Assembly: GCA_003021235.1 (NCBI GenBank) | Contig: PXQR01000040.1 | Location: forward strand, 16,100-80,099 | From: Halobacteriales archaeon QH_6_64_20 | GTDB taxonomy: Archaea > Halobacteriota > Halobacteria > Halobacteriales > Halococcaceae | Direction: 5' to 3' | Length of the DNA: 64,000 bases | Part shown: positions 1 through 64,000 of the stretch, piece after piece | Layout of the letters: each line of letters opens with the position of its first letter | Position numbering within the stretch: position 1 is the stretch's first letter | The notes under the pieces: generated by a model | The model's database searches: none | Told to the model about the DNA's origin: nothing | The model's input: the letters and a program-made list of their open reading frames with translations, nothing else | Program-made: the position numbers and the translations under genes

Positions 1-462
1 GGGGACGGAGGGACCTCGGAATCGGGGGTCTTCGGGACGATCGCGGTCGGCGATACGTACACTACCGGCGGCCGGACGATCACCGACGCCGACGTCGTGA
101 ACTTCGCGGGCGTCAGCGGGGACTTCAACCACCTGCACACCGACGCCGAGCGGATGCGCGAGACGGACTTCGGCGAGCGGATCGCCCATGGGATGTTGGT
201 CCTCTCGATCACGACGGGACTGATCTGGCAGACCCGGAGCGACGCCGAACGCGAGGCCGTCGTCGCCTTCTACGGGATCGACTCGTTGCGGTTCGTCGCC
301 CCGGCGTTCATCGGCGATACGATCCACCTGGAGGTCGAAGTAATCGAAACGGAACCGCGCGATCACCCGGTCGGAAACGGGATCGTCCGGTATGCGATCG
401 ACGCTCGCAATCAGCGCGACGAGACCGTCCTCGCCTGCGAGATGCTCTCGCTGCTTCGCTGA
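1..462 (+). CDS. MaoC-like (R)-enoyl-CoA hydratase/dehydratase, 5' end outside window
   Basis: Frame is open from the window edge; FAGVSGDFNHLHTD...IAHGMLVLS matches the hot-dog MaoC signature. Confidence 0.85.
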   Translation, partial: GDGGTSESGVFGTIAVGDTYTTGGRTITDADVVNFAGVSGDFNHLHTDAERMRETDFGERIAHGMLVLSITTGLIWQTRSDAEREAVVAFYGIDSLRFVAPAFIGDTIHLEVEVIETEPRDHPVGNGIVRYAIDARNQRDETVLACEMLSLLR

Positions 463-740
463 CCGGGGTCGCCGATCCGAGTCGGCGCGTTACCTCAGCC
501 TCTGGATCTATACACCACCCTTTGCCATGCATTGGTCTATATTGTCGTTCAAGGCCAACGCTTATTAGCGAGGCCGGAGTAGCACCACTTGCGCGATGGG
601 GGTAACGCGTAGCCGGCTACACGGGATCCCTGCTGACGCACTTCCCTACGGAGGCGACACCGGCCGGCCGCGGACCGCCGCCATCGAACCACACGCGATC
701 GCGGCTACGAGGCTACGGCCGCGAGCGCAACCACGAAACC

Positions 741-1649
741 ATGAGCACGTACACAGCCCCAGTCAACGCACTGTTCGAGACCCAGCGCACCGCCATCCGA
801 CAGAACCAGCGCGCCTTCGAACGGGCGATCGAGTTCCAGAAGAGCGCGAACCGCACGGCGCTCAACAGTATGAAAAGCGTCGAATCGACCCAGCGCCAGG
901 GCGTCGAACTCGCCCAGGCGGGCACGCGCAGTTACCTGAGCGCCCTGCAGTCGCTCACGCACAGCTACACGAACGCCCTCGAAGCCAGCACGCCCGGCGG
1001 CGGAGCGGAACAGCTCCAGCGAAACACCGACGAACTGTTCGACCAGCTCAAGGCGAACCACGCCGAGCTGTTCGACGCGATGACCCGCGAGACAGAACGC
1101 GGCGTCGACTCCTACGACGAGCTCTCGGCGGAGTATATCGAATCGCTCGACGAGCAACTCGACGAACTGCTCGACGCCCACGAGGAACTCCAGTCCCGAA
1201 GCGTCGAAGCGGCCGACGAGTTCGAGGCTCGGACCGAGGAGTTCGCGGAGAGCTTCGAGGAGGGCATGGAAGAGCAGATGGAACGTGCCGAAGAGATCCA
1301 GGCCGAGATCGAAGCCCAGATCGAGACCCAAGCCGAGCAGGCCGAAGAGATACAAGACGAGTTCGACGCCCAACTCGGCGAGATGCAAGAGGAAATGGAC
1401 CGCCAGGCCGCCCAGATCCGGGTGCGAAACGAAGCGCGCGCCGAGGAAGCCGAAGACGGCGAGTCCGAGGAACTGTCCGACGAGACGGTCGAGATCGATG
1501 GGCTCGGATCGACGTACGCCGATCGCCTCGCCGACGCCGGCATCATAACGGTCGAGGACCTCACCGTCGCCGGCGTCGAGAGCGTCGCCGAAGCCGCCGA
1601 CGTCTCCGAGGACCAGGCCCGAGAGTGGATCGAGCAGGCCGAACGCTGA
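741..1649 (+). CDS. Phasin-like coiled-coil protein with C-terminal helix-hairpin-helix motif
   Basis: Long Gln/Glu-rich helical region, then IDGLGSTYADRLADAGIITVEDL..AEAADVSEDQAREWIEQAE (HhH-like); adjacent to maoC. Confidence 0.6.
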   Translation: MSTYTAPVNALFETQRTAIRQNQRAFERAIEFQKSANRTALNSMKSVESTQRQGVELAQAGTRSYLSALQSLTHSYTNALEASTPGGGAEQLQRNTDELFDQLKANHAELFDAMTRETERGVDSYDELSAEYIESLDEQLDELLDAHEELQSRSVEAADEFEARTEEFAESFEEGMEEQMERAEEIQAEIEAQIETQAEQAEEIQDEFDAQLGEMQEEMDRQAAQIRVRNEARAEEAEDGESEELSDETVEIDGLGSTYADRLADAGIITVEDLTVAGVESVAEAADVSEDQAREWIEQAER

Positions 1650-1894
1650 TCGTTCGACGCTTCTCACTGCTCACCGCTTGCGGTTCACGATACGATTCTT
1701 CGTTGATCCTGTTCGCGTCAAGTGGTGACGCTACCGTCCCACACCTGGCGAAGTGGTTTCTGATCCCGTTCGTTTCGAACGCCGCGGGTCTACCCTCGAG
1801 TTCGAGGGTGCGCGTTGGCTCGATCGCGTTCGGTCGTCACGACTCGCGACGCGAGAACACACTCTTTAACCGCCCGTCGGCCGCGCCGAACGGT

Positions 1895-2866
1895 ATGAAA
1901 GCCACCGCTCGCGCTCACCCTATTCAGGGCCTGCTCAAGTACCACGGGCTCCGCGACGAGGAGGCCAGGTTTCCCTATCACGACAGCATCAGCCTCTGTA
2001 CCGCGCCGAGTCACACCCGTACCACTGTGTCGTTCGATGCCGACCTCGACAACGATTCGTACGTCATCGACGGCGAACCGGTCGAAGGCAGGGGCGAAGA
2101 ACGGATCGCGGGGCTCGTCGACCACGTTCGTGATCTAGCCGACCTGGACTCGCCCGTGCGACTCGAAAGTGAGAACGATTTTCCTACCAATGTCGGGCTC
2201 GGCTCCTCGTCGTCGGGCTTTGCGGCCGCGGCGGTCGCACTCTGTGCGGCCGCAGAGCTCGATTGCTCCCGCGGGGAGCTGTCCGCGATCGCCCGCCGCG
2301 GGTCCTCGTCGGCGGCCCGTGCGGTGACCGGCGGTTTCTCACACCTCTCTGCGGGGGTAAACGACGCCGACTGTCGCTCCGAGCGAATCGAGACGGCGCT
2401 CGACGAGCGGACGAAGGTCGTCGTCGGCCTCGTTCCCGCCTACAAGGAGACCGAGGACGCCCACCGCGAGGCCGCACGAAGCCACATGTTCGACGCCCGC
2501 CTCGCACACGTTCACGGCGAACTCGCCGAGTTGCGCGACGCGTTGTACGAAGACGACTTCGAGCGGACCTTTTCGCTCGCCGAACGCGACTCGCTGTCGC
2601 TCGCGGCGACGACGATGACCGGGCCCGACGGGTGGGTCTACTGGCGACCCGAGACCCTACGGATATTCGACACCGTACGTGACCTGCGCGAAGAGGGCGT
2701 GCCGGCGTACTTCTCGGTCGATACGGGCGCGAGCGTCTACGTCAACGTCGAAGAAGGCTACGAAGAGCGCGTCGAACGAGCGATTTCGGATCTCGGCGTC
2801 GAGACACGCGTCTGGGAGGTCGGCGGCCCGGCCGAGGAACTCGACGAATCGGAGGGACTGTTCTGA
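1895..2866 (+). CDS. mvaD: Diphosphomevalonate/phosphomevalonate decarboxylase (GHMP superfamily)
   Basis: ATG at 1895 in frame to 2866; KATARAHPIQGLLKYHGLRDEEARFPYHDSISLC and NVGLGSSSSGFAAAAVAL motifs. Confidence 0.85.
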   Translation: MKATARAHPIQGLLKYHGLRDEEARFPYHDSISLCTAPSHTRTTVSFDADLDNDSYVIDGEPVEGRGEERIAGLVDHVRDLADLDSPVRLESENDFPTNVGLGSSSSGFAAAAVALCAAAELDCSRGELSAIARRGSSSAARAVTGGFSHLSAGVNDADCRSERIETALDERTKVVVGLVPAYKETEDAHREAARSHMFDARLAHVHGELAELRDALYEDDFERTFSLAERDSLSLAATTMTGPDGWVYWRPETLRIFDTVRDLREEGVPAYFSVDTGASVYVNVEEGYEERVERAISDLGVETRVWEVGGPAEELDESEGLF

Positions 2867-3267
2867 AGTGAACGGGTGTACTGTCGAATCGAGCGCGGAA
2901 CCGTCCCTGAAATCGGATGCTGGCCCCGAGCAGGCTAGATCTTAACCGACGAGACGCGGCTATTCCGGCATGCCGCCCAACGGGGAAAGCCGACCCCGAC
3001 TCATTACGTTCCCCGTCCGGGCGGCCCTCCGCGTACACGGCCGGACGATCCGTTCGTCAGGCCACGGCCGCGACCCCTCCGTCCGCGTTCGCGATCGTTC
3101 CGCCCGCAACGGCGTCCCGAAGCTCGCACGGAACGAAAGCGAGTCGTGTCCGCGATACTGTGGTCACCGGAGTATCGAACCCGATCGTTCGTCGTTCGTC
3201 GTGTGTAGTGATATCGATCGAACCGGCGACTGATGGGCTTTAGTCCGTCGAGTGCTTGGTGACAGTA

Positions 3268-4656
3268 ATGCGAATAGCCGTACTCGGTGCCGGTTACGCC
3301 GGCCTGACGCTTGCCCGCCGACTCGAACGCACGCTGTCCGCCGATCACGAGATCGTGGTCGTCAACGATTCACCCACGCACCTCGTGCAACACGAGATCC
3401 ACCGTGCCATCCGCCGGCCGGCCATCGCCGAGGACATCGTCGTCCCGCTAACGGACGTGCTCGATCGGGCCGCGATACGAGTCGCCCGGGTCGAGCGCGT
3501 CGATCCCGAATCGAAGCGCGTCCATCTCACCGACCTCCCGAGCACCGGCCTCTCGGACGGCAACCGTACGGCCAGAGCGTACGACGGGAGCGATCGAACG
3601 GACAGTACCGGTACCGAGCGCACCGGAGGCGAGAGCGCCGGAACGGCCATCGAGATCGAAAGCGAAAACGACGGCGAGGCCGGGACCACCGGCACCGACG
3701 ACGGGGACGCCGATGTCGTGAGTGACGCCAGCAACGCGACGACGGACGACTCGGACAGGGGTATCGGAGCGGACGGACACGAATCCGTTCTCGACTACGA
3801 CCTGTGTGCGGTGTGTCTCGGTGCCGAGACGGATTTCGGGGACGTGCCCGGCGTCGTCGAGCACGCAACCCCGCTCAAGCGCCTCGAAGACGCGGAACGG
3901 GTCCGCGAGGAGTTCCTCTCGATGCTTCCCGAGGGCGGGCGGGTCGTCGTCTGTGGCGCGGGCCTATCGGGCGTGCAGGCCGCCGGCGAACTGGCCGCGC
4001 TCGCCCGCGAGGAAGGTGCTGGGGACGCGGTCGAGATCGTCCTCACCGAAGCCTTGGGACGAGTCGCACCGACATTTCCGGCCGAGTTCAGTCGAGCGGT
4101 ACGCGAGGAGCTGGAGGATCGAAACGTCCGGGTGCGAACGAACGCGCCGGTCGAGCGCGCGACGGACGACGGCGTCACCATCGACGGCGAGGAGCTTTCG
4201 GCCGATCAGTTGCTCTGGACGGGCGGCATCCGTGGACCGGCGGCCCTCGACGGGGAGCGCCCGATCGTCAAAGGCACCCTCCAGCTCGACGAGGGCACGT
4301 TCGCCGTCGGCGACGCCGCCCGGGCCGTCGACGCTAACGGCGAGGCGGTGCCCGCGAGCGCCCAGTCGGCGGTCCGGGCGGCACGCGCCGCTGCCGAGAA
4401 CATCGCGACGATCGCCGAACACGGCGATCAGGGCGGGTTTCGGCCGCGATTAGCGCCCTTCGAGTTCGACTCACCAGGGTGGCTCGTCAGCGTCGGCGAC
4501 GGTGCCGTTGCCCAGGTCGGCCCGACGGTGCTCCGGGGCAGGGCCGCAAGGGCGCTCAAGACCTCCGTGGGCGCGGGCTATCTGACCTCCGTGGGCGCGA
4601 TCACCAACGCCGTCGATCTCGCGCGCGAGGAACTCCCCGGTCGGACCGACGACTAA
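3268..4656 (+). CDS. FAD-dependent NAD(P)H dehydrogenase (NDH-2-like)
   Basis: MRIAVLGAGYAGLTLARRLE Rossmann start; second GGRVVVCGAGLSGVQAAGELA; FAVGDAARAVDANGEAVPASAQSAVRAA. Confidence 0.8.
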   Translation: MRIAVLGAGYAGLTLARRLERTLSADHEIVVVNDSPTHLVQHEIHRAIRRPAIAEDIVVPLTDVLDRAAIRVARVERVDPESKRVHLTDLPSTGLSDGNRTARAYDGSDRTDSTGTERTGGESAGTAIEIESENDGEAGTTGTDDGDADVVSDASNATTDDSDRGIGADGHESVLDYDLCAVCLGAETDFGDVPGVVEHATPLKRLEDAERVREEFLSMLPEGGRVVVCGAGLSGVQAAGELAALAREEGAGDAVEIVLTEALGRVAPTFPAEFSRAVREELEDRNVRVRTNAPVERATDDGVTIDGEELSADQLLWTGGIRGPAALDGERPIVKGTLQLDEGTFAVGDAARAVDANGEAVPASAQSAVRAARAAAENIATIAEHGDQGGFRPRLAPFEFDSPGWLVSVGDGAVAQVGPTVLRGRAARALKTSVGAGYLTSVGAITNAVDLAREELPGRTDD

Positions 4657-4752
4657 CCGTCGCGTCGTTCGGATTACGGTTCCGGCTTTCGAAGCATACG
4701 CCGGCCTTCCGGTCGGCCGCCGGCGGTCACGGTTCTTCGGCCCTGCTTTGCC

Positions 4753-5190
4753 CTACCGAGATCGGAAACCGCGCTGAGCGAGGCCGATGAGCAGGAGGCC
4801 AAAGGCCGCGATGACCAGCCACCGTCCGATCTCGGAACTCAGTGCCTCGGCGGCCAGTCCCAAGAGATCGATCCCGACCACCTGTCCGAGCGCGAACAGC
4901 ACGACGACGAGGCCGACGATCGCCAACACCAGCCTGACCGCCGTCGAGGTGAACCACCCCGCGAGGTCGCCTCCCTCTCGGGTCCCGGCGGCGACGATAT
5001 TTGTGACGACCTCGTCGGAGACCAACTGGGAGGCTCGTTCGATGTCCTCGGCGTCTGCCGGCCACCCACCGAGTTCCTTGCCGATCTGTTCGCCCTTTTC
5101 GGGGTCGATACCACTGGCCTCGGTGATGTGTGGCTGCTGGCCGAGCGGCCTATCCACCGCAACGCTCGCCGGTACCGGGAAGTCGGTCAT
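4753..5190 (-). CDS. Small membrane protein, unknown function (two predicted TM helices)
   Basis: Acidic N-terminus, then hydrophobic LVLAIVGLVVVLFALGQVVG and WLVIAAFGLLLIGLAQRGF. Confidence 0.55.
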   Translation of the reverse strand: MTDFPVPASVAVDRPLGQQPHITEASGIDPEKGEQIGKELGGWPADAEDIERASQLVSDEVVTNIVAAGTREGGDLAGWFTSTAVRLVLAIVGLVVVLFALGQVVGIDLLGLAAEALSSEIGRWLVIAAFGLLLIGLAQRGFRSR

Positions 5191-5280
5191 CGCCGGCCGA
5201 TCGACACGGTCGATACGACGAATACAGCCGGCACGATCAGCGTGGCGGGCGTGATCGACGCGTTCGGCCGGTCGGGACGT

Positions 5281-5625
5281 TCAGCGCGATCGGCGCGAGA
5301 AACGGCGCAGGGCCATAGCGAGGTCGTCGACGTACCCGAGCACGGTACTGACGTCGAGATCGGTTCCGTCACCGAGTAGGCGCTCGCCGTTCCGGTAAAC
5401 GTCGAACTCGACGCCCCGCCACTCGAACCCCGCTCGATCGACGCCGGTGCTTTCGGATAGCTCGCCCACCCCGTTCTCGTCGTAATCGAGCGCGATCGAA
5501 CACGCGCTGAGTCCGCCGTCGCCCGTGTCGGCGACGACGCGCACCCGCAGGTAGGGACGGGCGACGATCGCGTAGTCGTGCTCGCGGCCGTGGCCGTGAT
5601 CGGACATACCCGAAACGCTCGTCAC
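5281..5625 (-). CDS. Hypothetical acidic haloarchaeal protein
   Basis: Acidic composition, no strong overlap competitor. Confidence 0.45.
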   Translation of the reverse strand: MTSVSGMSDHGHGREHDYAIVARPYLRVRVVADTGDGGLSACSIALDYDENGVGELSESTGVDRAGFEWRGVEFDVYRNGERLLGDGTDLDVSTVLGYVDDLAMALRRFSRRSR

Positions 5626-5725
5626 CGGGTTACATGAGTGTTGGTACTCGGGTCTTCTCGAAGCTCGTCCCGAATCGGTTCGTCACTGGCGAGCGGACGC
5701 CACGACGCGGCGAAACGGGCGATCG

Positions 5726-6325
5726 TCAGTCGTCGGCACTCGCGACCTGGCGAGCCTCGTTCGGCGTGACGTCGGTTCGGGGATCGTCGTACGCCCAGGC
5801 GGTCGTCGCCACGAGTGCGCCGAAGATGAGCAGGGCGGCCCCGTGGTGAGCGACCTGGATCAGTTCGGTATAAACCGTCACGGTGAGCCCACCTAAGACG
5901 ATCTGTGCCGGGAGAACGAGTAGTGCGACCGCACTCCCCCAGCGAAGCCGCCGGTCGCCGGTGTGACGCCAGGCCGCGTACGTGGTACCGAGAATAACGA
6001 ACCCGGTTATCATTGCGAATAGCCGGTGGAACCACTCGATGAAGCTCGGCCAGTTCGCCGGAAAGAGTCCTAAAAACCCGTTGCACAGCGGCCACCGAGC
6101 GCCACACGACAGGCCGGCACCGGCGGCGGCGGTGTAGACCCCGAGCTTATCCCCCGCGACTCGCCGGGAATCGGAGGACTCGTCGTCGATCGTCCGGGAA
6201 GGCCGGGAGAGCCACACGAATTCGTCGTTCGTCGAAGTAACACATCGACGCCATGGACAGGCTTTTGTCGTCGCCATCGGATCATTTAGGGCATGGGACT
6301 CGACGAGGACGCGCTCGACTATCAC
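5726..6325 (-). pseudogene. COX15/CtaA-like heme A synthase lacking the usual first TM helix (possible N-terminal truncation)
   Basis: GVYTAAAGAGLSCGARWPLCNGFLGLFPANWPSFIEWFHRLFAMITGF is CtaA-like; the sequence preceding GVYT is hydrophilic. Confidence 0.55.
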
Positions 6326-8605
6326 CGGGAGGAGCCACGAGGGAAGATCGAAATCGCGACCACGAAACCCACGAACACCCAGCGCGACCTGAGTCTGGCG
6401 TACTCGCCGGGCGTCGCCGCACCGTGTTTGGCGATCGAGGAGGGCCCGGACGAAGCGTACACGTACACTGCGAAAGGCAATCTGGTAGGCGTGATCTCCA
6501 ACGGCTCCGCCGTGTTAGGCCTCGGGGACATCGGCGCGCAGGCCTCGAAACCCGTCATGGAGGGCAAAGGGGTGCTCTTCAAGCGCTTCGCGGACATCGA
6601 CGTCTTCGACATCGAACTCGATTTCACCGAACCCGAGGACATGATTTCGGCCACGCGAGCGCTCGAACCCACGTTCGGGGGGATCAACCTGGAAGACATC
6701 GCCGCGCCCGAGTGTTTCGAGATCGAAGAGACCCTCCGCGAGGAAATGGAGGTCCCGGTCTTTCACGACGACCAACACGGCACCGCGATCATCTCGGGTG
6801 CGGCCTTACTGAACGCCGTCGAGATCGTCGAGAAGGACATCGAGGACTTGGAGATCGTCTTCTCGGGGGCCGGCGCGAGCGCGATCGCCACCGCCCGGTT
6901 TTACGTCTCGCTCGGTGCCCGCCCGGAGAACATCGTCATGTGTGATTCGACGGGCATCATCACCGAAGAGCGCGCGGAGGCGGGCGACGTCAACGAATAC
7001 AAACGGGAGTTCGCCCGCGACGTCGAGGGCGGGAGCTTAGAGGGCGCGATGGACGGGGCGGACGTGTTCGTCGGACTGTCGGTACCGGACATCGTGAGCC
7101 CGGAAATGATCCGCTCGATGGACGCCGACCCGATCGTCTTCGCGATGGCCAATCCCGACCCGGAGATTACCTACCCCGAGGCGAAAGAGGCCCGCGACGA
7201 CACGGTGATCATGGCGACTGGCCGATCCGATTACCCCAATCAAGTCAACAACGTGCTCGGCTTTCCCTTCATCTTCCGCGGGGCGCTCGACGTGCGCGCC
7301 CGGGAGATCAACGAGGAGATGAAGGTCGCCGCGGCCCAGGCGCTCGCCGACCTCGCGAAACGCGACGTGCCCGACGCCGTTCGGACCGCCTACGACGACC
7401 AGCCGCTCCAGTTCGGCCCGGAGTATATCATCCCGAAACCCGTCGATCCGCGAGTCCTGTTCGAGGTCGCCCCGGCGGTCGCGCGGGCGGCGGTCGAATC
7501 GGGAGCCGCCCGCGAGGACTTCGAGATGCGCGAGTACGTCGCGGAACTCGAAGCCCGGCTCGGCAAATCGCGCGAGATGATGCGCGTTGTCACCAACAAA
7601 GCAAAGAGCGATCCCAAGCGAGTCGTACTCGCCGAGGGCGACGACGAGAAGATGATTCGGGCGGCCTTCCAGCTCGCCGAGGAGGGGATCGCCGAGCCGA
7701 TCCTGGTAGGCGATCGCGAGGAGATCCCACGAACCGCCGATCGACTGGGCCTCGACTTCGACCCGGAGGTCGTCGATCCCTACGCGGACGAGTGTGGGCC
7801 CTACGCCGATCGGCTGTACGAACTTCGCCAGCGAAAGGGCGTTACCCGCCGGGAAGCCGAGGACCTGGTTCGCAATGGCAACTACCTCGCGAGCGTGATG
7901 GTCGAGTGTGGCGACGCCGACGCCATGCTGTCGGGGCTGACCCACGACTACCCATCAGTGCTTCGCCCGCCGCTCCAGGTCATCGGCACCGCGCCCGGCG
8001 TCGAGTACGCCGCCGGCATCTACATGCTCACGTTCAAAAACAGAGTGATATTCTGTGCGGATACGACGGTGAACCAGGACCCGAACGAGGAGGTGCTCGC
8101 GGGGGTCACCCGCCGGGCGGCCGGACTCGCCCGTCGCTTCAACGTCGAGCCGCGTGCCGCGTTGCTCTCGTATTCGAACTTCGGGAGCGTCGACAACCAG
8201 GGCACTCGGAAACCCCGGCGGGCGGCGAAGCGCCTGCGCGAGGACCCCGACGTGAATTTCCCGGTCGACGGGGAGATGCAAGCGGACACCGCCGTCGTTG
8301 AGGAGATGTTGACCGGCACCTACGAGTTCAGCGACTTAGAGGGGCCGGCGAACGTGCTCGTCTTCCCGAACCTCGAAGCCGGGAACATCGGCTACAAACT
8401 GCTCCAGCGCCTCGGCGGCGCGGAGGCGATCGGCCCGATGCTCACGGGCATGGCCAAACCGGTGCATGTCCTCCAGCGCGGCGACGAGGTAAAGGACATC
8501 GTCAACCTCGCGAGCGTCGCCGTGGTCGACGCCCAGGAGAACGAAGGAGTCTCGCCCGAGCCGTCCGGCGAGAGCGAAGCCCGGGCGACGGGCGACGACG
8601 ACTGA
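6293..8605 (+). CDS. maeB: NADP-dependent malic enzyme fused to a phosphotransacetylase-like domain
   Basis: N-terminal malic domain ([42 protein letters not shown]) plus C-terminal Pta-like domain ([16 protein letters not shown]). Confidence 0.92.
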
Positions 8606-8670
8606 GCACCCGGCGGCGACGAAGCCCTATCGACCTCGATTTTCGGTTTCCAGCTTCCCGTGCTGACGAC

Positions 8671-8871
8671 CTACGCCCCCGGATCGAACGAACAGGCGTC
8701 GCCGTAGACCAGTTCCTCCTCGTCGACGTACGCCGACAGACAGGCGTAGTTACAGAACTGTCCCCTCGGAATGCGCTCGCCGTCCCGCCGCTCGTCGACG
8801 AACACCGGCTGGTAGGCGTCGAGGTCGCTACCACAGTAGGTACAGGCATCTTCGGGTTCGGAGTCGGTCAT
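8671..8871 (-). CDS. Small zinc-finger-like protein
   Basis: CTYCGSDL...CNYACLSAYV cysteine pairs. Confidence 0.6.
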   Translation of the reverse strand: MTDSEPEDACTYCGSDLDAYQPVFVDERRDGERIPRGQFCNYACLSAYVDEEELVYGDACSFDPGA

Positions 8872-8943
8872 GCTACTGCTACGCGTCGCCCGATCAAAAG
8901 GCTAGGCCTCGGTGCGCGCGACGCCGATAGGTTTATTACCGCG

Positions 8944-8978
8944 TGTAAAGTACGCTTTACTGTAAAAGGAGTTTTACA
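8944..8978. promoter_or_regulatory. Two tandem operator-like inverted repeats TGTAAAG-TACG-CTTTAC and TGTAAAA-GGAG-TTTTACA
   Basis: Perfect dyads read directly, centres 17 bp apart, immediately upstream of ATG 8981. Confidence 0.7.
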
Positions 8979-8980
8979 GC

Positions 8981-9340
8981 ATGGAAGCGAACTCGAACGC
9001 GGGGCCTATGGAACGCACGGAGCGACGACGACTGACCTACGTGGGGCTGTGGGCGCTCGGGACGGTCGCCTTCTTCACGTTCGGGGCGGCGGCGACTGCG
9101 CTCTACGGGACGAGCGAGGCGATACTGTTCGACGAACGCGACGCCGAGATTCTCAGAACCGCGAGCACGAACACTATCCAGGTGTTCTCGTACGGGTCGG
9201 CGATCGTCTTTCCGGTGGTTTCGGCGCTCGCGGGGCTGGGCTACATTTCGTTCCCGCTATGGCTCGCGCCGGTCGGGCTGTTCGTCGCCGGCCTGTTCCT
9301 CGTCTGGTTCGGCTTCGTTCTGCTCGCGCGCCGTGGATGA
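8981..9340 (+). CDS. DUF2178-like small membrane protein
   Basis: Three hydrophobic segments; ATGA overlap with downstream HTH gene. Confidence 0.6.
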   Translation: MEANSNAGPMERTERRRLTYVGLWALGTVAFFTFGAAATALYGTSEAILFDERDAEILRTASTNTIQVFSYGSAIVFPVVSALAGLGYISFPLWLAPVGLFVAGLFLVWFGFVLLARRG

Positions 9341-9528
9341 GAAACGCGTTGCCCGAACGCCGTGCGGAACGCGAGATGAGCCAGGGCGATCTCGCCGAGG
9401 CGGTGGGGGTCACGAGACAGACGATCAACGCGATCGAGCGCGAGCGTTACGATCCGTCGCTGGAACTCGCCTTTGGGCTGGCTGACTTCTTCGATTGTGC
9501 GATCGAGGACCTCTTTCACCCGGAGTGA
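9337..9528 (+). CDS. XRE/Cro-type HTH transcriptional regulator
   Basis: MRNALPERRAEREMSQGDLAEAVGVTRQTINAIERERYDPSLELAFGLADFFDCAIEDLFHPE. Confidence 0.88.
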   Translation: MRNALPERRAEREMSQGDLAEAVGVTRQTINAIERERYDPSLELAFGLADFFDCAIEDLFHPE

Positions 9529-9583
9529 ACCAGCAATCGCTCGTCGAGCGGCGGCTGACCCCACGAGGTCCGATGGAGTGACT

Positions 9584-10513
9584 TCACTCGACATCCGGAT
9601 AGGGGACTTCGATCTCGTCGCCGTCGTCGGGAACGAGGACCTCGCCGTCGAAGACGGCCCGCGCATCGCGACAGAGCGGCGAGGGGTCCCCGGCGTACCG
9701 CGAGGAGACATGGGTGAGCGTGAGGCGTTTCACGTTCGCCTGCGCGGCGACCGACGCGGCCTCGGCGGCGGTCGAGTGGGCGGTCGAGCGTGCGCGATCG
9801 GCGAGGTCGTCGGCGAAGGTCGCGTCGTGGATCAACAGATCGGCGTCGGCGGCGGCCTCGACGACCTCCTCAGTCGGTCGCGTGTCGCCGGTGTAGACGA
9901 CCGTTCGTCCTGGGCGTGGTGACCCGACGACCTGTTCGGGCCGAACCAGAGAACCGTCGGCCGATTCGACGGGTTCGCCCTCGTGGAGCCGGGAGAACTT
10001 CGGGCCGACGGGAACACCCAGTTCCTCGGCGCGTTCCCGATCGAAGCGACCCTTGCGGTCGTCTTCGATTAGAGCGTAGCCGACCGACCGGGTGCGGTGG
10101 TCGGTCTTGACGCCGCGAACCGCGAACTCCTCGTGATCCAGGGCGACGTCGCCGGGGCCGACCTCGTTCACGCGCACGGGAAAGGAGGGCCGAGCGCCGG
10201 TCGCGCCGAGGAGGCCCTCGACGATCGAACGAGTGCCCCGAGGGGTGTGGATCGCGAGCGGGTTCTCCCGTTCGTTGAAGCCCATCGTCTGACAGAGCCC
10301 CGGGAGTCCGAGGACGTGATCGCCGTGACAGTGGGTGAGAAAGACGTGCGAGATCGAAAACCCGGTAGCGAAACGCATCATCTGACGCTGGGTACCCTCG
10401 CCGGCGTCGAACAGCAGTCGCTCTCCTTCCCGGTTGACGAAGACGGCGCTCGGGTTCCGTTGGGCGGTGGGGATCGCCCCGCTCGTCCCGAGAAACGTCA
10501 CGCGCAACGTCAT
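9584..10513 (-). CDS. rnz: Ribonuclease Z
   Basis: MBL fold FLTHCHGDHVLGLPGL, VVYTGDTRPTEEVVEAA, LTHVSSRYAGDP. Confidence 0.93.
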   Translation of the reverse strand: MTLRVTFLGTSGAIPTAQRNPSAVFVNREGERLLFDAGEGTQRQMMRFATGFSISHVFLTHCHGDHVLGLPGLCQTMGFNERENPLAIHTPRGTRSIVEGLLGATGARPSFPVRVNEVGPGDVALDHEEFAVRGVKTDHRTRSVGYALIEDDRKGRFDRERAEELGVPVGPKFSRLHEGEPVESADGSLVRPEQVVGSPRPGRTVVYTGDTRPTEEVVEAAADADLLIHDATFADDLADRARSTAHSTAAEAASVAAQANVKRLTLTHVSSRYAGDPSPLCRDARAVFDGEVLVPDDGDEIEVPYPDVE

Positions 10514-10646
10514 CCACCCGAACTCGGTCGGAGGGACCTATACGGCCTTCGGAACCGTCGCGACCGTCCGATCGAAGGGGGCGTGAGCGAGCGCGTCCCG
10601 AATGGGATCGACCGATTCTTATCCGGTCGTCGCCTCCGCTGAGGGG

Positions 10647-11651
10647 ATGGAGGGGCCGCTCTGGATCGACGAGTACGCACCCGGGATTTCCGACCTCCCC
10701 CAGGAGAACGTCCGTCGATACCTACAGCGAGCGGTCGACGATCCCCTCAATCTCGTGTTGTACGGTCCGCCAGGTGCCGGCAAGACCGCGGCGGTCCGCG
10801 CGCTCGCCAGGCAAGCCCACGACGACCCCGAGGGCGACCTGATCGAACTCAACGTCGCGGACTTCTTCGGACGAACGAAAAAGGAAGTGAGCGAGGACCC
10901 CCGGTTCGCCTCCTTTATTTCCTCGAAGCGCCGCCGAAACTCCTCGAAGGCCGACCTGATCAACCACGTCCTCAAGGAGTCGGCGGGCTACGCGCCGATC
11001 TCGGGGTACTATAAGACCCTCGCGCTCGACAACGCCGAAGCCATCCGTGAGGACTTTCAACAGGCGCTCCGGCGGGTCATGGAACGGTATCACGAGACTA
11101 CCCAGTTCGTCATTACCACTCGCCAACCCTCGAAACTGATCGCGCCGATCACCTCCCGCTGTGTGCCAATCGCGGTGGGCGCGCCGACCGACGAGGCGGT
11201 GATCGGCGTTCTTCGGGAAATCGCCGAGGCCGAGGCGGTCGAGTACGACGAGGAAGGGTTAGAGTACCTCGCAAGTTACGCCGACGGCGATCTCAGGAAG
11301 GGAATCTTGGGTGCACAGACGGCGGCCGAACGCGAGGGAGAGATCTCGATGACCGCGGCCTACGAGGCGCTGGGCGACGTCGGGCTCGACGACCGGATCG
11401 AGGAAATGGTAGCCAACGCGGAGAAGGGGGAGTTCACCGACGCGCGATCGGAACTCGACGACCTGCTGGTCGACGAGGGGCTGGCGGGCACCGAGGTCTT
11501 GGAGGGCGTCCTCGCCGCACTGCGCTCGCGCCGAAGCGGCCGCGAGTTGGCCGAGGCCTACGAACTCGCCGGCGAGGTCGACATGGACCTAACCGACGGG
11601 ACGAGCGACCGGATCCAGTTGTCGCGGTTGCTCGCCGAGCTCGGGCGCTGA
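10647..11651 (+). CDS. rfcB: Replication factor C small subunit (clamp loader ATPase)
   Basis: WIDEYAPGISDLPQENV, Walker A GPPGAGKTAAVRALA, LALDNAEAI, ITSRCVPIAV. Confidence 0.88.
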   Translation: MEGPLWIDEYAPGISDLPQENVRRYLQRAVDDPLNLVLYGPPGAGKTAAVRALARQAHDDPEGDLIELNVADFFGRTKKEVSEDPRFASFISSKRRRNSSKADLINHVLKESAGYAPISGYYKTLALDNAEAIREDFQQALRRVMERYHETTQFVITTRQPSKLIAPITSRCVPIAVGAPTDEAVIGVLREIAEAEAVEYDEEGLEYLASYADGDLRKGILGAQTAAEREGEISMTAAYEALGDVGLDDRIEEMVANAEKGEFTDARSELDDLLVDEGLAGTEVLEGVLAALRSRRSGRELAEAYELAGEVDMDLTDGTSDRIQLSRLLAELGR

Positions 11652-11717
11652 AACTATCGAACGAGAGGTCGCCTCTGCGGGGAAAATTACGTGTCTATAG
11701 ACGATCATACGGGCGGT

Positions 11718-11826
11718 TTTAGTTGAGTGGTTTCGAGGACCAGGGTTAGTGAGACTGTTTAGGAGCGCCCAGCCCCTTCCAGTCCCATCCAAGGCGGTCT
11801 GTGGTGGCTTTCGTCGCTCAACTAAA
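11718..11826. repeat. 109-bp segment bounded by perfect 10-bp inverted repeats TTTAGTTGAG / CTCAACTAAA
   Basis: Arms 11718-11727 and 11817-11826 read directly; lies at the rfcB/amidohydrolase convergent boundary. Confidence 0.6.
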
Positions 11827-13195
11827 CACTACGGTTATACCCGGCGAGCTCGGCGAGCGCGCTCGCGAACACCCGTGTCGCCGCCGCACAGTCGGCCCAG
11901 TCGGTCCACTCGCGCGGGCTATGCGAAAAGCCGCCCCGCGAGGGTGCAAAGCACATTCCGGTATCAGCGACGCGTGCGACGTGCATCGTGTCGTGGGCCG
12001 CGCCGGAGTGAAGTTCAGTGGCCTCGATCTCCGTCCGTTCGGCCGCTCGGTTCAGCGTCTCCCGGCACCGTCCGGCCATCGGCGTCGGCGAGACGTCGAG
12101 CGGACGGGTTAGTGTGGTTTCGACGCCGCGTTCGGTTTCGAGGCGCGAGAGCTTCCCTCGTACGCCATCGACGATGCGGTCTATCGGCTCGCGCTCGACG
12201 TCGCGGATATCGATGCCCAGTTCTACCTCCCCGGGAACGACGTTCGTCGCGTTCGGGCGGGCGTCGATCTTTCCCACAGTCGCGACCGTCGTTCCCTCAC
12301 TATCGCTATCGCCACCACCACCACCACCATCGTTGCCATCACCGGCGTCCCCGCCTCCGTCCATCGACACGGACGCCTCCTCGTTCGGAGCTTCGACGCC
12401 GACCCCGGCGGCTCGCCGGCCGGCACGCTCGATGTCGAGTGTCAGTTCGCTCGCCGCCGTCAGTGCGTCGGTGCGCGTCGCCATGGGCGTCGAGCCGGCG
12501 TGATCGGTTTCACCCGTGATCGTCGCGTCACAGTGGGTAATCCCGGTGACGGTCGTGACGACGCCGACTTCCTTGCCCATCGATTCGAGCCGCGTCCCCT
12601 GCTCGATGTGCAGTTCGAGCCACGCGTCCCAGTCGCTCGCGTCGAGACGTCCTTCCCCCAGGTAGCTGATTCCGTCCAAGACGCTTTCGAGCGTTACACC
12701 GTCGGAATCCGTGAGTGTCAGCGCCTCCTCGATGGGTCGGACGCCCGCGGCGATCGACGAGCCGAGCAGCCCCTCGCTGAACCGGCCGCCCTCCTCCTCG
12801 GTGAAACAGACGACCTCGACCGGGCGCTCGGGGGTCGCGTCAGCCTCGGCTTCCTGCATCGCGCGCACCGCTTCGAGCGCGGCGTACACCCCGAGGGGCC
12901 CGTCGAAGATGCCGCCCTCGATCACCGAATCGAGGTGACTGCCGGCGGCGACCGGCGCGGCCTCGGGGTCGACATCGTCGGGTGTCCACCGCCCGGCGAC
13001 GTTTCCCACCCTATCGACCCGGACGTCGAGACCCGCCTCGTCCAGTCGGTCGGCGAAATACTCCCGGGCGTTCCCGTTGGCATCAGTGCCCGTGAGAACG
13101 GTGCGCCCGTGGCCTTCGGGAGCGCCGATCGCGCCGAATTCGGCCGTGGCTTCGATGTCCGCGCGGAGTCGATCCTCGCTGACTGGCAGGTCCAT
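11822..13195 (-). CDS. Zn-dependent amidase (M20 family; N-carbamoyl amino acid/allantoate amidohydrolase type)
   Basis: AAGSHLDSVIEGGIFDGPLGVYAALEAVRAM, CFTEEEGGRF, LELHIEQGTRLE, HSGAAHDTMHVA. Confidence 0.85.
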   Translation of the reverse strand: MDLPVSEDRLRADIEATAEFGAIGAPEGHGRTVLTGTDANGNAREYFADRLDEAGLDVRVDRVGNVAGRWTPDDVDPEAAPVAAGSHLDSVIEGGIFDGPLGVYAALEAVRAMQEAEADATPERPVEVVCFTEEEGGRFSEGLLGSSIAAGVRPIEEALTLTDSDGVTLESVLDGISYLGEGRLDASDWDAWLELHIEQGTRLESMGKEVGVVTTVTGITHCDATITGETDHAGSTPMATRTDALTAASELTLDIERAGRRAAGVGVEAPNEEASVSMDGGGDAGDGNDGGGGGGDSDSEGTTVATVGKIDARPNATNVVPGEVELGIDIRDVEREPIDRIVDGVRGKLSRLETERGVETTLTRPLDVSPTPMAGRCRETLNRAAERTEIEATELHSGAAHDTMHVARVADTGMCFAPSRGGFSHSPREWTDWADCAAATRVFASALAELAGYNRSV

Positions 13196-13423
13196 ACCAC
13201 CGGTTCAAGCACGACCGTCATGACCGTTGTGCCCGTTGCGATGAAGCGAAGTGACGGTCGCCGCGTTCGAGGGAAAGCTGGTACGACCGCGAAGTACGCA
13301 CGGTTCGGACGACCGGCGTCGTCAAGCAGGTGAACGAGCACAGGGACGGATCGGCCGGCGTCGAAGCCAGGCAAGTCGGTCGAATCGGTCGTCGGTTCGC
13401 CGATTCGATGGGATAACCGGCGC

Positions 13424-13777
13424 TCAGGGCCAGGGTCGCGCCGGGACGCTCTCGACGACGCGGTGGACGTCGTGCGGGCGGCCGTCGAACGTCTCGCCGA
13501 CGCCGAACTGTCTGAGCTTATCACACAGCACGGCCTGCTCGGGGTCCCGGCAAAAGGCCTCCCAGTCGTCGCGTGAATCCCACTGGGTATAGACGACGAC
13601 CCGGGCCTCTTCGGCGTCCTCTAAAAAGCTCGCCGCGACGAACCCCGGGCGATCGCGGACCCAGCGCTCGGTCTCTTCGGTGAGCGTATCGAGAAGCGGG
13701 TCGTGTTGTTCGGGTTCGACCTCGAACTCGGCGATCGCGGTGAAACGATCGGCGGCTATTGTGGTCTCCGTTGCCAT
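13424..13777 (-). CDS. Antibiotic biosynthesis monooxygenase (ABM) domain protein
   Basis: FTAIAEFEVEPEQHDPLLDTL..RPGFVAASFLEDAEEARVVVYTQWDSRDDWEAF. Confidence 0.8.
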   Translation of the reverse strand: MATETTIAADRFTAIAEFEVEPEQHDPLLDTLTEETERWVRDRPGFVAASFLEDAEEARVVVYTQWDSRDDWEAFCRDPEQAVLCDKLRQFGVGETFDGRPHDVHRVVESVPARPWP

Positions 13778-14046
13778 GGATGCTTCCATTGGCTGCCGAG
13801 CGTAGGTAGGACAGCACGTATCTTCAAACCCATGCTTTCACCGTGTCGCATCCGATGCGATAGGGAGCAGGCCGACGAACCGACGAACCGATGCACAGAT
13901 GGACCGAGGGCGACGAGTCTCGGTGGTACGAACAACGGACGGCGAGCGCGTTCACGAGAACGGCTATCAGGATACGCTCGATCTCGACGCTAACGGTCGT
14001 TAGCCTGATCGTGGGAGAAGGGACGGATGGAGAGCGTCGTCGGCGG

Positions 14047-14811
14047 CTACAGCGCTTCGGAGGGTTGTTCGTAGCGCTCGATCTCGACGCCGTCGTCGGT
14101 GATCGTGCTCAGCAACATGCCGTTGCCACTGGCGGTGTCGCGCTCGATGGCGCTGTTGACCCCGCGTGCGGCGGCGTCGCGGGCCTCCTCGACGCTGAGA
14201 CCCTCTTCATACGAGCTTTCGAGCACGCCGAGCGCGAAAGGCGACCCCGAGCCGGTCGCGAAGTACTCCTCTTCCATGACGCTACCGTCGGGGAAGATGT
14301 TGTAGACGTGCCCGCCCTCGCTGTCGACGCCGCCGAGGATCGGGTGGACGATGAAAAAGGCCCCGCTCCGAAGCAGGTTGCCGGTCAACGTCGAGAGCGC
14401 CTGCATACTCATTTCCTCGTCACGCCGGGTCTCGTACAGGCGGACTTCGGCCTTGAGCGAACGAACGAGCGACTGGGCGGCGCTCACCCCGCCCGAGATC
14501 GTGAGCGCGGCGGTCGGGTGTACTTCGAGGATCTTCTCGGCCTGCTTGCTCGCGACCAAATTGCCGGCGCTCGCGCGCATGTCGGTCGCGAGCACCACGC
14601 CGTCGTCGGTTCTGATCCCGACCGTCGTCGTCCCGGTCTTCAGTTCGCCGTCGCCGGCCTCGCCCGCGTTCCGCGCGGGGCCGCCGGCGTCGCCGCCCGC
14701 CGTTCCCGGGGGGCCGAGTTCGGGCGCGTAGGGGTCCTCGTCGGTGCGTCCGTGGATGCTACTCGGCGTGTCGAAGCCGCCGAAATCGTCGAAACCGTCG
14801 AAGCCGTTCAT
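14047..14811 (-). CDS. psmB: Proteasome beta subunit
   Basis: Propeptide then TGTTTVGIRTDDGVVLATDMRASAGNLVASK; ATGA overlap with psmA stop. Confidence 0.95.
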   Translation of the reverse strand: MNGFDGFDDFGGFDTPSSIHGRTDEDPYAPELGPPGTAGGDAGGPARNAGEAGDGELKTGTTTVGIRTDDGVVLATDMRASAGNLVASKQAEKILEVHPTAALTISGGVSAAQSLVRSLKAEVRLYETRRDEEMSMQALSTLTGNLLRSGAFFIVHPILGGVDSEGGHVYNIFPDGSVMEEEYFATGSGSPFALGVLESSYEEGLSVEEARDAAARGVNSAIERDTASGNGMLLSTITDDGVEIERYEQPSEAL

Positions 14812-15557
14812 GATTCGTCCTCCGCCTCGTCCTCGAAGTCGAAGTCCAGATCCGAAAGGGCGGTCTCGATCTCGTCGTCGCTGAGCCGGCGATAGCCACG
14901 CTCCTCGTCGATCGTCGACAGCAGGACGCTTTCGGCGTCGAGGGCCTCGTCTTTGGCCGTTGCGAGCGCCGACAGCGCCAGGTCGATCGCGCCGTCGAGA
15001 TCGGCGTCCGGGCGGTAGTTCTCCTCCAGGTAGTCGAGGATTGCCTCGCGGTCGTTGCCGATCGCGACGGACTTCCATTCGGTTGGCACGCCGGAGGGAT
15101 CGGTCTCGTACAGGCGCGGTTCGCCGTCCTCGACGCCGCCGATGATCAGCGCCACGCCGAAGGGCCGAGCGCCCCCGACCTGGGTGTACTGCTGGATGTT
15201 GTCGGTGACTTCCTTCGTGAGGGTCTCGACGCCGATCGGTTCCTCGTACCGCAGTCTGTTGACCTGGGCCTGGCGGCGCGCGAAGTCTATCAACTGGCGG
15301 GCGTCGGCGACGTGGCCCGCACTGGCGATCCCGATGTGGTCGTCCGCTTTGTGCAACTTCTCGACGCTCGAAGGCTCCATGAGTGACGACCGGATGCGCC
15401 GGTCGGCGAGCAATGCGACGCCACCGTCGGTGCGGACGCCGATGGATGCACTGCCGCGTTTGACTGCCTCACGAGCGTACTCGACTTGATAGAGGCGGCC
15501 GTCCGGCGAGAAGATCGTGATCCCGCGGTCGTACGCCTGTTGTTGGTTCGATTGCAT
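14808..15557 (-). CDS. psmA: Proteasome alpha subunit
   Basis: MQSNQQQAYDRGITIFSPDGRLYQVEYAREAVKRGSASIGVRT. Confidence 0.95.
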   Translation of the reverse strand: MQSNQQQAYDRGITIFSPDGRLYQVEYAREAVKRGSASIGVRTDGGVALLADRRIRSSLMEPSSVEKLHKADDHIGIASAGHVADARQLIDFARRQAQVNRLRYEEPIGVETLTKEVTDNIQQYTQVGGARPFGVALIIGGVEDGEPRLYETDPSGVPTEWKSVAIGNDREAILDYLEENYRPDADLDGAIDLALSALATAKDEALDAESVLLSTIDEERGYRRLSDDEIETALSDLDFDFEDEAEDES

Positions 15558-15623
15558 TGGTTGGGCTGGTTCGGTTGAGTTCCGTCGTTCGTCGTCTAGT
15601 CGGTGGAGTCGTTCACCTGACGT

Positions 15624-15664
15624 TAGGGATAGGTATTTATACTCCTTTCGACGCACTATCCCTA
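15624..15664. promoter_or_regulatory. 9-bp perfect inverted repeat TAGGGATAG-N23-CTATCCCTA spanning a TATA-like element
   Basis: Read directly; located between divergent psmA and uvdE. Confidence 0.55.
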
Positions 15665-15809
15665 TCGAGTCCGGACGTCCCGTCGGCCCGATGGCCAGCG
15701 GGAAACCGGTATGACGTGAGCATAGTCGCCCGAGACATAAAACGGCACAGAACGCGGTCGATACGGACGCTATCGACAGACCGGGGCACGGGGAACTCGA
15801 ACGGTTACT

Positions 15810-16730
15810 GTGACGAGATACGGGTACGCCGCGATGAACCGGACGCTCCGCGAGGAGGACGATGTCCGGACGAATCGCGGGATGCAGAAGGCGACGTTCG
15901 AGGAACGTGGCCTGCCCTACGCCGGCGAACTCGCGATTTCGAACTGTCGGGGACTCCTGCGAGTGCTTCGCTGGAACGTCGCGAACGACATCGACTTCTT
16001 CCGGATTTCCTCGGCTCTTCTCCCGTGGTTCAGCCAGTACGAGTTAGGGGAGTTGCCGAACGCCGACGCGGTGCAAGAGGCGTTAGCGGAGGTCGGCGCG
16101 CTCGCCCGCGAACACGACATCAGGCTCACCTTTCACCCGAACCACTTCGTAAAGCTCGCGAGCCCGAAGGAAGATGTCGTCGCGCGCTCAATCACGGATT
16201 TAGAGAACCACGGCGCGCTCTGTGACGCGATGGGACTCGCGCGTTCGCCGTACAACTCGATCAACGTCCACATCGGCGCACACTACGGCGACAAGGACGC
16301 GACCGGGCGACGCTTTTGCGAGCACTTCCAGGAACTGTCGGCAAGCGTGCGCTCGCGGCTCACCGTCGAGAACGACGACAAGGAATCGCTGTGGAGCGTA
16401 CCCGAACTGGTGAACCAGGTTCACGCCGAGATCGGGATTCCGGTGGTCTACGACGAACTCCACCACCAGTTCACCGACCGGGGACTTTCGAGGAAGGAAG
16501 CACTGACCCGCGCGACCGCGACGTGGGTCGACTGTGGCGAGACGCCGATAATCCACTACAGCGAGGCCCGACGCCTCCACGAGGCCGATCCGACCGTTCG
16601 CCCGCAGAACCACAGCGACTACATCGCCGGGCCGATCCGTACCTGGGACAGCGGCGCGGACGTCATGATCGAGGCGAAAGCCAAGGAGCGAGCGGTGCTG
16701 GCGTACCGGGGGGACGAGCGAACCGCCTGA
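15810..16730 (+). CDS. uvsE: UV damage endonuclease UvdE/UvsE family
   Basis: RYGYAAMNRTL..SNCRGLLRVLRWNVANDIDFFRISSALLPW, VYDELHHQF, HYSEAR, HSDYIAGPI. Confidence 0.9.
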   Translation: MTRYGYAAMNRTLREEDDVRTNRGMQKATFEERGLPYAGELAISNCRGLLRVLRWNVANDIDFFRISSALLPWFSQYELGELPNADAVQEALAEVGALAREHDIRLTFHPNHFVKLASPKEDVVARSITDLENHGALCDAMGLARSPYNSINVHIGAHYGDKDATGRRFCEHFQELSASVRSRLTVENDDKESLWSVPELVNQVHAEIGIPVVYDELHHQFTDRGLSRKEALTRATATWVDCGETPIIHYSEARRLHEADPTVRPQNHSDYIAGPIRTWDSGADVMIEAKAKERAVLAYRGDERTA

Positions 16731-16820
16731 CCGTCGGCGCGAAGCGTTCGCCCGCGATTGCGGGACGATCTCGGCACGACTTCACTAGACCGTCCGAGTC
16801 CGCCGAGCGAACAGCAACGT

Positions 16821-16846
16821 TTTGTGTCTGTGCGCCCGGACACAAA
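16821..16846. promoter_or_regulatory. Operator-like inverted repeat TTTGTGTC-N10-GACACAAA before vapB
   Basis: Perfect 8-bp arms; ends 3 nt before ATG 16850. Confidence 0.6.
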
Positions 16847-16849
16847 GCA

Positions 16850-17194
16850 ATGGGCACGAAGACGATCGGACTCGACGACGAGGCGTACGATCGCCTGCAC
16901 GCCGAAAAGCGCGAGGACGAGAGCTTCAGCGATACGGTAAAACGCGTCACGGCCGCGGTATCGAGCGACTGGCGGCGCGGGTTCGGCAAGTACGCCGACG
17001 GCGAGCCGGGTGCCGAGGCGTTCGCCGAGACGATGGACGCGGTCCGACGCGATCACGCCGAGGGAACGGCCGCCAGCCACGACGAGACGCTCGAAGCGAT
17101 GGGCGTCGATACGAGCGAGCACTACGCCGGCGACAGCGGATCGGAAACCGACGGCGAGTCCGGAGCTGAGGGCGAGACGACGGGCGGCGAATGA
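16850..17194 (+). CDS. VapB-type antitoxin
   Basis: MGTKTIGLDDEAYDRLHAEKREDESFSDTVKRV; ATGA overlap with PIN toxin. Confidence 0.85.
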   Translation: MGTKTIGLDDEAYDRLHAEKREDESFSDTVKRVTAAVSSDWRRGFGKYADGEPGAEAFAETMDAVRRDHAEGTAASHDETLEAMGVDTSEHYAGDSGSETDGESGAEGETTGGE

Positions 17195-17580
17195 AGGTCG
17201 TCGATACGACGTTCCTGATCGACTACTACCGCGAACGCGACGCCATTGAGCAGTATCTCGATGCCCACGACGAGGAAACGATCGCGGCGTCGACCATTAC
17301 GTTCGGCGAACTCGCCGTCGGTGAGATCATGGCTCGTAGCGAGACGAAACGGGAAATCCTCGCCGATCTCGGGTGGCTAGACGTCCGGGCGTTCACCATC
17401 GAACACGCGTACGATGCGGCGGCTATCGAGGCCGACCTTCGGGATCGAGGTGAGTACCGAGCGACTAGCGCGAACGATATCGAGATCGGCGGCACTGCCC
17501 GTGCATTGGGTGTGCCGATTGTGACCCGCAACGTCGAGGACTTCGAGCGGTTCGACGGCGTGGTAGTCGAGACCTACTGA
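17191..17580 (+). CDS. VapC PIN-domain toxin
   Basis: MKVVDTTFLIDYYRERDAIEQYL..ASTITFGELAVG..RATSANDIEIGGTARALGVPIVTRNVEDF. Confidence 0.9.
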   Translation: MKVVDTTFLIDYYRERDAIEQYLDAHDEETIAASTITFGELAVGEIMARSETKREILADLGWLDVRAFTIEHAYDAAAIEADLRDRGEYRATSANDIEIGGTARALGVPIVTRNVEDFERFDGVVVETY

Positions 17581-17590
17581 GGGCGTGCGG

Positions 17591-19723
17591 TCAGTCCGCC
17601 ACGCTCGTCGTATTGCCCGCGGTGCTCGAATCGTCGCCGCCGGACGATGAGGGACCGTTCGTGTCGTTGCCAGCGCTCGGAGAATCGGGTTCGGCGGTTC
17701 CGTCGGCGGTCGTATCGAGGCCGGATCGGCTGGCGGGTGTGCCGGAACCGCTGGACGTATCAGGCCCGCCGGCAGGTGTACCGGGACCGCCGGACACGTC
17801 GGGATTAGTGGATGCATCGGGACCGGTGGACGCATCGAGGCCGGCCGTCCCGTTCGTGGCCGGGGCGGTCGGTTCGGCGGTCGGCGACGGCGGCGAGGAC
17901 GCCCGACGATCGCCGACCGGACGGGCTCCGATGCGGTAGACCGTCACTTCGCCGTTGCTCGCGACGACGTGGATACCCGGCTGGCGTTCGAGGGAGCGAA
18001 GCTGTGGCATCGAGTAGCGCAAGCCGTCGTAGACCTCGGTTTCGCGGACGACGTCCGGCCGTGTGAGGAGGAAATACCGGTCCTCGCTCGCGATCCCGCG
18101 GGCGCGCGTGAGGTTCTCGCCGGCGATCGAACGTTCTGCGTAGCGGCCCGTCTCGGTGCCGGCGACGCCGGCGAGCGCGTGGCGATAGCGCCAGGGACCG
18201 TCGCGCACGCCGTAGATATCGGTTCCGGGTGCCTGACCTGCGAAGGCCATCTCGTATCCTTCGAGCCGGTCGTCGGTCACGTGCCCGCTGGCGATGAAGA
18301 CGTACGGCGAGGGAAAGACCACTACCACGGAGAGCACGAGCGCCGCCCCCAGGAACAGCGTCAACGCCGGGTAGCCAACCGCCGGCGAGAACCGTTCGGA
18401 GAGGGAGTCGGCGAGGCGATAGGTCGCGATCGCACCTAAGATCGTCACCAACACCATGACGAACCCGAGGTTGCGAAAGAAGAGCTTCGAGACCGATCCG
18501 ACGAAAAAGACCAGCGAGTACGGAACGAGGACGAACAGTCCCGCGGTGAAGTATCGTAACAGGGCAGTGGAGTCCGGTTCGGTGGTCTCGGCCCGCCCGA
18601 GCAGGCTCACGAGCATGAGAAAGGCGGTGAGGCCGGCGAAAACAGTCGGTATCGAGAGTAGTTTGACGAACAGTTCGCTCGTACTCGCGCCGATCGCGCC
18701 GAGGGAACTCCCGCGCTGGCCGACGACCGCCGCGGCGTCGGTGCCGCCCGCGAACAGGAGTCCCGCGAGTTCGCCGGTGACGCCGCTGAGCGCTCCGACG
18801 AAGGTCTCGCGACCCGCGGTCCAGCCGGCGAAGACGAGTGCGAGCCAGATCGCCTGCCCATAGAGCGGACGGTGGGCGCGGATCTCCCCGCCACGGCGCA
18901 ACAGCCGACAGCCGGCCTGGATTCCCGAGACCGTGACGAAGAGCACGAGCGTGTTCGCCGCCTGCTGGGGGTGATAGAGCACGACCGACGCGGTCCCGAG
19001 CGCGAGCAAGGTACCAGTTCTCGTGAGCGGCGCTTCGAGCGGGGAGCGCTCGCAGAGAACGTACTGGATCAGTAAATAGAGAACGACCGGCGAGAAGAGA
19101 ATCGTCTGCGTGACGGGATGTGGTTCCATGTAGTGGGTCGCAATGTGGTTGAGCGGGAGCAGACAGAAAGCCACGAAGGCCCCAACGTACGCCGGTTCGG
19201 TGCGTCCGGTAACCGCACGGACACACAGCGGGACGAAGAGAAGAAAGGACACCGTGAAGGCCAACACGACCAGGAGTAACGATCGCATCGGTCCGATCCC
19301 GGCCAGTTCGGAGAAAAAGAGCGACACGGTGTGCAAGCCGGGATAGAAGAGGCCGAACGGATCGAGCACTCCGCTCGCGACGTCCGTTACCCAGCCGGCG
19401 TGGGTCAGCCCGTCGCCGGCACCGTAGAAGCGATACCCACGGACGAGCGGCAGTGCCGTCACCAGTCCTACCGACCCGCCGCCGAGAACCAACCCCACGA
19501 CTCCGAGACGGGTCCCCGAAGCGGAAAACGAGACGAGCAACGACAGCGTCAGCGCTACGCCGAGGGATACCCAGACCGCAAGCGGCGTGCCCTCGTAGAT
19601 CGATACCTCGAACCCGGTCGCCGGCGCGGCGTACGCGCTCACCGTGGCACCCGCGAGCGCTATGTAGCCGACCGCGAGCGCCAGCTTGAACCGTCCGTTC
19701 GGTCGGGTCGCCTCCTCGCTCAT
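17591..19723 (-). CDS. Large multi-TM GT-C-like membrane protein with Ser/Pro/Asp/Thr-rich C-terminal tail (paralog of 31326-33932)
   Basis: Many hydrophobic segments; GAGDGLTHAGWVTDV, HYMEPHPVTQ, DRYFLLTRPDVVRE; low-complexity tail. Confidence 0.6.
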   Translation of the reverse strand: MSEEATRPNGRFKLALAVGYIALAGATVSAYAAPATGFEVSIYEGTPLAVWVSLGVALTLSLLVSFSASGTRLGVVGLVLGGGSVGLVTALPLVRGYRFYGAGDGLTHAGWVTDVASGVLDPFGLFYPGLHTVSLFFSELAGIGPMRSLLLVVLAFTVSFLLFVPLCVRAVTGRTEPAYVGAFVAFCLLPLNHIATHYMEPHPVTQTILFSPVVLYLLIQYVLCERSPLEAPLTRTGTLLALGTASVVLYHPQQAANTLVLFVTVSGIQAGCRLLRRGGEIRAHRPLYGQAIWLALVFAGWTAGRETFVGALSGVTGELAGLLFAGGTDAAAVVGQRGSSLGAIGASTSELFVKLLSIPTVFAGLTAFLMLVSLLGRAETTEPDSTALLRYFTAGLFVLVPYSLVFFVGSVSKLFFRNLGFVMVLVTILGAIATYRLADSLSERFSPAVGYPALTLFLGAALVLSVVVVFPSPYVFIASGHVTDDRLEGYEMAFAGQAPGTDIYGVRDGPWRYRHALAGVAGTETGRYAERSIAGENLTRARGIASEDRYFLLTRPDVVRETEVYDGLRYSMPQLRSLERQPGIHVVASNGEVTVYRIGARPVGDRRASSPPSPTAEPTAPATNGTAGLDASTGPDASTNPDVSGGPGTPAGGPDTSSGSGTPASRSGLDTTADGTAEPDSPSAGNDTNGPSSSGGDDSSTAGNTTSVAD

Positions 19724-19923
19724 GAACTCACGGCGGAAACGATCGGTCTCCGACGTGTTAATAGAATGTTTCCAGCGTGTGAAAGTTATAACGAGCTAAT
19801 ATAACGGGTAGGAACGTCGTACTCGGCGAACGGGGCGGCTATCAGGGTGGTGAGGATCGGATCGCGGGAAAGCGAGAGGCGAGGAGAGACGAAAGAGGAG
19901 AGTCGAGAAGCGAGGAGCGAGCG

Positions 19924-20301
19924 TTACTCGAAGCGTGCGAGCGCCGCCCGACAGCGAACGAGGGCGGCCCGGCGGGCGGCCAGTTCTTCGAGGCGGTCGT
20001 CGACCGCTTCGAGGTCGGCGTCGATCCGCTCGGCGAGGCCCTTCGTATCGGCTTCGCCGGCTTCGAGGCGGGCGCGCCGGAGGTGTTTGCACTCGACCGC
20101 ACGGTACCGGAAGTCCGGGCAGGTACACGCGTCGCCGTCGATGTCGACGACGTAGTCGGTGCCTTCCTCGTTGTAGACGCGAAACATGCCGGGGGCGATC
20201 CGTTCGCAGAGCAGGGCTTCGAGCAGTGCTCGGCGGTCGCGGTCGTCGATTCCGTTCTCGGCGTTGGTCGAGTCGGTCGTGGCGGGGTGTACAACGCTCA
20301 T
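19924..20301 (-). CDS. SWIM zinc-finger protein
   Basis: VVDIDGDACTCPDFRYRAVECKHLRRARL (CxC...CxH); same strand and downstream of radA. Confidence 0.85.
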   Translation of the reverse strand: MSVVHPATTDSTNAENGIDDRDRRALLEALLCERIAPGMFRVYNEEGTDYVVDIDGDACTCPDFRYRAVECKHLRRARLEAGEADTKGLAERIDADLEAVDDRLEELAARRAALVRCRAALARFE

Positions 20302-20371
20302 GATGTGGGTCTCGATCGGGTGGTCGGCAGTCAGCGGGCGTAGTGCAGTCCTACTGAATCGGGTAGGCCGG

Positions 20372-21406
20372 CTATTCGGCTTTTAGGCCGCCGTTTTCGA
20401 CGCGCATGACGGCCTCTCCATCGGGGAGGTTCGGCGCGTCGACGAGGCGGACGATTCGCTTGGTGCCTTTCGAGTTCCGCAGGTACAGGCGAAAGGTCGA
20501 CTTGTGCCCCAGGATGTTGCCGCCGATCGGCTTGGTGGGGTCGCCGAAAAACGAATCCGGGTTCGATTGTACTTGATTCGTGACGACGACCGCGGCGTTG
20601 TACAGCGTCGCTACGCGCGTGAGGTCGTGGAGGTGTTTGTTGAGCTTTTGCTGGCGCGGGGCGAGTTCGCCTCGGCCGACGTACTCGGCGCGGAAGTGCG
20701 CGGTTAGCGAGTCTACACAGACCATTCGCACCGGCCACTCGGTCCCCTCGTGCTCGCTTGCGATCTCCTGTGTCTGCTCGGCGAGCAGGATCTGGTGATT
20801 GGAATTGAACGCCTTTGCGACGTGGATCTTATCGAGGAAAGCCTCGACGAGCGCTTCCATGGCCTCCTCGTCGTCGGGCGACCCCTCGATTCCGCGCTGG
20901 TTCATCGACGCTCGGAGCGCCTCTTCACGGAGGCCCCGAACCATGTCGTCGATGCGTTCGGGCCGGAAGGTGTCCTCCGAGTCGACGAAGACGGCCCGAC
21001 CCTCCAAGCCGCCATGCTCCTGGGGAAGTTGGACGGTGACGGCGAGTTCGTGGGTCACCTGGGACTTGCCGACGCCGTACTCGCCGTAGACCTCGGTGAT
21101 CGACTGGGTCTCGGCTCCGCCGCCGAGGAGATCGTCGACGGCCGGGACGCCCCAACTGAGTTTGCCGATCTCCTCGCGGCGGTGAAGCACGTCCGCGCCG
21201 CTCTCGAACCCGCCGACGTCCGCGGCGTCCCGAGCGGCACTGATGATGTCAGCCGCCGTCGATTCGCCGATGTCAGCGGTGTTCGACAGTTCGCCCGGGC
21301 TCGCCACCGCGATCCCCTGGAAGGACTCGAACCCGTTGTCGCGAAGCTTGTCGGCCGTCGCCGGACCTACACCCGGAAGGCTCTCCAAATCTACCGTGGT
21401 TGCCAT
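20372..21406 (-). CDS. radA: DNA repair and recombination protein RadA
   Basis: N-terminal Hh[22 protein letters not shown]; Walker [38 protein letters not shown]. Confidence 0.97.
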
Positions 21407-21612
21407 GACTACGGGTAGACCCGCTGGAGGGATAAGGCGGCGTATACAGGACAGTGAAAGTGAAACGGTCGCCGTCGGTAGCGACCGTCCCCGAGCGCGA
21501 GAGCGTTCGAGCGGGCGATCGAGACCACTTCCGTCGACTTCCGCCGGCCGTCGTGTACTGTTCGCGTCCGGCGGATTCGGGTATGTCAGTCGAAACGCCT
21601 TTGCGTGGCCTG

Positions 21613-21626
21613 ACTAACCGGTTAGT
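21613..21626. promoter_or_regulatory. Perfect 14-bp palindrome ACTAACCGGTTAGT abutting the tetR start codon
   Basis: Read directly; ATG begins at 21627. Confidence 0.8.
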
Positions 21627-22244
21627 ATGAACGGAGTCGAGCGCACCGAGCGGGCGAACGACACGCGCGCGGCGATCATGGACGCGACCTATCGGGCGCT
21701 GTGTACCCACGGCTACGCCGACCTGACGATGGCGGCGATCGCCGACGAGTTCGAGAAATCCAAGGCGGCGATCCACTACCATTACGACACCAAGGACGAG
21801 CTATTGGCGGCCTTCCTCGAGTACCTGCTCGATCGGTTCGTCGACCGGCTTCGCGTCGAGGAGGGCGCAGGTCCCGAGGCGCGACTCGACGCGATCGTCG
21901 ATGCCCTGCTGTTCGACATGGACGATCGCGACGCCGATCGGGACCTCCATACCGCGTTGCTCGAAATCCGCGCCCAAGCCCCCCATCGCGCGCCCTTTCG
22001 CGAACAGCTCACGGCCAACCACACGCTCGCAGAAGACCTGCTCGTCGAAGTCTTGGAGGACGGCGTCGAAGCGGGTGTCTTCCGTGAAGTCGATCCCCGC
22101 GAGACCGCACGGCTCGTGCTCGCGACGATGCTCGGCGGACGGGTCTATGACCTCACGCTCGACGACCGGGACGTCGCCGCCGACGTCAGGGAAGCGCTCG
22201 AAACCACCGTCTTAGAGGGGATTCGCCGCTCGGAGGGAGAGTGA
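21627..22244 (+). CDS. TetR/AcrR family transcriptional regulator
   Basis: RAAIMDATYRALCTHGYADLTMAAIADEFEKSKAAIHYHYDTKDELLAAFLEY. Confidence 0.93.
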   Translation: MNGVERTERANDTRAAIMDATYRALCTHGYADLTMAAIADEFEKSKAAIHYHYDTKDELLAAFLEYLLDRFVDRLRVEEGAGPEARLDAIVDALLFDMDDRDADRDLHTALLEIRAQAPHRAPFREQLTANHTLAEDLLVEVLEDGVEAGVFREVDPRETARLVLATMLGGRVYDLTLDDRDVAADVREALETTVLEGIRRSEGE

Positions 22245-23542
22245 AACCCGCCGGCATCGGTGGCGTCGGTGGCGCTATCGGCGACGACGGAGGTGATCCG
22301 AGCGTCCGGTACGTCGCGGGCAGTCTCATCCTTGGTGTTTTCTTCGGCGGGCTCGGCGGCGGCGTGGCGTTTCCCACGCTACCGCGACTCGGTCCCATCT
22401 TGGGGATCTCGCCCTTTCTCGTCGGGATCATCCTCTCAGCGAACCGGTTTACGAGGCTCGTCTGTAACGCGCCCGCAGGCAGCGTGCTCGACGCGATCGG
22501 CACGCGCCGGCCGATGATCGTCGGCTTCTGTCTCCAGGGGCTCGCACCGTTCGGGTACGTACTGGCGCTCAACGCCGGGAGTATCGGACTCGATAGCGCG
22601 GCGGTCTTCCTCGCCGCGCGGGCGCTGTGGGGGATCGGCTCGGCGTTCGTGTTCGTCGGAGCGTTTGCGACGATCACGCACGTCACCACCCCCGAAAACC
22701 GCGGCCGGTGGGTCGGGTACATGCGCGGCGGCCAGAGCCTCGGCTTTCCCGCCGGCCTCGTTTTGGGAGGGTTGCTCGCCGACACCTACGGCTTTACCGT
22801 CGCCTTCGTCGTCGCGGGCTGTGCCGGCCTGTTCGCGGCAAGCGTCGCGTGGCTCGTTCTCCCGGATCTCGAACCCGACGTCGATCGGACGGGGTCGCTT
22901 CGCGAAATTCCGGCGGTCGTCCGAAGCGACCCCCGGATCGCGAGCGTCGGGGCGGTGAACTTCGTCGTGCGATTCCTGTTCGTCGGCATTCTGCTCTCGA
23001 CGGTCGTGCTCTACGCCGCCGAGAACGGAATCGCCATCGGTGCGCTTTCGGAAACCGGCGTGAGCGGCGTCGTGATGGCCCTTGCCGTCCTCGGCGCGAG
23101 TGTCACGACCGTCTCGGTGGGGCGATACTCGGATCGACTCGACAATCGAGCGCTCATCGCGATCCCGGCATTGGGGGTGCTCGGCGTCGGGTTCGGCGTA
23201 CTCGCGCTCGTGCCGACGCTCGTGGGCGCATTAGGTGGGGTGGCGCTGATCGGCGTCGGTGTGGGTGGGACGAACCCGCCGTTGCTCGCGTATCTGGGCG
23301 ATATCTCCCCTGGAGGGGACATCGGCAAGCTCGGCGGCGTCTACAACACGTTCGGGGATCTCGGCTCGACGCTCGGTCCGCTCGTCGCCCTTCCCCTGGT
23401 CGCCGAGGTCGGCTTTACCGTCGAGTACCTCGCCTGCGTCCTCTTAGTAGTGCTGACGGGCGTGCTCGTCGCCGGAACGTTGCTCGGCGGGGACCGGGTA
23501 GGGAGTTCCCGGGAACGACCGGCCCGCGCGGACGACGACTGA
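22241..23542 (+). CDS. MFS transporter
   Basis: Multi-TM; GRWVGYMRGGQSLGFPAGLVLGGLLAD; GTGA overlap with tetR. Confidence 0.88.
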   Translation: MKPAGIGGVGGAIGDDGGDPSVRYVAGSLILGVFFGGLGGGVAFPTLPRLGPILGISPFLVGIILSANRFTRLVCNAPAGSVLDAIGTRRPMIVGFCLQGLAPFGYVLALNAGSIGLDSAAVFLAARALWGIGSAFVFVGAFATITHVTTPENRGRWVGYMRGGQSLGFPAGLVLGGLLADTYGFTVAFVVAGCAGLFAASVAWLVLPDLEPDVDRTGSLREIPAVVRSDPRIASVGAVNFVVRFLFVGILLSTVVLYAAENGIAIGALSETGVSGVVMALAVLGASVTTVSVGRYSDRLDNRALIAIPALGVLGVGFGVLALVPTLVGALGGVALIGVGVGGTNPPLLAYLGDISPGGDIGKLGGVYNTFGDLGSTLGPLVALPLVAEVGFTVEYLACVLLVVLTGVLVAGTLLGGDRVGSSRERPARADDD

Positions 23543-23543
23543 G

Positions 23544-24428
23544 ATGGTCGCCGTCACGGGCGTCGGCCTGGTCCTCCTCGCCGCGCTCGCGACGGCGATC
23601 CAAGTGGTCTGTATCCGGGCCGGCACCGCCGAGGGCCGATCGAGCGACGCGCTCGTCGTCGTCCTGTTCACGAACGTCTGTATCCTCGTCCCCCTCGCAC
23701 TTTTCAGCGCCTACCCGAACTACGGACTCACCCCGGTAGCGCTCGTGTCCTTCGGGGCGGCCGGGCTCGTCGGGACGATGCTCGGGCGGGCCTTCTATTA
23801 CGCGGGCATCAAGCGCGTCGGGGCGAGCCGCGCGGAGCCGGTGAAGGGGACGATGCCGCTGTTCGCGACGGGCGTCGCGGTGCTCGTGCTCGGCGAAGCG
23901 CTTTCGGCCGGTCGGCTGTTCGGGATCGCGCTGGTCGTACTGGGGGTCGCGGTGCTCTCGCGCGAACTCGCCGCCGACACCGAGGTGACGGCCGACCCCA
24001 GTGACCTGCTCGTGCCGCTCGCCGGGGCGTTTTTCTACGCGGTCGAGCCGACCTTCGCGAAGTTCGGGCTCGCGGAGGGCACGCCGGTCTTCGTCGGGTT
24101 GGGGATCAAGACGCTCGTCGCTACGGGAGCCTTTCTCGCCTACCTGGGGTGGCGCGGCGCGCTCCCCACGGGCGGGGCGTTCGGCGACGGTCGTTTGCGG
24201 TGGTACCTCGCGGCGGGCGTCGCGAACACGGGCTTTTTGCTCGCGTACTACGGCGCGCTCGCCGTCGCGCCGGTCGTGCTGATCGTCCCCGTGATGCAGA
24301 CGAGCCCGCTGTTCGTTCTCGTACTGTCCTATCTGTTCCTCTCGCGCTTAGAACGAGTGACTCCGCGGCTCGTCGTCGCGGCGACGATCGTCGTTTTCGG
24401 CGCGGTGATCGTCACGGTGGCAGGATGA
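23544..24428 (+). CDS. EamA/DMT family transporter
   Basis: Ten hydrophobic segments; RVGASRAEPVKGTMPLFATGVAVLVLGE. Confidence 0.85.
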   Translation: MVAVTGVGLVLLAALATAIQVVCIRAGTAEGRSSDALVVVLFTNVCILVPLALFSAYPNYGLTPVALVSFGAAGLVGTMLGRAFYYAGIKRVGASRAEPVKGTMPLFATGVAVLVLGEALSAGRLFGIALVVLGVAVLSRELAADTEVTADPSDLLVPLAGAFFYAVEPTFAKFGLAEGTPVFVGLGIKTLVATGAFLAYLGWRGALPTGGAFGDGRLRWYLAAGVANTGFLLAYYGALAVAPVVLIVPVMQTSPLFVLVLSYLFLSRLERVTPRLVVAATIVVFGAVIVTVAG

Positions 24429-24512
24429 ACGAGCGGTCGGTCTCTCTCGGCGTTCGGGGTCGTCCCGACGGATCGATACCCGAGTTCCCGCGAGGTCGCC
24501 GGTCGTCCGGGA

Positions 24513-24785
24513 TCAGTTCGCCGAGGACAGCGATTCGAGCGCGCTTTCGATCGGTTCGTCACCAGCGAGCTCCTCGAAGGTCCGTTCGTGAGTTGTCTCG
24601 ATGTCGAGCGCCGTGGCGAGCACGCGAGCGGTGTCGGCTCGGGTTATCTCTCCTGGATCCAAGTCCTCACCGAGACGGATCTCGCCGGTCGGCGAGTCGT
24701 CGGTTAGTGCGCCGGGACGGACGATCGTGTAGATAAGCGAACGCCCCGCGAGGTGGGCGTCGGCGGCGGCTGTTCTTAGCTCGCC
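24513..24785 (-). pseudogene. C-terminal fragment of an SDR/NmrA-like NAD(P)-binding oxidoreductase
   Basis: In-frame translation ELRTAAADAHLAGRSLIYTIVRPGALTDDSPTGEIRLGEDLDPGEITRADTARVLATALDIETTHERTFEELAGDEPIESALESLSSAN*; TGA immediately upstream, no N-terminal Rossmann half. Confidence 0.75.
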
Positions 24786-24918
24786 TCACTGCCGGCTATG
24801 AGGCTCGATGACTCCGGCGATTCCGACGACTCCGACGATCCTGGCGATCTCGACGGTCTCGACAGTTCCGGGACGACTAGCAGACGGGGGAAACGATTCG
24901 ACCGTTCGATCGAACACA

Positions 24919-25285
24919 CTAACGGAGCTGATACCGGCGGACGGAGCGGGGATCGAGTACGCCGAAGAACTCCTCGCGAAGAGCGAGCTCCCGACCGACG
25001 TCGATCGCGAGAGCGTCGAGATATTCGTCGGACGCGTCGCCGGTCGTCGAATCGGCGTCTGTGGGTCGGAGTCCGCGGTCCGCACGCGCTCGTCCGCTCG
25101 GTGGCGGTCGAACCCGGAGAACAGGGGAACGGATACGGGACGACGCTGGTCGAACGGCTGTTCGAACGCGCGCGAACGGGAACGTTCGGGAACTGTACCT
25201 GCTAGCCGAAGGGGCCGAGGACTTCTTCGAGCGAGTCGGCTTCGAGCGGACGGAACGCGAGGCAATGCCCGAAACGATCGGACGG
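24919..25285 (+). pseudogene. GNAT acetyltransferase (ArsN2-like) broken by two frameshifts
   Basis: LTELIPADGAGIEYAEELL..VGRVAGRRIGVCG (frame of 24808 ORF), VRGPHALVRSVAVEPGEQGNGYGTTLVERLFERARTG (frame of 24798 ORF), NVRELYLLAEGAEDFFERVGFERTEREAMPETIG (frame of 25061 ORF), contiguous. Confidence 0.75.
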
Positions 25286-25346
25286 GATCAGCCGGCTCGA
25301 GGAGCTGAACGCACGAGATCGCCCGGTGTGGAGACGTGCCTCAGCC

Positions 25347-27734
25347 TCACCCGCCGGACAGGACGGTCTCGCCGTCGATGGTAACGTCGAGCGGACCGTC
25401 GCTGTCGAAGGCGGTGACGTCACCGGAGTACCGGTACGTGTCGGCCCCGCCGTTGACCTGACCCTGAGCGCTCGATCCGGAGATCTCGTCGTTCGGGTTG
25501 ACCGACGAGGTGGCGTCGAGCGCGCCCGATACCGTGAACTCGTAGGTCGCCGGCTCGTCGTACGCGCGATTCGAGATCGTCAGTTCGTGTGAGTCCGAGT
25601 CGCCGATCCCGCCGAGATCGACCTCCTCGCCGTCGACGTAGACGGTTGCGGCGTCGGCGTCGTCGATGGCGAAATCGGAGATTTCACCGTCGAAACCGTA
25701 CGAGTCGGTCCCGCCGAGGACGTACCCCGACGCGCTCGACCCCGAAACCTCGTCGCCGGAATTGATCGAGCCACCCCTAGCCGTGCTCTTCTCTAACTCG
25801 CCCGACACCGTAAAATCGTACCCGACGCGCGAACCGGTACCGACGATGCTCACCGTACGATCGAGGCCGGGCGAGTCGGGTTCGATCTCCTCGCCGTCGA
25901 GGAAGACCGTCACTCCCGCGGGGTCGTCGACTACCAGGTCGGTGAGTTCGCCGTCGAAGGCGTAACTGTCGGTGCCGCCGTAGACGAGGCCAGACGCGCT
26001 CGATCCGTCGATCTCGTCGTTGTCGTTGATCGAGCCGTTCCTCGCGGTGGTCTTCTCCAAGGCACCGCTCACGGCGAACTCGTACTCGACGCGCGGGCCC
26101 TCGCTGACGATGCTGAGCGAGCGGGCCGGTTCGGACGAGCCGAACCCGTTGGGATCGGCCTGCTCGCCGTCGACGTACAGATCGAGGGGGCCGTCGTAGG
26201 CGAACGAGTCGATCTCGCCGGCGAAGCGGTAGGTATCGGCCCCGCCGTTGACCCGGCCGTCGGCGCTTCGACCGTTGATCTCGTCGCCGTCGGTGGTGTT
26301 GACCGAGTCGGTCGCCGCAAGGTCCTCCGAGATCGAAAACTCGTAGGTCGCGGGCTCGTCGTACTCCCGGTTCGACACTCGCAACTCGCGGGGGAGGAAG
26401 CTGTCCGGGTCGACCCGCTCGCCGTCGACGTAGACCTCCAGCTCGCCGTCCCGTTCGAAGCGCGTGATCTCCCCGCCGAAGTAGAAATCGTCCGACCCGG
26501 TGGTGTTGACCCGCCCGCGACCCGTCGAGCCGGAGATCACGTCGGTGCCGTCGGTATCGAACTCGGGGCCGGCTTCGAGGTCGCCCGAGACCGTGAACTC
26601 GTAGTTGGTCAGACTCCCGGTCGCCTGGATACGGAGACGGTTCGGCAGGTCCGATCCGCCGCCGTCGTCGTCGCCCCCGTCGTCGCTACCACCGCCGCCA
26701 TTGCTGTCAGCGCTCGCCGCCTCTTCAGGGCTCATCGGCACGCCGTCGGGCGGGGAGAGGTCGGGATCGCCGCTCAGGTTTTCACGCCGAAGCCGGCCGT
26801 TGACGTCGATCTCGCCTTCGAATCGACTGTTTCGGATCGTACACGCCGAGCCGTCGTTGATCTTCACGGCTTCGTGGGTGTCGTCGAGCGTACACGAGAC
26901 GTCACAGTCCTCGATCAGTACGCCCTCGGCGGAGGTCCCCTCGCGGATCCAAAACCCCCGGCCGTGTTTGACCGGGATCTGTGGCTCGGGCTTGCGCGGG
27001 ACACCCGGCATGGCGCTCTCGTCGTCGATGACGATCGTACAGTTTCTCGCCCCCGAGCCGTTCGTCCCGAGACGGATCCCCGAGACGTTGTTGTTCTCCA
27101 TGTAACAGTCGGTGAACTGGACGGTGCCGCCGTCGTCCGGGCCGCGTTGGGCACCCGGACCGCTACAGTAACAGCCGTTGTCCGCCCACAGCGAGACGTT
27201 CGAGCGGCGGACCTCGATGTGACCGGTGTGATCGTCGCCGTGGAGGTAGATGCCGCCGTCCCGGCTCATGTTTCTCTCACTGCCGTCGGGGTCGGGATCG
27301 ACGCCGTCACCCAAATAAACGTTCTCGACGAGCCCGTCGCCCGCGAGATTGAGGACCTTCGACCCGCGTGACCGGCGTTCGAGCGAGTTCGTCGTCGGGC
27401 CGAGGAAGCCGACGTTGCGGATCGTCCAGCCGTCGCCGCGGGCGTTGATCTCGAGTTCGGCGTCGTGTGCCGAAACGTCGATGAGCTTGTTCTCGAAGGT
27501 CTCGCCGCTCCGCACGGCGATGTCTTCGTTCGCACCCGCCGGCACCTCGATAACCTCGTACTCGGCCGCGGCGGCCGTCCCGCTAGCACCCGCTGTTACG
27601 AGCGAGGCGGCCGCCGCGCCGGTTAACTTCAGGTACATGCGGCGATCGAGAAGCGTCGGGGCGGAGTCGGTTGCGGTCGCGGCGTTCCGAGACGCACCCG
27701 ACCGGAACTCGTCTCCGTTCGTCGTGTCGGACAT
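25347..27734 (-). CDS. Tat-exported right-handed beta-helix (pectate-lyase-like) protein with five C-terminal repeats
   Basis: RRMYLKLTGAAAASLVTAGASGTAAA signal; beta-helix-like N-terminal part; repeated NGGADTYRFAGEIDSFAYDGPLDLYVDGEQ units. Confidence 0.8.
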   Translation of the reverse strand: MSDTTNGDEFRSGASRNAATATDSAPTLLDRRMYLKLTGAAAASLVTAGASGTAAAAEYEVIEVPAGANEDIAVRSGETFENKLIDVSAHDAELEINARGDGWTIRNVGFLGPTTNSLERRSRGSKVLNLAGDGLVENVYLGDGVDPDPDGSERNMSRDGGIYLHGDDHTGHIEVRRSNVSLWADNGCYCSGPGAQRGPDDGGTVQFTDCYMENNNVSGIRLGTNGSGARNCTIVIDDESAMPGVPRKPEPQIPVKHGRGFWIREGTSAEGVLIEDCDVSCTLDDTHEAVKINDGSACTIRNSRFEGEIDVNGRLRRENLSGDPDLSPPDGVPMSPEEAASADSNGGGGSDDGGDDDGGGSDLPNRLRIQATGSLTNYEFTVSGDLEAGPEFDTDGTDVISGSTGRGRVNTTGSDDFYFGGEITRFERDGELEVYVDGERVDPDSFLPRELRVSNREYDEPATYEFSISEDLAATDSVNTTDGDEINGRSADGRVNGGADTYRFAGEIDSFAYDGPLDLYVDGEQADPNGFGSSEPARSLSIVSEGPRVEYEFAVSGALEKTTARNGSINDNDEIDGSSASGLVYGGTDSYAFDGELTDLVVDDPAGVTVFLDGEEIEPDSPGLDRTVSIVGTGSRVGYDFTVSGELEKSTARGGSINSGDEVSGSSASGYVLGGTDSYGFDGEISDFAIDDADAATVYVDGEEVDLGGIGDSDSHELTISNRAYDEPATYEFTVSGALDATSSVNPNDEISGSSAQGQVNGGADTYRYSGDVTAFDSDGPLDVTIDGETVLSGG
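25350..26645 (-). repeat. Five tandem protein-coding repeats of about 80-86 codons
   Basis: Recurring YEF(T/S/A)(V/I)S..L......D.I.G..A.G.V.GG.D.Y.F.G.I..F..D..L.VYVDGE. Confidence 0.85.
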
Positions 27735-27967
27735 AACACCAATGGCCTAATGAAGGTAAATAAACCTACGTGAATGTAGTCAAATGTAAGTAAATCGTAA
27801 TTAGAGAGTCGTTCGGCAACGCCGCGGTCGCTACGGGGACGGGGAGATCGACGCGAGAGAAGGGTGGACAGGATCGAACCGGGCCGAACCGAACTGGGCC
27901 GAACCGAAGCGGGTCGGACCGGGAAAGGTCGGACGGATCGGGCTGGGTCGGAGCCTTCCGTCCCCGA

Positions 27968-29209
27968 TTAGAGTTCGTCGTAGGCCCGAGCGACCGCTAC
28001 CCGGTCGCGCGCCGCGTCGAACGCACTGCCGCGCTCGACCGCACGCCGGCCGTTCGCACCCAGCGCCGCCGCGCGCCGGGGGTTGCGCCCGAGCACGCGC
28101 AGCGCGGCCGCGAGGTCGGTGTAGGAGTCGGTCGCCACCACGCCGGCGTCGACGCGGGTCACGACGCGGCGCAACGGCGGGACGTCGCCGACGACCGCGG
28201 GCGTCCCGGCGGCGAACGACCGGAAGAGCGTATGCGGCAGTGCCGTCTCGGCGTAGTCGCTCTCCGGAAACGGCAGTACCGAGGCATCACAGAGCGCGAG
28301 GTGGGCCGGGACGTGTTCGGGCTCCGCCCGGGTCGCGTGGGTCACCCGATCGCCGACGCCCGCCCGCGCCGCGCGCTCGTGCAGGTCGTCGGCGTAGTCG
28401 TCGGGCCCGTCGCCGACGAGGACCAGTCGGGCGTCGGGCAGGACCTCGCCGACCTGTGCGAACGCGTCGACGAGCGTTTCGAGGCCGCGCTCGGGGACGA
28501 TCGGACCGGCATAGGTAGTGATGAACTCGCCGTCGGGGCTGAAGTCGAGGCCGACCGGCCCCTGATCGCTCGCTTCGTCGAAGGGTACTAGATCGACCGT
28601 CGACTGGACGACCCGTACCTTCTCGGGGGGAACGTCGCGCTCGCGGATGTACCGTGCGCGGGCTTCCTCGCTGGCGACGACGATCCGATCGGCACGCGAA
28701 ACCGACGAGGATTCGAGGCGACGGAGCCGGCGGGTGGGTGTCAACGCCCGCGAGACGAGCGCGCCGGGCTGGCCGACGAGCGCTTTGGCCCCCCGTGCCT
28801 CCCGGCGGCCCGCGAGGCGGGCAACGGGATCGGCGGCGAGGTCGAGAACGACCGGAACGCCGAGGTCCTCGCCGACCTCCAGTCCCGTTGTCGCGAGCGC
28901 GAGTCCGTGGACGTGAACGGCGTCGACGGGCATTTCATCGTTGAGGCGGGAGATCCCCGACTCCCAGGCCGAGTGGGTGGTGCTCGCGGCGTAGCCGAGG
29001 CTTTCGGGGGTGCCCTCGGCGTCGAAGAGGGGGTCTTCGACCGGCAGTCGATCGACGTCGAGGTCGGCGACCATCTCGCGGCCCGGATCGCCCTCTTCGC
29101 CGCGACAGAGTAACACGGCGTCGTGGCCGGCGTCGACGAGCCCGCGGGATTCGAGGGCGATCCGCGGGTCATGGGGGTATCGCTCGGGTGAAAGCAGACA
29201 GACACGCAT
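27968..29209 (-). CDS. Glycosyltransferase family 4
   Basis: MRVCLLSPERYPHDPRIALESRGLVDAGHDAVLLC..TYAGPIVPERGLETLVDAFAQV..RLVLVGDGPD. Confidence 0.85.
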   Translation of the reverse strand: MRVCLLSPERYPHDPRIALESRGLVDAGHDAVLLCRGEEGDPGREMVADLDVDRLPVEDPLFDAEGTPESLGYAASTTHSAWESGISRLNDEMPVDAVHVHGLALATTGLEVGEDLGVPVVLDLAADPVARLAGRREARGAKALVGQPGALVSRALTPTRRLRRLESSSVSRADRIVVASEEARARYIRERDVPPEKVRVVQSTVDLVPFDEASDQGPVGLDFSPDGEFITTYAGPIVPERGLETLVDAFAQVGEVLPDARLVLVGDGPDDYADDLHERAARAGVGDRVTHATRAEPEHVPAHLALCDASVLPFPESDYAETALPHTLFRSFAAGTPAVVGDVPPLRRVVTRVDAGVVATDSYTDLAAALRVLGRNPRRAAALGANGRRAVERGSAFDAARDRVAVARAYDEL

Positions 29210-29396
29210 CTACGCGGTCTCCATCGGTGCAATAGGAAGGGTACTGGCGGCCGGGTCGGATGACATGCCCCGCGCTTCTCGGGGGGACGACTTCGCTTTT
29301 GTGCTCTCGGCGGCATACGGGTGGGAAGGAGGTGTCGGGAACACTGTCGGTATCGCCGTCGATATCGATACCGGGCATCGACACCAGTATCGGTCG

Positions 29397-31061
29397 TTAT
29401 TCGAGGTAGCCCAGTCCCCGCAATCGGTCTTCGACGCCTTCGAAGTCCTCTTCGGCTTCGTTCGTGTCGTCGCTGTCGGCTTTCGTGCGATCGACCGTTC
29501 GACTCTCGTCCGTCGTCGCGTCGAAGGTAGGGGCAGAAGTGTACTCACGGGTTTCGATTTCGCGCTCGGCGGTCGGCGATCCCGCGGCGAAGATCTCGGC
29601 GAGCACGCGGCCGTCGGTGTCCTGGGGGATCGCCTCCCCCAGGCCGTGGAGAACGGTCGGAGCGACATCGACCACGGCGGCGTCCGTAGGGGAAGCTCCC
29701 GGCGCGACGTCGGGACCGTGGGCGAAGAAGACACCCTCGGGGTGGTGATCGGCGTCGTGAACGCCTTCGGAGACGAAAATCGACTCGGAAAGCCCGAGCG
29801 ACGGTTTGTATCCCTCCGCGGGTTCGAGCACCAGATCCGGCGAGCGGTCGTCGGTCGGGAAGAGCTCGTCCCCGTCGTGGACGATCAGGACCTCCTCGCC
29901 CGTCTCGGGGTCGGTCACGCCCGCGAGTGTCGCCGCGATCTCGTTCTTTTTCGCCTCCCGCTCGGTCGGATCGACCGGTCCGGTCGCGAAGCGTTCGGCG
30001 TCGTTGATATAGAGATTGCCCGCGCCGTGGACGAACGCCTCGGTGCGCGTGTAATCGACGTCGTGCAGTTCGTGGTCACCGGGAATCGAGTCGGCGACCC
30101 GCTCGACGAACGACCGGGGGAGGAGTGAAACGAGCCGCTTGTCGTCGATACCGACCCGTGCGAGGAGGCGTCTGACCTGGGCTTTCGTGATTCCGATTTC
30201 CGAGAGGGTGCTTCTGGTGCCCTCGGCTTCTTTTTCGAACAGGAACCCCTCGTCGCGCAGGATCGCGTTCACGTAGACGTATTTCTCGATCGGGGCGAAC
30301 CCGTGGTCCGACACGACGTAGACGGTCGTGTTTTCACTCACTGTCCCGAGGACTTCGCCGAGAATCGCATCGAGGTCCTTGTAATGATCGAGCAGGACCT
30401 GTTCGTCCCACAGCAGGTGCTGGAGGCGATCGGGTTCGGTGTAGACGAAAAAGGCCAGTCGCCAGTCACGCTCGGTAAGCAGGCGCATCAACCGCTTTCG
30501 CGAACTCAACAGCGAGTCGAGCGCCGGCGGGAACTCCCGAGGGCGGTCACGGTACTTGTTCCAGTCGAGACCGATCCGGTAGTTCGGGATTCGCCCCGTT
30601 AGTTCGGCACCGAACTCGGGCGGATGGGTGAACCGGTCGTTGAGATCGGGCGTGAGCATACCGGTAGCCATCGTGCCGTCGATCGCCGTCGCCGGATACG
30701 TAAGCGGGACGTTGCCCGCGACCGCCGGCGAGACCATCTCCCAGAGCGAGGGATGCGAAACGTCGGCGCTCGTGTTGAGCCGGTGGCGATACGCCGACGT
30801 CAGGCCTCGAAACGAGTAGACCCCGTGTTTGTCGGGCCAGACGCCCGTTGCGATCGAGGGCCACGCGAGCGCCGTGTTCGCCGGGCGGGTGCTCTCCAGG
30901 GTGCCCGCCACGCCCTCGTCGATCAGTCGAGCGAAGTGTGGGAGTTCGCCCGCGCTCGTCCAGCGTTCGACGAGGCTCCAGGGAATACCGTCCAGCCCCA
31001 GCACGAACGCCCGCGGTTCGTCGTCGGTGGTCGAGCCGTCGCCGGTCGTCGTGTCGTCCAT
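29397..31061 (-). CDS. Alkaline phosphatase superfamily (type I phosphodiesterase/nucleotide pyrophosphatase-like)
   Basis: FVLGLDGIPWSLVERW, STRPANTALAWPSIATGVWPDKHGVYSF, TTVYVVSDHGFAPI. Confidence 0.85.
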   Translation of the reverse strand: MDDTTTGDGSTTDDEPRAFVLGLDGIPWSLVERWTSAGELPHFARLIDEGVAGTLESTRPANTALAWPSIATGVWPDKHGVYSFRGLTSAYRHRLNTSADVSHPSLWEMVSPAVAGNVPLTYPATAIDGTMATGMLTPDLNDRFTHPPEFGAELTGRIPNYRIGLDWNKYRDRPREFPPALDSLLSSRKRLMRLLTERDWRLAFFVYTEPDRLQHLLWDEQVLLDHYKDLDAILGEVLGTVSENTTVYVVSDHGFAPIEKYVYVNAILRDEGFLFEKEAEGTRSTLSEIGITKAQVRRLLARVGIDDKRLVSLLPRSFVERVADSIPGDHELHDVDYTRTEAFVHGAGNLYINDAERFATGPVDPTEREAKKNEIAATLAGVTDPETGEEVLIVHDGDELFPTDDRSPDLVLEPAEGYKPSLGLSESIFVSEGVHDADHHPEGVFFAHGPDVAPGASPTDAAVVDVAPTVLHGLGEAIPQDTDGRVLAEIFAAGSPTAEREIETREYTSAPTFDATTDESRTVDRTKADSDDTNEAEEDFEGVEDRLRGLGYLE

Positions 31062-31325
31062 AGTGAGTGCCTGTAGGTCGCCCGCAGGCCGACGGGGGAA
31101 GCGTACCCCCGGCCGCGGGCGACGATTTAATTTCGCGTGTCGGTACGCTGTTGGCGACCGTACTCATACGTTCCGATCCGGGTTCCGCGGTCGATCGGGG
31201 TAAGCGGTCACTACCGAACGGATCGAACCGGATAGGGAGAGCGCACTGACCCGCTACGAGCGGGCCATCGTAGCCCGGCGACGACGAACCACGGTTACGT
31301 GACCGTCGCTATCGCCGCCGCACTG

Positions 31326-33932
31326 TCAGGCGGCTCCGTCGCTGTCCTCGCCCGCCCTGCTCGTATCGTTGTCTCCGAAGCCGTCGGTGTCGGGCGGTTC
31401 GGTAGCGGAGGCGGCGGTCGCGGTTCGTGTGACCGTCGGCGTTAGGACGTCCGTAACCGCGGCCGTCGGCGAAGCCGTCGTCGGTGTGGCCGGTGTAGCC
31501 GTCGTCGTCGCTGTCGGTGTGAGCGTAGCAGTCGCTGTCTCGGTTGCCGTCGCCGTCAGCGTTACTGGTGTGGCTGTGACCGTCACCGTCGGTGTAGTCG
31601 TGGCCGTCGGTGTGACCGTAGCCGCTTCAGTCGTCGCCGTCACTGTCGGCGCGGTCGTGGCTGTAGTCGCGGGCGTCGTTGTCGTCGCCGTCGGTGTAGC
31701 CGTGAGTGTAGCCGTTCTCGTTTCGGTCGGCGTCGCCGTCGTCGTTCCGGTCACGGTCGACGTCGATGTCGCCGCCGGTGTGGGTGTGGTCGTCGTCGCG
31801 GCCGTGGCTGTGGCCGTTGCCGTCGATACGGGCGTAGCCGTGGGTGTCGCCGTTTCGATCGCGGTCGCCGCCGGCGCAGGCGTGGCCGTCGGCACAGGCG
31901 TGGCTGTCACCGTCGGTGTAAGCGCGGGTGTCGGTGTCGATGTCGGGGCGGCCGTCGCCGTCGGTGTAGGAGTCGCGGTCGCTATCGATGTAGGTGTGGC
32001 TACGTTCGTCGTCGTTGCGGTCGCCTCGGGGGTGGTGGTCGTCGCTGTCGCATTGGTCGTCACGCCCGTACCGGCGACGGTACCTCGATTCGGAACCGTC
32101 GAGTCGTTCTCGATCCCCTCGACGTAGTAGAGATACACTCCATCGCTCGCCTGGATCCGATGGAGGCCGGGTTGGTTCGACAGCGAGTCGAACTGCTGTC
32201 GGCTGAAGCGAAGCCCCCTGAACACTTCGAGTTCGCGAACGACGTCCGCTCTCGTGTAGACGAAGTACCGATCGGACGGCGAGAGTTCGCGGATACGCGT
32301 GAAGTTCTCCCCGTAGTATCCCTGGTCGTCGTTCCGGCTCGACTCGACTCCCTCGACGCCGACGACGGCGTCCCGGAACCGCCACGGTCCCTGTCGAACG
32401 CCGAACATCTCGATCGAGCGATTTTGATGGGAAAAGGCGGTCTCGTAGCCGCTTACCCGGTCGTCGCTCACGTGGCCGCTCGACTGGAAGATATACGGCG
32501 AGGGGTACAACACCGCCGTCGAGAGCACGAGCATGAATCCCAACACGAGGACCGTCGCGAGACGGATCCGTTCGGGGGCGAGCATCTCCGACAGCGCGGC
32601 GACGTACCGGTGGATGGCGATCGCGCCCAGGATCGTGGCGATCGCCATAATGAACCCCAGGTTTCTGAAAAAGAGGTTCGACGCGACGCCGATGAAAAAG
32701 GCAAACGAATAGGGCACGAGGACGAACAACCCCACCGAAAAGTACCTGAGAAGCGCAGTCGTGTCCGGGTCGAACTGCTCGTTGTCTCCTAACAGGCTGA
32801 TAAGCATGAGCAGGGCGACGAGCGCGGCGAACAGCGCCGAGATGAAAAAGAGCTTGAGGAATATCTCGGTGATGCTCGCGCCGATCGCCGCGAGCGACCC
32901 GCCGCGCTGTTGGGCGATCGCCGCGGCGTCCTCGCTCCCTTCGAGGACGAGGCCGACGACCTCGGTGAGGATCGTCCCGAACGCCCGACGAAAGGTCTCA
33001 CGGGTACCCGCCCAGAGGAAGAACACCACCGAGAGAAAAGTCGTCTGTCCGTACAGCGTCCGGTGGGCGCGTATCCGACCGCCGGCACCGTACCGATGCG
33101 CGGCGAACTGAACCAGCGAAACCGTGACGAACAGGCCGATCGCGTTCGCGGCCTGCTGGGGGTGATATATCACGACGGCGACCGATGCGACCGCGAGCAA
33201 CACCGATATCGTCGGGATCGAGCGAACGGTACCCGGCCGCGACCCGGCATCGGGCGCTGCGAGCAGGTACTGGACGAGCAGATACAGCATGAGCGGCGAG
33301 AACAACACGTTATCGGTGATCGGATGGGGATCGTAGTGGGTGGCGATCTGGTTGAGCGGCAACACCAGGAAAGCCGCGAACACGCCGACGAGCATGGCAC
33401 CGTCCTGGCCGGTGATCGCCCGAACACACAACGGGACGAAGACGAAAAAGGACAGCATGATACAGACCACGAAGAACAGAAGCGCCCGGTTGGTCGAAAA
33501 GCCGATCAGCCGGTGGAAGAAGATCGCCGTCGTGTGGAGTCCGGGATAGAACAGCCCATAGGGGCTCAACGTTCCGCCGAGAACGTCGCGCACCCACCCC
33601 AGATGGGTCAACGAGTCGCCGGTCCCCATGTAATAATACCCTCGAATCATCGGGAGCGAAGCCGCTGCGAGCATCCCGCTCCCGCCAAGGACGAGGCTCG
33701 CCGTACTCAGATACCCCCGCGGCGCGTAAAAGGAGACGAACAACGAGACCGCCAGCGCAACACCCAGGCCGAGCCAGAACACCGCCGGCGTCGCCGCGTA
33801 GATGTCGACCTCGTAGTCCGTCGCCGGCGAGAGGTACGCGCCGAGCACCGCCACGGCGAGCGCGAGGTAGCCAATAGCGAGGACTGCCTTGTAGCGCCTG
33901 CCCGCTCGGTTCGCCGTGTCTGTACCGCTCAT
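31326..33932 (-). CDS. Large multi-TM GT-C-like membrane protein with about 230-aa Thr/Ala/Pro-rich tail (paralog of 17591-19723)
   Basis: YKAVLAIGYLALAVAVLGAYLSPATDYEVDIY core; GTGDSLTHLGWVRDV; HYDPHPIT; tail of TATPTATAT-type sequence. Confidence 0.65.
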   Translation of the reverse strand: MSGTDTANRAGRRYKAVLAIGYLALAVAVLGAYLSPATDYEVDIYAATPAVFWLGLGVALAVSLFVSFYAPRGYLSTASLVLGGSGMLAAASLPMIRGYYYMGTGDSLTHLGWVRDVLGGTLSPYGLFYPGLHTTAIFFHRLIGFSTNRALLFFVVCIMLSFFVFVPLCVRAITGQDGAMLVGVFAAFLVLPLNQIATHYDPHPITDNVLFSPLMLYLLVQYLLAAPDAGSRPGTVRSIPTISVLLAVASVAVVIYHPQQAANAIGLFVTVSLVQFAAHRYGAGGRIRAHRTLYGQTTFLSVVFFLWAGTRETFRRAFGTILTEVVGLVLEGSEDAAAIAQQRGGSLAAIGASITEIFLKLFFISALFAALVALLMLISLLGDNEQFDPDTTALLRYFSVGLFVLVPYSFAFFIGVASNLFFRNLGFIMAIATILGAIAIHRYVAALSEMLAPERIRLATVLVLGFMLVLSTAVLYPSPYIFQSSGHVSDDRVSGYETAFSHQNRSIEMFGVRQGPWRFRDAVVGVEGVESSRNDDQGYYGENFTRIRELSPSDRYFVYTRADVVRELEVFRGLRFSRQQFDSLSNQPGLHRIQASDGVYLYYVEGIENDSTVPNRGTVAGTGVTTNATATTTTPEATATTTNVATPTSIATATPTPTATAAPTSTPTPALTPTVTATPVPTATPAPAATAIETATPTATPVSTATATATAATTTTPTPAATSTSTVTGTTTATPTETRTATLTATPTATTTTPATTATTAPTVTATTEAATVTPTATTTPTVTVTATPVTLTATATETATATLTPTATTTATPATPTTASPTAAVTDVLTPTVTRTATAASATEPPDTDGFGDNDTSRAGEDSDGAA
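31330..32080 (-). repeat. Low-complexity short-period DNA encoding the Thr/Ala/Pro-rich tail
   Basis: Reiterated gtcgccgtcggtgta-type motifs on + strand. Confidence 0.85.
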
Positions 33933-34169
33933 AGGGGAGACACCGATCCGCGCCGGCGAATCGGCTAATCGGCCGTTCCGTAACCGCACGTATCGGAGCG
34001 GGTCTTAAGTCCCTTACTACCGAACGGCGCGATCGGCGTCCACTGTACCGAGAGCGGTCGACTCGCACGCCGGTTCGTCGAGCGCGTAGCGAGAGCGTAC
34101 CGGACACCCGGCCGGGCGACGCGTAGGCGTAGCGGTGAGCTTTCGTCCGGCGAAAGGTGAGACGAGCGT

Positions 34170-35579
34170 ATGAGTAGGCGCTCCCGACCGGCGGTGACGT
34201 TATACTCCCCCGACCGTGAGCGCGAGGCGATGAGGTCGTTTCCCGGTATCGGTCCCGTCAGCGAATCCGTTCGGTCGGGGGTCGGAGCCGCCGTCGGTGT
34301 CACCGGCAAAGCGTTCGTGTCGGTCGCCAGCGAGGCGCTCGCGTCGGTCGCCGACGACGCCGAGTCACGGGCGGTTCGGACCCCTCCCGAGAGCGAACGG
34401 CGGGTTCGAGAGCCGACTGGCGTCGAGACCGGATCGACCGTCGAGACAGAATCGGACTACGACCACGACCACGACGAGCGGGACCACGGAAGGCGAGCGC
34501 ACGACCGGAGACGCTTAGAGGTACTTCTGGTAGGCCCGGTACGGGCGACCGGCGGGATCGCCCGGTATATCGACGAACTCCGGGCCCGCCTGCCGCCCGA
34601 CGTCTCGGTCGCCGTCCACGATACGGCCGCCCCGCCGGGATCGGGTCCGCTCTGGTTCGCGCGCGGCGTGCTCTGTGGCATCGCGGGCGCGCTCCGCTTT
34701 CCGTTTCGCGACCGACCCGACGTAGTGCATATCCACACCGCCGAACACTACAGCTTTCTGCGCAAATCGGCGTACGTACTGCTGGCGCGTTACGTTCGGC
34801 GTACGCCGGTGATCCTCCATATCCACGGCCCCACGTTCGATCGCTTCGTCGCCGACGCGTCCGTTCCCATGAGAGCGCTTCAGCGCGTCGTCTTCGCGGC
34901 GAGTACGGCGATCGTCGTGCTCTCGCCGTACTGGGAGCGCACCCTGTCGCCGTCGCTTCCGGCGGGAAAGACCGTCACCCTGCGAAACGCCATCGACGCC
35001 GACGAATACGAGCCGCGATTCGAGAGCGGCGGGGATGACGAGCGCGCACACGTCGTCTTCATCGGCAATCACGTCCCCCGGAAGGGGATCAGGGAGTTCA
35101 CCGACGCAGTAGAGCGGGTCGTCGACGCCGACGCGGATTGTGAGGTAACCATCGCTGGGAGCGGGCCGCTCGACGACCGATCGAAGGACCTCGCCGAACG
35201 CTACCCGCAGGTGTCGTATCTCGGGTACGTCTCGGAGGAACGGAAACGCGAGTTGCTCTGTGCGGCGTCGATCTACGTGCTCCCCTCCTACGCCGAGGGC
35301 CTCCCGATCGGCGTACTCGAAGGAATGGCCGGCGGCAACGCGGTGCTCGCGACGAGAGTGGGCGGCGTTCCGGACCTCATCGACGGGAACGGCGGCCGGC
35401 TCGTCCCGCCGCGCGACCCCGAGGCGCTCGCGGCGGCGCTCGGCGCGCTCGTCGACGCGCCCGAGCGAACGAGGGAAATGGGTCGGCACAACGCCGAACG
35501 CGTCGAGGAGTACACCTGGGAGCGGGTGCTTCCTCGACTGGTCGACCTGTACGAAACCGTCGCGGTCGAGCGGTCCTGA
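34170..35579 (+). CDS. Glycosyltransferase family 4 (true start may lie internal)
   Basis: LEVLLVGPVRATGGIARYIDELR..HVVFIGNHVPRKGIREFTDAVERV..IYVLPSYAEGLPIGVLEGMAGGNAVLATRVGGVPDLI. Confidence 0.88.
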   Translation: MSRRSRPAVTLYSPDREREAMRSFPGIGPVSESVRSGVGAAVGVTGKAFVSVASEALASVADDAESRAVRTPPESERRVREPTGVETGSTVETESDYDHDHDERDHGRRAHDRRRLEVLLVGPVRATGGIARYIDELRARLPPDVSVAVHDTAAPPGSGPLWFARGVLCGIAGALRFPFRDRPDVVHIHTAEHYSFLRKSAYVLLARYVRRTPVILHIHGPTFDRFVADASVPMRALQRVVFAASTAIVVLSPYWERTLSPSLPAGKTVTLRNAIDADEYEPRFESGGDDERAHVVFIGNHVPRKGIREFTDAVERVVDADADCEVTIAGSGPLDDRSKDLAERYPQVSYLGYVSEERKRELLCAASIYVLPSYAEGLPIGVLEGMAGGNAVLATRVGGVPDLIDGNGGRLVPPRDPEALAAALGALVDAPERTREMGRHNAERVEEYTWERVLPRLVDLYETVAVERS

Positions 35580-35695
35580 TCGAAGGGGCCCCCTGAGAAC
35601 GAACCGACCGGAGACGTCTTGCTCCCGAGTTCGACGGGAAAGGGGGTCGTCTCGCTATCGTAGAGTTGGGTAAGGTTTTCGCTCATGTGTAGTAC

Positions 35696-35817
35696 ATTGT
35701 TGATGGACCGCAGTCTTGCGATTTTCCGCTGAGCAGGCTGGACCGAAACTTCGGCTCAGAGACGGTCAGAACGTCGGCTGCGACTCCGCCTCAGACAACC
35801 ATGGCTGTATCAACAAT
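35696..35817. repeat. 122-bp segment bounded by 9-bp inverted repeats ATTGTTGAT / ATCAACAAT; possible mobile-element remnant
   Basis: Arms 35696-35704 and 35809-35817 read directly; internal CTGAGC/GCTCAG dyad; no supported ORF. Confidence 0.4.
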
Positions 35818-35929
35818 CTTCCCACAGAAGAGCGAAGGTTTTTAATTCATCGCGCAAACTCCGATGCAGAATGGCCCTCCAAGCCACGGAACGCGACCAT
35901 TACTGCGACTACGACTATCGGGTGGTGCT

Positions 35930-37015
35930 ATGAGGTATCTGTTCTTCACGAACACCCCTGCCCACGTCCACCTCTACAAGCACGCAGTCGAGGAGTTACG
36001 CGAGCGCGGCCACGAGGTGTTCGTCCTCGGGCGGGATTACGGCTGTACGGCGAGCTTGCTCGAGTACTACGACCTGCCACACCGAATTTACGGGGGCTGT
36101 GATACGACGAAGGCGTCGTTGTTCACGTCGCTGCCGCGTTCGTATCTGGAGATCGCACGGCAGGTCCGCCGGTATCGTCCCGATCTGATCTTCGGTGTCG
36201 GCGCGTACTCCGCGCACGCCGGCGCGCTCGCCGGCGCTCCGGTCGTGTTGATCCTCGATTCGGAACCCACCGGCCTCGATCACGCGATCTCTCGGCCCTT
36301 CGCGAAGCTGGTGCTTACCCCACACGTCTTCGGGAAGGACTTAGGTGGGAAACACTACCGCTTTCGAGGGTTCAAGGAGTGTGCGTACCTCCACCCCGAC
36401 GTCTACGAACCGCAGGTGAACGTCCGCGAAGCGCTCGGCATCGGCGCGGAGGAAAAGTACGCCATCCTCCGGCTCAACGCGTTTGGCTCCCATCACGACG
36501 TGAGTCACTCGGGGCTCACGCCCGCCCGGCGACGCGCCCTCATCGACCGCCTCGCCGAGTTCGCGACCGTCTTCGTCTCCGACGAGGGCCGATCGATGGA
36601 TTTCGAGGGAGTCGACGCCCGCCCGTTCGACCTGCACCCCGGTCTCATGCACGACGCGCTCGCAGAAGCCCAGCTGCTGGTCGCCGACACTCAGACGATG
36701 GTCACCGAAGCCGCCCTCCTGGGGACGCCGGCGATCCGCTCGAACAGTTTCGTCGGCGACGACGACATGGGCAACTTCGTCGAACTCGCGCGCAACGAAC
36801 TCATCTACAATATCGCCGACTTCGAGCGGGTGATCGAAACGGCGGTGGAGCTGATCGACGACGACGAGGTCCCCGAAACCTGGCGTCGGCGACGTGACGC
36901 GTACATGGCCGACAAGATCGACCTCACCGGACTGATCGTCGACGTCGCGCTCAACCGCGCGGCCGCCGAGGACGTCGAGGGCCTCTCCCGACAACCCGTG
37001 CTCAGACCGGCCTGA
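35930..37015 (+). CDS. DUF354-family (GT-B-like) protein
   Basis: MRYLFFTNTPAHVHLYKHAVEELRERGHEVFVLGRDYG..LLVADTQTMVTEAALLGTPAIRSNSFVG. Confidence 0.85.
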   Translation: MRYLFFTNTPAHVHLYKHAVEELRERGHEVFVLGRDYGCTASLLEYYDLPHRIYGGCDTTKASLFTSLPRSYLEIARQVRRYRPDLIFGVGAYSAHAGALAGAPVVLILDSEPTGLDHAISRPFAKLVLTPHVFGKDLGGKHYRFRGFKECAYLHPDVYEPQVNVREALGIGAEEKYAILRLNAFGSHHDVSHSGLTPARRRALIDRLAEFATVFVSDEGRSMDFEGVDARPFDLHPGLMHDALAEAQLLVADTQTMVTEAALLGTPAIRSNSFVGDDDMGNFVELARNELIYNIADFERVIETAVELIDDDEVPETWRRRRDAYMADKIDLTGLIVDVALNRAAAEDVEGLSRQPVLRPA

Positions 37016-37159
37016 TCGACGGCTCTCGATCGCTCGCGAACGGCCGTCACGACGTCGGGGCCGACCCTCCGGACGGATCGGTTCCGTCGAGTAGGTCGGC
37101 TCCGTCCGATGGGGCGATCCCGTCGAATACATGTTTCCCCCGGACGCGAAACGAGCGAT

Positions 37160-37588
37160 ATGGACGTACCTGACAGAGTGCTCGTCGCGCTCGACGGTTC
37201 GCCGCTCGCGACCGACGCGCTCGATTTCGCGCTCACGATATTTCCCCACGCGGAGATCACCGTTTGCAACGTCGTCGTCCCGCTCGACGCGACGATGAGC
37301 GAGGGCGGCGTGCTCACCGACGAAGCGGACATCGCGGCGGACGACCACGAGCGGGCCGAGGCGGTCGTCGAGACGGCATAAAAACGCGCGGACGAACACG
37401 ATGCGACAGTACGGACGACGACGGAGACGGGGCGGCCGGCCGGGACGATCGTCGCCTACGTCGAAGACCACGACGTCGATCACGTCGTCATGGGGAGTCA
37501 CGGCCGCGGTGACCTCTCGTGAGTGTTGCTGGGCAGCGTAGCGTCGAGCGCCGTCGAGGAGTCGCCGGTGCCCGTCACCGTTATGCGC
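37160..37588 (+). pseudogene. Universal stress protein (UspA) with two in-frame stop codons
   Basis: MDVPDRVLVALDGSPLATDALDFAL..ETA*KRADEHDATVRTTTETGRPAGTIVAYVEDHDVDHVVMGSHGRGDLS*VLLGSVASSAVEESPVPVTVMR, same frame throughout; TAA 37379, TGA 37520. Confidence 0.85.
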
Positions 37589-37708
37589 CGATCGCATCAC
37601 GACCCGCCGATCGAAGCGACGACAGGAGCCCAGCGAGCCCGGGTTCCTGCCGGCTCGCGCCGGTCGATCGCATGGGGTTTAGGTCACGCGCGTCTGGTCG
37701 ATCACGAC

Positions 37709-38902
37709 ATGGCCGGCGTGGAGCAGCTGCTAGTACTGATCGTCGCGGGCGTCGCGAGCCTGTTCATGGCCTGGACGATCGGTGCCGGCTCGTCGGGCTC
37801 GACGCCGTTCGCTCCGGCGGTCGGCGCGAACGCCATCTCGGTGATGCGCGCGGGCTTCGTGGTCGGGATCTTGGGCTTTGCCGGTGCCGTGCTACAGGGC
37901 GCGAACGTCGCCGGGACGGTCGGAACGGGTCTCGTCGGCGGCCTAACGCTTACCTCTACCGCGGCGACCGTTCTCCTGTTGCTCGCGGCGGGCCTGGTCG
38001 CGATCGGGATCTTCACCGGCTATCCGATCGCAACGGCGTTTACTGTCACGGGGTCGGTCGTCGGCGTCGGGCTCGGACTTGGAGGCGAACCCGTCCCCTC
38101 GGCGTACGCCGAAATCGGGGCGCTGTGGGTGTCGGTCCCCTTCGTCGGCGGCGGGTTCGCGTACGCTACCGCTCGTGTGCTACGGAGCGAACGCGTCCCC
38201 GAGCAGTACGCGGTCCCGCTGTTGGGAGCCGTCGTCGGGATCGTGATCGCGAACGTTCCTTTTACACTCCTCGGACCTGGGCCGGCTGGCGCGTCGATCG
38301 CCGGCGCGACGACGGCGACGGTCGGGCTGTCGACCCTCGTCGGACGGATCGGCGTCTCGCTCGCCTTCGCCGCAACGCTCGCCGCGCTGCTCGCGTGGGA
38401 TCTCGATGATGACGTCGAGGGCGGCCAGCGACGGTTCCTACTGGCGCTCGGCGGACTGGTCGCGTTCTCGGCGGGTGGCAGCCAAGTGGGGTTAGCGGTC
38501 GGGCCGTTGCTCGCGGCGATCGAGGGCACGTCGCTACCGGTCACGGTACCGTTGCTCGGACTGCTCGTCTTCGGGGGTGTTGGACTGCTGGTGGGCTCGT
38601 GGACCGGCGCGCCGCGGATGATCAAGGCGATCAGTCAGGACTACTCCTCGCTCGGTCCGCGTCGATCGATCGCCGCCTTGATTCCATCCTTTGCGATCGC
38701 CCAGACCGCCGTTCTCTTCGGTATCCCAGTGTCGTTCAACGAGATCATCGTCAGCGCCGTCGTCGGCAGCGGCCTCGCGGCCGGCGACGGGGGCGTGAGC
38801 CGCCGGAAGATGGTCGTGACCGTTCTCGGCTGGATCGTCTCGCTCGTGCTCGCCCTCGCGGTCGGCTACGGGGTGATCACCATCGTCGAGATCGCCTTCT
38901 GA
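37709..38902 (+). CDS. Inorganic phosphate transporter (Pho4/PiT family)
   Basis: Multi-TM; AWTIGAGSSGSTPFAPAVGANAISVMRAGF and IPVSFNEIIVSAVVGSGLAAG. Confidence 0.88.
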   Translation: MAGVEQLLVLIVAGVASLFMAWTIGAGSSGSTPFAPAVGANAISVMRAGFVVGILGFAGAVLQGANVAGTVGTGLVGGLTLTSTAATVLLLLAAGLVAIGIFTGYPIATAFTVTGSVVGVGLGLGGEPVPSAYAEIGALWVSVPFVGGGFAYATARVLRSERVPEQYAVPLLGAVVGIVIANVPFTLLGPGPAGASIAGATTATVGLSTLVGRIGVSLAFAATLAALLAWDLDDDVEGGQRRFLLALGGLVAFSAGGSQVGLAVGPLLAAIEGTSLPVTVPLLGLLVFGGVGLLVGSWTGAPRMIKAISQDYSSLGPRRSIAALIPSFAIAQTAVLFGIPVSFNEIIVSAVVGSGLAAGDGGVSRRKMVVTVLGWIVSLVLALAVGYGVITIVEIAF

Positions 38903-38961
38903 ACGGCACGAACCGACGAGTCACACGACAGCGAAACGGCGGTCGTGCTGTGTGGGATCGA

Positions 38962-40032
38962 TCAGAGTACGCTGTTGACCCGCTCGTAGGCCGTCTTCGC
39001 GAGGGTCATCCGCGGTCCGGCGGACTCGACGGCGTAGTAATGGCGGAGATCGGCACCGAACTTCGCCTTGTACCGACAGAGCCGCTCGGTGTTCGCGCCG
39101 ACCAGGTCGTACTGGCTCACCGACGCGAGCAACGAGTCGCCGTTGCCGTCTCCGCCCTCGTCCCTGTTCCCGTTTCTGTTCGTCGAGTCCGCCCCGGCGA
39201 CGTCGCGGATGATATGCCAGTGGAGCAAACTATTGACGCTTACGCCCTCGTGAGTGGTCCGAACGCCGCCGAGCCAGTAGTACGCACAGTCGTTCGAGTA
39301 GAGCACGATAATGCCTCCCAGAAACCGTCCGTCGGCGGTTTCTGCGGTGTAGACCCTATACCGACCCTCCGTACCGAGCGCGTCGAGCAGATCGCGGACG
39401 TACTCCCAGCTCGATCCGAGTTCCTCGCCCTGTTCGGCGTATCGAGCGGCGGTATGCCAGTAGACGGCTTCGGCGGCCTCGCGGCCCGCGCGCGAGACGA
39501 CGACATCCGACTCGGTGCCGTCACGGATCTCCCGCCGCAGGCTCTTGCTGAACGAGCTCAACAACTCGTCGGGCGACCCGTCGACCGCGAGCCGGTAGGT
39601 AAAGGCGGCGTCGACGTCGAAGCCCGCCCACCTGAACGGGCGAGGGTCGCCGTAGGTCGGCGCACAGACCGCCCGAAAGAGCGTCCGGGAGTCGTCGGCG
39701 TCGAGCGTTTCGATCACCTTCTCGGCGAACTCGCCGTTTTGCTTCTCGCGTTTGCGCCGCTTCGGGCTTTGTGGCATGGCGATCGGCCCGAGATGAGGGA
39801 TATTGAACCCCGGCGGCGGCGAGGAGAGCATCGCCGTCCCCAGGGGGCCGCGCCGGACGAACAGCGGTACCAACGCCACCGGCTGGTCGCCGTTGAATCC
39901 CCCCAACAGGGAGAGGTCGCCGGCCGCGTGATCGTCGAGCACTGAGAGGGCCGGCGCGGTGTGAAAGACCTCGAACCCCGAGTCGGGGAGGGCGTCGGCC
40001 CACTCGTCGAGCGTGAGTCGTTCGATCCTCAT
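38962..40032 (-). CDS. FemAB-like GNAT (peptidoglycan-bridge-type acyltransferase fold)
   Basis: LSSFSKSLRREIRDG..FLGGIIVLYSNDCAYYWLGGV..YDLVGANTERLCRYKAKFGADLRHYYAVE. Confidence 0.8.
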   Translation of the reverse strand: MRIERLTLDEWADALPDSGFEVFHTAPALSVLDDHAAGDLSLLGGFNGDQPVALVPLFVRRGPLGTAMLSSPPPGFNIPHLGPIAMPQSPKRRKREKQNGEFAEKVIETLDADDSRTLFRAVCAPTYGDPRPFRWAGFDVDAAFTYRLAVDGSPDELLSSFSKSLRREIRDGTESDVVVSRAGREAAEAVYWHTAARYAEQGEELGSSWEYVRDLLDALGTEGRYRVYTAETADGRFLGGIIVLYSNDCAYYWLGGVRTTHEGVSVNSLLHWHIIRDVAGADSTNRNGNRDEGGDGNGDSLLASVSQYDLVGANTERLCRYKAKFGADLRHYYAVESAGPRMTLAKTAYERVNSVL

Positions 40033-40195
40033 GCTATCACCTCGGTGGAGTTCGGTTCGACATCGATATGGAGCGCAATAAAGTCCTGTCGTTTCGAGCG
40101 TTCAGTTCGCCATCCCGGAACGGGACTCCGGTTTCGATCTCGGCTCCATCGACCCAGTGACCGATCGGGGATCGGAGATCGGGGTTCGTCGATGG

Positions 40196-41251
40196 TCATC
40201 GAGCGCGCCCCGCTCCCGTGTTCGTGTCGCTCTTCGTTCCGGTGTCGGTGGCCCGTCCGTGCTCGATCGTCTCGTAGAGGTCGCCCGGCGGGCCGACCCA
40301 GGCGTCCATCGAAAGCGCACGTTCGATCAGCCGCCGGTAGAGGTCGCGGTAGCCCGGAAAGTCCTCGGCACTGAAATAGCGTGGATGCCAGAGCACGGTC
40401 ATTACCGCCTCGTTCGCGGCGGCTTCCTCCAAGAGGCGCTCACACTCGCGCCAGGCCGCCTCGACGTCGATCCCGCGCCGGGCACCTCGGACAGTGCGGG
40501 CCTCGGAGCCGTCTCGACGGTCGGTGCCTCGCGCGCTCGAACGTCCGGTGTTTTCGATATCTCCGGTGGCTTCGGTATCGACGCCTGGCGCGTTCGCGAG
40601 CGCCGCTTCCATGATCGTGAGCGGGAAGACCCGGAAGTCGTCGTCGAACGGCGCGAGGAGGTCGTACCCGTGTCCGAACCCGTATGCGGTACTCGATCCG
40701 AGGCTCGCGTCGTACGAAAGCCCAAGTTCGCGGTGTCGATCCCACGTTTCGGTGGGAGGATTCGCCAATCGAAGGTAGTGTTGGCGGCCGCCGCGTACGT
40801 CGTGACCGAGAACCGCTTCGAGTTTCCGTTTCTCCGCGCCCAAGCGCTCCGTGTCGCGATGGGTGCCATAGGATCCATGGAGGCCGACCTCCCAGCCGCC
40901 GTCGTCGAGTTCGCGGATCACCCGAGCGATCGCGGGTGCCGTGGGGTCGTAGCCGCCGAGCCATTCGAGCCAGTAAAAGGGCGTTAGCGTCTCGCCTAAC
41001 GGCCGGGCAAGCAGGTACTGCGAGTCGAGGAAATAAAAGGCCGACCTGACCCCCAGGCTCGCCTCCAGGGCCATTATCTCCTCGAACTGCCAGTAGGGGT
41101 TGATGCCCGGAAGCAGGCCTTCGAGATGGGCGAGACGGCGCTCGCTCGCCGCGTAAAAAAGCGACTGGTAGGTCTTGTAGGGGCGATCGACGTCGTGGGT
41201 GAGACAGAGCGCGAAGGAGCCGTCGACCTCGGGACCGGGAGCGTCAGTCAT
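40196..41251 (-). CDS. Polysaccharide deacetylase family protein
   Basis: FALCLTHDVDRPYKTYQSLFYA..SAFYFLDSQYLLARPLGE..GGWEVGLHGSYGTHRD. Confidence 0.8.
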   Translation of the reverse strand: MTDAPGPEVDGSFALCLTHDVDRPYKTYQSLFYAASERRLAHLEGLLPGINPYWQFEEIMALEASLGVRSAFYFLDSQYLLARPLGETLTPFYWLEWLGGYDPTAPAIARVIRELDDGGWEVGLHGSYGTHRDTERLGAEKRKLEAVLGHDVRGGRQHYLRLANPPTETWDRHRELGLSYDASLGSSTAYGFGHGYDLLAPFDDDFRVFPLTIMEAALANAPGVDTEATGDIENTGRSSARGTDRRDGSEARTVRGARRGIDVEAAWRECERLLEEAAANEAVMTVLWHPRYFSAEDFPGYRDLYRRLIERALSMDAWVGPPGDLYETIEHGRATDTGTKSDTNTGAGRAR

Positions 41252-42425
41252 CGTTTCCTGGATCGGGGACGTCGGTGCCGATATCGGTACGATCGCCGTT
41301 TCGCTTGCCGTTGGTCTCGACTCTCCCGCCGTCGGGATCGGTGTCCGGGTCGGCACTGCTCGCACGCTCGATGCCGGCGAGGGCGGGGACGATCGCTTCG
41401 GCGGCGTTCCCGTCGCCGTACAGGCTCGGTTTCGGCGGGCGGTCGATCTCTCCCACCAGTTCGCGCCGGATCGCTCCGGGGTCAGCCCCTACCAGGGTGT
41501 TCCAGCCGGCTTCGACGGTTTCGATCCACTCGGTCTCCTCGCGCAGGGTGACACACGGCGTATCGAGGAAGAAGGCCTCCTTCTGGACACCCCCTGAGTC
41601 GGTGGCGACGCGCTCCGCGCCGTCGAGCAACCGGACGAAATCGAGGTACCCTGCCGGCTCGGTTAGTCCGATGCCGGTTGTCGCGTCTTCGAGCCCGAAC
41701 TCCTCGATCCGCTTTACCGTTCGCGGGTGGGCCGGGAGAACGACCTCCGTCGGGAGATCGGAGAGAGTCGTCAGGATCGCTTCCAACCGATGGGGATCGT
41801 CGGTGTTGCCCGCCCGGTGGACCGTCGCGAGAACGTACTCGCCCTCGCGGACGCCGAGGTCGGCGAGGACCGTCGAGACGCCGGCCGCGCGCTCGCGCGC
41901 CCACTGGATCGCGTCGTACATCACGTCGCCGGTCACGAACACGCCCCGGGTGATCCCCTCGGCGGCGAGGGCGTCGCAGGCGCGCTCGGTGGGGACACAG
42001 AGCACGTCGGAGACGTGATCGGTGAGCACGCGATTTACCTCCTCGGGCATCGCGCGATTATAGCTTCGCAGGCCCGCCTCGACGTGACAGAGCGTCGACT
42101 CGCGTTTCGCCGCGACGACCGCCCCCGCGAGCGTCGAGTTGGTGTCGCCGTAGACGAGGACCGTATCGGGGTCTTCGCGCTCACAGAGCGCTTCGAGTTC
42201 GGCCATCATGCGGCCGGTCTGACGGCCGTGGGAACCCGAGCCGATCCCCAGGTGATAATCCGGTTCGGGAATGGACAGTTCCTCGAAGAAGACCTCCGAG
42301 AGCCCGGCGTCGTAGTGCTGACCGGTGTGGACGAGCACCTCCTCGTGTTCGCGGCGAAGCGCCGCCGACAGCGGAAAGGCCTTGACGAACTGCGGGCGCG
42401 CGCCGACGACCGAGAGGACCTTCAT
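41244..42425 (-). CDS. wecB: UDP-N-acetylglucosamine 2-epimerase (non-hydrolysing; WecB/WbpI-like)
   Basis: MKVLSVVGARPQFVKAFPLSAAL..HTGQHYDAGLSEVFFEEL..VYGDTNSTLAGAVVAA..HVEAGLRSYNRAMPEEVNRVLTDHVSD; GGAGG before ATG 42425. Confidence 0.92.
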   Translation of the reverse strand: MKVLSVVGARPQFVKAFPLSAALRREHEEVLVHTGQHYDAGLSEVFFEELSIPEPDYHLGIGSGSHGRQTGRMMAELEALCEREDPDTVLVYGDTNSTLAGAVVAAKRESTLCHVEAGLRSYNRAMPEEVNRVLTDHVSDVLCVPTERACDALAAEGITRGVFVTGDVMYDAIQWARERAAGVSTVLADLGVREGEYVLATVHRAGNTDDPHRLEAILTTLSDLPTEVVLPAHPRTVKRIEEFGLEDATTGIGLTEPAGYLDFVRLLDGAERVATDSGGVQKEAFFLDTPCVTLREETEWIETVEAGWNTLVGADPGAIRRELVGEIDRPPKPSLYGDGNAAEAIVPALAGIERASSADPDTDPDGGRVETNGKRNGDRTDIGTDVPDPGNDD

Positions 42426-43460
42426 TCCCCGCCTCCTTCCGAGCGAACGGGCGTCGGCGCGCCGACCGGCCGGTCCGCGGGCGGCGACGGTCGATCGCGA
42501 GGTCGAAGCGTCCGGCGACGGCGGGTCGACGGACGGCGACTCGACCGACGAGTGCTCCGAACGATCCGAACGAGCCGAGCGGTCCGAACGCATCGCCCGC
42601 GCCGCGCCGGCGGCCGAGAGCACGCTCGCCGCGAGACCGAGGGCTCCGAGACCGTAGAGAAAGGCCAGCGGATGGAAGTCGAGCAGGAGGTATCGACTTC
42701 GCAGTCGGCGCAGGAAGTTTCGGAGGAGTACCTTCGACAGCGAGGGCACGAACGCCGCGTACCTGATACCGCTGTGTTCGGTGCCGTAACGCGCCGGATG
42801 GGACACGTCGGCGATCGGCTTCGAGCGGACGTTGAGCGAGGTGAGGACGTCGTTCAAGTACCCGTAATCGTCGTACAGCGTCTCGATGCCCACCTCGGCG
42901 AGCGCCTCCGTGGAGATCGCGGTGTAGCCGTTCTGCGGGTCGGTCATCTCCCAGTACCCGCTCGCGATCTTCGTCAGAAACGTAAGCAGTAGGTTGCCGA
43001 ACAGCCGGAAGGGCGGCATTTCGCGCCAGAATTCCCTCCGTTTGAGCCGCGTTCCCTTCGCGTACGCCACGTCGCCGGCGACGACCGGGGCGACGATCCG
43101 GCCGAGGTGGGCGGGATCCATCTGTCCGTCGGCGTCCATCGTCGCCACGACGTCGAGGCCGTCGGCGAGCGCGCTCGCGTAGCCGGTCTTGCGCGCGCCG
43201 CCGGGGCCGCGATTGTGCTCGTGGCGGATCGGCACGACGAACCCCCCCTCGCCGCCGTCGGGAAACGTCGTGTCCGGTTCGCGGCGCTCGTTGGCCGCCG
43301 CGGCGTGACGGGTCACCGCCGTCCAGGTGTCGTCGGTCGAGCCGTCGTCGATCACGTACACTCGATCGACGAAGGCGGGCATCGTCTCGATCACGTCGCC
43401 GACGAGGGCCGCTTCGTTGTACGCGGGCACGACGACGCCGATCGTTTTGCCCTCGTACAT
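42426..43460 (-). CDS. Glycosyltransferase family 2 (dolichyl-P-sugar synthase-like), in frame with downstream epimerase without an intervening stop
   Basis: IGVVVPAYNEAALVGDVIETMP..VIDDGSTDDTW..VATMDADGQMDPAHLGRIVAPV; the 738-aa ORF 41244-43460 covers both. Confidence 0.88.
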
Positions 43461-43461
43461 C

Positions 43462-44856
43462 TTACCTGGAGTGTCCGCCGGCGATGGTATAGACCCGGTG
43501 GTTCGTCTCCGCGAGGTCCAGTGCGTTTCGTCCGTCGATCACGATCAGCGGCTCGAACGCTGCCCAGTCGAGCGCGTCGAACGCCTCGTGCGCCGTGACG
43601 AGCACGGCGGCGTCGACCGCCTGCTCGGCGGCGGCCTCGATCCCGATCGGGTCGGCCCCGAACGCCGCGATCTCCGCGTCGTCGAGGATCGGGTCGGTCG
43701 CGAGCACCGACGCCCCTCCCTCCTGAAGGCCGTCGATGAGCGGCCCGGCGGGGGTCGCGGCGGTCTCGTTGACCCCTGGGCGATAGGTCAACCCGAGGAC
43801 GAGCACCGTCTTTCCCTCCATAGTGGTGCCCTCGGCGACGAACTCCTCGCGGAGTTTCGATATCGCGAACTCGGGCATCGCGTCGTTGACCTCCCGGGCC
43901 GTGCGCAACAGCGACGTATCGGTATCGAACCCGTGGATCAGGAAATAGGGATAGTACGGGATGCAGTGGCCGCCGACGCCGATCCCGGGGGTATGAATGT
44001 CACAAAAGGGCAGGGTGTTCGCGACCGAAATCGCCTCGTTGACGTCGATGTCCAGTTCGTCGGTGAATCGGGCGAGTTCGTTCGCGAGCGCGATGTTGAC
44101 GTCGCGATAGACCCCTTCGAACACCTTGACGGCTTCCGCGGTGGTCGCGTCCGTCACCGGAAGCGTTCCCTGGGAGTTGATCTCGTCGTAGACGAGCGCC
44201 GCCGCGCGCGTACTCTCGGGATCGATCCCGCCGACGACCTTGGGGTACGCCCCGCGGATGTCCTCGATCGCCCGGCCGCTCGACGTGCGCTCGGGACAAA
44301 AGGCCAGGCCGAACTCGGTAGGTGAAATCCCGCTTTCCTCGGCGAGGATCGATCGGACGACCTCCCGGCAGGTCGTCGGGGGCACCGTACACTCGACGCA
44401 CACCAGATCGCCGGGAGCGAGCCCGCTCGCGATGTCGGCCGAAACGGCTTCGAGCGCCGAGAGGTCGGGGGAACGATCGTCGTGGATCGGTGTCGGGACG
44501 ATGATTACATGCACTGTCGCCTCGGCGGCCGCCCCAGCGGCGTCAGTGCGCGCCGACAGCGCCCCCGTCTCGATCGTGTCGGCGAGGAGGGCGTCGAGTC
44601 CGGGTTCGCGCACGACATGGCTCTCGCCGCGTCCGACTGCCTCGACGACGTCGGGCGAGACGTCGACCCCGATCGTGTTAGTAGTCACATCGGCGTAGAC
44701 CGCCGCCAGCGGCAGGCCCATCTTCCCGAGCCCGTACACCGCGACGGGCACGTCCCCTTCGGTGAGCGCCCGGCGCTGTTCGTCGGGCGGGTGGGAACCC
44801 TCGTAGAGCGATACCGGCTCGTCGTCGGTTTCGGGGTCGCGTTCGTCGAGGTTCAT
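43462..44856 (-). CDS. Nucleotide-sugar 6-dehydrogenase (UDP-HexNAc dehydrogenase, WbpA/WecC-like)
   Basis: VAVYGLGKMGLPLAAVYAD..ECTVPPTTCREVVRSIL..FCPERTSSGRAIEDIRGAYPKVVGGID..GIGVGGHCIPYYPYFLIHGF. Confidence 0.9.
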   Translation of the reverse strand: MNLDERDPETDDEPVSLYEGSHPPDEQRRALTEGDVPVAVYGLGKMGLPLAAVYADVTTNTIGVDVSPDVVEAVGRGESHVVREPGLDALLADTIETGALSARTDAAGAAAEATVHVIIVPTPIHDDRSPDLSALEAVSADIASGLAPGDLVCVECTVPPTTCREVVRSILAEESGISPTEFGLAFCPERTSSGRAIEDIRGAYPKVVGGIDPESTRAAALVYDEINSQGTLPVTDATTAEAVKVFEGVYRDVNIALANELARFTDELDIDVNEAISVANTLPFCDIHTPGIGVGGHCIPYYPYFLIHGFDTDTSLLRTAREVNDAMPEFAISKLREEFVAEGTTMEGKTVLVLGLTYRPGVNETAATPAGPLIDGLQEGGASVLATDPILDDAEIAAFGADPIGIEAAAEQAVDAAVLVTAHEAFDALDWAAFEPLIVIDGRNALDLAETNHRVYTIAGGHSR

Positions 44857-45839
44857 TGGAGGGGTTCGGCTCGTCGCCGTGGTTCGGCGGCCAGTTCGTC
44901 GATCCGTTCTGCGACCTCGATGGCGGCCAGGCCGTCTTCGGCCGACACGATCGGAGTGGTCCCCTCGCGGACGGCGCGGACGAAGGCGGCGAGTTCGCGC
45001 CGCAGCGGTTCGCCGCTCGCGACCATCGGACGCTCGACGATCCCCTCGTGGCGGTAGCGTACGCCCCCGTTTCGCTCGATGTACTCGGGCAGCGAGCGAC
45101 GGTGCAGTTCGACCGACTGGCTGAGGTAATCGAGCGTGACCCAACAGCCCTCGGCCGTGATCGAGAGGTCGCGCACCTTCTTCTGGGTGAGCCGACTCGC
45201 CGTCAAACTGGCGATCGTGCCGTCGGCAAAGCCCAACTGGGCGTCGATGTAGCGGTTCTCACGGGTACCGAGCGCGTTCACACGTTCGAGATCCGCATCG
45301 ACGAGCGAGAGCACGACGTCGATGTCGTGGATCATCAGATCGAACACCGCGCTGTCGGCGATGTCGCGATCGAGGGGCGGGCCGAGCCGCCGGGCGTCGA
45401 GGGCGAGGATCTCCGTGTCGGCGAGCACCTCGCGGGCGGCCGCGACGGCGGGGTTGAACCGTTCGACGTGGCCCACGCCGACGACGACGCCGCGCGCCGC
45501 CGCCAGGTCGATCAGTTCCCGTCCCTGCTCGCAAGTGGCGACGAACGGTTTCTCGACGAGCACGCCGACGCCGTGTTCGATGCACGCGCGGGCGGTCTCG
45601 TAGTGGAACTCGGTAGGGACCGCGACCGAGACGAGGTCGATCGCTTCGAGCAGGGCGTCGCACCGGTAGGCCGTCGTCCCCTGACGGGAAGCGATTGTCG
45701 CCGCGCGACCCGCGTCGGCGTCGGTTACGCCCACCAACTCGACGTCCGGGAGTTCGTTGTAGACCCGCGCGTGGTGTTGACCCATAGTGCCGACGCCGAT
45801 CACGCCGGCGTTCAGGGACTCGTCCACTCGTTCGGCCAC
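44853..45839 (-). CDS. Gfo/Idh/MocA oxidoreductase (WbpB/WlbA-like UDP-sugar 3-dehydrogenase)
   Basis: AGVIGVGTMGQHHARVYNELPDVELVGVTDAD..GVGVLVEKPFV..GVGHVERFNPAV. Confidence 0.88.
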   Translation of the reverse strand: MAERVDESLNAGVIGVGTMGQHHARVYNELPDVELVGVTDADAGRAATIASRQGTTAYRCDALLEAIDLVSVAVPTEFHYETARACIEHGVGVLVEKPFVATCEQGRELIDLAAARGVVVGVGHVERFNPAVAAAREVLADTEILALDARRLGPPLDRDIADSAVFDLMIHDIDVVLSLVDADLERVNALGTRENRYIDAQLGFADGTIASLTASRLTQKKVRDLSITAEGCWVTLDYLSQSVELHRRSLPEYIERNGGVRYRHEGIVERPMVASGEPLRRELAAFVRAVREGTTPIVSAEDGLAAIEVAERIDELAAEPRRRAEPLQ

Positions 45840-45841
45840 CG

Positions 45842-46930
45842 TCAGGTCCCCCCGTAGCTATAGGCCGCGTCGATCACCGTCTCCACGTCCGCCTCCGTCA
45901 GTCCGGGGTGAACGGGGAGGGACAGGACGCTTTCGGCGGCGTACTCGGCGGCGGGGGCAGTCACTTCGCTGTCCTCGTACGGTGGCTGGAAGTGGATCGG
46001 TTGGGGGTAGTAGATCCCCGCGCCGACGCCGCTTCCCTCCAGGTGATCGACGAGGGCGTCTCGCTCCTCACAGCGGATCGTGTACTGATGATAGACGTGA
46101 CGGCGGTCGGCCGGTTCGACGGGCGTCTCGATCCCGTCGAGGTCCGACAGCGCCTCGGAAAGCCGGGCGGCGTTCGCTCGTCGCGACTCGTTGTACTCGG
46201 GGAGCCGGTCGAGCTGGACGCGTCCGATCGCGCCCGCAAAACTCGTCAGTCGGAAGTTGTGACCCATCCTCGTGTGCTCGTAGGTCGGGCGGTCGGGATC
46301 GCGGCCGTGATTGACGAAACTCGTTGCCCCCGCCGCGACGTCGTCGCGATCGGTCGTGACCATACCGCCTTCGCCGGTGGTCATGTTCTTCGTGGGATAA
46401 AAGGAGAAACACGCCGCGTCTCCGAGCGTCCCGACGCGAGTCCCGCCAACGGCCGCGCCGTGGGCTTGGGCGGCGTCCTCGACCAGCGCACAGTCGTGTG
46501 CGTCCGCGATCTCGCGCAGTTCGCCCATCGCCGCCGGCAGTCCGAACAGGTGGACCGCGAGTATCGCGTCGGCGTCGTGTTCGGCGACCAGTGCTTCGGT
46601 CGAGTGGGGATCGAGGTTATAGGTCGCGAGATCGATGTCGGCGAAGACGGGCGTCGCGCCAGCGAATCGGATCGCGTTCGCGCTCGCGATAAACGAGAAG
46701 GGAGAGGTAACGACGACGTCGCCCTCGCCGATGTCGAGCGCCTCGAAGGCCGTCTGGAGGGCGGTCGTCCCGTTGGTGGTCGCCACGCCGTGCGAGGCTC
46801 CACAGAACTCGGCGAACTCGGCTTCGAACTCCCTGACTTGTGGCCCGTCGGTGAACTGTCCGCTATCCATAACGTCGAGGACCGCCTGTTTCTCCCGGTC
46901 GCCGAACTCGGGGTTCGCGATCGGGATCAC
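45842..46930 (-). CDS. DegT/DnrJ/EryC1/StrS PLP aminotransferase (WbpE/WlbC-like)
   Basis: GVATTNGTTALQTAFEALDIGEGDVVVTSPFSFIASANAIRFAGATPVFADID..VEDAAQAHGA..CFSFYPTKNMTTGEGGM. Confidence 0.92.
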   Translation of the reverse strand: MIPIANPEFGDREKQAVLDVMDSGQFTDGPQVREFEAEFAEFCGASHGVATTNGTTALQTAFEALDIGEGDVVVTSPFSFIASANAIRFAGATPVFADIDLATYNLDPHSTEALVAEHDADAILAVHLFGLPAAMGELREIADAHDCALVEDAAQAHGAAVGGTRVGTLGDAACFSFYPTKNMTTGEGGMVTTDRDDVAAGATSFVNHGRDPDRPTYEHTRMGHNFRLTSFAGAIGRVQLDRLPEYNESRRANAARLSEALSDLDGIETPVEPADRRHVYHQYTIRCEERDALVDHLEGSGVGAGIYYPQPIHFQPPYEDSEVTAPAAEYAAESVLSLPVHPGLTEADVETVIDAAYSYGGT

Positions 46931-47508
46931 AGGTCGTTACCCCCTTCGAGTTCTTCCGGAAGCGGCCGGTGGACCGCCGGCGCGCCGACGGCGAGCGTAT
47001 CGGAGGGCACGTCTCCGGTGACGACGGCGCCGGCGGCGACGAACGAGCGTTCGCCGATTTCGACGCCGGGGAGGATCGTCGCGTTCGCACCGATCGAGAC
47101 GTGGTCGGACAGTACCGGGCCGGAGGGGCTGTAGGGAACGCGGACCGGGTACATATCGTTCGTTAGTACCGCCCGGGGGCCGATAAATACGTGGCTTCCG
47201 ATCGTCGTGTGTGTCGGAACGTACACCCCGGTCTGGAAGCTCACGCCCGAGCCGATCTCGCTTTCGCCGTCGATTACCGTCTTCGTCCCGAGCACGACGC
47301 TGTTTCCGATCGCGGTGTGTTCACGGACGAGCACGTCGTGGCCGGTAACGAGATCGTTGCCGATCTCGGTGTCCGCATATATGATCGACCCGGCGCGAAC
47401 CCGGGCGTTCTCGCCGATCACGGCCGGGCCGGCCGCCTCGTCGTACGGGTAGCCGACGATGGCGGTCTCGTCGATCGCAGCGCCCGAACCGATCTCGGCG
47501 TCGGTCAC
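46927..47508 (-). CDS. Left-handed beta-helix acyltransferase (WbpD/WlbB-like UDP-sugar N-acetyltransferase)
   Basis: Hexapeptide repeats; HTTIGSHVFIGPRAVLTNDMYPVRVPY..VSIGANATILPGVEIGERSFVAAGAVVTGDVP; GTG start. Confidence 0.9.
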   Translation of the reverse strand: MTDAEIGSGAAIDETAIVGYPYDEAAGPAVIGENARVRAGSIIYADTEIGNDLVTGHDVLVREHTAIGNSVVLGTKTVIDGESEIGSGVSFQTGVYVPTHTTIGSHVFIGPRAVLTNDMYPVRVPYSPSGPVLSDHVSIGANATILPGVEIGERSFVAAGAVVTGDVPSDTLAVGAPAVHRPLPEELEGGNDL

Positions 47509-48028
47509 GTCGGCCTCCGTCGTCGGTGCCGAAGCGATCGTGGTTCGCTCGGCGCGGATCGGGGACCGGCGCGTCCGTAGCGTTTCGTGGAAGGGGTCGT
47601 GGAGGAGGATAGCGACCGAGAGCCGACGCGTACCGTAGCCCCGGCCGCCCCAAGTAGCGTGTGAGTGGTCATAGCAACGGATACCGTTCCTGTGTCCGAC
47701 TTATTACGTCGTTATTGCTTTGTTATAGTCGCCGTTACGCCCGATAGGCGGGTCCTACTCCGACCGAAGGGACGGATACGGAAGGGGGATACCGGGCGAT
47801 CGAGACCGGTCAGCGAGCGACGGCGAAACACGTGGTGTACCTGCACCGGTACGGTTGTAAACGTCGCGGTACCTCCGTGACAGCCGATCGATAGTTTCCG
47901 TCCGCTCGTTTCGCTCCGGTCACTGTCCGACCGGTCGCCGCCCGGTCGGTCACCGCCCGTTCGGCCATCGTCCGTTCGGCCGCCGGCCGGGCGACGATCG
48001 AAGAGGCGGGGTCGCGGAGGCGGACGGC

Positions 48029-49795
48029 TCAGAGGTAGCCGAGATCGGCGAGGCGGTCGGTGACCCGGTCGTCGGTGACGCTATCCGCACCGGTGTCGAT
48101 TGCGACGTCGGAGTAGGATTCGGCGGCGACCGGGTGTTTCGAGAGCCCACCCGGAACTGCGCCGGTCATTCGCGCCGGAACCGGCTGGCCGAGCGACGCC
48201 ATGACGGCCGGAGCGACGTCGGTGAGCGAGAGCGCGTCGAGATCAGTGGGCGAAAACGCCGGCCCGCTCGCGATGAACGTGCCTTCGAGCTTGTGATCGT
48301 AGCCCTCCGCGCCGACGAAGCGCCGGCCGACGAGTTCGGTTTCGACGGCGTGATCCATGCCGTTGGGCATGAACAGCACGTCGGCGGCGTCCTCAACGGC
48401 GGGACCGCCGTGGATCGCCTCGCGCCTGTGGACCCACTCGAACGCTGGCCGACCGTCCGGCGTCCGCAGTTCCGAGAGCGCCGAGACGATCGCCGAGCGC
48501 ACCGCTTCGTACTCGTTCGGGGGAACGACGCCGTTCGGTTCGCGCCCTCGGAGGTTGACCCGGACGCCGAGTTCGTTGCGGCTCCGACAGTACGCCCTCG
48601 AGGCACGCCAGTCGACGCGCTCGGTGGCCCCTTCCTTTGCGCCGTCGGGGACGAGCGCTTGCAGAAGGCCGGCGAGCCCGAGACGCTGGGCGCTACTGTA
48701 GACGTCCGCGGGCGTCACGCCGGCGAAGCCGAGCACCGACGCCCCGGCCGAGACGGCCGCGACCGCCGGCGAGACCCGCGAGCCACCGTCACTGGCGCTG
48801 GGGTCGTTGTCGGTATCGAAGTCGGCATCAGTACCGGTGCCGACATCAATGGCACCGTCGATATCGGCATCGTCGACACCGTCGGCACCGCTAGCCTCGT
48901 CGCTCCCGTCGGGTTCGCCCAACAGGTCGCGTTTCGCCGTACCGAAGTCCGCTCGTCCGCCCTCGGCCGTGGCTTCGAGGAGGCCGTGATCCCGCAGGAC
49001 GTCGTTGACGTAGATCCGATAGCCCGTCATCGGCCCGATCCCGTGATCCGAACAGACGATCACGTTCACGCCCTCCTCGACGGTTTCGAGTACCGTTCCG
49101 AGCAACGCGTCGGCGGCCTCGTAGATCCGACGGTGGGCGTCGCGTTCGGGAAGCTTGTGAAAGACCGCGTCGGTCTTTTGGACCTGGATCAGGGCGAGAC
49201 GCCACTCCCGGGTCGACAGCAGGTACTCGGCCGCACGACGCCGGAGGTCGATCAGTTCGAGGTAGCCTGCGAGCTTCGCTTGCTTGTCGCTCGACGTTTC
49301 GGCGCGCGAGTAGATCCGGTAGTCCTCGCCCAACGCGTCGTCGAGTTCCTCGCGGATGCCCTCGGGGAAACCCGGCGCGTGCTCGGGGGCGAGGTAGCCG
49401 GGAACCGAGACGCCGTCGATCCGATCAGTCGGATAGGTAACGGGCACGTTAAGCGTGATCGAGGGGAGACCCCGAGCCGAACAGTAGTTCCAGAGCGCCG
49501 GCGCATCGACGTCCTCGCGGGAGATCAGCCGCGCCTCGTCGGGGTAGTTCGTCCCGTGATGAAAGAAATCGTAGACTCCGTGACGGCTCGGGTCGGTGCC
49601 CGTATATATCGAAGGCCAGGCGCTCGCGGTCCAGGGCGGGTGCGTCGAGCGCAACGGTCCCTCGCTCGCGCGCTCGCGGAGCGCGTCGAAGTGTGGCAGG
49701 TCGAACTCGTCGAGGTACTCGAACGAGAGGGCGTCGAAGCCGAGTACGACGGTTCGAGACGACCCTGTTTCCGGCCGGTCGCTTGGGGCCAGCAT
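48029..49795 (-). CDS. Alkaline phosphatase superfamily protein (second paralog)
   Basis: VVLGFDALSFEYLDEF, STHPPWTASAWPSIYTGTDPSRHGVYDFF, VIVCSDHGIGPMTGYRIYVNDVL. Confidence 0.87.
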   Translation of the reverse strand: MLAPSDRPETGSSRTVVLGFDALSFEYLDEFDLPHFDALRERASEGPLRSTHPPWTASAWPSIYTGTDPSRHGVYDFFHHGTNYPDEARLISREDVDAPALWNYCSARGLPSITLNVPVTYPTDRIDGVSVPGYLAPEHAPGFPEGIREELDDALGEDYRIYSRAETSSDKQAKLAGYLELIDLRRRAAEYLLSTREWRLALIQVQKTDAVFHKLPERDAHRRIYEAADALLGTVLETVEEGVNVIVCSDHGIGPMTGYRIYVNDVLRDHGLLEATAEGGRADFGTAKRDLLGEPDGSDEASGADGVDDADIDGAIDVGTGTDADFDTDNDPSASDGGSRVSPAVAAVSAGASVLGFAGVTPADVYSSAQRLGLAGLLQALVPDGAKEGATERVDWRASRAYCRSRNELGVRVNLRGREPNGVVPPNEYEAVRSAIVSALSELRTPDGRPAFEWVHRREAIHGGPAVEDAADVLFMPNGMDHAVETELVGRRFVGAEGYDHKLEGTFIASGPAFSPTDLDALSLTDVAPAVMASLGQPVPARMTGAVPGGLSKHPVAAESYSDVAIDTGADSVTDDRVTDRLADLGYL

Positions 49796-50084
49796 GATAT
49801 ATTCGATTGTTCAGACGTTGTTTAACTGTTTCGTAGCGTGTTATTAACATATGAGCCGGATATGTCCCATTAACGCTCCGGGACACCCGGGTTCGGGTCA
49901 TGAACGCCCTCGTGACCGGTGTTCGACGCCTGGCTATCGAGCTGCAGTCGACCGTCATGCGATCGGTCGCCCGTCGTGCGGTTACCGCCTCCGGCGAACG
50001 GTTCGGCACGAGCGCGTTCGACGACGGTCGCGGCGAACGTCCCATGTACGAGTCATCGATCGACCGGTAGAACGTCCTCGTCGG

Positions 50085-51275
50085 TCAGCACCGCTCCGTC
50101 GAGGATGGGGCCAACCCACGAACCGCGGGGAAGGCCGCGTTCGCGATTCGGATCCGGGTGTCCCGAAGCGAAAAGCCCCCGTAGCCGTGGCCGGCGACGA
50201 TCGCACCTTCGGGGGACACGTCGGAGCCGACCGCGACGGCACACTCCCGAACGTTGGCCCCCGATCCACCGCCCTCGAAGCGGATCGCACAAGCGTCGGT
50301 TCCGTCCGCTCCGCTCGTCCCGTTCGCTCCGTTCGCTCTATTCGCCCCCTTCGTCCGTCCGTCGAACGCCGTCGAGTCGCCGAGACCGACTTCGACGCGT
50401 GCGTTCCGCACGGAGCTCTCGGGGTCGGTCCCGCCGAGGCGGATCCCCGCGACGGCGTTGTTCCGGTAGACGCCGCCGTCGATCCGGATCTCGCCCGGAG
50501 TTTCGCTCACGTACGCGCCGCCGTTCGGGAACCCTTCGAGACGACAGTTCTCGATCCGCATCGTGCCCCGGGTCGCGCCGCCGATCCGGATGCCGGCCCG
50601 GCCGTCGTCCGTTCGATAGCTTGCGCCCGTTGGTCCGCCGTTGCTCGCACGGACGTCTCGTACGATCCCGACGCCATCGGGCGAGCGGACCACCGGTGAG
50701 AGGGCGCTGACCGCCGGCCCGGCGGCGGACGAGGAGGCGCTACGACCGACGAACGCGACGTCCTCGACGGTGAGGCGATCGCGCGCACAGAGGCGTAATC
50801 CGGGGGTGGCCCCGGACGCAGTCGTGTCGACGGTGATCCCACGGAAGAGGAGTTCGGAGCCGCCGGCGATCGTCAGCAGGTTCGCGTTGAACTCCGGCGG
50901 AACGCTAAACGAGACCGCCCCTTCGCCGACGATACCCAACCGCTCGACGCCGAGGACGGCCTGGGGTTCGGTGAATCGGTAGGTGCCGGCCGGAAACGAG
51001 AGAAGGGTGTCCTCGCCGACGGCGCGTCGGAACGCCCGATCGCACGGCGTCCGACCGGTCGGATCACAGCCCGCCTCGACGGCGTCCACCGTCCGCGAGA
51101 AGGTATTGGTTCCCTGCGTCGTCGCCCCAGCACCCGCCGTTCCGGCCAGCAACGAAGCCACCCCCGCGGTCGTCCCGGCGAGTCGCAGGTACGACCGTCG
51201 CCCGACGCGCCGATCACCGCCGTCGCCGGACGGGGTGGCGCCGTGGCGGCCGGATTGCTCGTGATGTCGCGTCAT
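50085..51275 (-). CDS. Tat-exported beta-helix protein
   Basis: GRRSYLRLAGTTAGVASLLAGTAGAGA signal; C-terminal repeats resembling parallel beta-helix rungs. Confidence 0.65.
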   Translation of the reverse strand: MTRHHEQSGRHGATPSGDGGDRRVGRRSYLRLAGTTAGVASLLAGTAGAGATTQGTNTFSRTVDAVEAGCDPTGRTPCDRAFRRAVGEDTLLSFPAGTYRFTEPQAVLGVERLGIVGEGAVSFSVPPEFNANLLTIAGGSELLFRGITVDTTASGATPGLRLCARDRLTVEDVAFVGRSASSSAAGPAVSALSPVVRSPDGVGIVRDVRASNGGPTGASYRTDDGRAGIRIGGATRGTMRIENCRLEGFPNGGAYVSETPGEIRIDGGVYRNNAVAGIRLGGTDPESSVRNARVEVGLGDSTAFDGRTKGANRANGANGTSGADGTDACAIRFEGGGSGANVRECAVAVGSDVSPEGAIVAGHGYGGFSLRDTRIRIANAAFPAVRGLAPSSTERC

Positions 51276-51585
51276 CGTCTATCTTAATTATCACTTAATC
51301 CAACTAAAAACTTTCTATTACACTTTCTCCGAAGGAACACAACTCGAAGAGCGAGCAGGTCGTCACGGCAGCCGGCGGTTCCGTGCCGTCAGCGTCGCAC
51401 GGCGCGGTGACGACGTCAGGAGGACCGGCTTCGGCCCCGACCAGGAAGACTCGAGACGGGCGATCGACCCCTGTTCGGACGGTTTCGTAATACCGTCTTC
51501 GTTCGGAGCTACAGGCCGGAACGCGAGCGTATCGAAAGGGGGTTACGCTACTCATAACAACGCTCGAACGGGAGGAGCCAAGGAC

Positions 51586-53244
51586 ATGGCCGATCGAGCG
51601 GGTGGTATGGAGACCCTCCTGGTGGGGATCGACGCGGCGTGTGCGCCGGTGCTCTCGGATCTGGCGGGTATGAACGCCGAGATCCCGACGCTTCGCGGGC
51701 TACTAGAGGAGGGCGCGAGCGGCCCGCTCGAATCCCAGATCCCGCCCTGGACCGCGAGCGCGTGGCCCTCCCTGTTCACAGGCACCAACCCCGGCAAACA
51801 CGGGATCTTTTCGTTTCTGGCCTTCGAGGGGTACGACTGGGACGTCGTGAACGCGACCCATCTGCGCGAACCCGCCCTCTGGGAACTGCTCGACTCGCGA
51901 GGACTGTCAAGCGTCGTCGTCAACGTTCCAGTGACCCATCCCCCGCGATCGTTTTCCGGAGCGCTGATTCCAGGGTATACCGCACCCGAGAACCCCGCTT
52001 GTCATCCCGAAGGGGTGCTTGACGAAGTCCGCCAGGAGATCGGCAGCTATCGGGTCTACCCGCCCCACGAGGGGGCGAGCGACGCCGACAGGAGCGAGAT
52101 GGTCGCGAACTACCGCGATCTCGTCCGGACCCGCGGCGAGGCGTTTCGCCTTCTCGCCGACCGATACGATCCCGACTTTGGATTCGTCCAGTTCCAGGCC
52201 ACCGATTCGGTGTTTCACGAACGTCCCGGCGACATGGAGGCAGTGCGGGCGGTCTACGAGGCGGTCGACGACGAAATCCGGGAAACGCTCGATGCCTGCG
52301 AGCCGCGAAACACCCTCGTTGCGAGCGATCACGGGATCGGGCGATACGACGGCTACGAGTTCCGTGTCAACGAGTTCCTCCGGGAGGCGGGCTACGTCGA
52401 GACGAAGCGCGGCGGCGAGTCGGGGATGCCGGCTTGGGGACCGATACGCAACGGGAAGGGTGATGACGACCCCGCGGTGCTCGAACGGGCGATGGCGCTC
52501 GCGGCGACGGTAGGCGTTACCAGCCAGCGCGTCGGTGGCGTCGTCGAACGCTTAGGGCTCACCGACCTCGTGCTCGACGTCGTCCCACAGGGAATGATCC
52601 GGGCGGGCACCGAGCAGGTCGACTTCCCGAACTCGCGGGCGTACATGCGCGAGCGGATCGAACTCGGGATCAGGATCAACCTCGAAGGACGGGAACCGAA
52701 CGGGATCGTCCCCGAGACGGAGTACGAAGCAATCCGCGAGGACCTCATTGCCCGCCTGCGCGGCGTTCGTACGCCCGACGGCGAGCCGGTCTTCGAGCGG
52801 GTTGTCCCCCGCGAGACGGTCTTTCACGGGCCGGCCGCCGGGGAAGCGGTCGACGTCGTGACCGTCCCCCGGGAGTTCGATCAGTTCCTCTCCGCAACGC
52901 TCGCGGGAGAACGCTTCGGCCCGCCGACCGAACCCTACAATCACAAGTTAGCGGGGATCGTCGCGGTTCATGGAGAGGACGTCGATACCGACGCCGCGGC
53001 CTCGGACGAGACCGACGGGATCGACGGGATCGGCGGGATCGACGGCGCACACCTGTTCGACGTCGCGCCGACGGTACTTGCGACGCTCTCGCTTCCGCGC
53101 GCCGAGCATATGGACGGAACGGTCCTCCCGATCGTTGAGTCGGCCGACGAGGCGGCGTACCCGGCGATCGATCGCGGGGAGCGAGTGGCGACCGACGACG
53201 GCGGGGTCGAACGCAGGCTGAGCGATCTCGGATACATCGAGTGA
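51586..53244 (+). CDS. Alkaline phosphatase superfamily protein (third paralog)
   Basis: LLVGIDAACAPVLSDLAGM, SQIPPWTASAWPSLFTGTNPGKHGIFSF, TLVASDHGIGRYDGYEFRVNEFL. Confidence 0.88.
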   Translation: MADRAGGMETLLVGIDAACAPVLSDLAGMNAEIPTLRGLLEEGASGPLESQIPPWTASAWPSLFTGTNPGKHGIFSFLAFEGYDWDVVNATHLREPALWELLDSRGLSSVVVNVPVTHPPRSFSGALIPGYTAPENPACHPEGVLDEVRQEIGSYRVYPPHEGASDADRSEMVANYRDLVRTRGEAFRLLADRYDPDFGFVQFQATDSVFHERPGDMEAVRAVYEAVDDEIRETLDACEPRNTLVASDHGIGRYDGYEFRVNEFLREAGYVETKRGGESGMPAWGPIRNGKGDDDPAVLERAMALAATVGVTSQRVGGVVERLGLTDLVLDVVPQGMIRAGTEQVDFPNSRAYMRERIELGIRINLEGREPNGIVPETEYEAIREDLIARLRGVRTPDGEPVFERVVPRETVFHGPAAGEAVDVVTVPREFDQFLSATLAGERFGPPTEPYNHKLAGIVAVHGEDVDTDAAASDETDGIDGIGGIDGAHLFDVAPTVLATLSLPRAEHMDGTVLPIVESADEAAYPAIDRGERVATDDGGVERRLSDLGYIE

Positions 53245-53263
53245 GGAGAGAGAACACAGTACA

Positions 53264-54265
53264 ATGGTCGAAGTCTCGATCGCAGGTCACGACGACGTCG
53301 AGAAGTGGGACAGCTACGTCGATCGCTCGCCCCAGGGTAACGCCTTTCACTACGACGGGAGCTTAGCGGCGATCGCGGAGCACTCGGACACCGAGGTTCA
53401 TCGCCTGATCGGCTACAAGGGCCAGGAGATCGTCGGTCTCTTTCCGGTGTTCGAACGCGAGATACTGGGTCAAAGCGCTCTGTTCTCGCCGCCGCCCGCC
53501 CTCCTGGTACCTTACCTGGGACCGGCACTACTCAATATCGGGAAGCTGAAACAGCGGAAAGCCGAACGCCGCCACGGCCGGTTCGTTCGGGGGTGTTTCG
53601 AGACGCTCTTCGAGGAGGTAGCTCCGAGGTACGTCTCGCTCCGGACCGATGGCCGATACACCGATCTCAGGCCCATCACGTGGACCGGCTTCGACGTGAC
53701 GCCCGATTACACCTACACTGTGGACCTCACGCGTGAGGAAGGCGACCTGCTGGGAAGCTTTTCGAGCGACGCTCGGAGCAATATCCGGACGGGCGAGGAC
53801 GTCGAATACGCCGTCGAGGAAGGCGGCACGGAGGCGATCCGTCGGATCATCACTCAGGTCGAAGCGCGGCATACGTCCCAGGGCCTCTTTTATGGGGTTA
53901 CCCCGGAATTCGTCACCGACCTCCATCGGTCGCTTCCCAACGGACGAGTGCGCCCCTATACCATCGCGGTCGACGGCGAGTTCGTCGGCGGGATGGTAAC
54001 CGTCGAGGACGAGGATACGATCTACCGGTGGCAGGGCGGCGCGAAACACGACGCCGACGCGCCGGCGAACGACCTGCTCGACTGGGAGATCATGACCGAC
54101 GCGATGGACCGAGGGATGGAAACATACGACCTGGTGGGAGCGAACAACCCGCGACTGAACGGGTACAAGGCGAAGTTCAGTCCCGACCTCCGGGCCTTCC
54201 ATAGCGCGGAACGGGCGAGTCCGGCCATGAAACTCGCCGCTGAAGCGTACACGCGGTTGCGCTGA
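53264..54265 (+). CDS. FemAB-like GNAT (second paralog)
   Basis: LLGSFSSDARSNIRTG..FVGGMVTVEDEDTIYRWQGGA..YDLVGANNPRLNGYKAKFSPDLRAFHSAE. Confidence 0.82.
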   Translation: MVEVSIAGHDDVEKWDSYVDRSPQGNAFHYDGSLAAIAEHSDTEVHRLIGYKGQEIVGLFPVFEREILGQSALFSPPPALLVPYLGPALLNIGKLKQRKAERRHGRFVRGCFETLFEEVAPRYVSLRTDGRYTDLRPITWTGFDVTPDYTYTVDLTREEGDLLGSFSSDARSNIRTGEDVEYAVEEGGTEAIRRIITQVEARHTSQGLFYGVTPEFVTDLHRSLPNGRVRPYTIAVDGEFVGGMVTVEDEDTIYRWQGGAKHDADAPANDLLDWEIMTDAMDRGMETYDLVGANNPRLNGYKAKFSPDLRAFHSAERASPAMKLAAEAYTRLR

Positions 54266-54435
54266 TCTCACCGACCACACCGTTCGGAACCCGCGTGTTC
54301 GCGCTTTCGATGACGACTGACGGGCGTACGACCATCGGTTCTCTTCACCGAACGGTAGCTCCCGGCCTGGACCAGTCGCCGGCGAATCGAGGATCGAGGG
54401 TCGAAAGTCGAGAGAAGGGAGTCGAGCCGGGTGCG

Positions 54436-55818
54436 TCAGAACGAGGGAGCGAAACCGAACGACGAAGCGCTGACAGCACCGTTGGCACCGCCGTTCGTGG
54501 CATCAGCAGTAGGGCGGCTTGCACTGGCGTTCGACCCGCCCGAGCCGGAAGAACCACTGGAAGCGTTCGGGCCAGCGGTCGCATTGGTCGCACCAGTTGT
54601 GGCGGTTGCGTTCGCGCCGGCGGTCCCGCTGGGAGGAGTCCGGCCGTCGGGCCAGACCCAGGTGTGATAATCGGCGTTTTCGATCGTCGGGTTTGCCGGC
54701 GCGCCGTCGAGGTAGAGCAGATAGACGAGACGGACGTTTCCGGATCCGTTCTCGGTGCTAAACGGTGGGGTCAGTTCGTGAGTCCGGGCCCAGGTGTCCC
54801 TGGTCTCGTTCGCCGGCACGGTCGGGCGGAAACGTCTCGCTCCCTGGCGTTCGAGTACTCTGGTCTGGCCGCCCGAGACCTCGACCCGCTGGAACTGGGC
54901 GATCACGACGTAATCGGTGACGGTCCCCTCCTGGTTTTCGATGCCGACAGTGAGGTTCGTCGGTTGGCCCGCGGTGAACGACTCGGGGTAGTCCTCGTAG
55001 ATCAACTGGCCGGACTCGTTGATCGTGCCAACGTAGAACTCCGAGGTCGAGGTCGCATCGGTGGGCACGGCTAATGTGTACCCGAGGCTCGCAAGCGCCG
55101 CGAGCATGCTGAGCGCGAGTACCGCGGTCAGGAGAGCGTCGGCCGGCGAGCGGCCGAAGGCGGCACGCGCGTCGGCGATCCAGCGTCGATAGGGCAACAC
55201 GAAGCGCTCGCCGCGCGGGAGCCGGGCGCGCCGGACGGCACCGACAACGGTAAAGAGGGTAACGAAGACCGCGAGGGTAGCGAACATCGGTTCGACCGAA
55301 AGCGACCAGGGTGTGGCCGCGAGGGCCAGCGCGAGGATCGGTAACCACACGAGACTCAGTCCGAACGAAAGCGCCGACCGCTCCCCCCAGGAGATCCCGC
55401 GCTGTTCGATCGACTGGACGCTACCGAAGCGCGCCGACCGCGAAAGCGGGCTAGCATCCTGCTCGTCGGGGGACTGCCGGCCGGGAAAGAGCGTCGAGAG
55501 AAAGGCGTACCCCGGTAAGAACAACAGGAGCGGGACGGTCACGATGAACCGTATCGGACTATCGCTCGTGAGCGGGAGGGTAATGACCGTCCAGGCGAGC
55601 ACGAGATAGAGAGCAACGACGACGATACTACCCAATACCGCCTGTATCGAGCCCGCGGACTCGCCTCGGTAGCCACCGGTCCGTACGTCGTCGAGCGGAT
55701 CACGGCTCACGTTCGTTCCTCCGTTATCGGACGATTTCGGATAAGCCTTTGTTATCGCTGTTGATACCGCCGTTCGGGATCGTCGTTCGTACCGGCACGT
55801 CGGCGTCGACTCGGTCAC
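54436..55818 (-). CDS. DUF1616-like membrane protein
   Basis: SPIRFIVTVPLLLFLPGYAFLSTLFPG, four TM segments, extracellular domain with TSEFYVGTINESGQLIYEDYPESFTAGQPTNLTVGIENQEG. Confidence 0.75.
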   Translation of the reverse strand: MTESTPTCRYERRSRTAVSTAITKAYPKSSDNGGTNVSRDPLDDVRTGGYRGESAGSIQAVLGSIVVVALYLVLAWTVITLPLTSDSPIRFIVTVPLLLFLPGYAFLSTLFPGRQSPDEQDASPLSRSARFGSVQSIEQRGISWGERSALSFGLSLVWLPILALALAATPWSLSVEPMFATLAVFVTLFTVVGAVRRARLPRGERFVLPYRRWIADARAAFGRSPADALLTAVLALSMLAALASLGYTLAVPTDATSTSEFYVGTINESGQLIYEDYPESFTAGQPTNLTVGIENQEGTVTDYVVIAQFQRVEVSGGQTRVLERQGARRFRPTVPANETRDTWARTHELTPPFSTENGSGNVRLVYLLYLDGAPANPTIENADYHTWVWPDGRTPPSGTAGANATATTGATNATAGPNASSGSSGSGGSNASASRPTADATNGGANGAVSASSFGFAPSF

Positions 55819-55898
55819 GCCTCGACACCGATCGTGTCGATCGTCATTCCGTATGGGCCGGTACCCGCGGGTCAGGGTCGCGTCCGGCGCGGTTCGAC

Positions 55899-56582
55899 TC
55901 AGGAGCGCTCGGTGTCGACGAACGAACCCATCACCGCATCGAGGGCGGCGGTCGGCGTCTCGACGTCGAGTACCGAGACCGTCGCCGCGTGGACGATCGC
56001 TAAGGCCGAAAAGGCGACGAGGACGACGGCGGTGACGACGCCCTGGGAGAGAACACCCAGCAATCCCGCCTCGGCGAGCAAGGCAAGCACCGCACCACCG
56101 GCGGCGAACGCGAGATACCCGAGGCTCCAGGAGCCGTCGTCATCGATACCTGGATCGAGGTACTCGTACAGTATCGGGGCGCGCTCGCCGACCGCGATGA
56201 GCCCGCGGTCCTGATTGAACTCGACGACGCCGGCGTCGTCCATCTTGGTGAGGTGACACTGGTACAATCCCACGTACACGCGCTTTCGCTCGTCCGAGGA
56301 GAGCGCGCCGATCGGCTTGTCGTTCTCCCAGGCGGCGATCCGCTCGGCGAGGTCGCGCAAGCGAACGGGCCCCGGGTCGTCGGCGAGGTAGCGGAGGACG
56401 TGCCGCCGGCGCTGGTTTTTGAGCAACTCGAAGATGGTGTCCTTCGAGAGGGGCGGGGCCGGCTCGTCCGGCTTGTCGGGCGCCCCGGCGTCGGGCCCGC
56501 TGCCGGGATCACCGGGGGCCTGCGAGCCGTCGTTCGTTCGGTCGGAGGGCGTGTCAGGGTGGGAAGCCATCTCTATATTCAC
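55899..56582 (-). CDS. Winged-helix (DUF7344-type) membrane-anchored regulator
   Basis: LSKDTIFELLKNQRRRHVLRYLADDPGPVRLRDLAERIAAWEND..LYQCHLTKMDDAGVVEFNQDRG plus two TM helices. Confidence 0.75.
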   Translation of the reverse strand: MNIEMASHPDTPSDRTNDGSQAPGDPGSGPDAGAPDKPDEPAPPLSKDTIFELLKNQRRRHVLRYLADDPGPVRLRDLAERIAAWENDKPIGALSSDERKRVYVGLYQCHLTKMDDAGVVEFNQDRGLIAVGERAPILYEYLDPGIDDDGSWSLGYLAFAAGGAVLALLAEAGLLGVLSQGVVTAVVLVAFSALAIVHAATVSVLDVETPTAALDAVMGSFVDTERS

Positions 56583-56954
56583 GTGAAATCCTGTGTAATA
56601 TAGTTATTAATCCGTTATTTGATCGGCAGAAACGAAGGTTGATACGTACCGATCGCACTTCGGCGTCCCGGCCGAGCACCGAAGCGCGGGGGCGGGTTCG
56701 TTCGGGGGCTGATAACGAGGTAATATCCCGAGCGCGAGCCGCCGGTCAAGGGCCGAGGCCGTCGGTTCGGCGGCCAGCCGTCGGCACGACGGCGTAACCA
56801 CGGGACGGACCGACACAACGGACGCCGCCAGTATAGTGACCCGATAGACCGGGATCGTCGACTATAATAGGAGATAACAACTTAATTACTATATGCACGT
56901 GCTTCATGACTTCATGTAGTAGCCAGATACGGGACGGGGCGAAGGAGACCAAGC

Positions 56955-57230
56955 ATGTCAAACGAGTGGGATATGATCAGTTTCGTTATCAGGTCGCAGT
57001 ACAGGGTCGCGGTCCTCGAACGATTAGTGGAGGGGCCGGCGACCCCCTCCCGCATCGCGACGGACACCGACATCGCCATCGCGCACGTCTCGCGGGCGCT
57101 CTCGGGGCTTCGTGAACGCGAGATGGTCGAGTTGCTTGTCTCCGAGGACCAGAAGAAAGGACGCGTCTACGGCATCACCGACCACGGCGAGAAGGTGTGG
57201 CATCGCCTCCAGCAGGAGGGAATGGTCTAA
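56955..57230 (+). CDS. Winged-helix transcriptional regulator
   Basis: SQYRVAVLERLVEGPATPSRIATDTDIAIAHVSRALSGLREREMVELL..YGITDHGEKVW. Confidence 0.85.
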   Translation: MSNEWDMISFVIRSQYRVAVLERLVEGPATPSRIATDTDIAIAHVSRALSGLREREMVELLVSEDQKKGRVYGITDHGEKVWHRLQQEGMV

Positions 57231-57351
57231 CGGGTCGATCACACGCCGATCGAGGCAGGTCTCTCGGTAGCCCGAACCGGAAAGACAGGTGTACGCAGGT
57301 ACGCAGGCGCGAACCTTTACGTTCAAGTGCGGGCGGCGTGGAGCGCGAGCA

Positions 57352-58092
57352 ATGAACGAAGCCACGCTCGCGCGTGATGGGCGCGAGGAGTACACGCTTT
57401 CGGACGTGAGCGTCGTCATGGGGACGTACAACGAAGAGGCCGCCATCGGCACGGTCTTGGAGGACATCGCCGCGGTTACCGACGGCGAGGCAACAGCGAT
57501 CTGTGTGGACGGATCGGACGACCGGACTCCCGAGATCGCCCGCGCTAACGGTGCACGCGTGATCCACCAGGAGCCCCGGGGCTACGGGGAGGCGGTTCGT
57601 GAGGCCGTTCTCGCCGCCGACCGGCCAGTCGTGATCACGACCGACTGTGACGACACCTACCCGATGGAACAGGTCCCCGAGTTCCTCGATCTGGTGAACG
57701 ACGGGTACGATGTCGTGAGCGGCGATCGACTCTACTACGGTGCCGACGCCATGCCGGGGTTCAATCGTTTGGGCAATCACGCCTTCGCCCTCTTTGCGAG
57801 CGCGCTCGCGGGCCATCGGATCCACGACACGACCACCGGGATGCGCGCCTATCGCCGGTCGGTGCTCCACGAGATCGACTGGACCGAAAACACCGGGCTG
57901 TCGGCGGAACTATTACTTCGGCCGCTCATGCGCGGTTATCGGGTCCGGGAACGCCCAATTGAGTACCGCGAACGTCGCGGCGAGACGAAGTTGGATCCCA
58001 TCGAGGGTGGAGCCGCCATCGCCAAATCGATTCTGACCGTGAGCCTCGAAGAACGCCTCCGGAAAGCGGGTCTCGACGTCCGCCTCGGATAG
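57352..58092 (+). CDS. Glycosyltransferase family 2
   Basis: VSVVMGTYNEEAAIGTVLEDIAAV..VITTDCDDTYPMEQVPEFLDLV. Confidence 0.88.
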   Translation: MNEATLARDGREEYTLSDVSVVMGTYNEEAAIGTVLEDIAAVTDGEATAICVDGSDDRTPEIARANGARVIHQEPRGYGEAVREAVLAADRPVVITTDCDDTYPMEQVPEFLDLVNDGYDVVSGDRLYYGADAMPGFNRLGNHAFALFASALAGHRIHDTTTGMRAYRRSVLHEIDWTENTGLSAELLLRPLMRGYRVRERPIEYRERRGETKLDPIEGGAAIAKSILTVSLEERLRKAGLDVRLG

Positions 58093-58182
58093 CGCGGTCG
58101 AACTGCTGGTTTCTATCGACGATTCAGGAACGATCGTTCGATACCCGAGAGCGTAGCGCCCGCGGACGGAACGACCCTAACC

Positions 58183-60819
58183 CTAACCCCTCGTGTCGGT
58201 CCCGGTCGCTCGCGTGGCCTCGAACCCCAGTCGATCCGGTCGATCCGGTCGGCCCGGGTTCGCGCTCGGCTTCGATCGGTTCGCGCTTCCGGCCAGTTCC
58301 GGCTGACTCGCGCTCGCGTTCGGCCCGGCCGCTCGGTTCGTCGTTTCGATAGTCGTGTTCACCGATACGCCCGTCGGGTAGCCGTCGAGCCGGGGGATGT
58401 AGGTCTCGGTGCGCCCGCAGTTGGCCGTGAGCCGGCAGACCTCGATCCGGGGCGGCCAGATCACACGCACCGAGCCGTCCTGAGCGGAGACCGCGATCTC
58501 GTAGTGGTAGGTCACCGTGCCGCCGCCCGGTTGGAGGAAGGTGACTTCGAGCGAGACCGGCTGGCTCCGATCGAGGGGCACCGCCTCGCGGCCGAGCGTG
58601 CGCCGGAGTCCGGGCCCGGGAGCGACCCGCGCGCGTTCGGTGTTCAATAGCCACTCGACGTCCAGCGACTCGTTCGCTCGCTGGAGGCGATCGAGGCGCT
58701 CGTCGCTCACGGTGTACTGGGTCGCCTCCTTTCGCGGCGGGACACCGGCTTCGACCCGGACGGTCGCGACGGTCGCGGCCGGCGGCACTCCCAGGGAGGT
58801 GGTGATCCGGTGGCGAGCGCCCTCCCTGACGGCGACGCGCCGGAGCCGCGGCTGGACGGGTTGGGCGTTCCAGGTGCCCCAGACGCCCCGGAAATTGTAC
58901 CGATAGAGGGTTCGGTTCTCGTAGTTCTCGATCACGGTGAAGTCCGCGCCGGGCGAGCGCTTGAGGGCGTACACTACGTCCCCGCTCAGCGAGGGATCGT
59001 TCCGGAGGTACTGCAACGGATGATTCATCCAGTCGCCGTAGATCGGCGGAACGAACACGAGGGCGTTCTCGAGCTCCCGGTTCTCGATCGGCGCGTACGC
59101 GCGTTCGAACTGGTCGGTGTTGTTCGTATGCCGCGCGAGCGGCGAGTCGAGCGCGTTAGCTTGAGCCACCGCACCGATCGGTACCGTCACCAACAGAAGG
59201 GCGAGCACGACCACCCGGGCTTCCCTCGCGGGGAGCCGTGCGCCGAGAAATCGACGGAGCCAGCGCACCGAGACGAGAAGGCCGAAGGCACCGAACGCCG
59301 ACAGCGGGAGGAGCAGATCGAAGTGATAGAACGGACCGTAGAGCGCGAGCAGGCCGTCTTCAGGGTTGTAGACGCCCGCGAGAACGTTGAGGTTGCCCCA
59401 GAAGTAGATGTTGCCGAGGATCACCGAGACGAACAGGCCAGCGAGCAGCGTCCGCACCCTCTCGTCGGCGAGACCCGTCCGAGGCGATCCCGGCGACTCC
59501 GACCACCCCGACGATTCTGACGACCCCGACGGTTCCGATCCGTCGCCGAACGACCGGACGCTGGCTTCGAAACGGCGGCGTGCGGATCGAAGCGTTTCCC
59601 GGACTGTGCGCCGAAGTGACCCTCGGTCGCGATCCGTCGGGGCGAGCGTTCCCTCGCGACCGTTTCGCCCGTCCCGCCCGTCCGAACCGCCGTCCGGGGA
59701 GAGTTCGCGCTCGCGTTCGGGAGCGAGGAGTGCTCGACGCGCTCGACCAACGGCGCGATCGGCGAAGGCGCGGGCACGGTCGGTGATCCCCGCCGACCGG
59801 AGATGGACTACCACGCCGATCGCCGCGAGGATCGCTCCGATCGGGGCGGCGACGGTCCAGCGGGTCGCGAACTCCGAGACGACCTGCCAGTTCGCGATCA
59901 GGGCGAGCTGGGGAGTGTACTCCCGGCTATAGACGAGGATCTCGCGGTAGCCGAAGCCGAGCCCGTCCCGGGAGGCGAACTCCTGGTAGGGGAAGACGAG
60001 CGCCGAACCGGTCATGATCCGGTTATAGAGCAGAGTCACGCCGACGAACAGTAGCCCGAAAACGCCGATCACCGCGTACCGACGGATCGCCGCTCTCAGG
60101 GCGCACCCGTCGCGCGCGCGAAGTGCCCGGAGCAGTCGCCAGCAGGCGTGTACGAGAAACGGAACGGCGAACAACACTGCCGTATAGGGCCGGGCGAAGA
60201 AGGCAAGCCCGATCGCCGTGCCGGCGAGGGCGGCGTACGTCGAGGATCGACGGCGAAGAGCCCGGATGTACGCCAATGCGAAAGTGAAATTAAGCAACGT
60301 TGTCGGCGGGTAGGGTAGAAAGACCGACGAGGAGAGCAGGAAAAACGGCGTTGCGACCAGCACGGCGGCGGCGAGAGCTCCGGTTCGACGATCGAAGGCC
60401 TCGGCGGTGATGAGCGAGACGAGGAGAACGTTCACGGCAGCGACCGCGGCGAGCGAGAGCCGCGGTACGCCGATCGCCAGTCCGAGCGCGAAGAAGACGG
60501 CGGGCACCGGCGAGTACTTCGAGTACAGCTCGTTACCCTCCATCACGAAGAACCACGGCCGGAAGGCCTCGGGAAACTCCGTCGTCATCCTGAGCTGTCC
60601 TTCCAGTAACATCGCGGCCTGCTGGAGGTAGACCGCCTCGTCGTCGTTGCTCGAATGGTACGGGAAGACCTCCGTTGCGATCACGAACACGGTTACGCCG
60701 CCGAGAACCGCGAGCAAGAGCGTGAGAACCGTCGGGTTCGAGAGGAGGGCACGAAGTCGAGCGCCGAGCGAGCGTCGATCGGATGACCGACCATCGGAGA
60801 GGGCGGATCGATCGCTCAT
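58183..60819 (-). CDS. GT39/ArnT-like membrane glycosyltransferase
   Basis: FPYHSSNDDEAVYLQQAAMLLEGQL (acidic loop-1 motif), FFARPYTAVLFAVPFLVHA, YFWGNLNVLAGVY; multi-TM. Confidence 0.8.
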   Translation of the reverse strand: MSDRSALSDGRSSDRRSLGARLRALLSNPTVLTLLLAVLGGVTVFVIATEVFPYHSSNDDEAVYLQQAAMLLEGQLRMTTEFPEAFRPWFFVMEGNELYSKYSPVPAVFFALGLAIGVPRLSLAAVAAVNVLLVSLITAEAFDRRTGALAAAVLVATPFFLLSSSVFLPYPPTTLLNFTFALAYIRALRRRSSTYAALAGTAIGLAFFARPYTAVLFAVPFLVHACWRLLRALRARDGCALRAAIRRYAVIGVFGLLFVGVTLLYNRIMTGSALVFPYQEFASRDGLGFGYREILVYSREYTPQLALIANWQVVSEFATRWTVAAPIGAILAAIGVVVHLRSAGITDRARAFADRAVGRARRALLAPERERELSPDGGSDGRDGRNGREGTLAPTDRDRGSLRRTVRETLRSARRRFEASVRSFGDGSEPSGSSESSGWSESPGSPRTGLADERVRTLLAGLFVSVILGNIYFWGNLNVLAGVYNPEDGLLALYGPFYHFDLLLPLSAFGAFGLLVSVRWLRRFLGARLPAREARVVVLALLLVTVPIGAVAQANALDSPLARHTNNTDQFERAYAPIENRELENALVFVPPIYGDWMNHPLQYLRNDPSLSGDVVYALKRSPGADFTVIENYENRTLYRYNFRGVWGTWNAQPVQPRLRRVAVREGARHRITTSLGVPPAATVATVRVEAGVPPRKEATQYTVSDERLDRLQRANESLDVEWLLNTERARVAPGPGLRRTLGREAVPLDRSQPVSLEVTFLQPGGGTVTYHYEIAVSAQDGSVRVIWPPRIEVCRLTANCGRTETYIPRLDGYPTGVSVNTTIETTNRAAGPNASASQPELAGSANRSKPSANPGRPDRPDRLGFEATRATGTDTRG

Positions 60820-61162
60820 GGCGACCCTGCGCGTAGCCGTGGTTCGTGGCCGATGCGGTCGGTGGAATCGAGGCGATCGACGAGGCCAGTGAGGCTAGTG
60901 AGACCAGCGAGATCGGCGATGTCAGCGAGATCGACGAAGCCGATACGATCGCCATTGCGGGGCGACGTTGGGGTATCGCGAGCGCTTCCGGCAGTGTCGT
61001 CCGCGAAGGGGGGGACGATGCTCGCGCACGCAGTCATCGGTTCGGACGGTGGGCGGTGGGAAGGCATGTATGTGGCGATCCGGCGGCTCGCGGGCCGGTG
61101 GTCCACCGGTTCCGTAGCCGTGTTTCCGGCGGCACGCTTCCGTCCCGTCCGCTGTCCATCGG

Positions 61163-61777
61163 TCAGTCCGAGGACGGTCCACGTCGATAGCTCGCCAGGC
61201 CGCCGGGATGGCCCGGCGGGTTCTCGATACCGACCAGTTCTCCACCGGTAGGGGAACTATACAGCGCGTACAACAACTCGTTGACCAGGTAGTATCGGAG
61301 CCGTTCGGGGTCCGAGCCCGCGGGGTCGGGGTCGGCGTTCACGAGCCCCATCTGCCGAAGCAAGGCCCCCCGGTCCCTCGTCGAAAGCGTACTGTAGCGT
61401 CCGTCGAACCACTCGGTCGCGTACTGCTCTAGCGTTTCGAGCGCGGCTTTCATGCCGTCGGCGTACGCCGGGCGATCGCGCACCCGGCCGACGGTGTAGG
61501 TCTCGACGAACGCCGACACGCCCGTCACTGCTGAGGGGTACAGCGTCCCCGCTACGGACACGAGGGTCTCGGTTTCGCGCTCGGTGAACGGACTCGACCG
61601 ATCGGCCCCGGAATCGGCCGGGCTTTCGGTCTCGTCCGACGCGGCTTCCCTCGAGCTGAGCGTCTCTCGCTCCGCCGTCGAACCAGCACCGCCACCGGCA
61701 CCGGTATCGACACCGGCGGCGAGTCCGCTCGCGGCCAGCGCGGCGAGCGCGTCGCGGCGTGTGAGTTCGCGTTCCAT
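61163..61777 (-). CDS. Gluconate 2-dehydrogenase subunit 3 family protein, Tat signal
   Basis: RRDALAALAASGLAAG; FTERETETLVSVAGTLYPSAVTGVSAFVETYTVGR. Confidence 0.75.
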   Translation of the reverse strand: MERELTRRDALAALAASGLAAGVDTGAGGGAGSTAERETLSSREAASDETESPADSGADRSSPFTERETETLVSVAGTLYPSAVTGVSAFVETYTVGRVRDRPAYADGMKAALETLEQYATEWFDGRYSTLSTRDRGALLRQMGLVNADPDPAGSDPERLRYYLVNELLYALYSSPTGGELVGIENPPGHPGGLASYRRGPSSD

Positions 61778-61786
61778 TTCGACGTG

Positions 61787-63943
61787 TTACCTCGACGAGC
61801 GCGACCGCAGCATACGTTGTGACGTGTCAGCGTCGGTCGCGTTGGCTTCGAGCGCGGTTTCGACGCCGACGCCCGGCCGGGTTTCGCCGGGGACGTAGGT
61901 CGCGCTCCCGCTACAGCGAAGCGGCATCCGACAGACCTCGACTGAGGGCGAGAGCGCCCTGACGGTGCCGTTCTCCTGGGCGATCGGCACCCTCAGATCG
62001 TAGCTGAAGCCGGTTCCCGTGCCGTAGTCGACGAAGACGTTGATCGCGAGGGTCCCACGAGTTCCGATCGGGATTCCTCCGTCACCGACCGGCGTCACTG
62101 GGCCGCGTACTCGGACGTCGCCGTCGGCGACGACGATCCGGAGCGGGAGTTCTTCGGGGGTTCCCCGGACCCCGTAGTACGCCTGCTCCTCGCCGGTCGA
62201 GACGCGGATCGAGACGCGTTCGGCGTTGGTCGGCACCCCGAGCGTCGCGCGGAGCGAAACCCGCTCGCCCGCGACCGTCTCGATCCGCCGGAGGCGGGGG
62301 GTCACCGTCGATTCGGCGACCGGTGCCCACCGACCGCGGTAGCTATAGCGATAGAGCGTGCGATCCGGGAAGGCGTCGACGACGGCGAAGGGTCGTTTTT
62401 CGAGCGCGTAGACGACGTTCCCGTCGTATCCGGGGTCGTTTCGAAAGGTCTGGAACGGGTGGTTGAGCCACGGGCCGTAGGGACCGGGCACGAACACGAG
62501 CGCGTCGTCGAACCCCCGTTGCTCGACGGGTGCGTACGCCCGCTCGTAGTTCTCGGTAACCGCGGCGTTCGCCCGGACATGAGGGGTTCCGGCCGCGAAC
62601 GACCCGCCGGCGACGCCCGCCGCGAGGAGGAGGGCAACGACGGCGAGCGCCGCCCGCGCGTGGGTCGGCGCGAGGCGAGTGCGGCAGAGCGAGCGAGCCC
62701 GATCGAAGAGCCACACCGACCCGAGCGCGGCGAGTACACTCACAGGCAAGAGCAGATCGAAGTGGTAGTACGGCCCGAGGTAGGAGATCAATCCGTCGCC
62801 GGAAGCGGACAGCGAACCCAGGATATTGAGGTTGCCCCAGAAGTAGAGGTTACCCGCGCTCACTGTGAGGAGCACGCCGAGAACCGTTAGCTGTCGCGGG
62901 TCGACCGCTCGCCGGCTAGCGGCCCGGACGACGAAGACGAGCAGGCCACAGAGAGCGAGGATACCTCCCAAGAGGCCGCCGGCGATCCACTCAGTGACGA
63001 ACGCGGCTAGAACTCGTGCGTTGGCGCGAAGGGCGAGCGCCGGGGTGTAGGTCACTTCGTAGCCCAACATCGCGCGCGTGCCGAACCCGAGGCCGTCGCG
63101 GACGGCGAAGACCTCGTAGGGAAAGCGAAGCGGCGCGCCGGTGAGCGTGGCGTTGTACGCGAGCGTGAGGACGACGCCACAACAGCCGAAGAGGGCGACG
63201 ACACCCAAAGTCTCGATACGGTCGCGCGAGCCCTCCCGGAGCGTCCATAGCGCGTACGCGACGAACGGAAGCGCGAACAACACTGTCGTATAGGGTCGGG
63301 CGAAGAAGGCAAGCCCGATCGCCGCGCCAGCGAGCCCCGCGTACCGCAGCGATCGGCGTCGCTCGGCGATCCGGTCGGCGCGCAGGAAGGCCGCTCCGAA
63401 GGCGAGATTCAGCGCGGTCGTCGGCGCGTAGGGTAGAAAGACCGCCGCGTTGAGTACGAATAGCGGTGAGACGAGCATGAACGCCGCGGCGAGTAGGCCA
63501 ATTCGGCGCGAGAACGCCTCGCTAGCGATGATATGGGTGAGAAAGACGATTGCCGCGGCGATCGCCGCAAGCGAGAGTCTCGGCACGCCGATCCCCAGCC
63601 CGAGGGCGAAGATCGCCGCGGGCACCGGCGCGTACTTCGGATAGAGGTACTCGCCGCCGTCGACGAAGAACCACGGTCGAAACGCTCCCTCGACCGGCGG
63701 GTGCAACACCAATTGTCCGTCCAGTAGCATCGCGGCCTGCTGGAGGTACACCCCCTCGTCGTGATTCAGCGAGTGGTAAGGGAACAACTCGGTTGCGACG
63801 CCGAAGACGGCGATCGCGCCCATAACTGCTAGCCCGAGCGCACAGAGCGTGAGCTGATGATACTGCTGGAGTCGAGTGTCCCTAATCGCCACCGTCCACG
63901 GTCGGTCGTCGCCCGTTCCCGTCCGCTCGTCATGCTCGGTCAC
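61787..63943 (-). CDS. GT39/ArnT-like membrane glycosyltransferase (second paralog)
   Basis: FPYHSLNHDEGVYLQQAAMLLDGQL, FFARPYTTVLFALPFVAYA, YFWGNLNILGSL. Confidence 0.82.
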   Translation of the reverse strand: MTEHDERTGTGDDRPWTVAIRDTRLQQYHQLTLCALGLAVMGAIAVFGVATELFPYHSLNHDEGVYLQQAAMLLDGQLVLHPPVEGAFRPWFFVDGGEYLYPKYAPVPAAIFALGLGIGVPRLSLAAIAAAIVFLTHIIASEAFSRRIGLLAAAFMLVSPLFVLNAAVFLPYAPTTALNLAFGAAFLRADRIAERRRSLRYAGLAGAAIGLAFFARPYTTVLFALPFVAYALWTLREGSRDRIETLGVVALFGCCGVVLTLAYNATLTGAPLRFPYEVFAVRDGLGFGTRAMLGYEVTYTPALALRANARVLAAFVTEWIAGGLLGGILALCGLLVFVVRAASRRAVDPRQLTVLGVLLTVSAGNLYFWGNLNILGSLSASGDGLISYLGPYYHFDLLLPVSVLAALGSVWLFDRARSLCRTRLAPTHARAALAVVALLLAAGVAGGSFAAGTPHVRANAAVTENYERAYAPVEQRGFDDALVFVPGPYGPWLNHPFQTFRNDPGYDGNVVYALEKRPFAVVDAFPDRTLYRYSYRGRWAPVAESTVTPRLRRIETVAGERVSLRATLGVPTNAERVSIRVSTGEEQAYYGVRGTPEELPLRIVVADGDVRVRGPVTPVGDGGIPIGTRGTLAINVFVDYGTGTGFSYDLRVPIAQENGTVRALSPSVEVCRMPLRCSGSATYVPGETRPGVGVETALEANATDADTSQRMLRSRSSR

Positions 63944-64000
63944 TGTAGGGGGTCGGGTTCGCTAGCCGATCGTGTCGCCCGGGGGTCGTCGCCGTCGCCT

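Follow-up and report, generated by a model that had tools for sequence, protein, structure and literature searches.

The DNA analysed here, a 64,000-nucleotide stretch (the window) of Halobacteriales archaeon QH_6_64_20, is part of contig 40 in a genome of 3.6 Mb and 152 contigs that is 90% complete. It carries a block of eight genes or gene parts on the minus strand, which are listed in Table 1 together with a divergent neighbour. The initial annotation had placed a FemAB-like GNAT beside a polysaccharide deacetylase; both genes are real and their coordinates were exact. The epimerase, GT2 and sugar-nucleotide genes described on the same strand are also present, the GT2 and the epimerase being parts of one open reading frame (ORF; 41244-43460).

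Table 1. Genes of the block and its divergent neighbour, in window coordinates.
Feature	Position	Strand	Matches and remarks
DUF354 putative glycosyltransferase	35864..37015	+ (divergent)	PF04007 51.3 bits
FemAB/FemX-like double-GNAT transferase (PF13480)	38962..40032	-	356 aa; putative N-aminoacyltransferase, VimA-like role
VimE-like CE4 deacetylase	40196..41251	-	NF053580 39.6 bits; predicted substrate UDP-2,3-diacetamido-uronic acid, losing one acetyl
WbpI/WecB-type non-hydrolysing 2-epimerase, part of fused ORF	41244..42425	-	TIGR00236 283 bits (cut-off 210); PF02350 333
GT2 glycosyltransferase, part of fused ORF 41244-43460	42426..43460	-	PF00535 79.4 bits
WbpA-like UDP-N-acetylhexosamine 6-dehydrogenase	43462..44856	-	TIGR03026 347 bits (cut-off 190); NF040825 280; ATG 44856
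WbpB-like 3-dehydrogenase (Gfo/Idh/MocA)	44853..45839	-	NF040723 220 bits (cut-off 450)
WbpE-like DegT/DnrJ/EryC1 aminotransferase	45842..46930	-	PseC/LegC/ArnB-type models, 275 bits and lower
WbpD-like hexapeptide-repeat N-acetyltransferase	46927..47508	-	TIGR03570 NeuD/PglB/VioB family 77.5 bits

Judged by family and context, the genes upstream of the deacetylase make up the full Wbp enzyme set for UDP-GlcNAc3NAcA and UDP-ManNAc3NAcA. WbpB, WbpE and WbpD were assigned at family level and by context, not by equivalog cut-off; the best NCBIfam match of the WbpB-like protein was NF040723, the archaeal UDP-GlcNAc 3-dehydrogenase. The GT2 and the epimerase form one 738-aa ORF in the window, joined in the region 42200-42700 of the minus strand, and are separate genes in relatives, with a stop codon and a second membrane helix between them in the congeners L097, L106 and L107. 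The single ORF reflects either a recent deletion and fusion or an error of metagenome assembly. Homologues of the DUF354 gene occur in 28 of the 38 deacetylase regions, and the membership of this gene in the pathway is uncertain. No RNA was found in the region with Rfam.

Two further features were noticed elsewhere in the window. A large membrane protein (31326-33989, minus strand) ends in some 240 residues rich in Thr, Ala and Pro and matches neither Pfam nor NCBIfam, and its membrane part has homologues in 16 of the 38 deacetylase regions. A second FemAB-like GNAT (53264-54265, plus strand; TIGR03019 35 bits) lies directly 3' of an alkaline-phosphatase-superfamily protein (51586-53244). In related loci, 24 of 44 GNATs of this type lie within 300 bases of a phosphatase-superfamily partner, always on the same strand, and the two genes are a second conserved pair.

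The deacetylase gene ends with a stop at 40196. Its longest ORF extends to a GTG at 41365, and the likely start is the ATG at 41251, which overlaps the stop codon of the preceding epimerase gene (ATGACTGA); because this ATG was taken as the start, the protein has 351 aa. Deacetylase residue numbers given below are those of the 389-aa ORF, from which 38 is subtracted for the 351-aa protein. Since no Pfam model matches the window's deacetylase, it had been recognised initially from its motifs alone (THDVD, HGSY, RQH and WHP). The single NCBIfam model that matched it was VimE (NF053580), with an E-value of 2.4e-10 and a score that falls below the equivalog threshold of 440 bits. All 40 haloarchaeal relatives matched NF053580 (best 3.8e-21), whereas TIGR03006, the model of the XrtA deacetylase, matched 4 of the 40 weakly (best 3.8e-4) and gave no match for the window's protein. 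A profile of the haloarchaeal deacetylases scored 86.6 bits with the VimE of Parabacteroides, which was identified by the gene order bcp-recA-GNAT-deacetylase and 731.7 bits to NF053580, and 52.8 bits with a Massilia homologue beside GNATs, compared with 12.2 bits for a genuine XrtA deacetylase of Nitratidesulfovibrio. By these sequence comparisons, the deacetylase belongs with VimE, outside the VimE equivalog, and not with the XrtA deacetylases.

Six residues of the deacetylase (D58, D60, H163, R194, H196 and H327) were invariant among the 40 relatives. Its AlphaFold2 model (pLDDT 77, with disordered ends) had CE4 deacetylases and ArnD as the best folds in Foldseek. From the classical H-x3-H metal pair of CE4 enzymes the first His alone is conserved (HGSY), as in VimE (HSSY). 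The metal-ligand H163 is replaced by Gln (LQGS) in the divergent deacetylases L057, L062, L063 and L189, none of whose genomes yielded a GNAT orthologue; these proteins are perhaps inactive or repurposed. No deacetylase of this kind was found in phage records.

The GNAT gene is separated from the deacetylase by a 163-base gap and has its own ribosome site (AGGTGAT), 3 bases upstream of the ATG start. The protein matched PF13480 at 71.7 bits (cut-off 22), the FemAB model PF02388 at just 12.7 bits, and TIGR03019 weakly, at 24.1 bits against a cut-off of 260; TIGR03019 was matched by 26 of 35 GNAT relatives (best 3.8e-8). When its AlphaFold2 model (pLDDT 87.8, pTM 0.87) was compared with the PDB by Foldseek, the top 11 matches were aminoacyl-tRNA-dependent or FemABX enzymes (Sba18, Sbb17, FemX and FemA), and CoA-using tandem GNATs ranked lower (2wpw, E 2.8e-10). 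Sequence identity in the structural matches was 10-16%. Sba18 and Sbb17 are aminoacyl-tRNA-dependent peptide synthases, and two of the matched PDB entries contain streptothrisamine, an amino-sugar acceptor. FemX was also the best match among PDB sequences in a profile search (E 0.0066); searching these sequences with the single GNAT or deacetylase of the window returned nothing useful. The modelled double-GNAT fold is thus nearest to that of FemX and FemA.

Comparison of motifs revealed an invariant Y-K-x-K-F (Y321-K322) in the archaeal GNAT family, where DhpH-C has F-K. Lys305 of FemX and Lys329 of DhpH-C are the catalytic lysines (review, PMC12945691), and K322, equated with them by motif, may have the same role. 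The active-site motifs were intact in both the GNAT and the deacetylase, so there is no active-site loss, and inspection found no signal peptide or membrane helix in either protein. Against the archaeal GNAT profile, VimA scored 39.7 bits and a genuine XrtA FemAB protein of Nitratidesulfovibrio 20.2 bits. Likeness to FemAB is shared by VimA, the TIGR03019 family and the archaeal GNAT. Orthology of the GNAT with VimA was considered and is not claimed, because VimA branches elsewhere in the tree (with weak backbone support) and the Parabacteroides VimA has no lysine at the position aligned with K322.

The distribution of the pair was determined in 245 Halobacteria genomes of the window's order, with a threshold of E <= 1e-55 for the GNAT. 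The deacetylase was present in 130 genomes and the GNAT in 110, of which 107 had both (Fisher p = 6e-42 over the 245 genomes, which, being related, are not independent). The pairing is far beyond chance. Both genes lay on one contig in 105 genomes, with the GNAT downstream on the same strand and less than 20 kb from the deacetylase in 102, including 64 within 2 kb. The GNAT was some to many kb away in several genomes, and on another contig in H. morrhuae. Five of the 23 genomes scored as having the deacetylase only do have an adjacent GNAT, below threshold; no GNAT was seen in 18 of the 130 deacetylase-bearing genomes. The order WbpD-WbpE-WbpB-WbpA-GT2-epimerase-deacetylase-GNAT recurs in many Halobacteria (20 kb regions). 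Outside the order, VimE-like proteins occurred in 44 genomes in a 247-genome sample of Halobacteriota, accompanied in part by Wbp genes and GNATs.

In the GTDB family of the window, two genomes gave hits at coordinates identical to those of H. thailandensis and Halococcus morrhuae DSM 1307, which places the window in the Halococcus family. All 18 sampled genomes of this family carry the deacetylase and the GNAT, compared with 89 of the 227 others (p 1.4e-7). The block is also present in H. denitrificans and in Haloferax mediterranei, where it lies on pHME505 with the GNAT at L079:18837-19871 and the deacetylase at L079:14989-15927. An asparagine-synthase-like gene (L079:1926-3788) precedes the H. 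mediterranei block by about 6 kb; WbpS of Porphyromonas is a member of the asparagine-synthase-like superfamily. On a plasmid of Massilia litorea (L225:9827-23866), a VimE-like deacetylase has two FemAB-like GNATs next to it, and genes for acetamidino modification lie nearby.

The gene content, order, linkage and distribution, the fold and the intact active-site motifs form the established part of what is probably a nucleotide-sugar route of the Wbp/Vim kind, in which the eight genes would lead to a FemX-like aminoacylation for a surface glycan. Its substrates, position of modification, amino acid, tRNA donor and destination we infer as follows. WbpA would oxidise UDP-GlcNAc to UDP-GlcNAcA, WbpB, WbpE and WbpD would together convert the 3-OH into an N-acetyl group, and the WbpI/WecB-type enzyme would epimerise C2 to give the manno form. 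The VimE-like deacetylase would remove one acetyl, at C2 by analogy with Porphyromonas, and the FemX-like double-GNAT, as a predicted N-aminoacyltransferase, would place an amino acid on the 2-amino group thus exposed, the likeliest candidates being glycine and serine delivered by aminoacyl-tRNA. Because the logic is that of Porphyromonas, with an epimerase as in T. forsythia, the expected end product would be UDP-2-N-aminoacyl-3-N-acetyl-mannuronic acid of the Tannerella forsythia type, and the GT2 and other neighbouring glycosyltransferases would transfer the sugar onto a lipid-linked cell-surface glycan.

For Porphyromonas it was proposed that VimE takes off the C2 acetyl and that VimA attaches serine, and replacement by the VimA of T. 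forsythia changed the serine of the linking sugar to glycine (PMC7468200). The archaeal block shares WbpA, WbpB, WbpE and WbpD with the pathway that Porphyromonas gingivalis and T. forsythia use (PMC7468200) and the epimerase with T. forsythia, and in both systems a VimE homologue has an adjacent GNAT-type transferase. In contrast, the archaeal genes are all in one block, the VimE-like protein is without the N-terminal 130-160 or so residues of the NF053580 model, and the GNAT represents another FemAB-like branch. Several observations speak against the pathway: family scores that fall far short of equivalog level (VimE 39.6 against 440 and TIGR03019 24 against 260), the separate branch of VimA and its missing lysine, the 18 deacetylase-bearing genomes in which no GNAT was seen, GNATs located many kb off or on a different contig, and the unconserved second metal His of the deacetylase. 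In its favour, deacetylases with the His-to-Gln change were seen solely in genomes where no GNAT was found. The archaeal GNAT has the double-GNAT fold and the Y/F-K motif in common with the FemABX enzymes and with Orf11/Sba18 of streptothricin-type antibiotics. Orf11 is a FemX-like GNAT that glycylates streptothrisamine from Gly-tRNA (PMC12945691), and this amino-sugar acceptor differs from the acceptor predicted for the archaeal enzyme. We favour, with reservation, the view that the archaeal block works like Wbp/Vim, with a FemX-like instead of a VimA-type transferase. To our knowledge, such an aminoacyl-sugar assembly line has so far been described in bacteria alone, and a T9SS would not be expected in an archaeon. 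A literature search that covered few subscription journals gave no paper on VimA/VimE in archaea, and it speaks only weakly for novelty.

Published glycan chemistry bears on the predicted product in two genera. The wall of Halococcus morrhuae contains glycine and N-glycyl-glucosaminyl bridges, as described in 1979 by Steber and Schleifer (cited in PMC4187196), and glycine is very low in Hcc. salifodinae (PMC4187196). The papers searched propose no gene for N-glycyl-glucosamine in Halococcus. The H. morrhuae genome has WbpD-E-B-A-GT2-epimerase-deacetylase within a single contig and the GNAT on a separate one, and this carrier of the block and the GNAT has an amino acid on a wall-sugar amine. 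The reported carrier of glycine, however, is glucosamine and not a diaminouronic acid, which counts against the proposed product, as does the low glycine of Hcc. salifodinae. The exopolysaccharide of Haloferax denitrificans ATCC 35960 is a GlcA2,3NAc polymer (PMC3191746) and, like the predicted product of the block, comes from a Wbp route in a haloarchaeon. This polymer is fully N-acetylated and of the gluco form, whereas the window's block adds an epimerase, a deacetylase and a GNAT. Its full acetylation was considered as counter-evidence and is resolved by the presence of two wbp loci (L227 and L230) in Haloferax denitrificans. The plain locus (WbpD-E-B-A-GT2, without epimerase, deacetylase or GNAT) fits the published polymer; the other has an epimerase, a deacetylase and two GNATs, and its product is predicted to differ.

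Three other explanations were weighed. The initial annotation had taken the FemAB-like protein and the deacetylase for a surface-sugar-modifying pair, which stands, and for kin of exosortase/PEP-CTERM EPS loci, which does not. An XrtA/PEP-CTERM EPS pair (TIGR03019 plus TIGR03006) likewise places a FemAB-like protein next to a CE4 deacetylase within a locus for polysaccharide, and as an archaeal relative of it the pair would serve an EPS that holds sorted proteins, with ArtA as the sortase. The weak TIGR03019 matches of the GNAT relatives and the ArtA of this genome agree with such a role, as does the published match of VimA to TIGR03019 (PMC7468200), which also accounts for the FemAB/exosortase resemblance sensed initially; the same authors raised, as a speculation, the idea that sugars modified with amino acids are the products of exosortase loci. 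In the proposed search with TIGR03019/TIGR03006, however, the deacetylase found its best match elsewhere, in VimE, and the GNAT stayed far below cut-off. Both members of the genuine Nitratidesulfovibrio XrtA pair scored near noise against the archaeal profiles, below the Vim pair. Across the 90% complete genome, the sole clear archaeosortase was ArtA (TIGR04125, 313 bits), on another contig adjoining the diphthine synthase gene, and no exosortase was linked to the block. Given the unlinked ArtA, the family scores and the comparison with the genuine pair, the exosortase interpretation was dropped as very improbable.

A stronger competitor, which we still consider unlikely, is that the GNAT is an acyl-CoA-dependent N-acyltransferase that re-adds a formyl, hydroxybutyryl, lactyl or similar group, so that the diaminouronic acid would bear no amino acid. 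PF13480 is annotated as an acetyltransferase, and CoA-using tandem GNATs do match the model; these rank behind the 11 aminoacyl-tRNA-dependent or FemABX enzymes, and the FemX match in the profile search and the Y/F-K motif point away from CoA as well. The pair could also act after assembly, on a polymer or lipid-linked glycan, for example converting GlcNAc into N-glycyl-glucosamine, with the Wbp genes merely co-located. Glucosamine as the glycine carrier in the Halococcus wall, the appearance of ArnD, which acts on a lipid-linked sugar, among the Foldseek matches, and the GNATs lying some kb off in several genomes would suit this course. It is nevertheless improbable, because neither protein showed a signal peptide or membrane helix on inspection, the deacetylase start overlaps the epimerase stop, and the deacetylase occurs together with Wbp genes across Halobacteria as well as in some other Halobacteriota.

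Aminoacylation through a Wbp/Vim-like route therefore remains the preferred reading, and by its prediction close to half of the haloarchaeal genomes sampled, including those of Haloferax, a genus with laboratory genetics, would provide for an aminoacylated diaminouronic acid. It offers a role for a FemAB-like enzyme in a murein-free cell, and candidate genes for the N-glycyl-glucosamine of Halococcus, which has been known in the wall since 1979 but had no genes assigned to it. We suggest only tentatively, and with considerable doubt, that a FemX-type tRNA-dependent transferase aminoacylates an archaeal nucleotide sugar and so supplies the N-glycyl amino-sugar bridges of Halococcaceae walls. 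If true, these bridges would be the archaeal counterpart, made with the same enzyme fold, of the FemX-made amino-acid bridges in bacterial murein.
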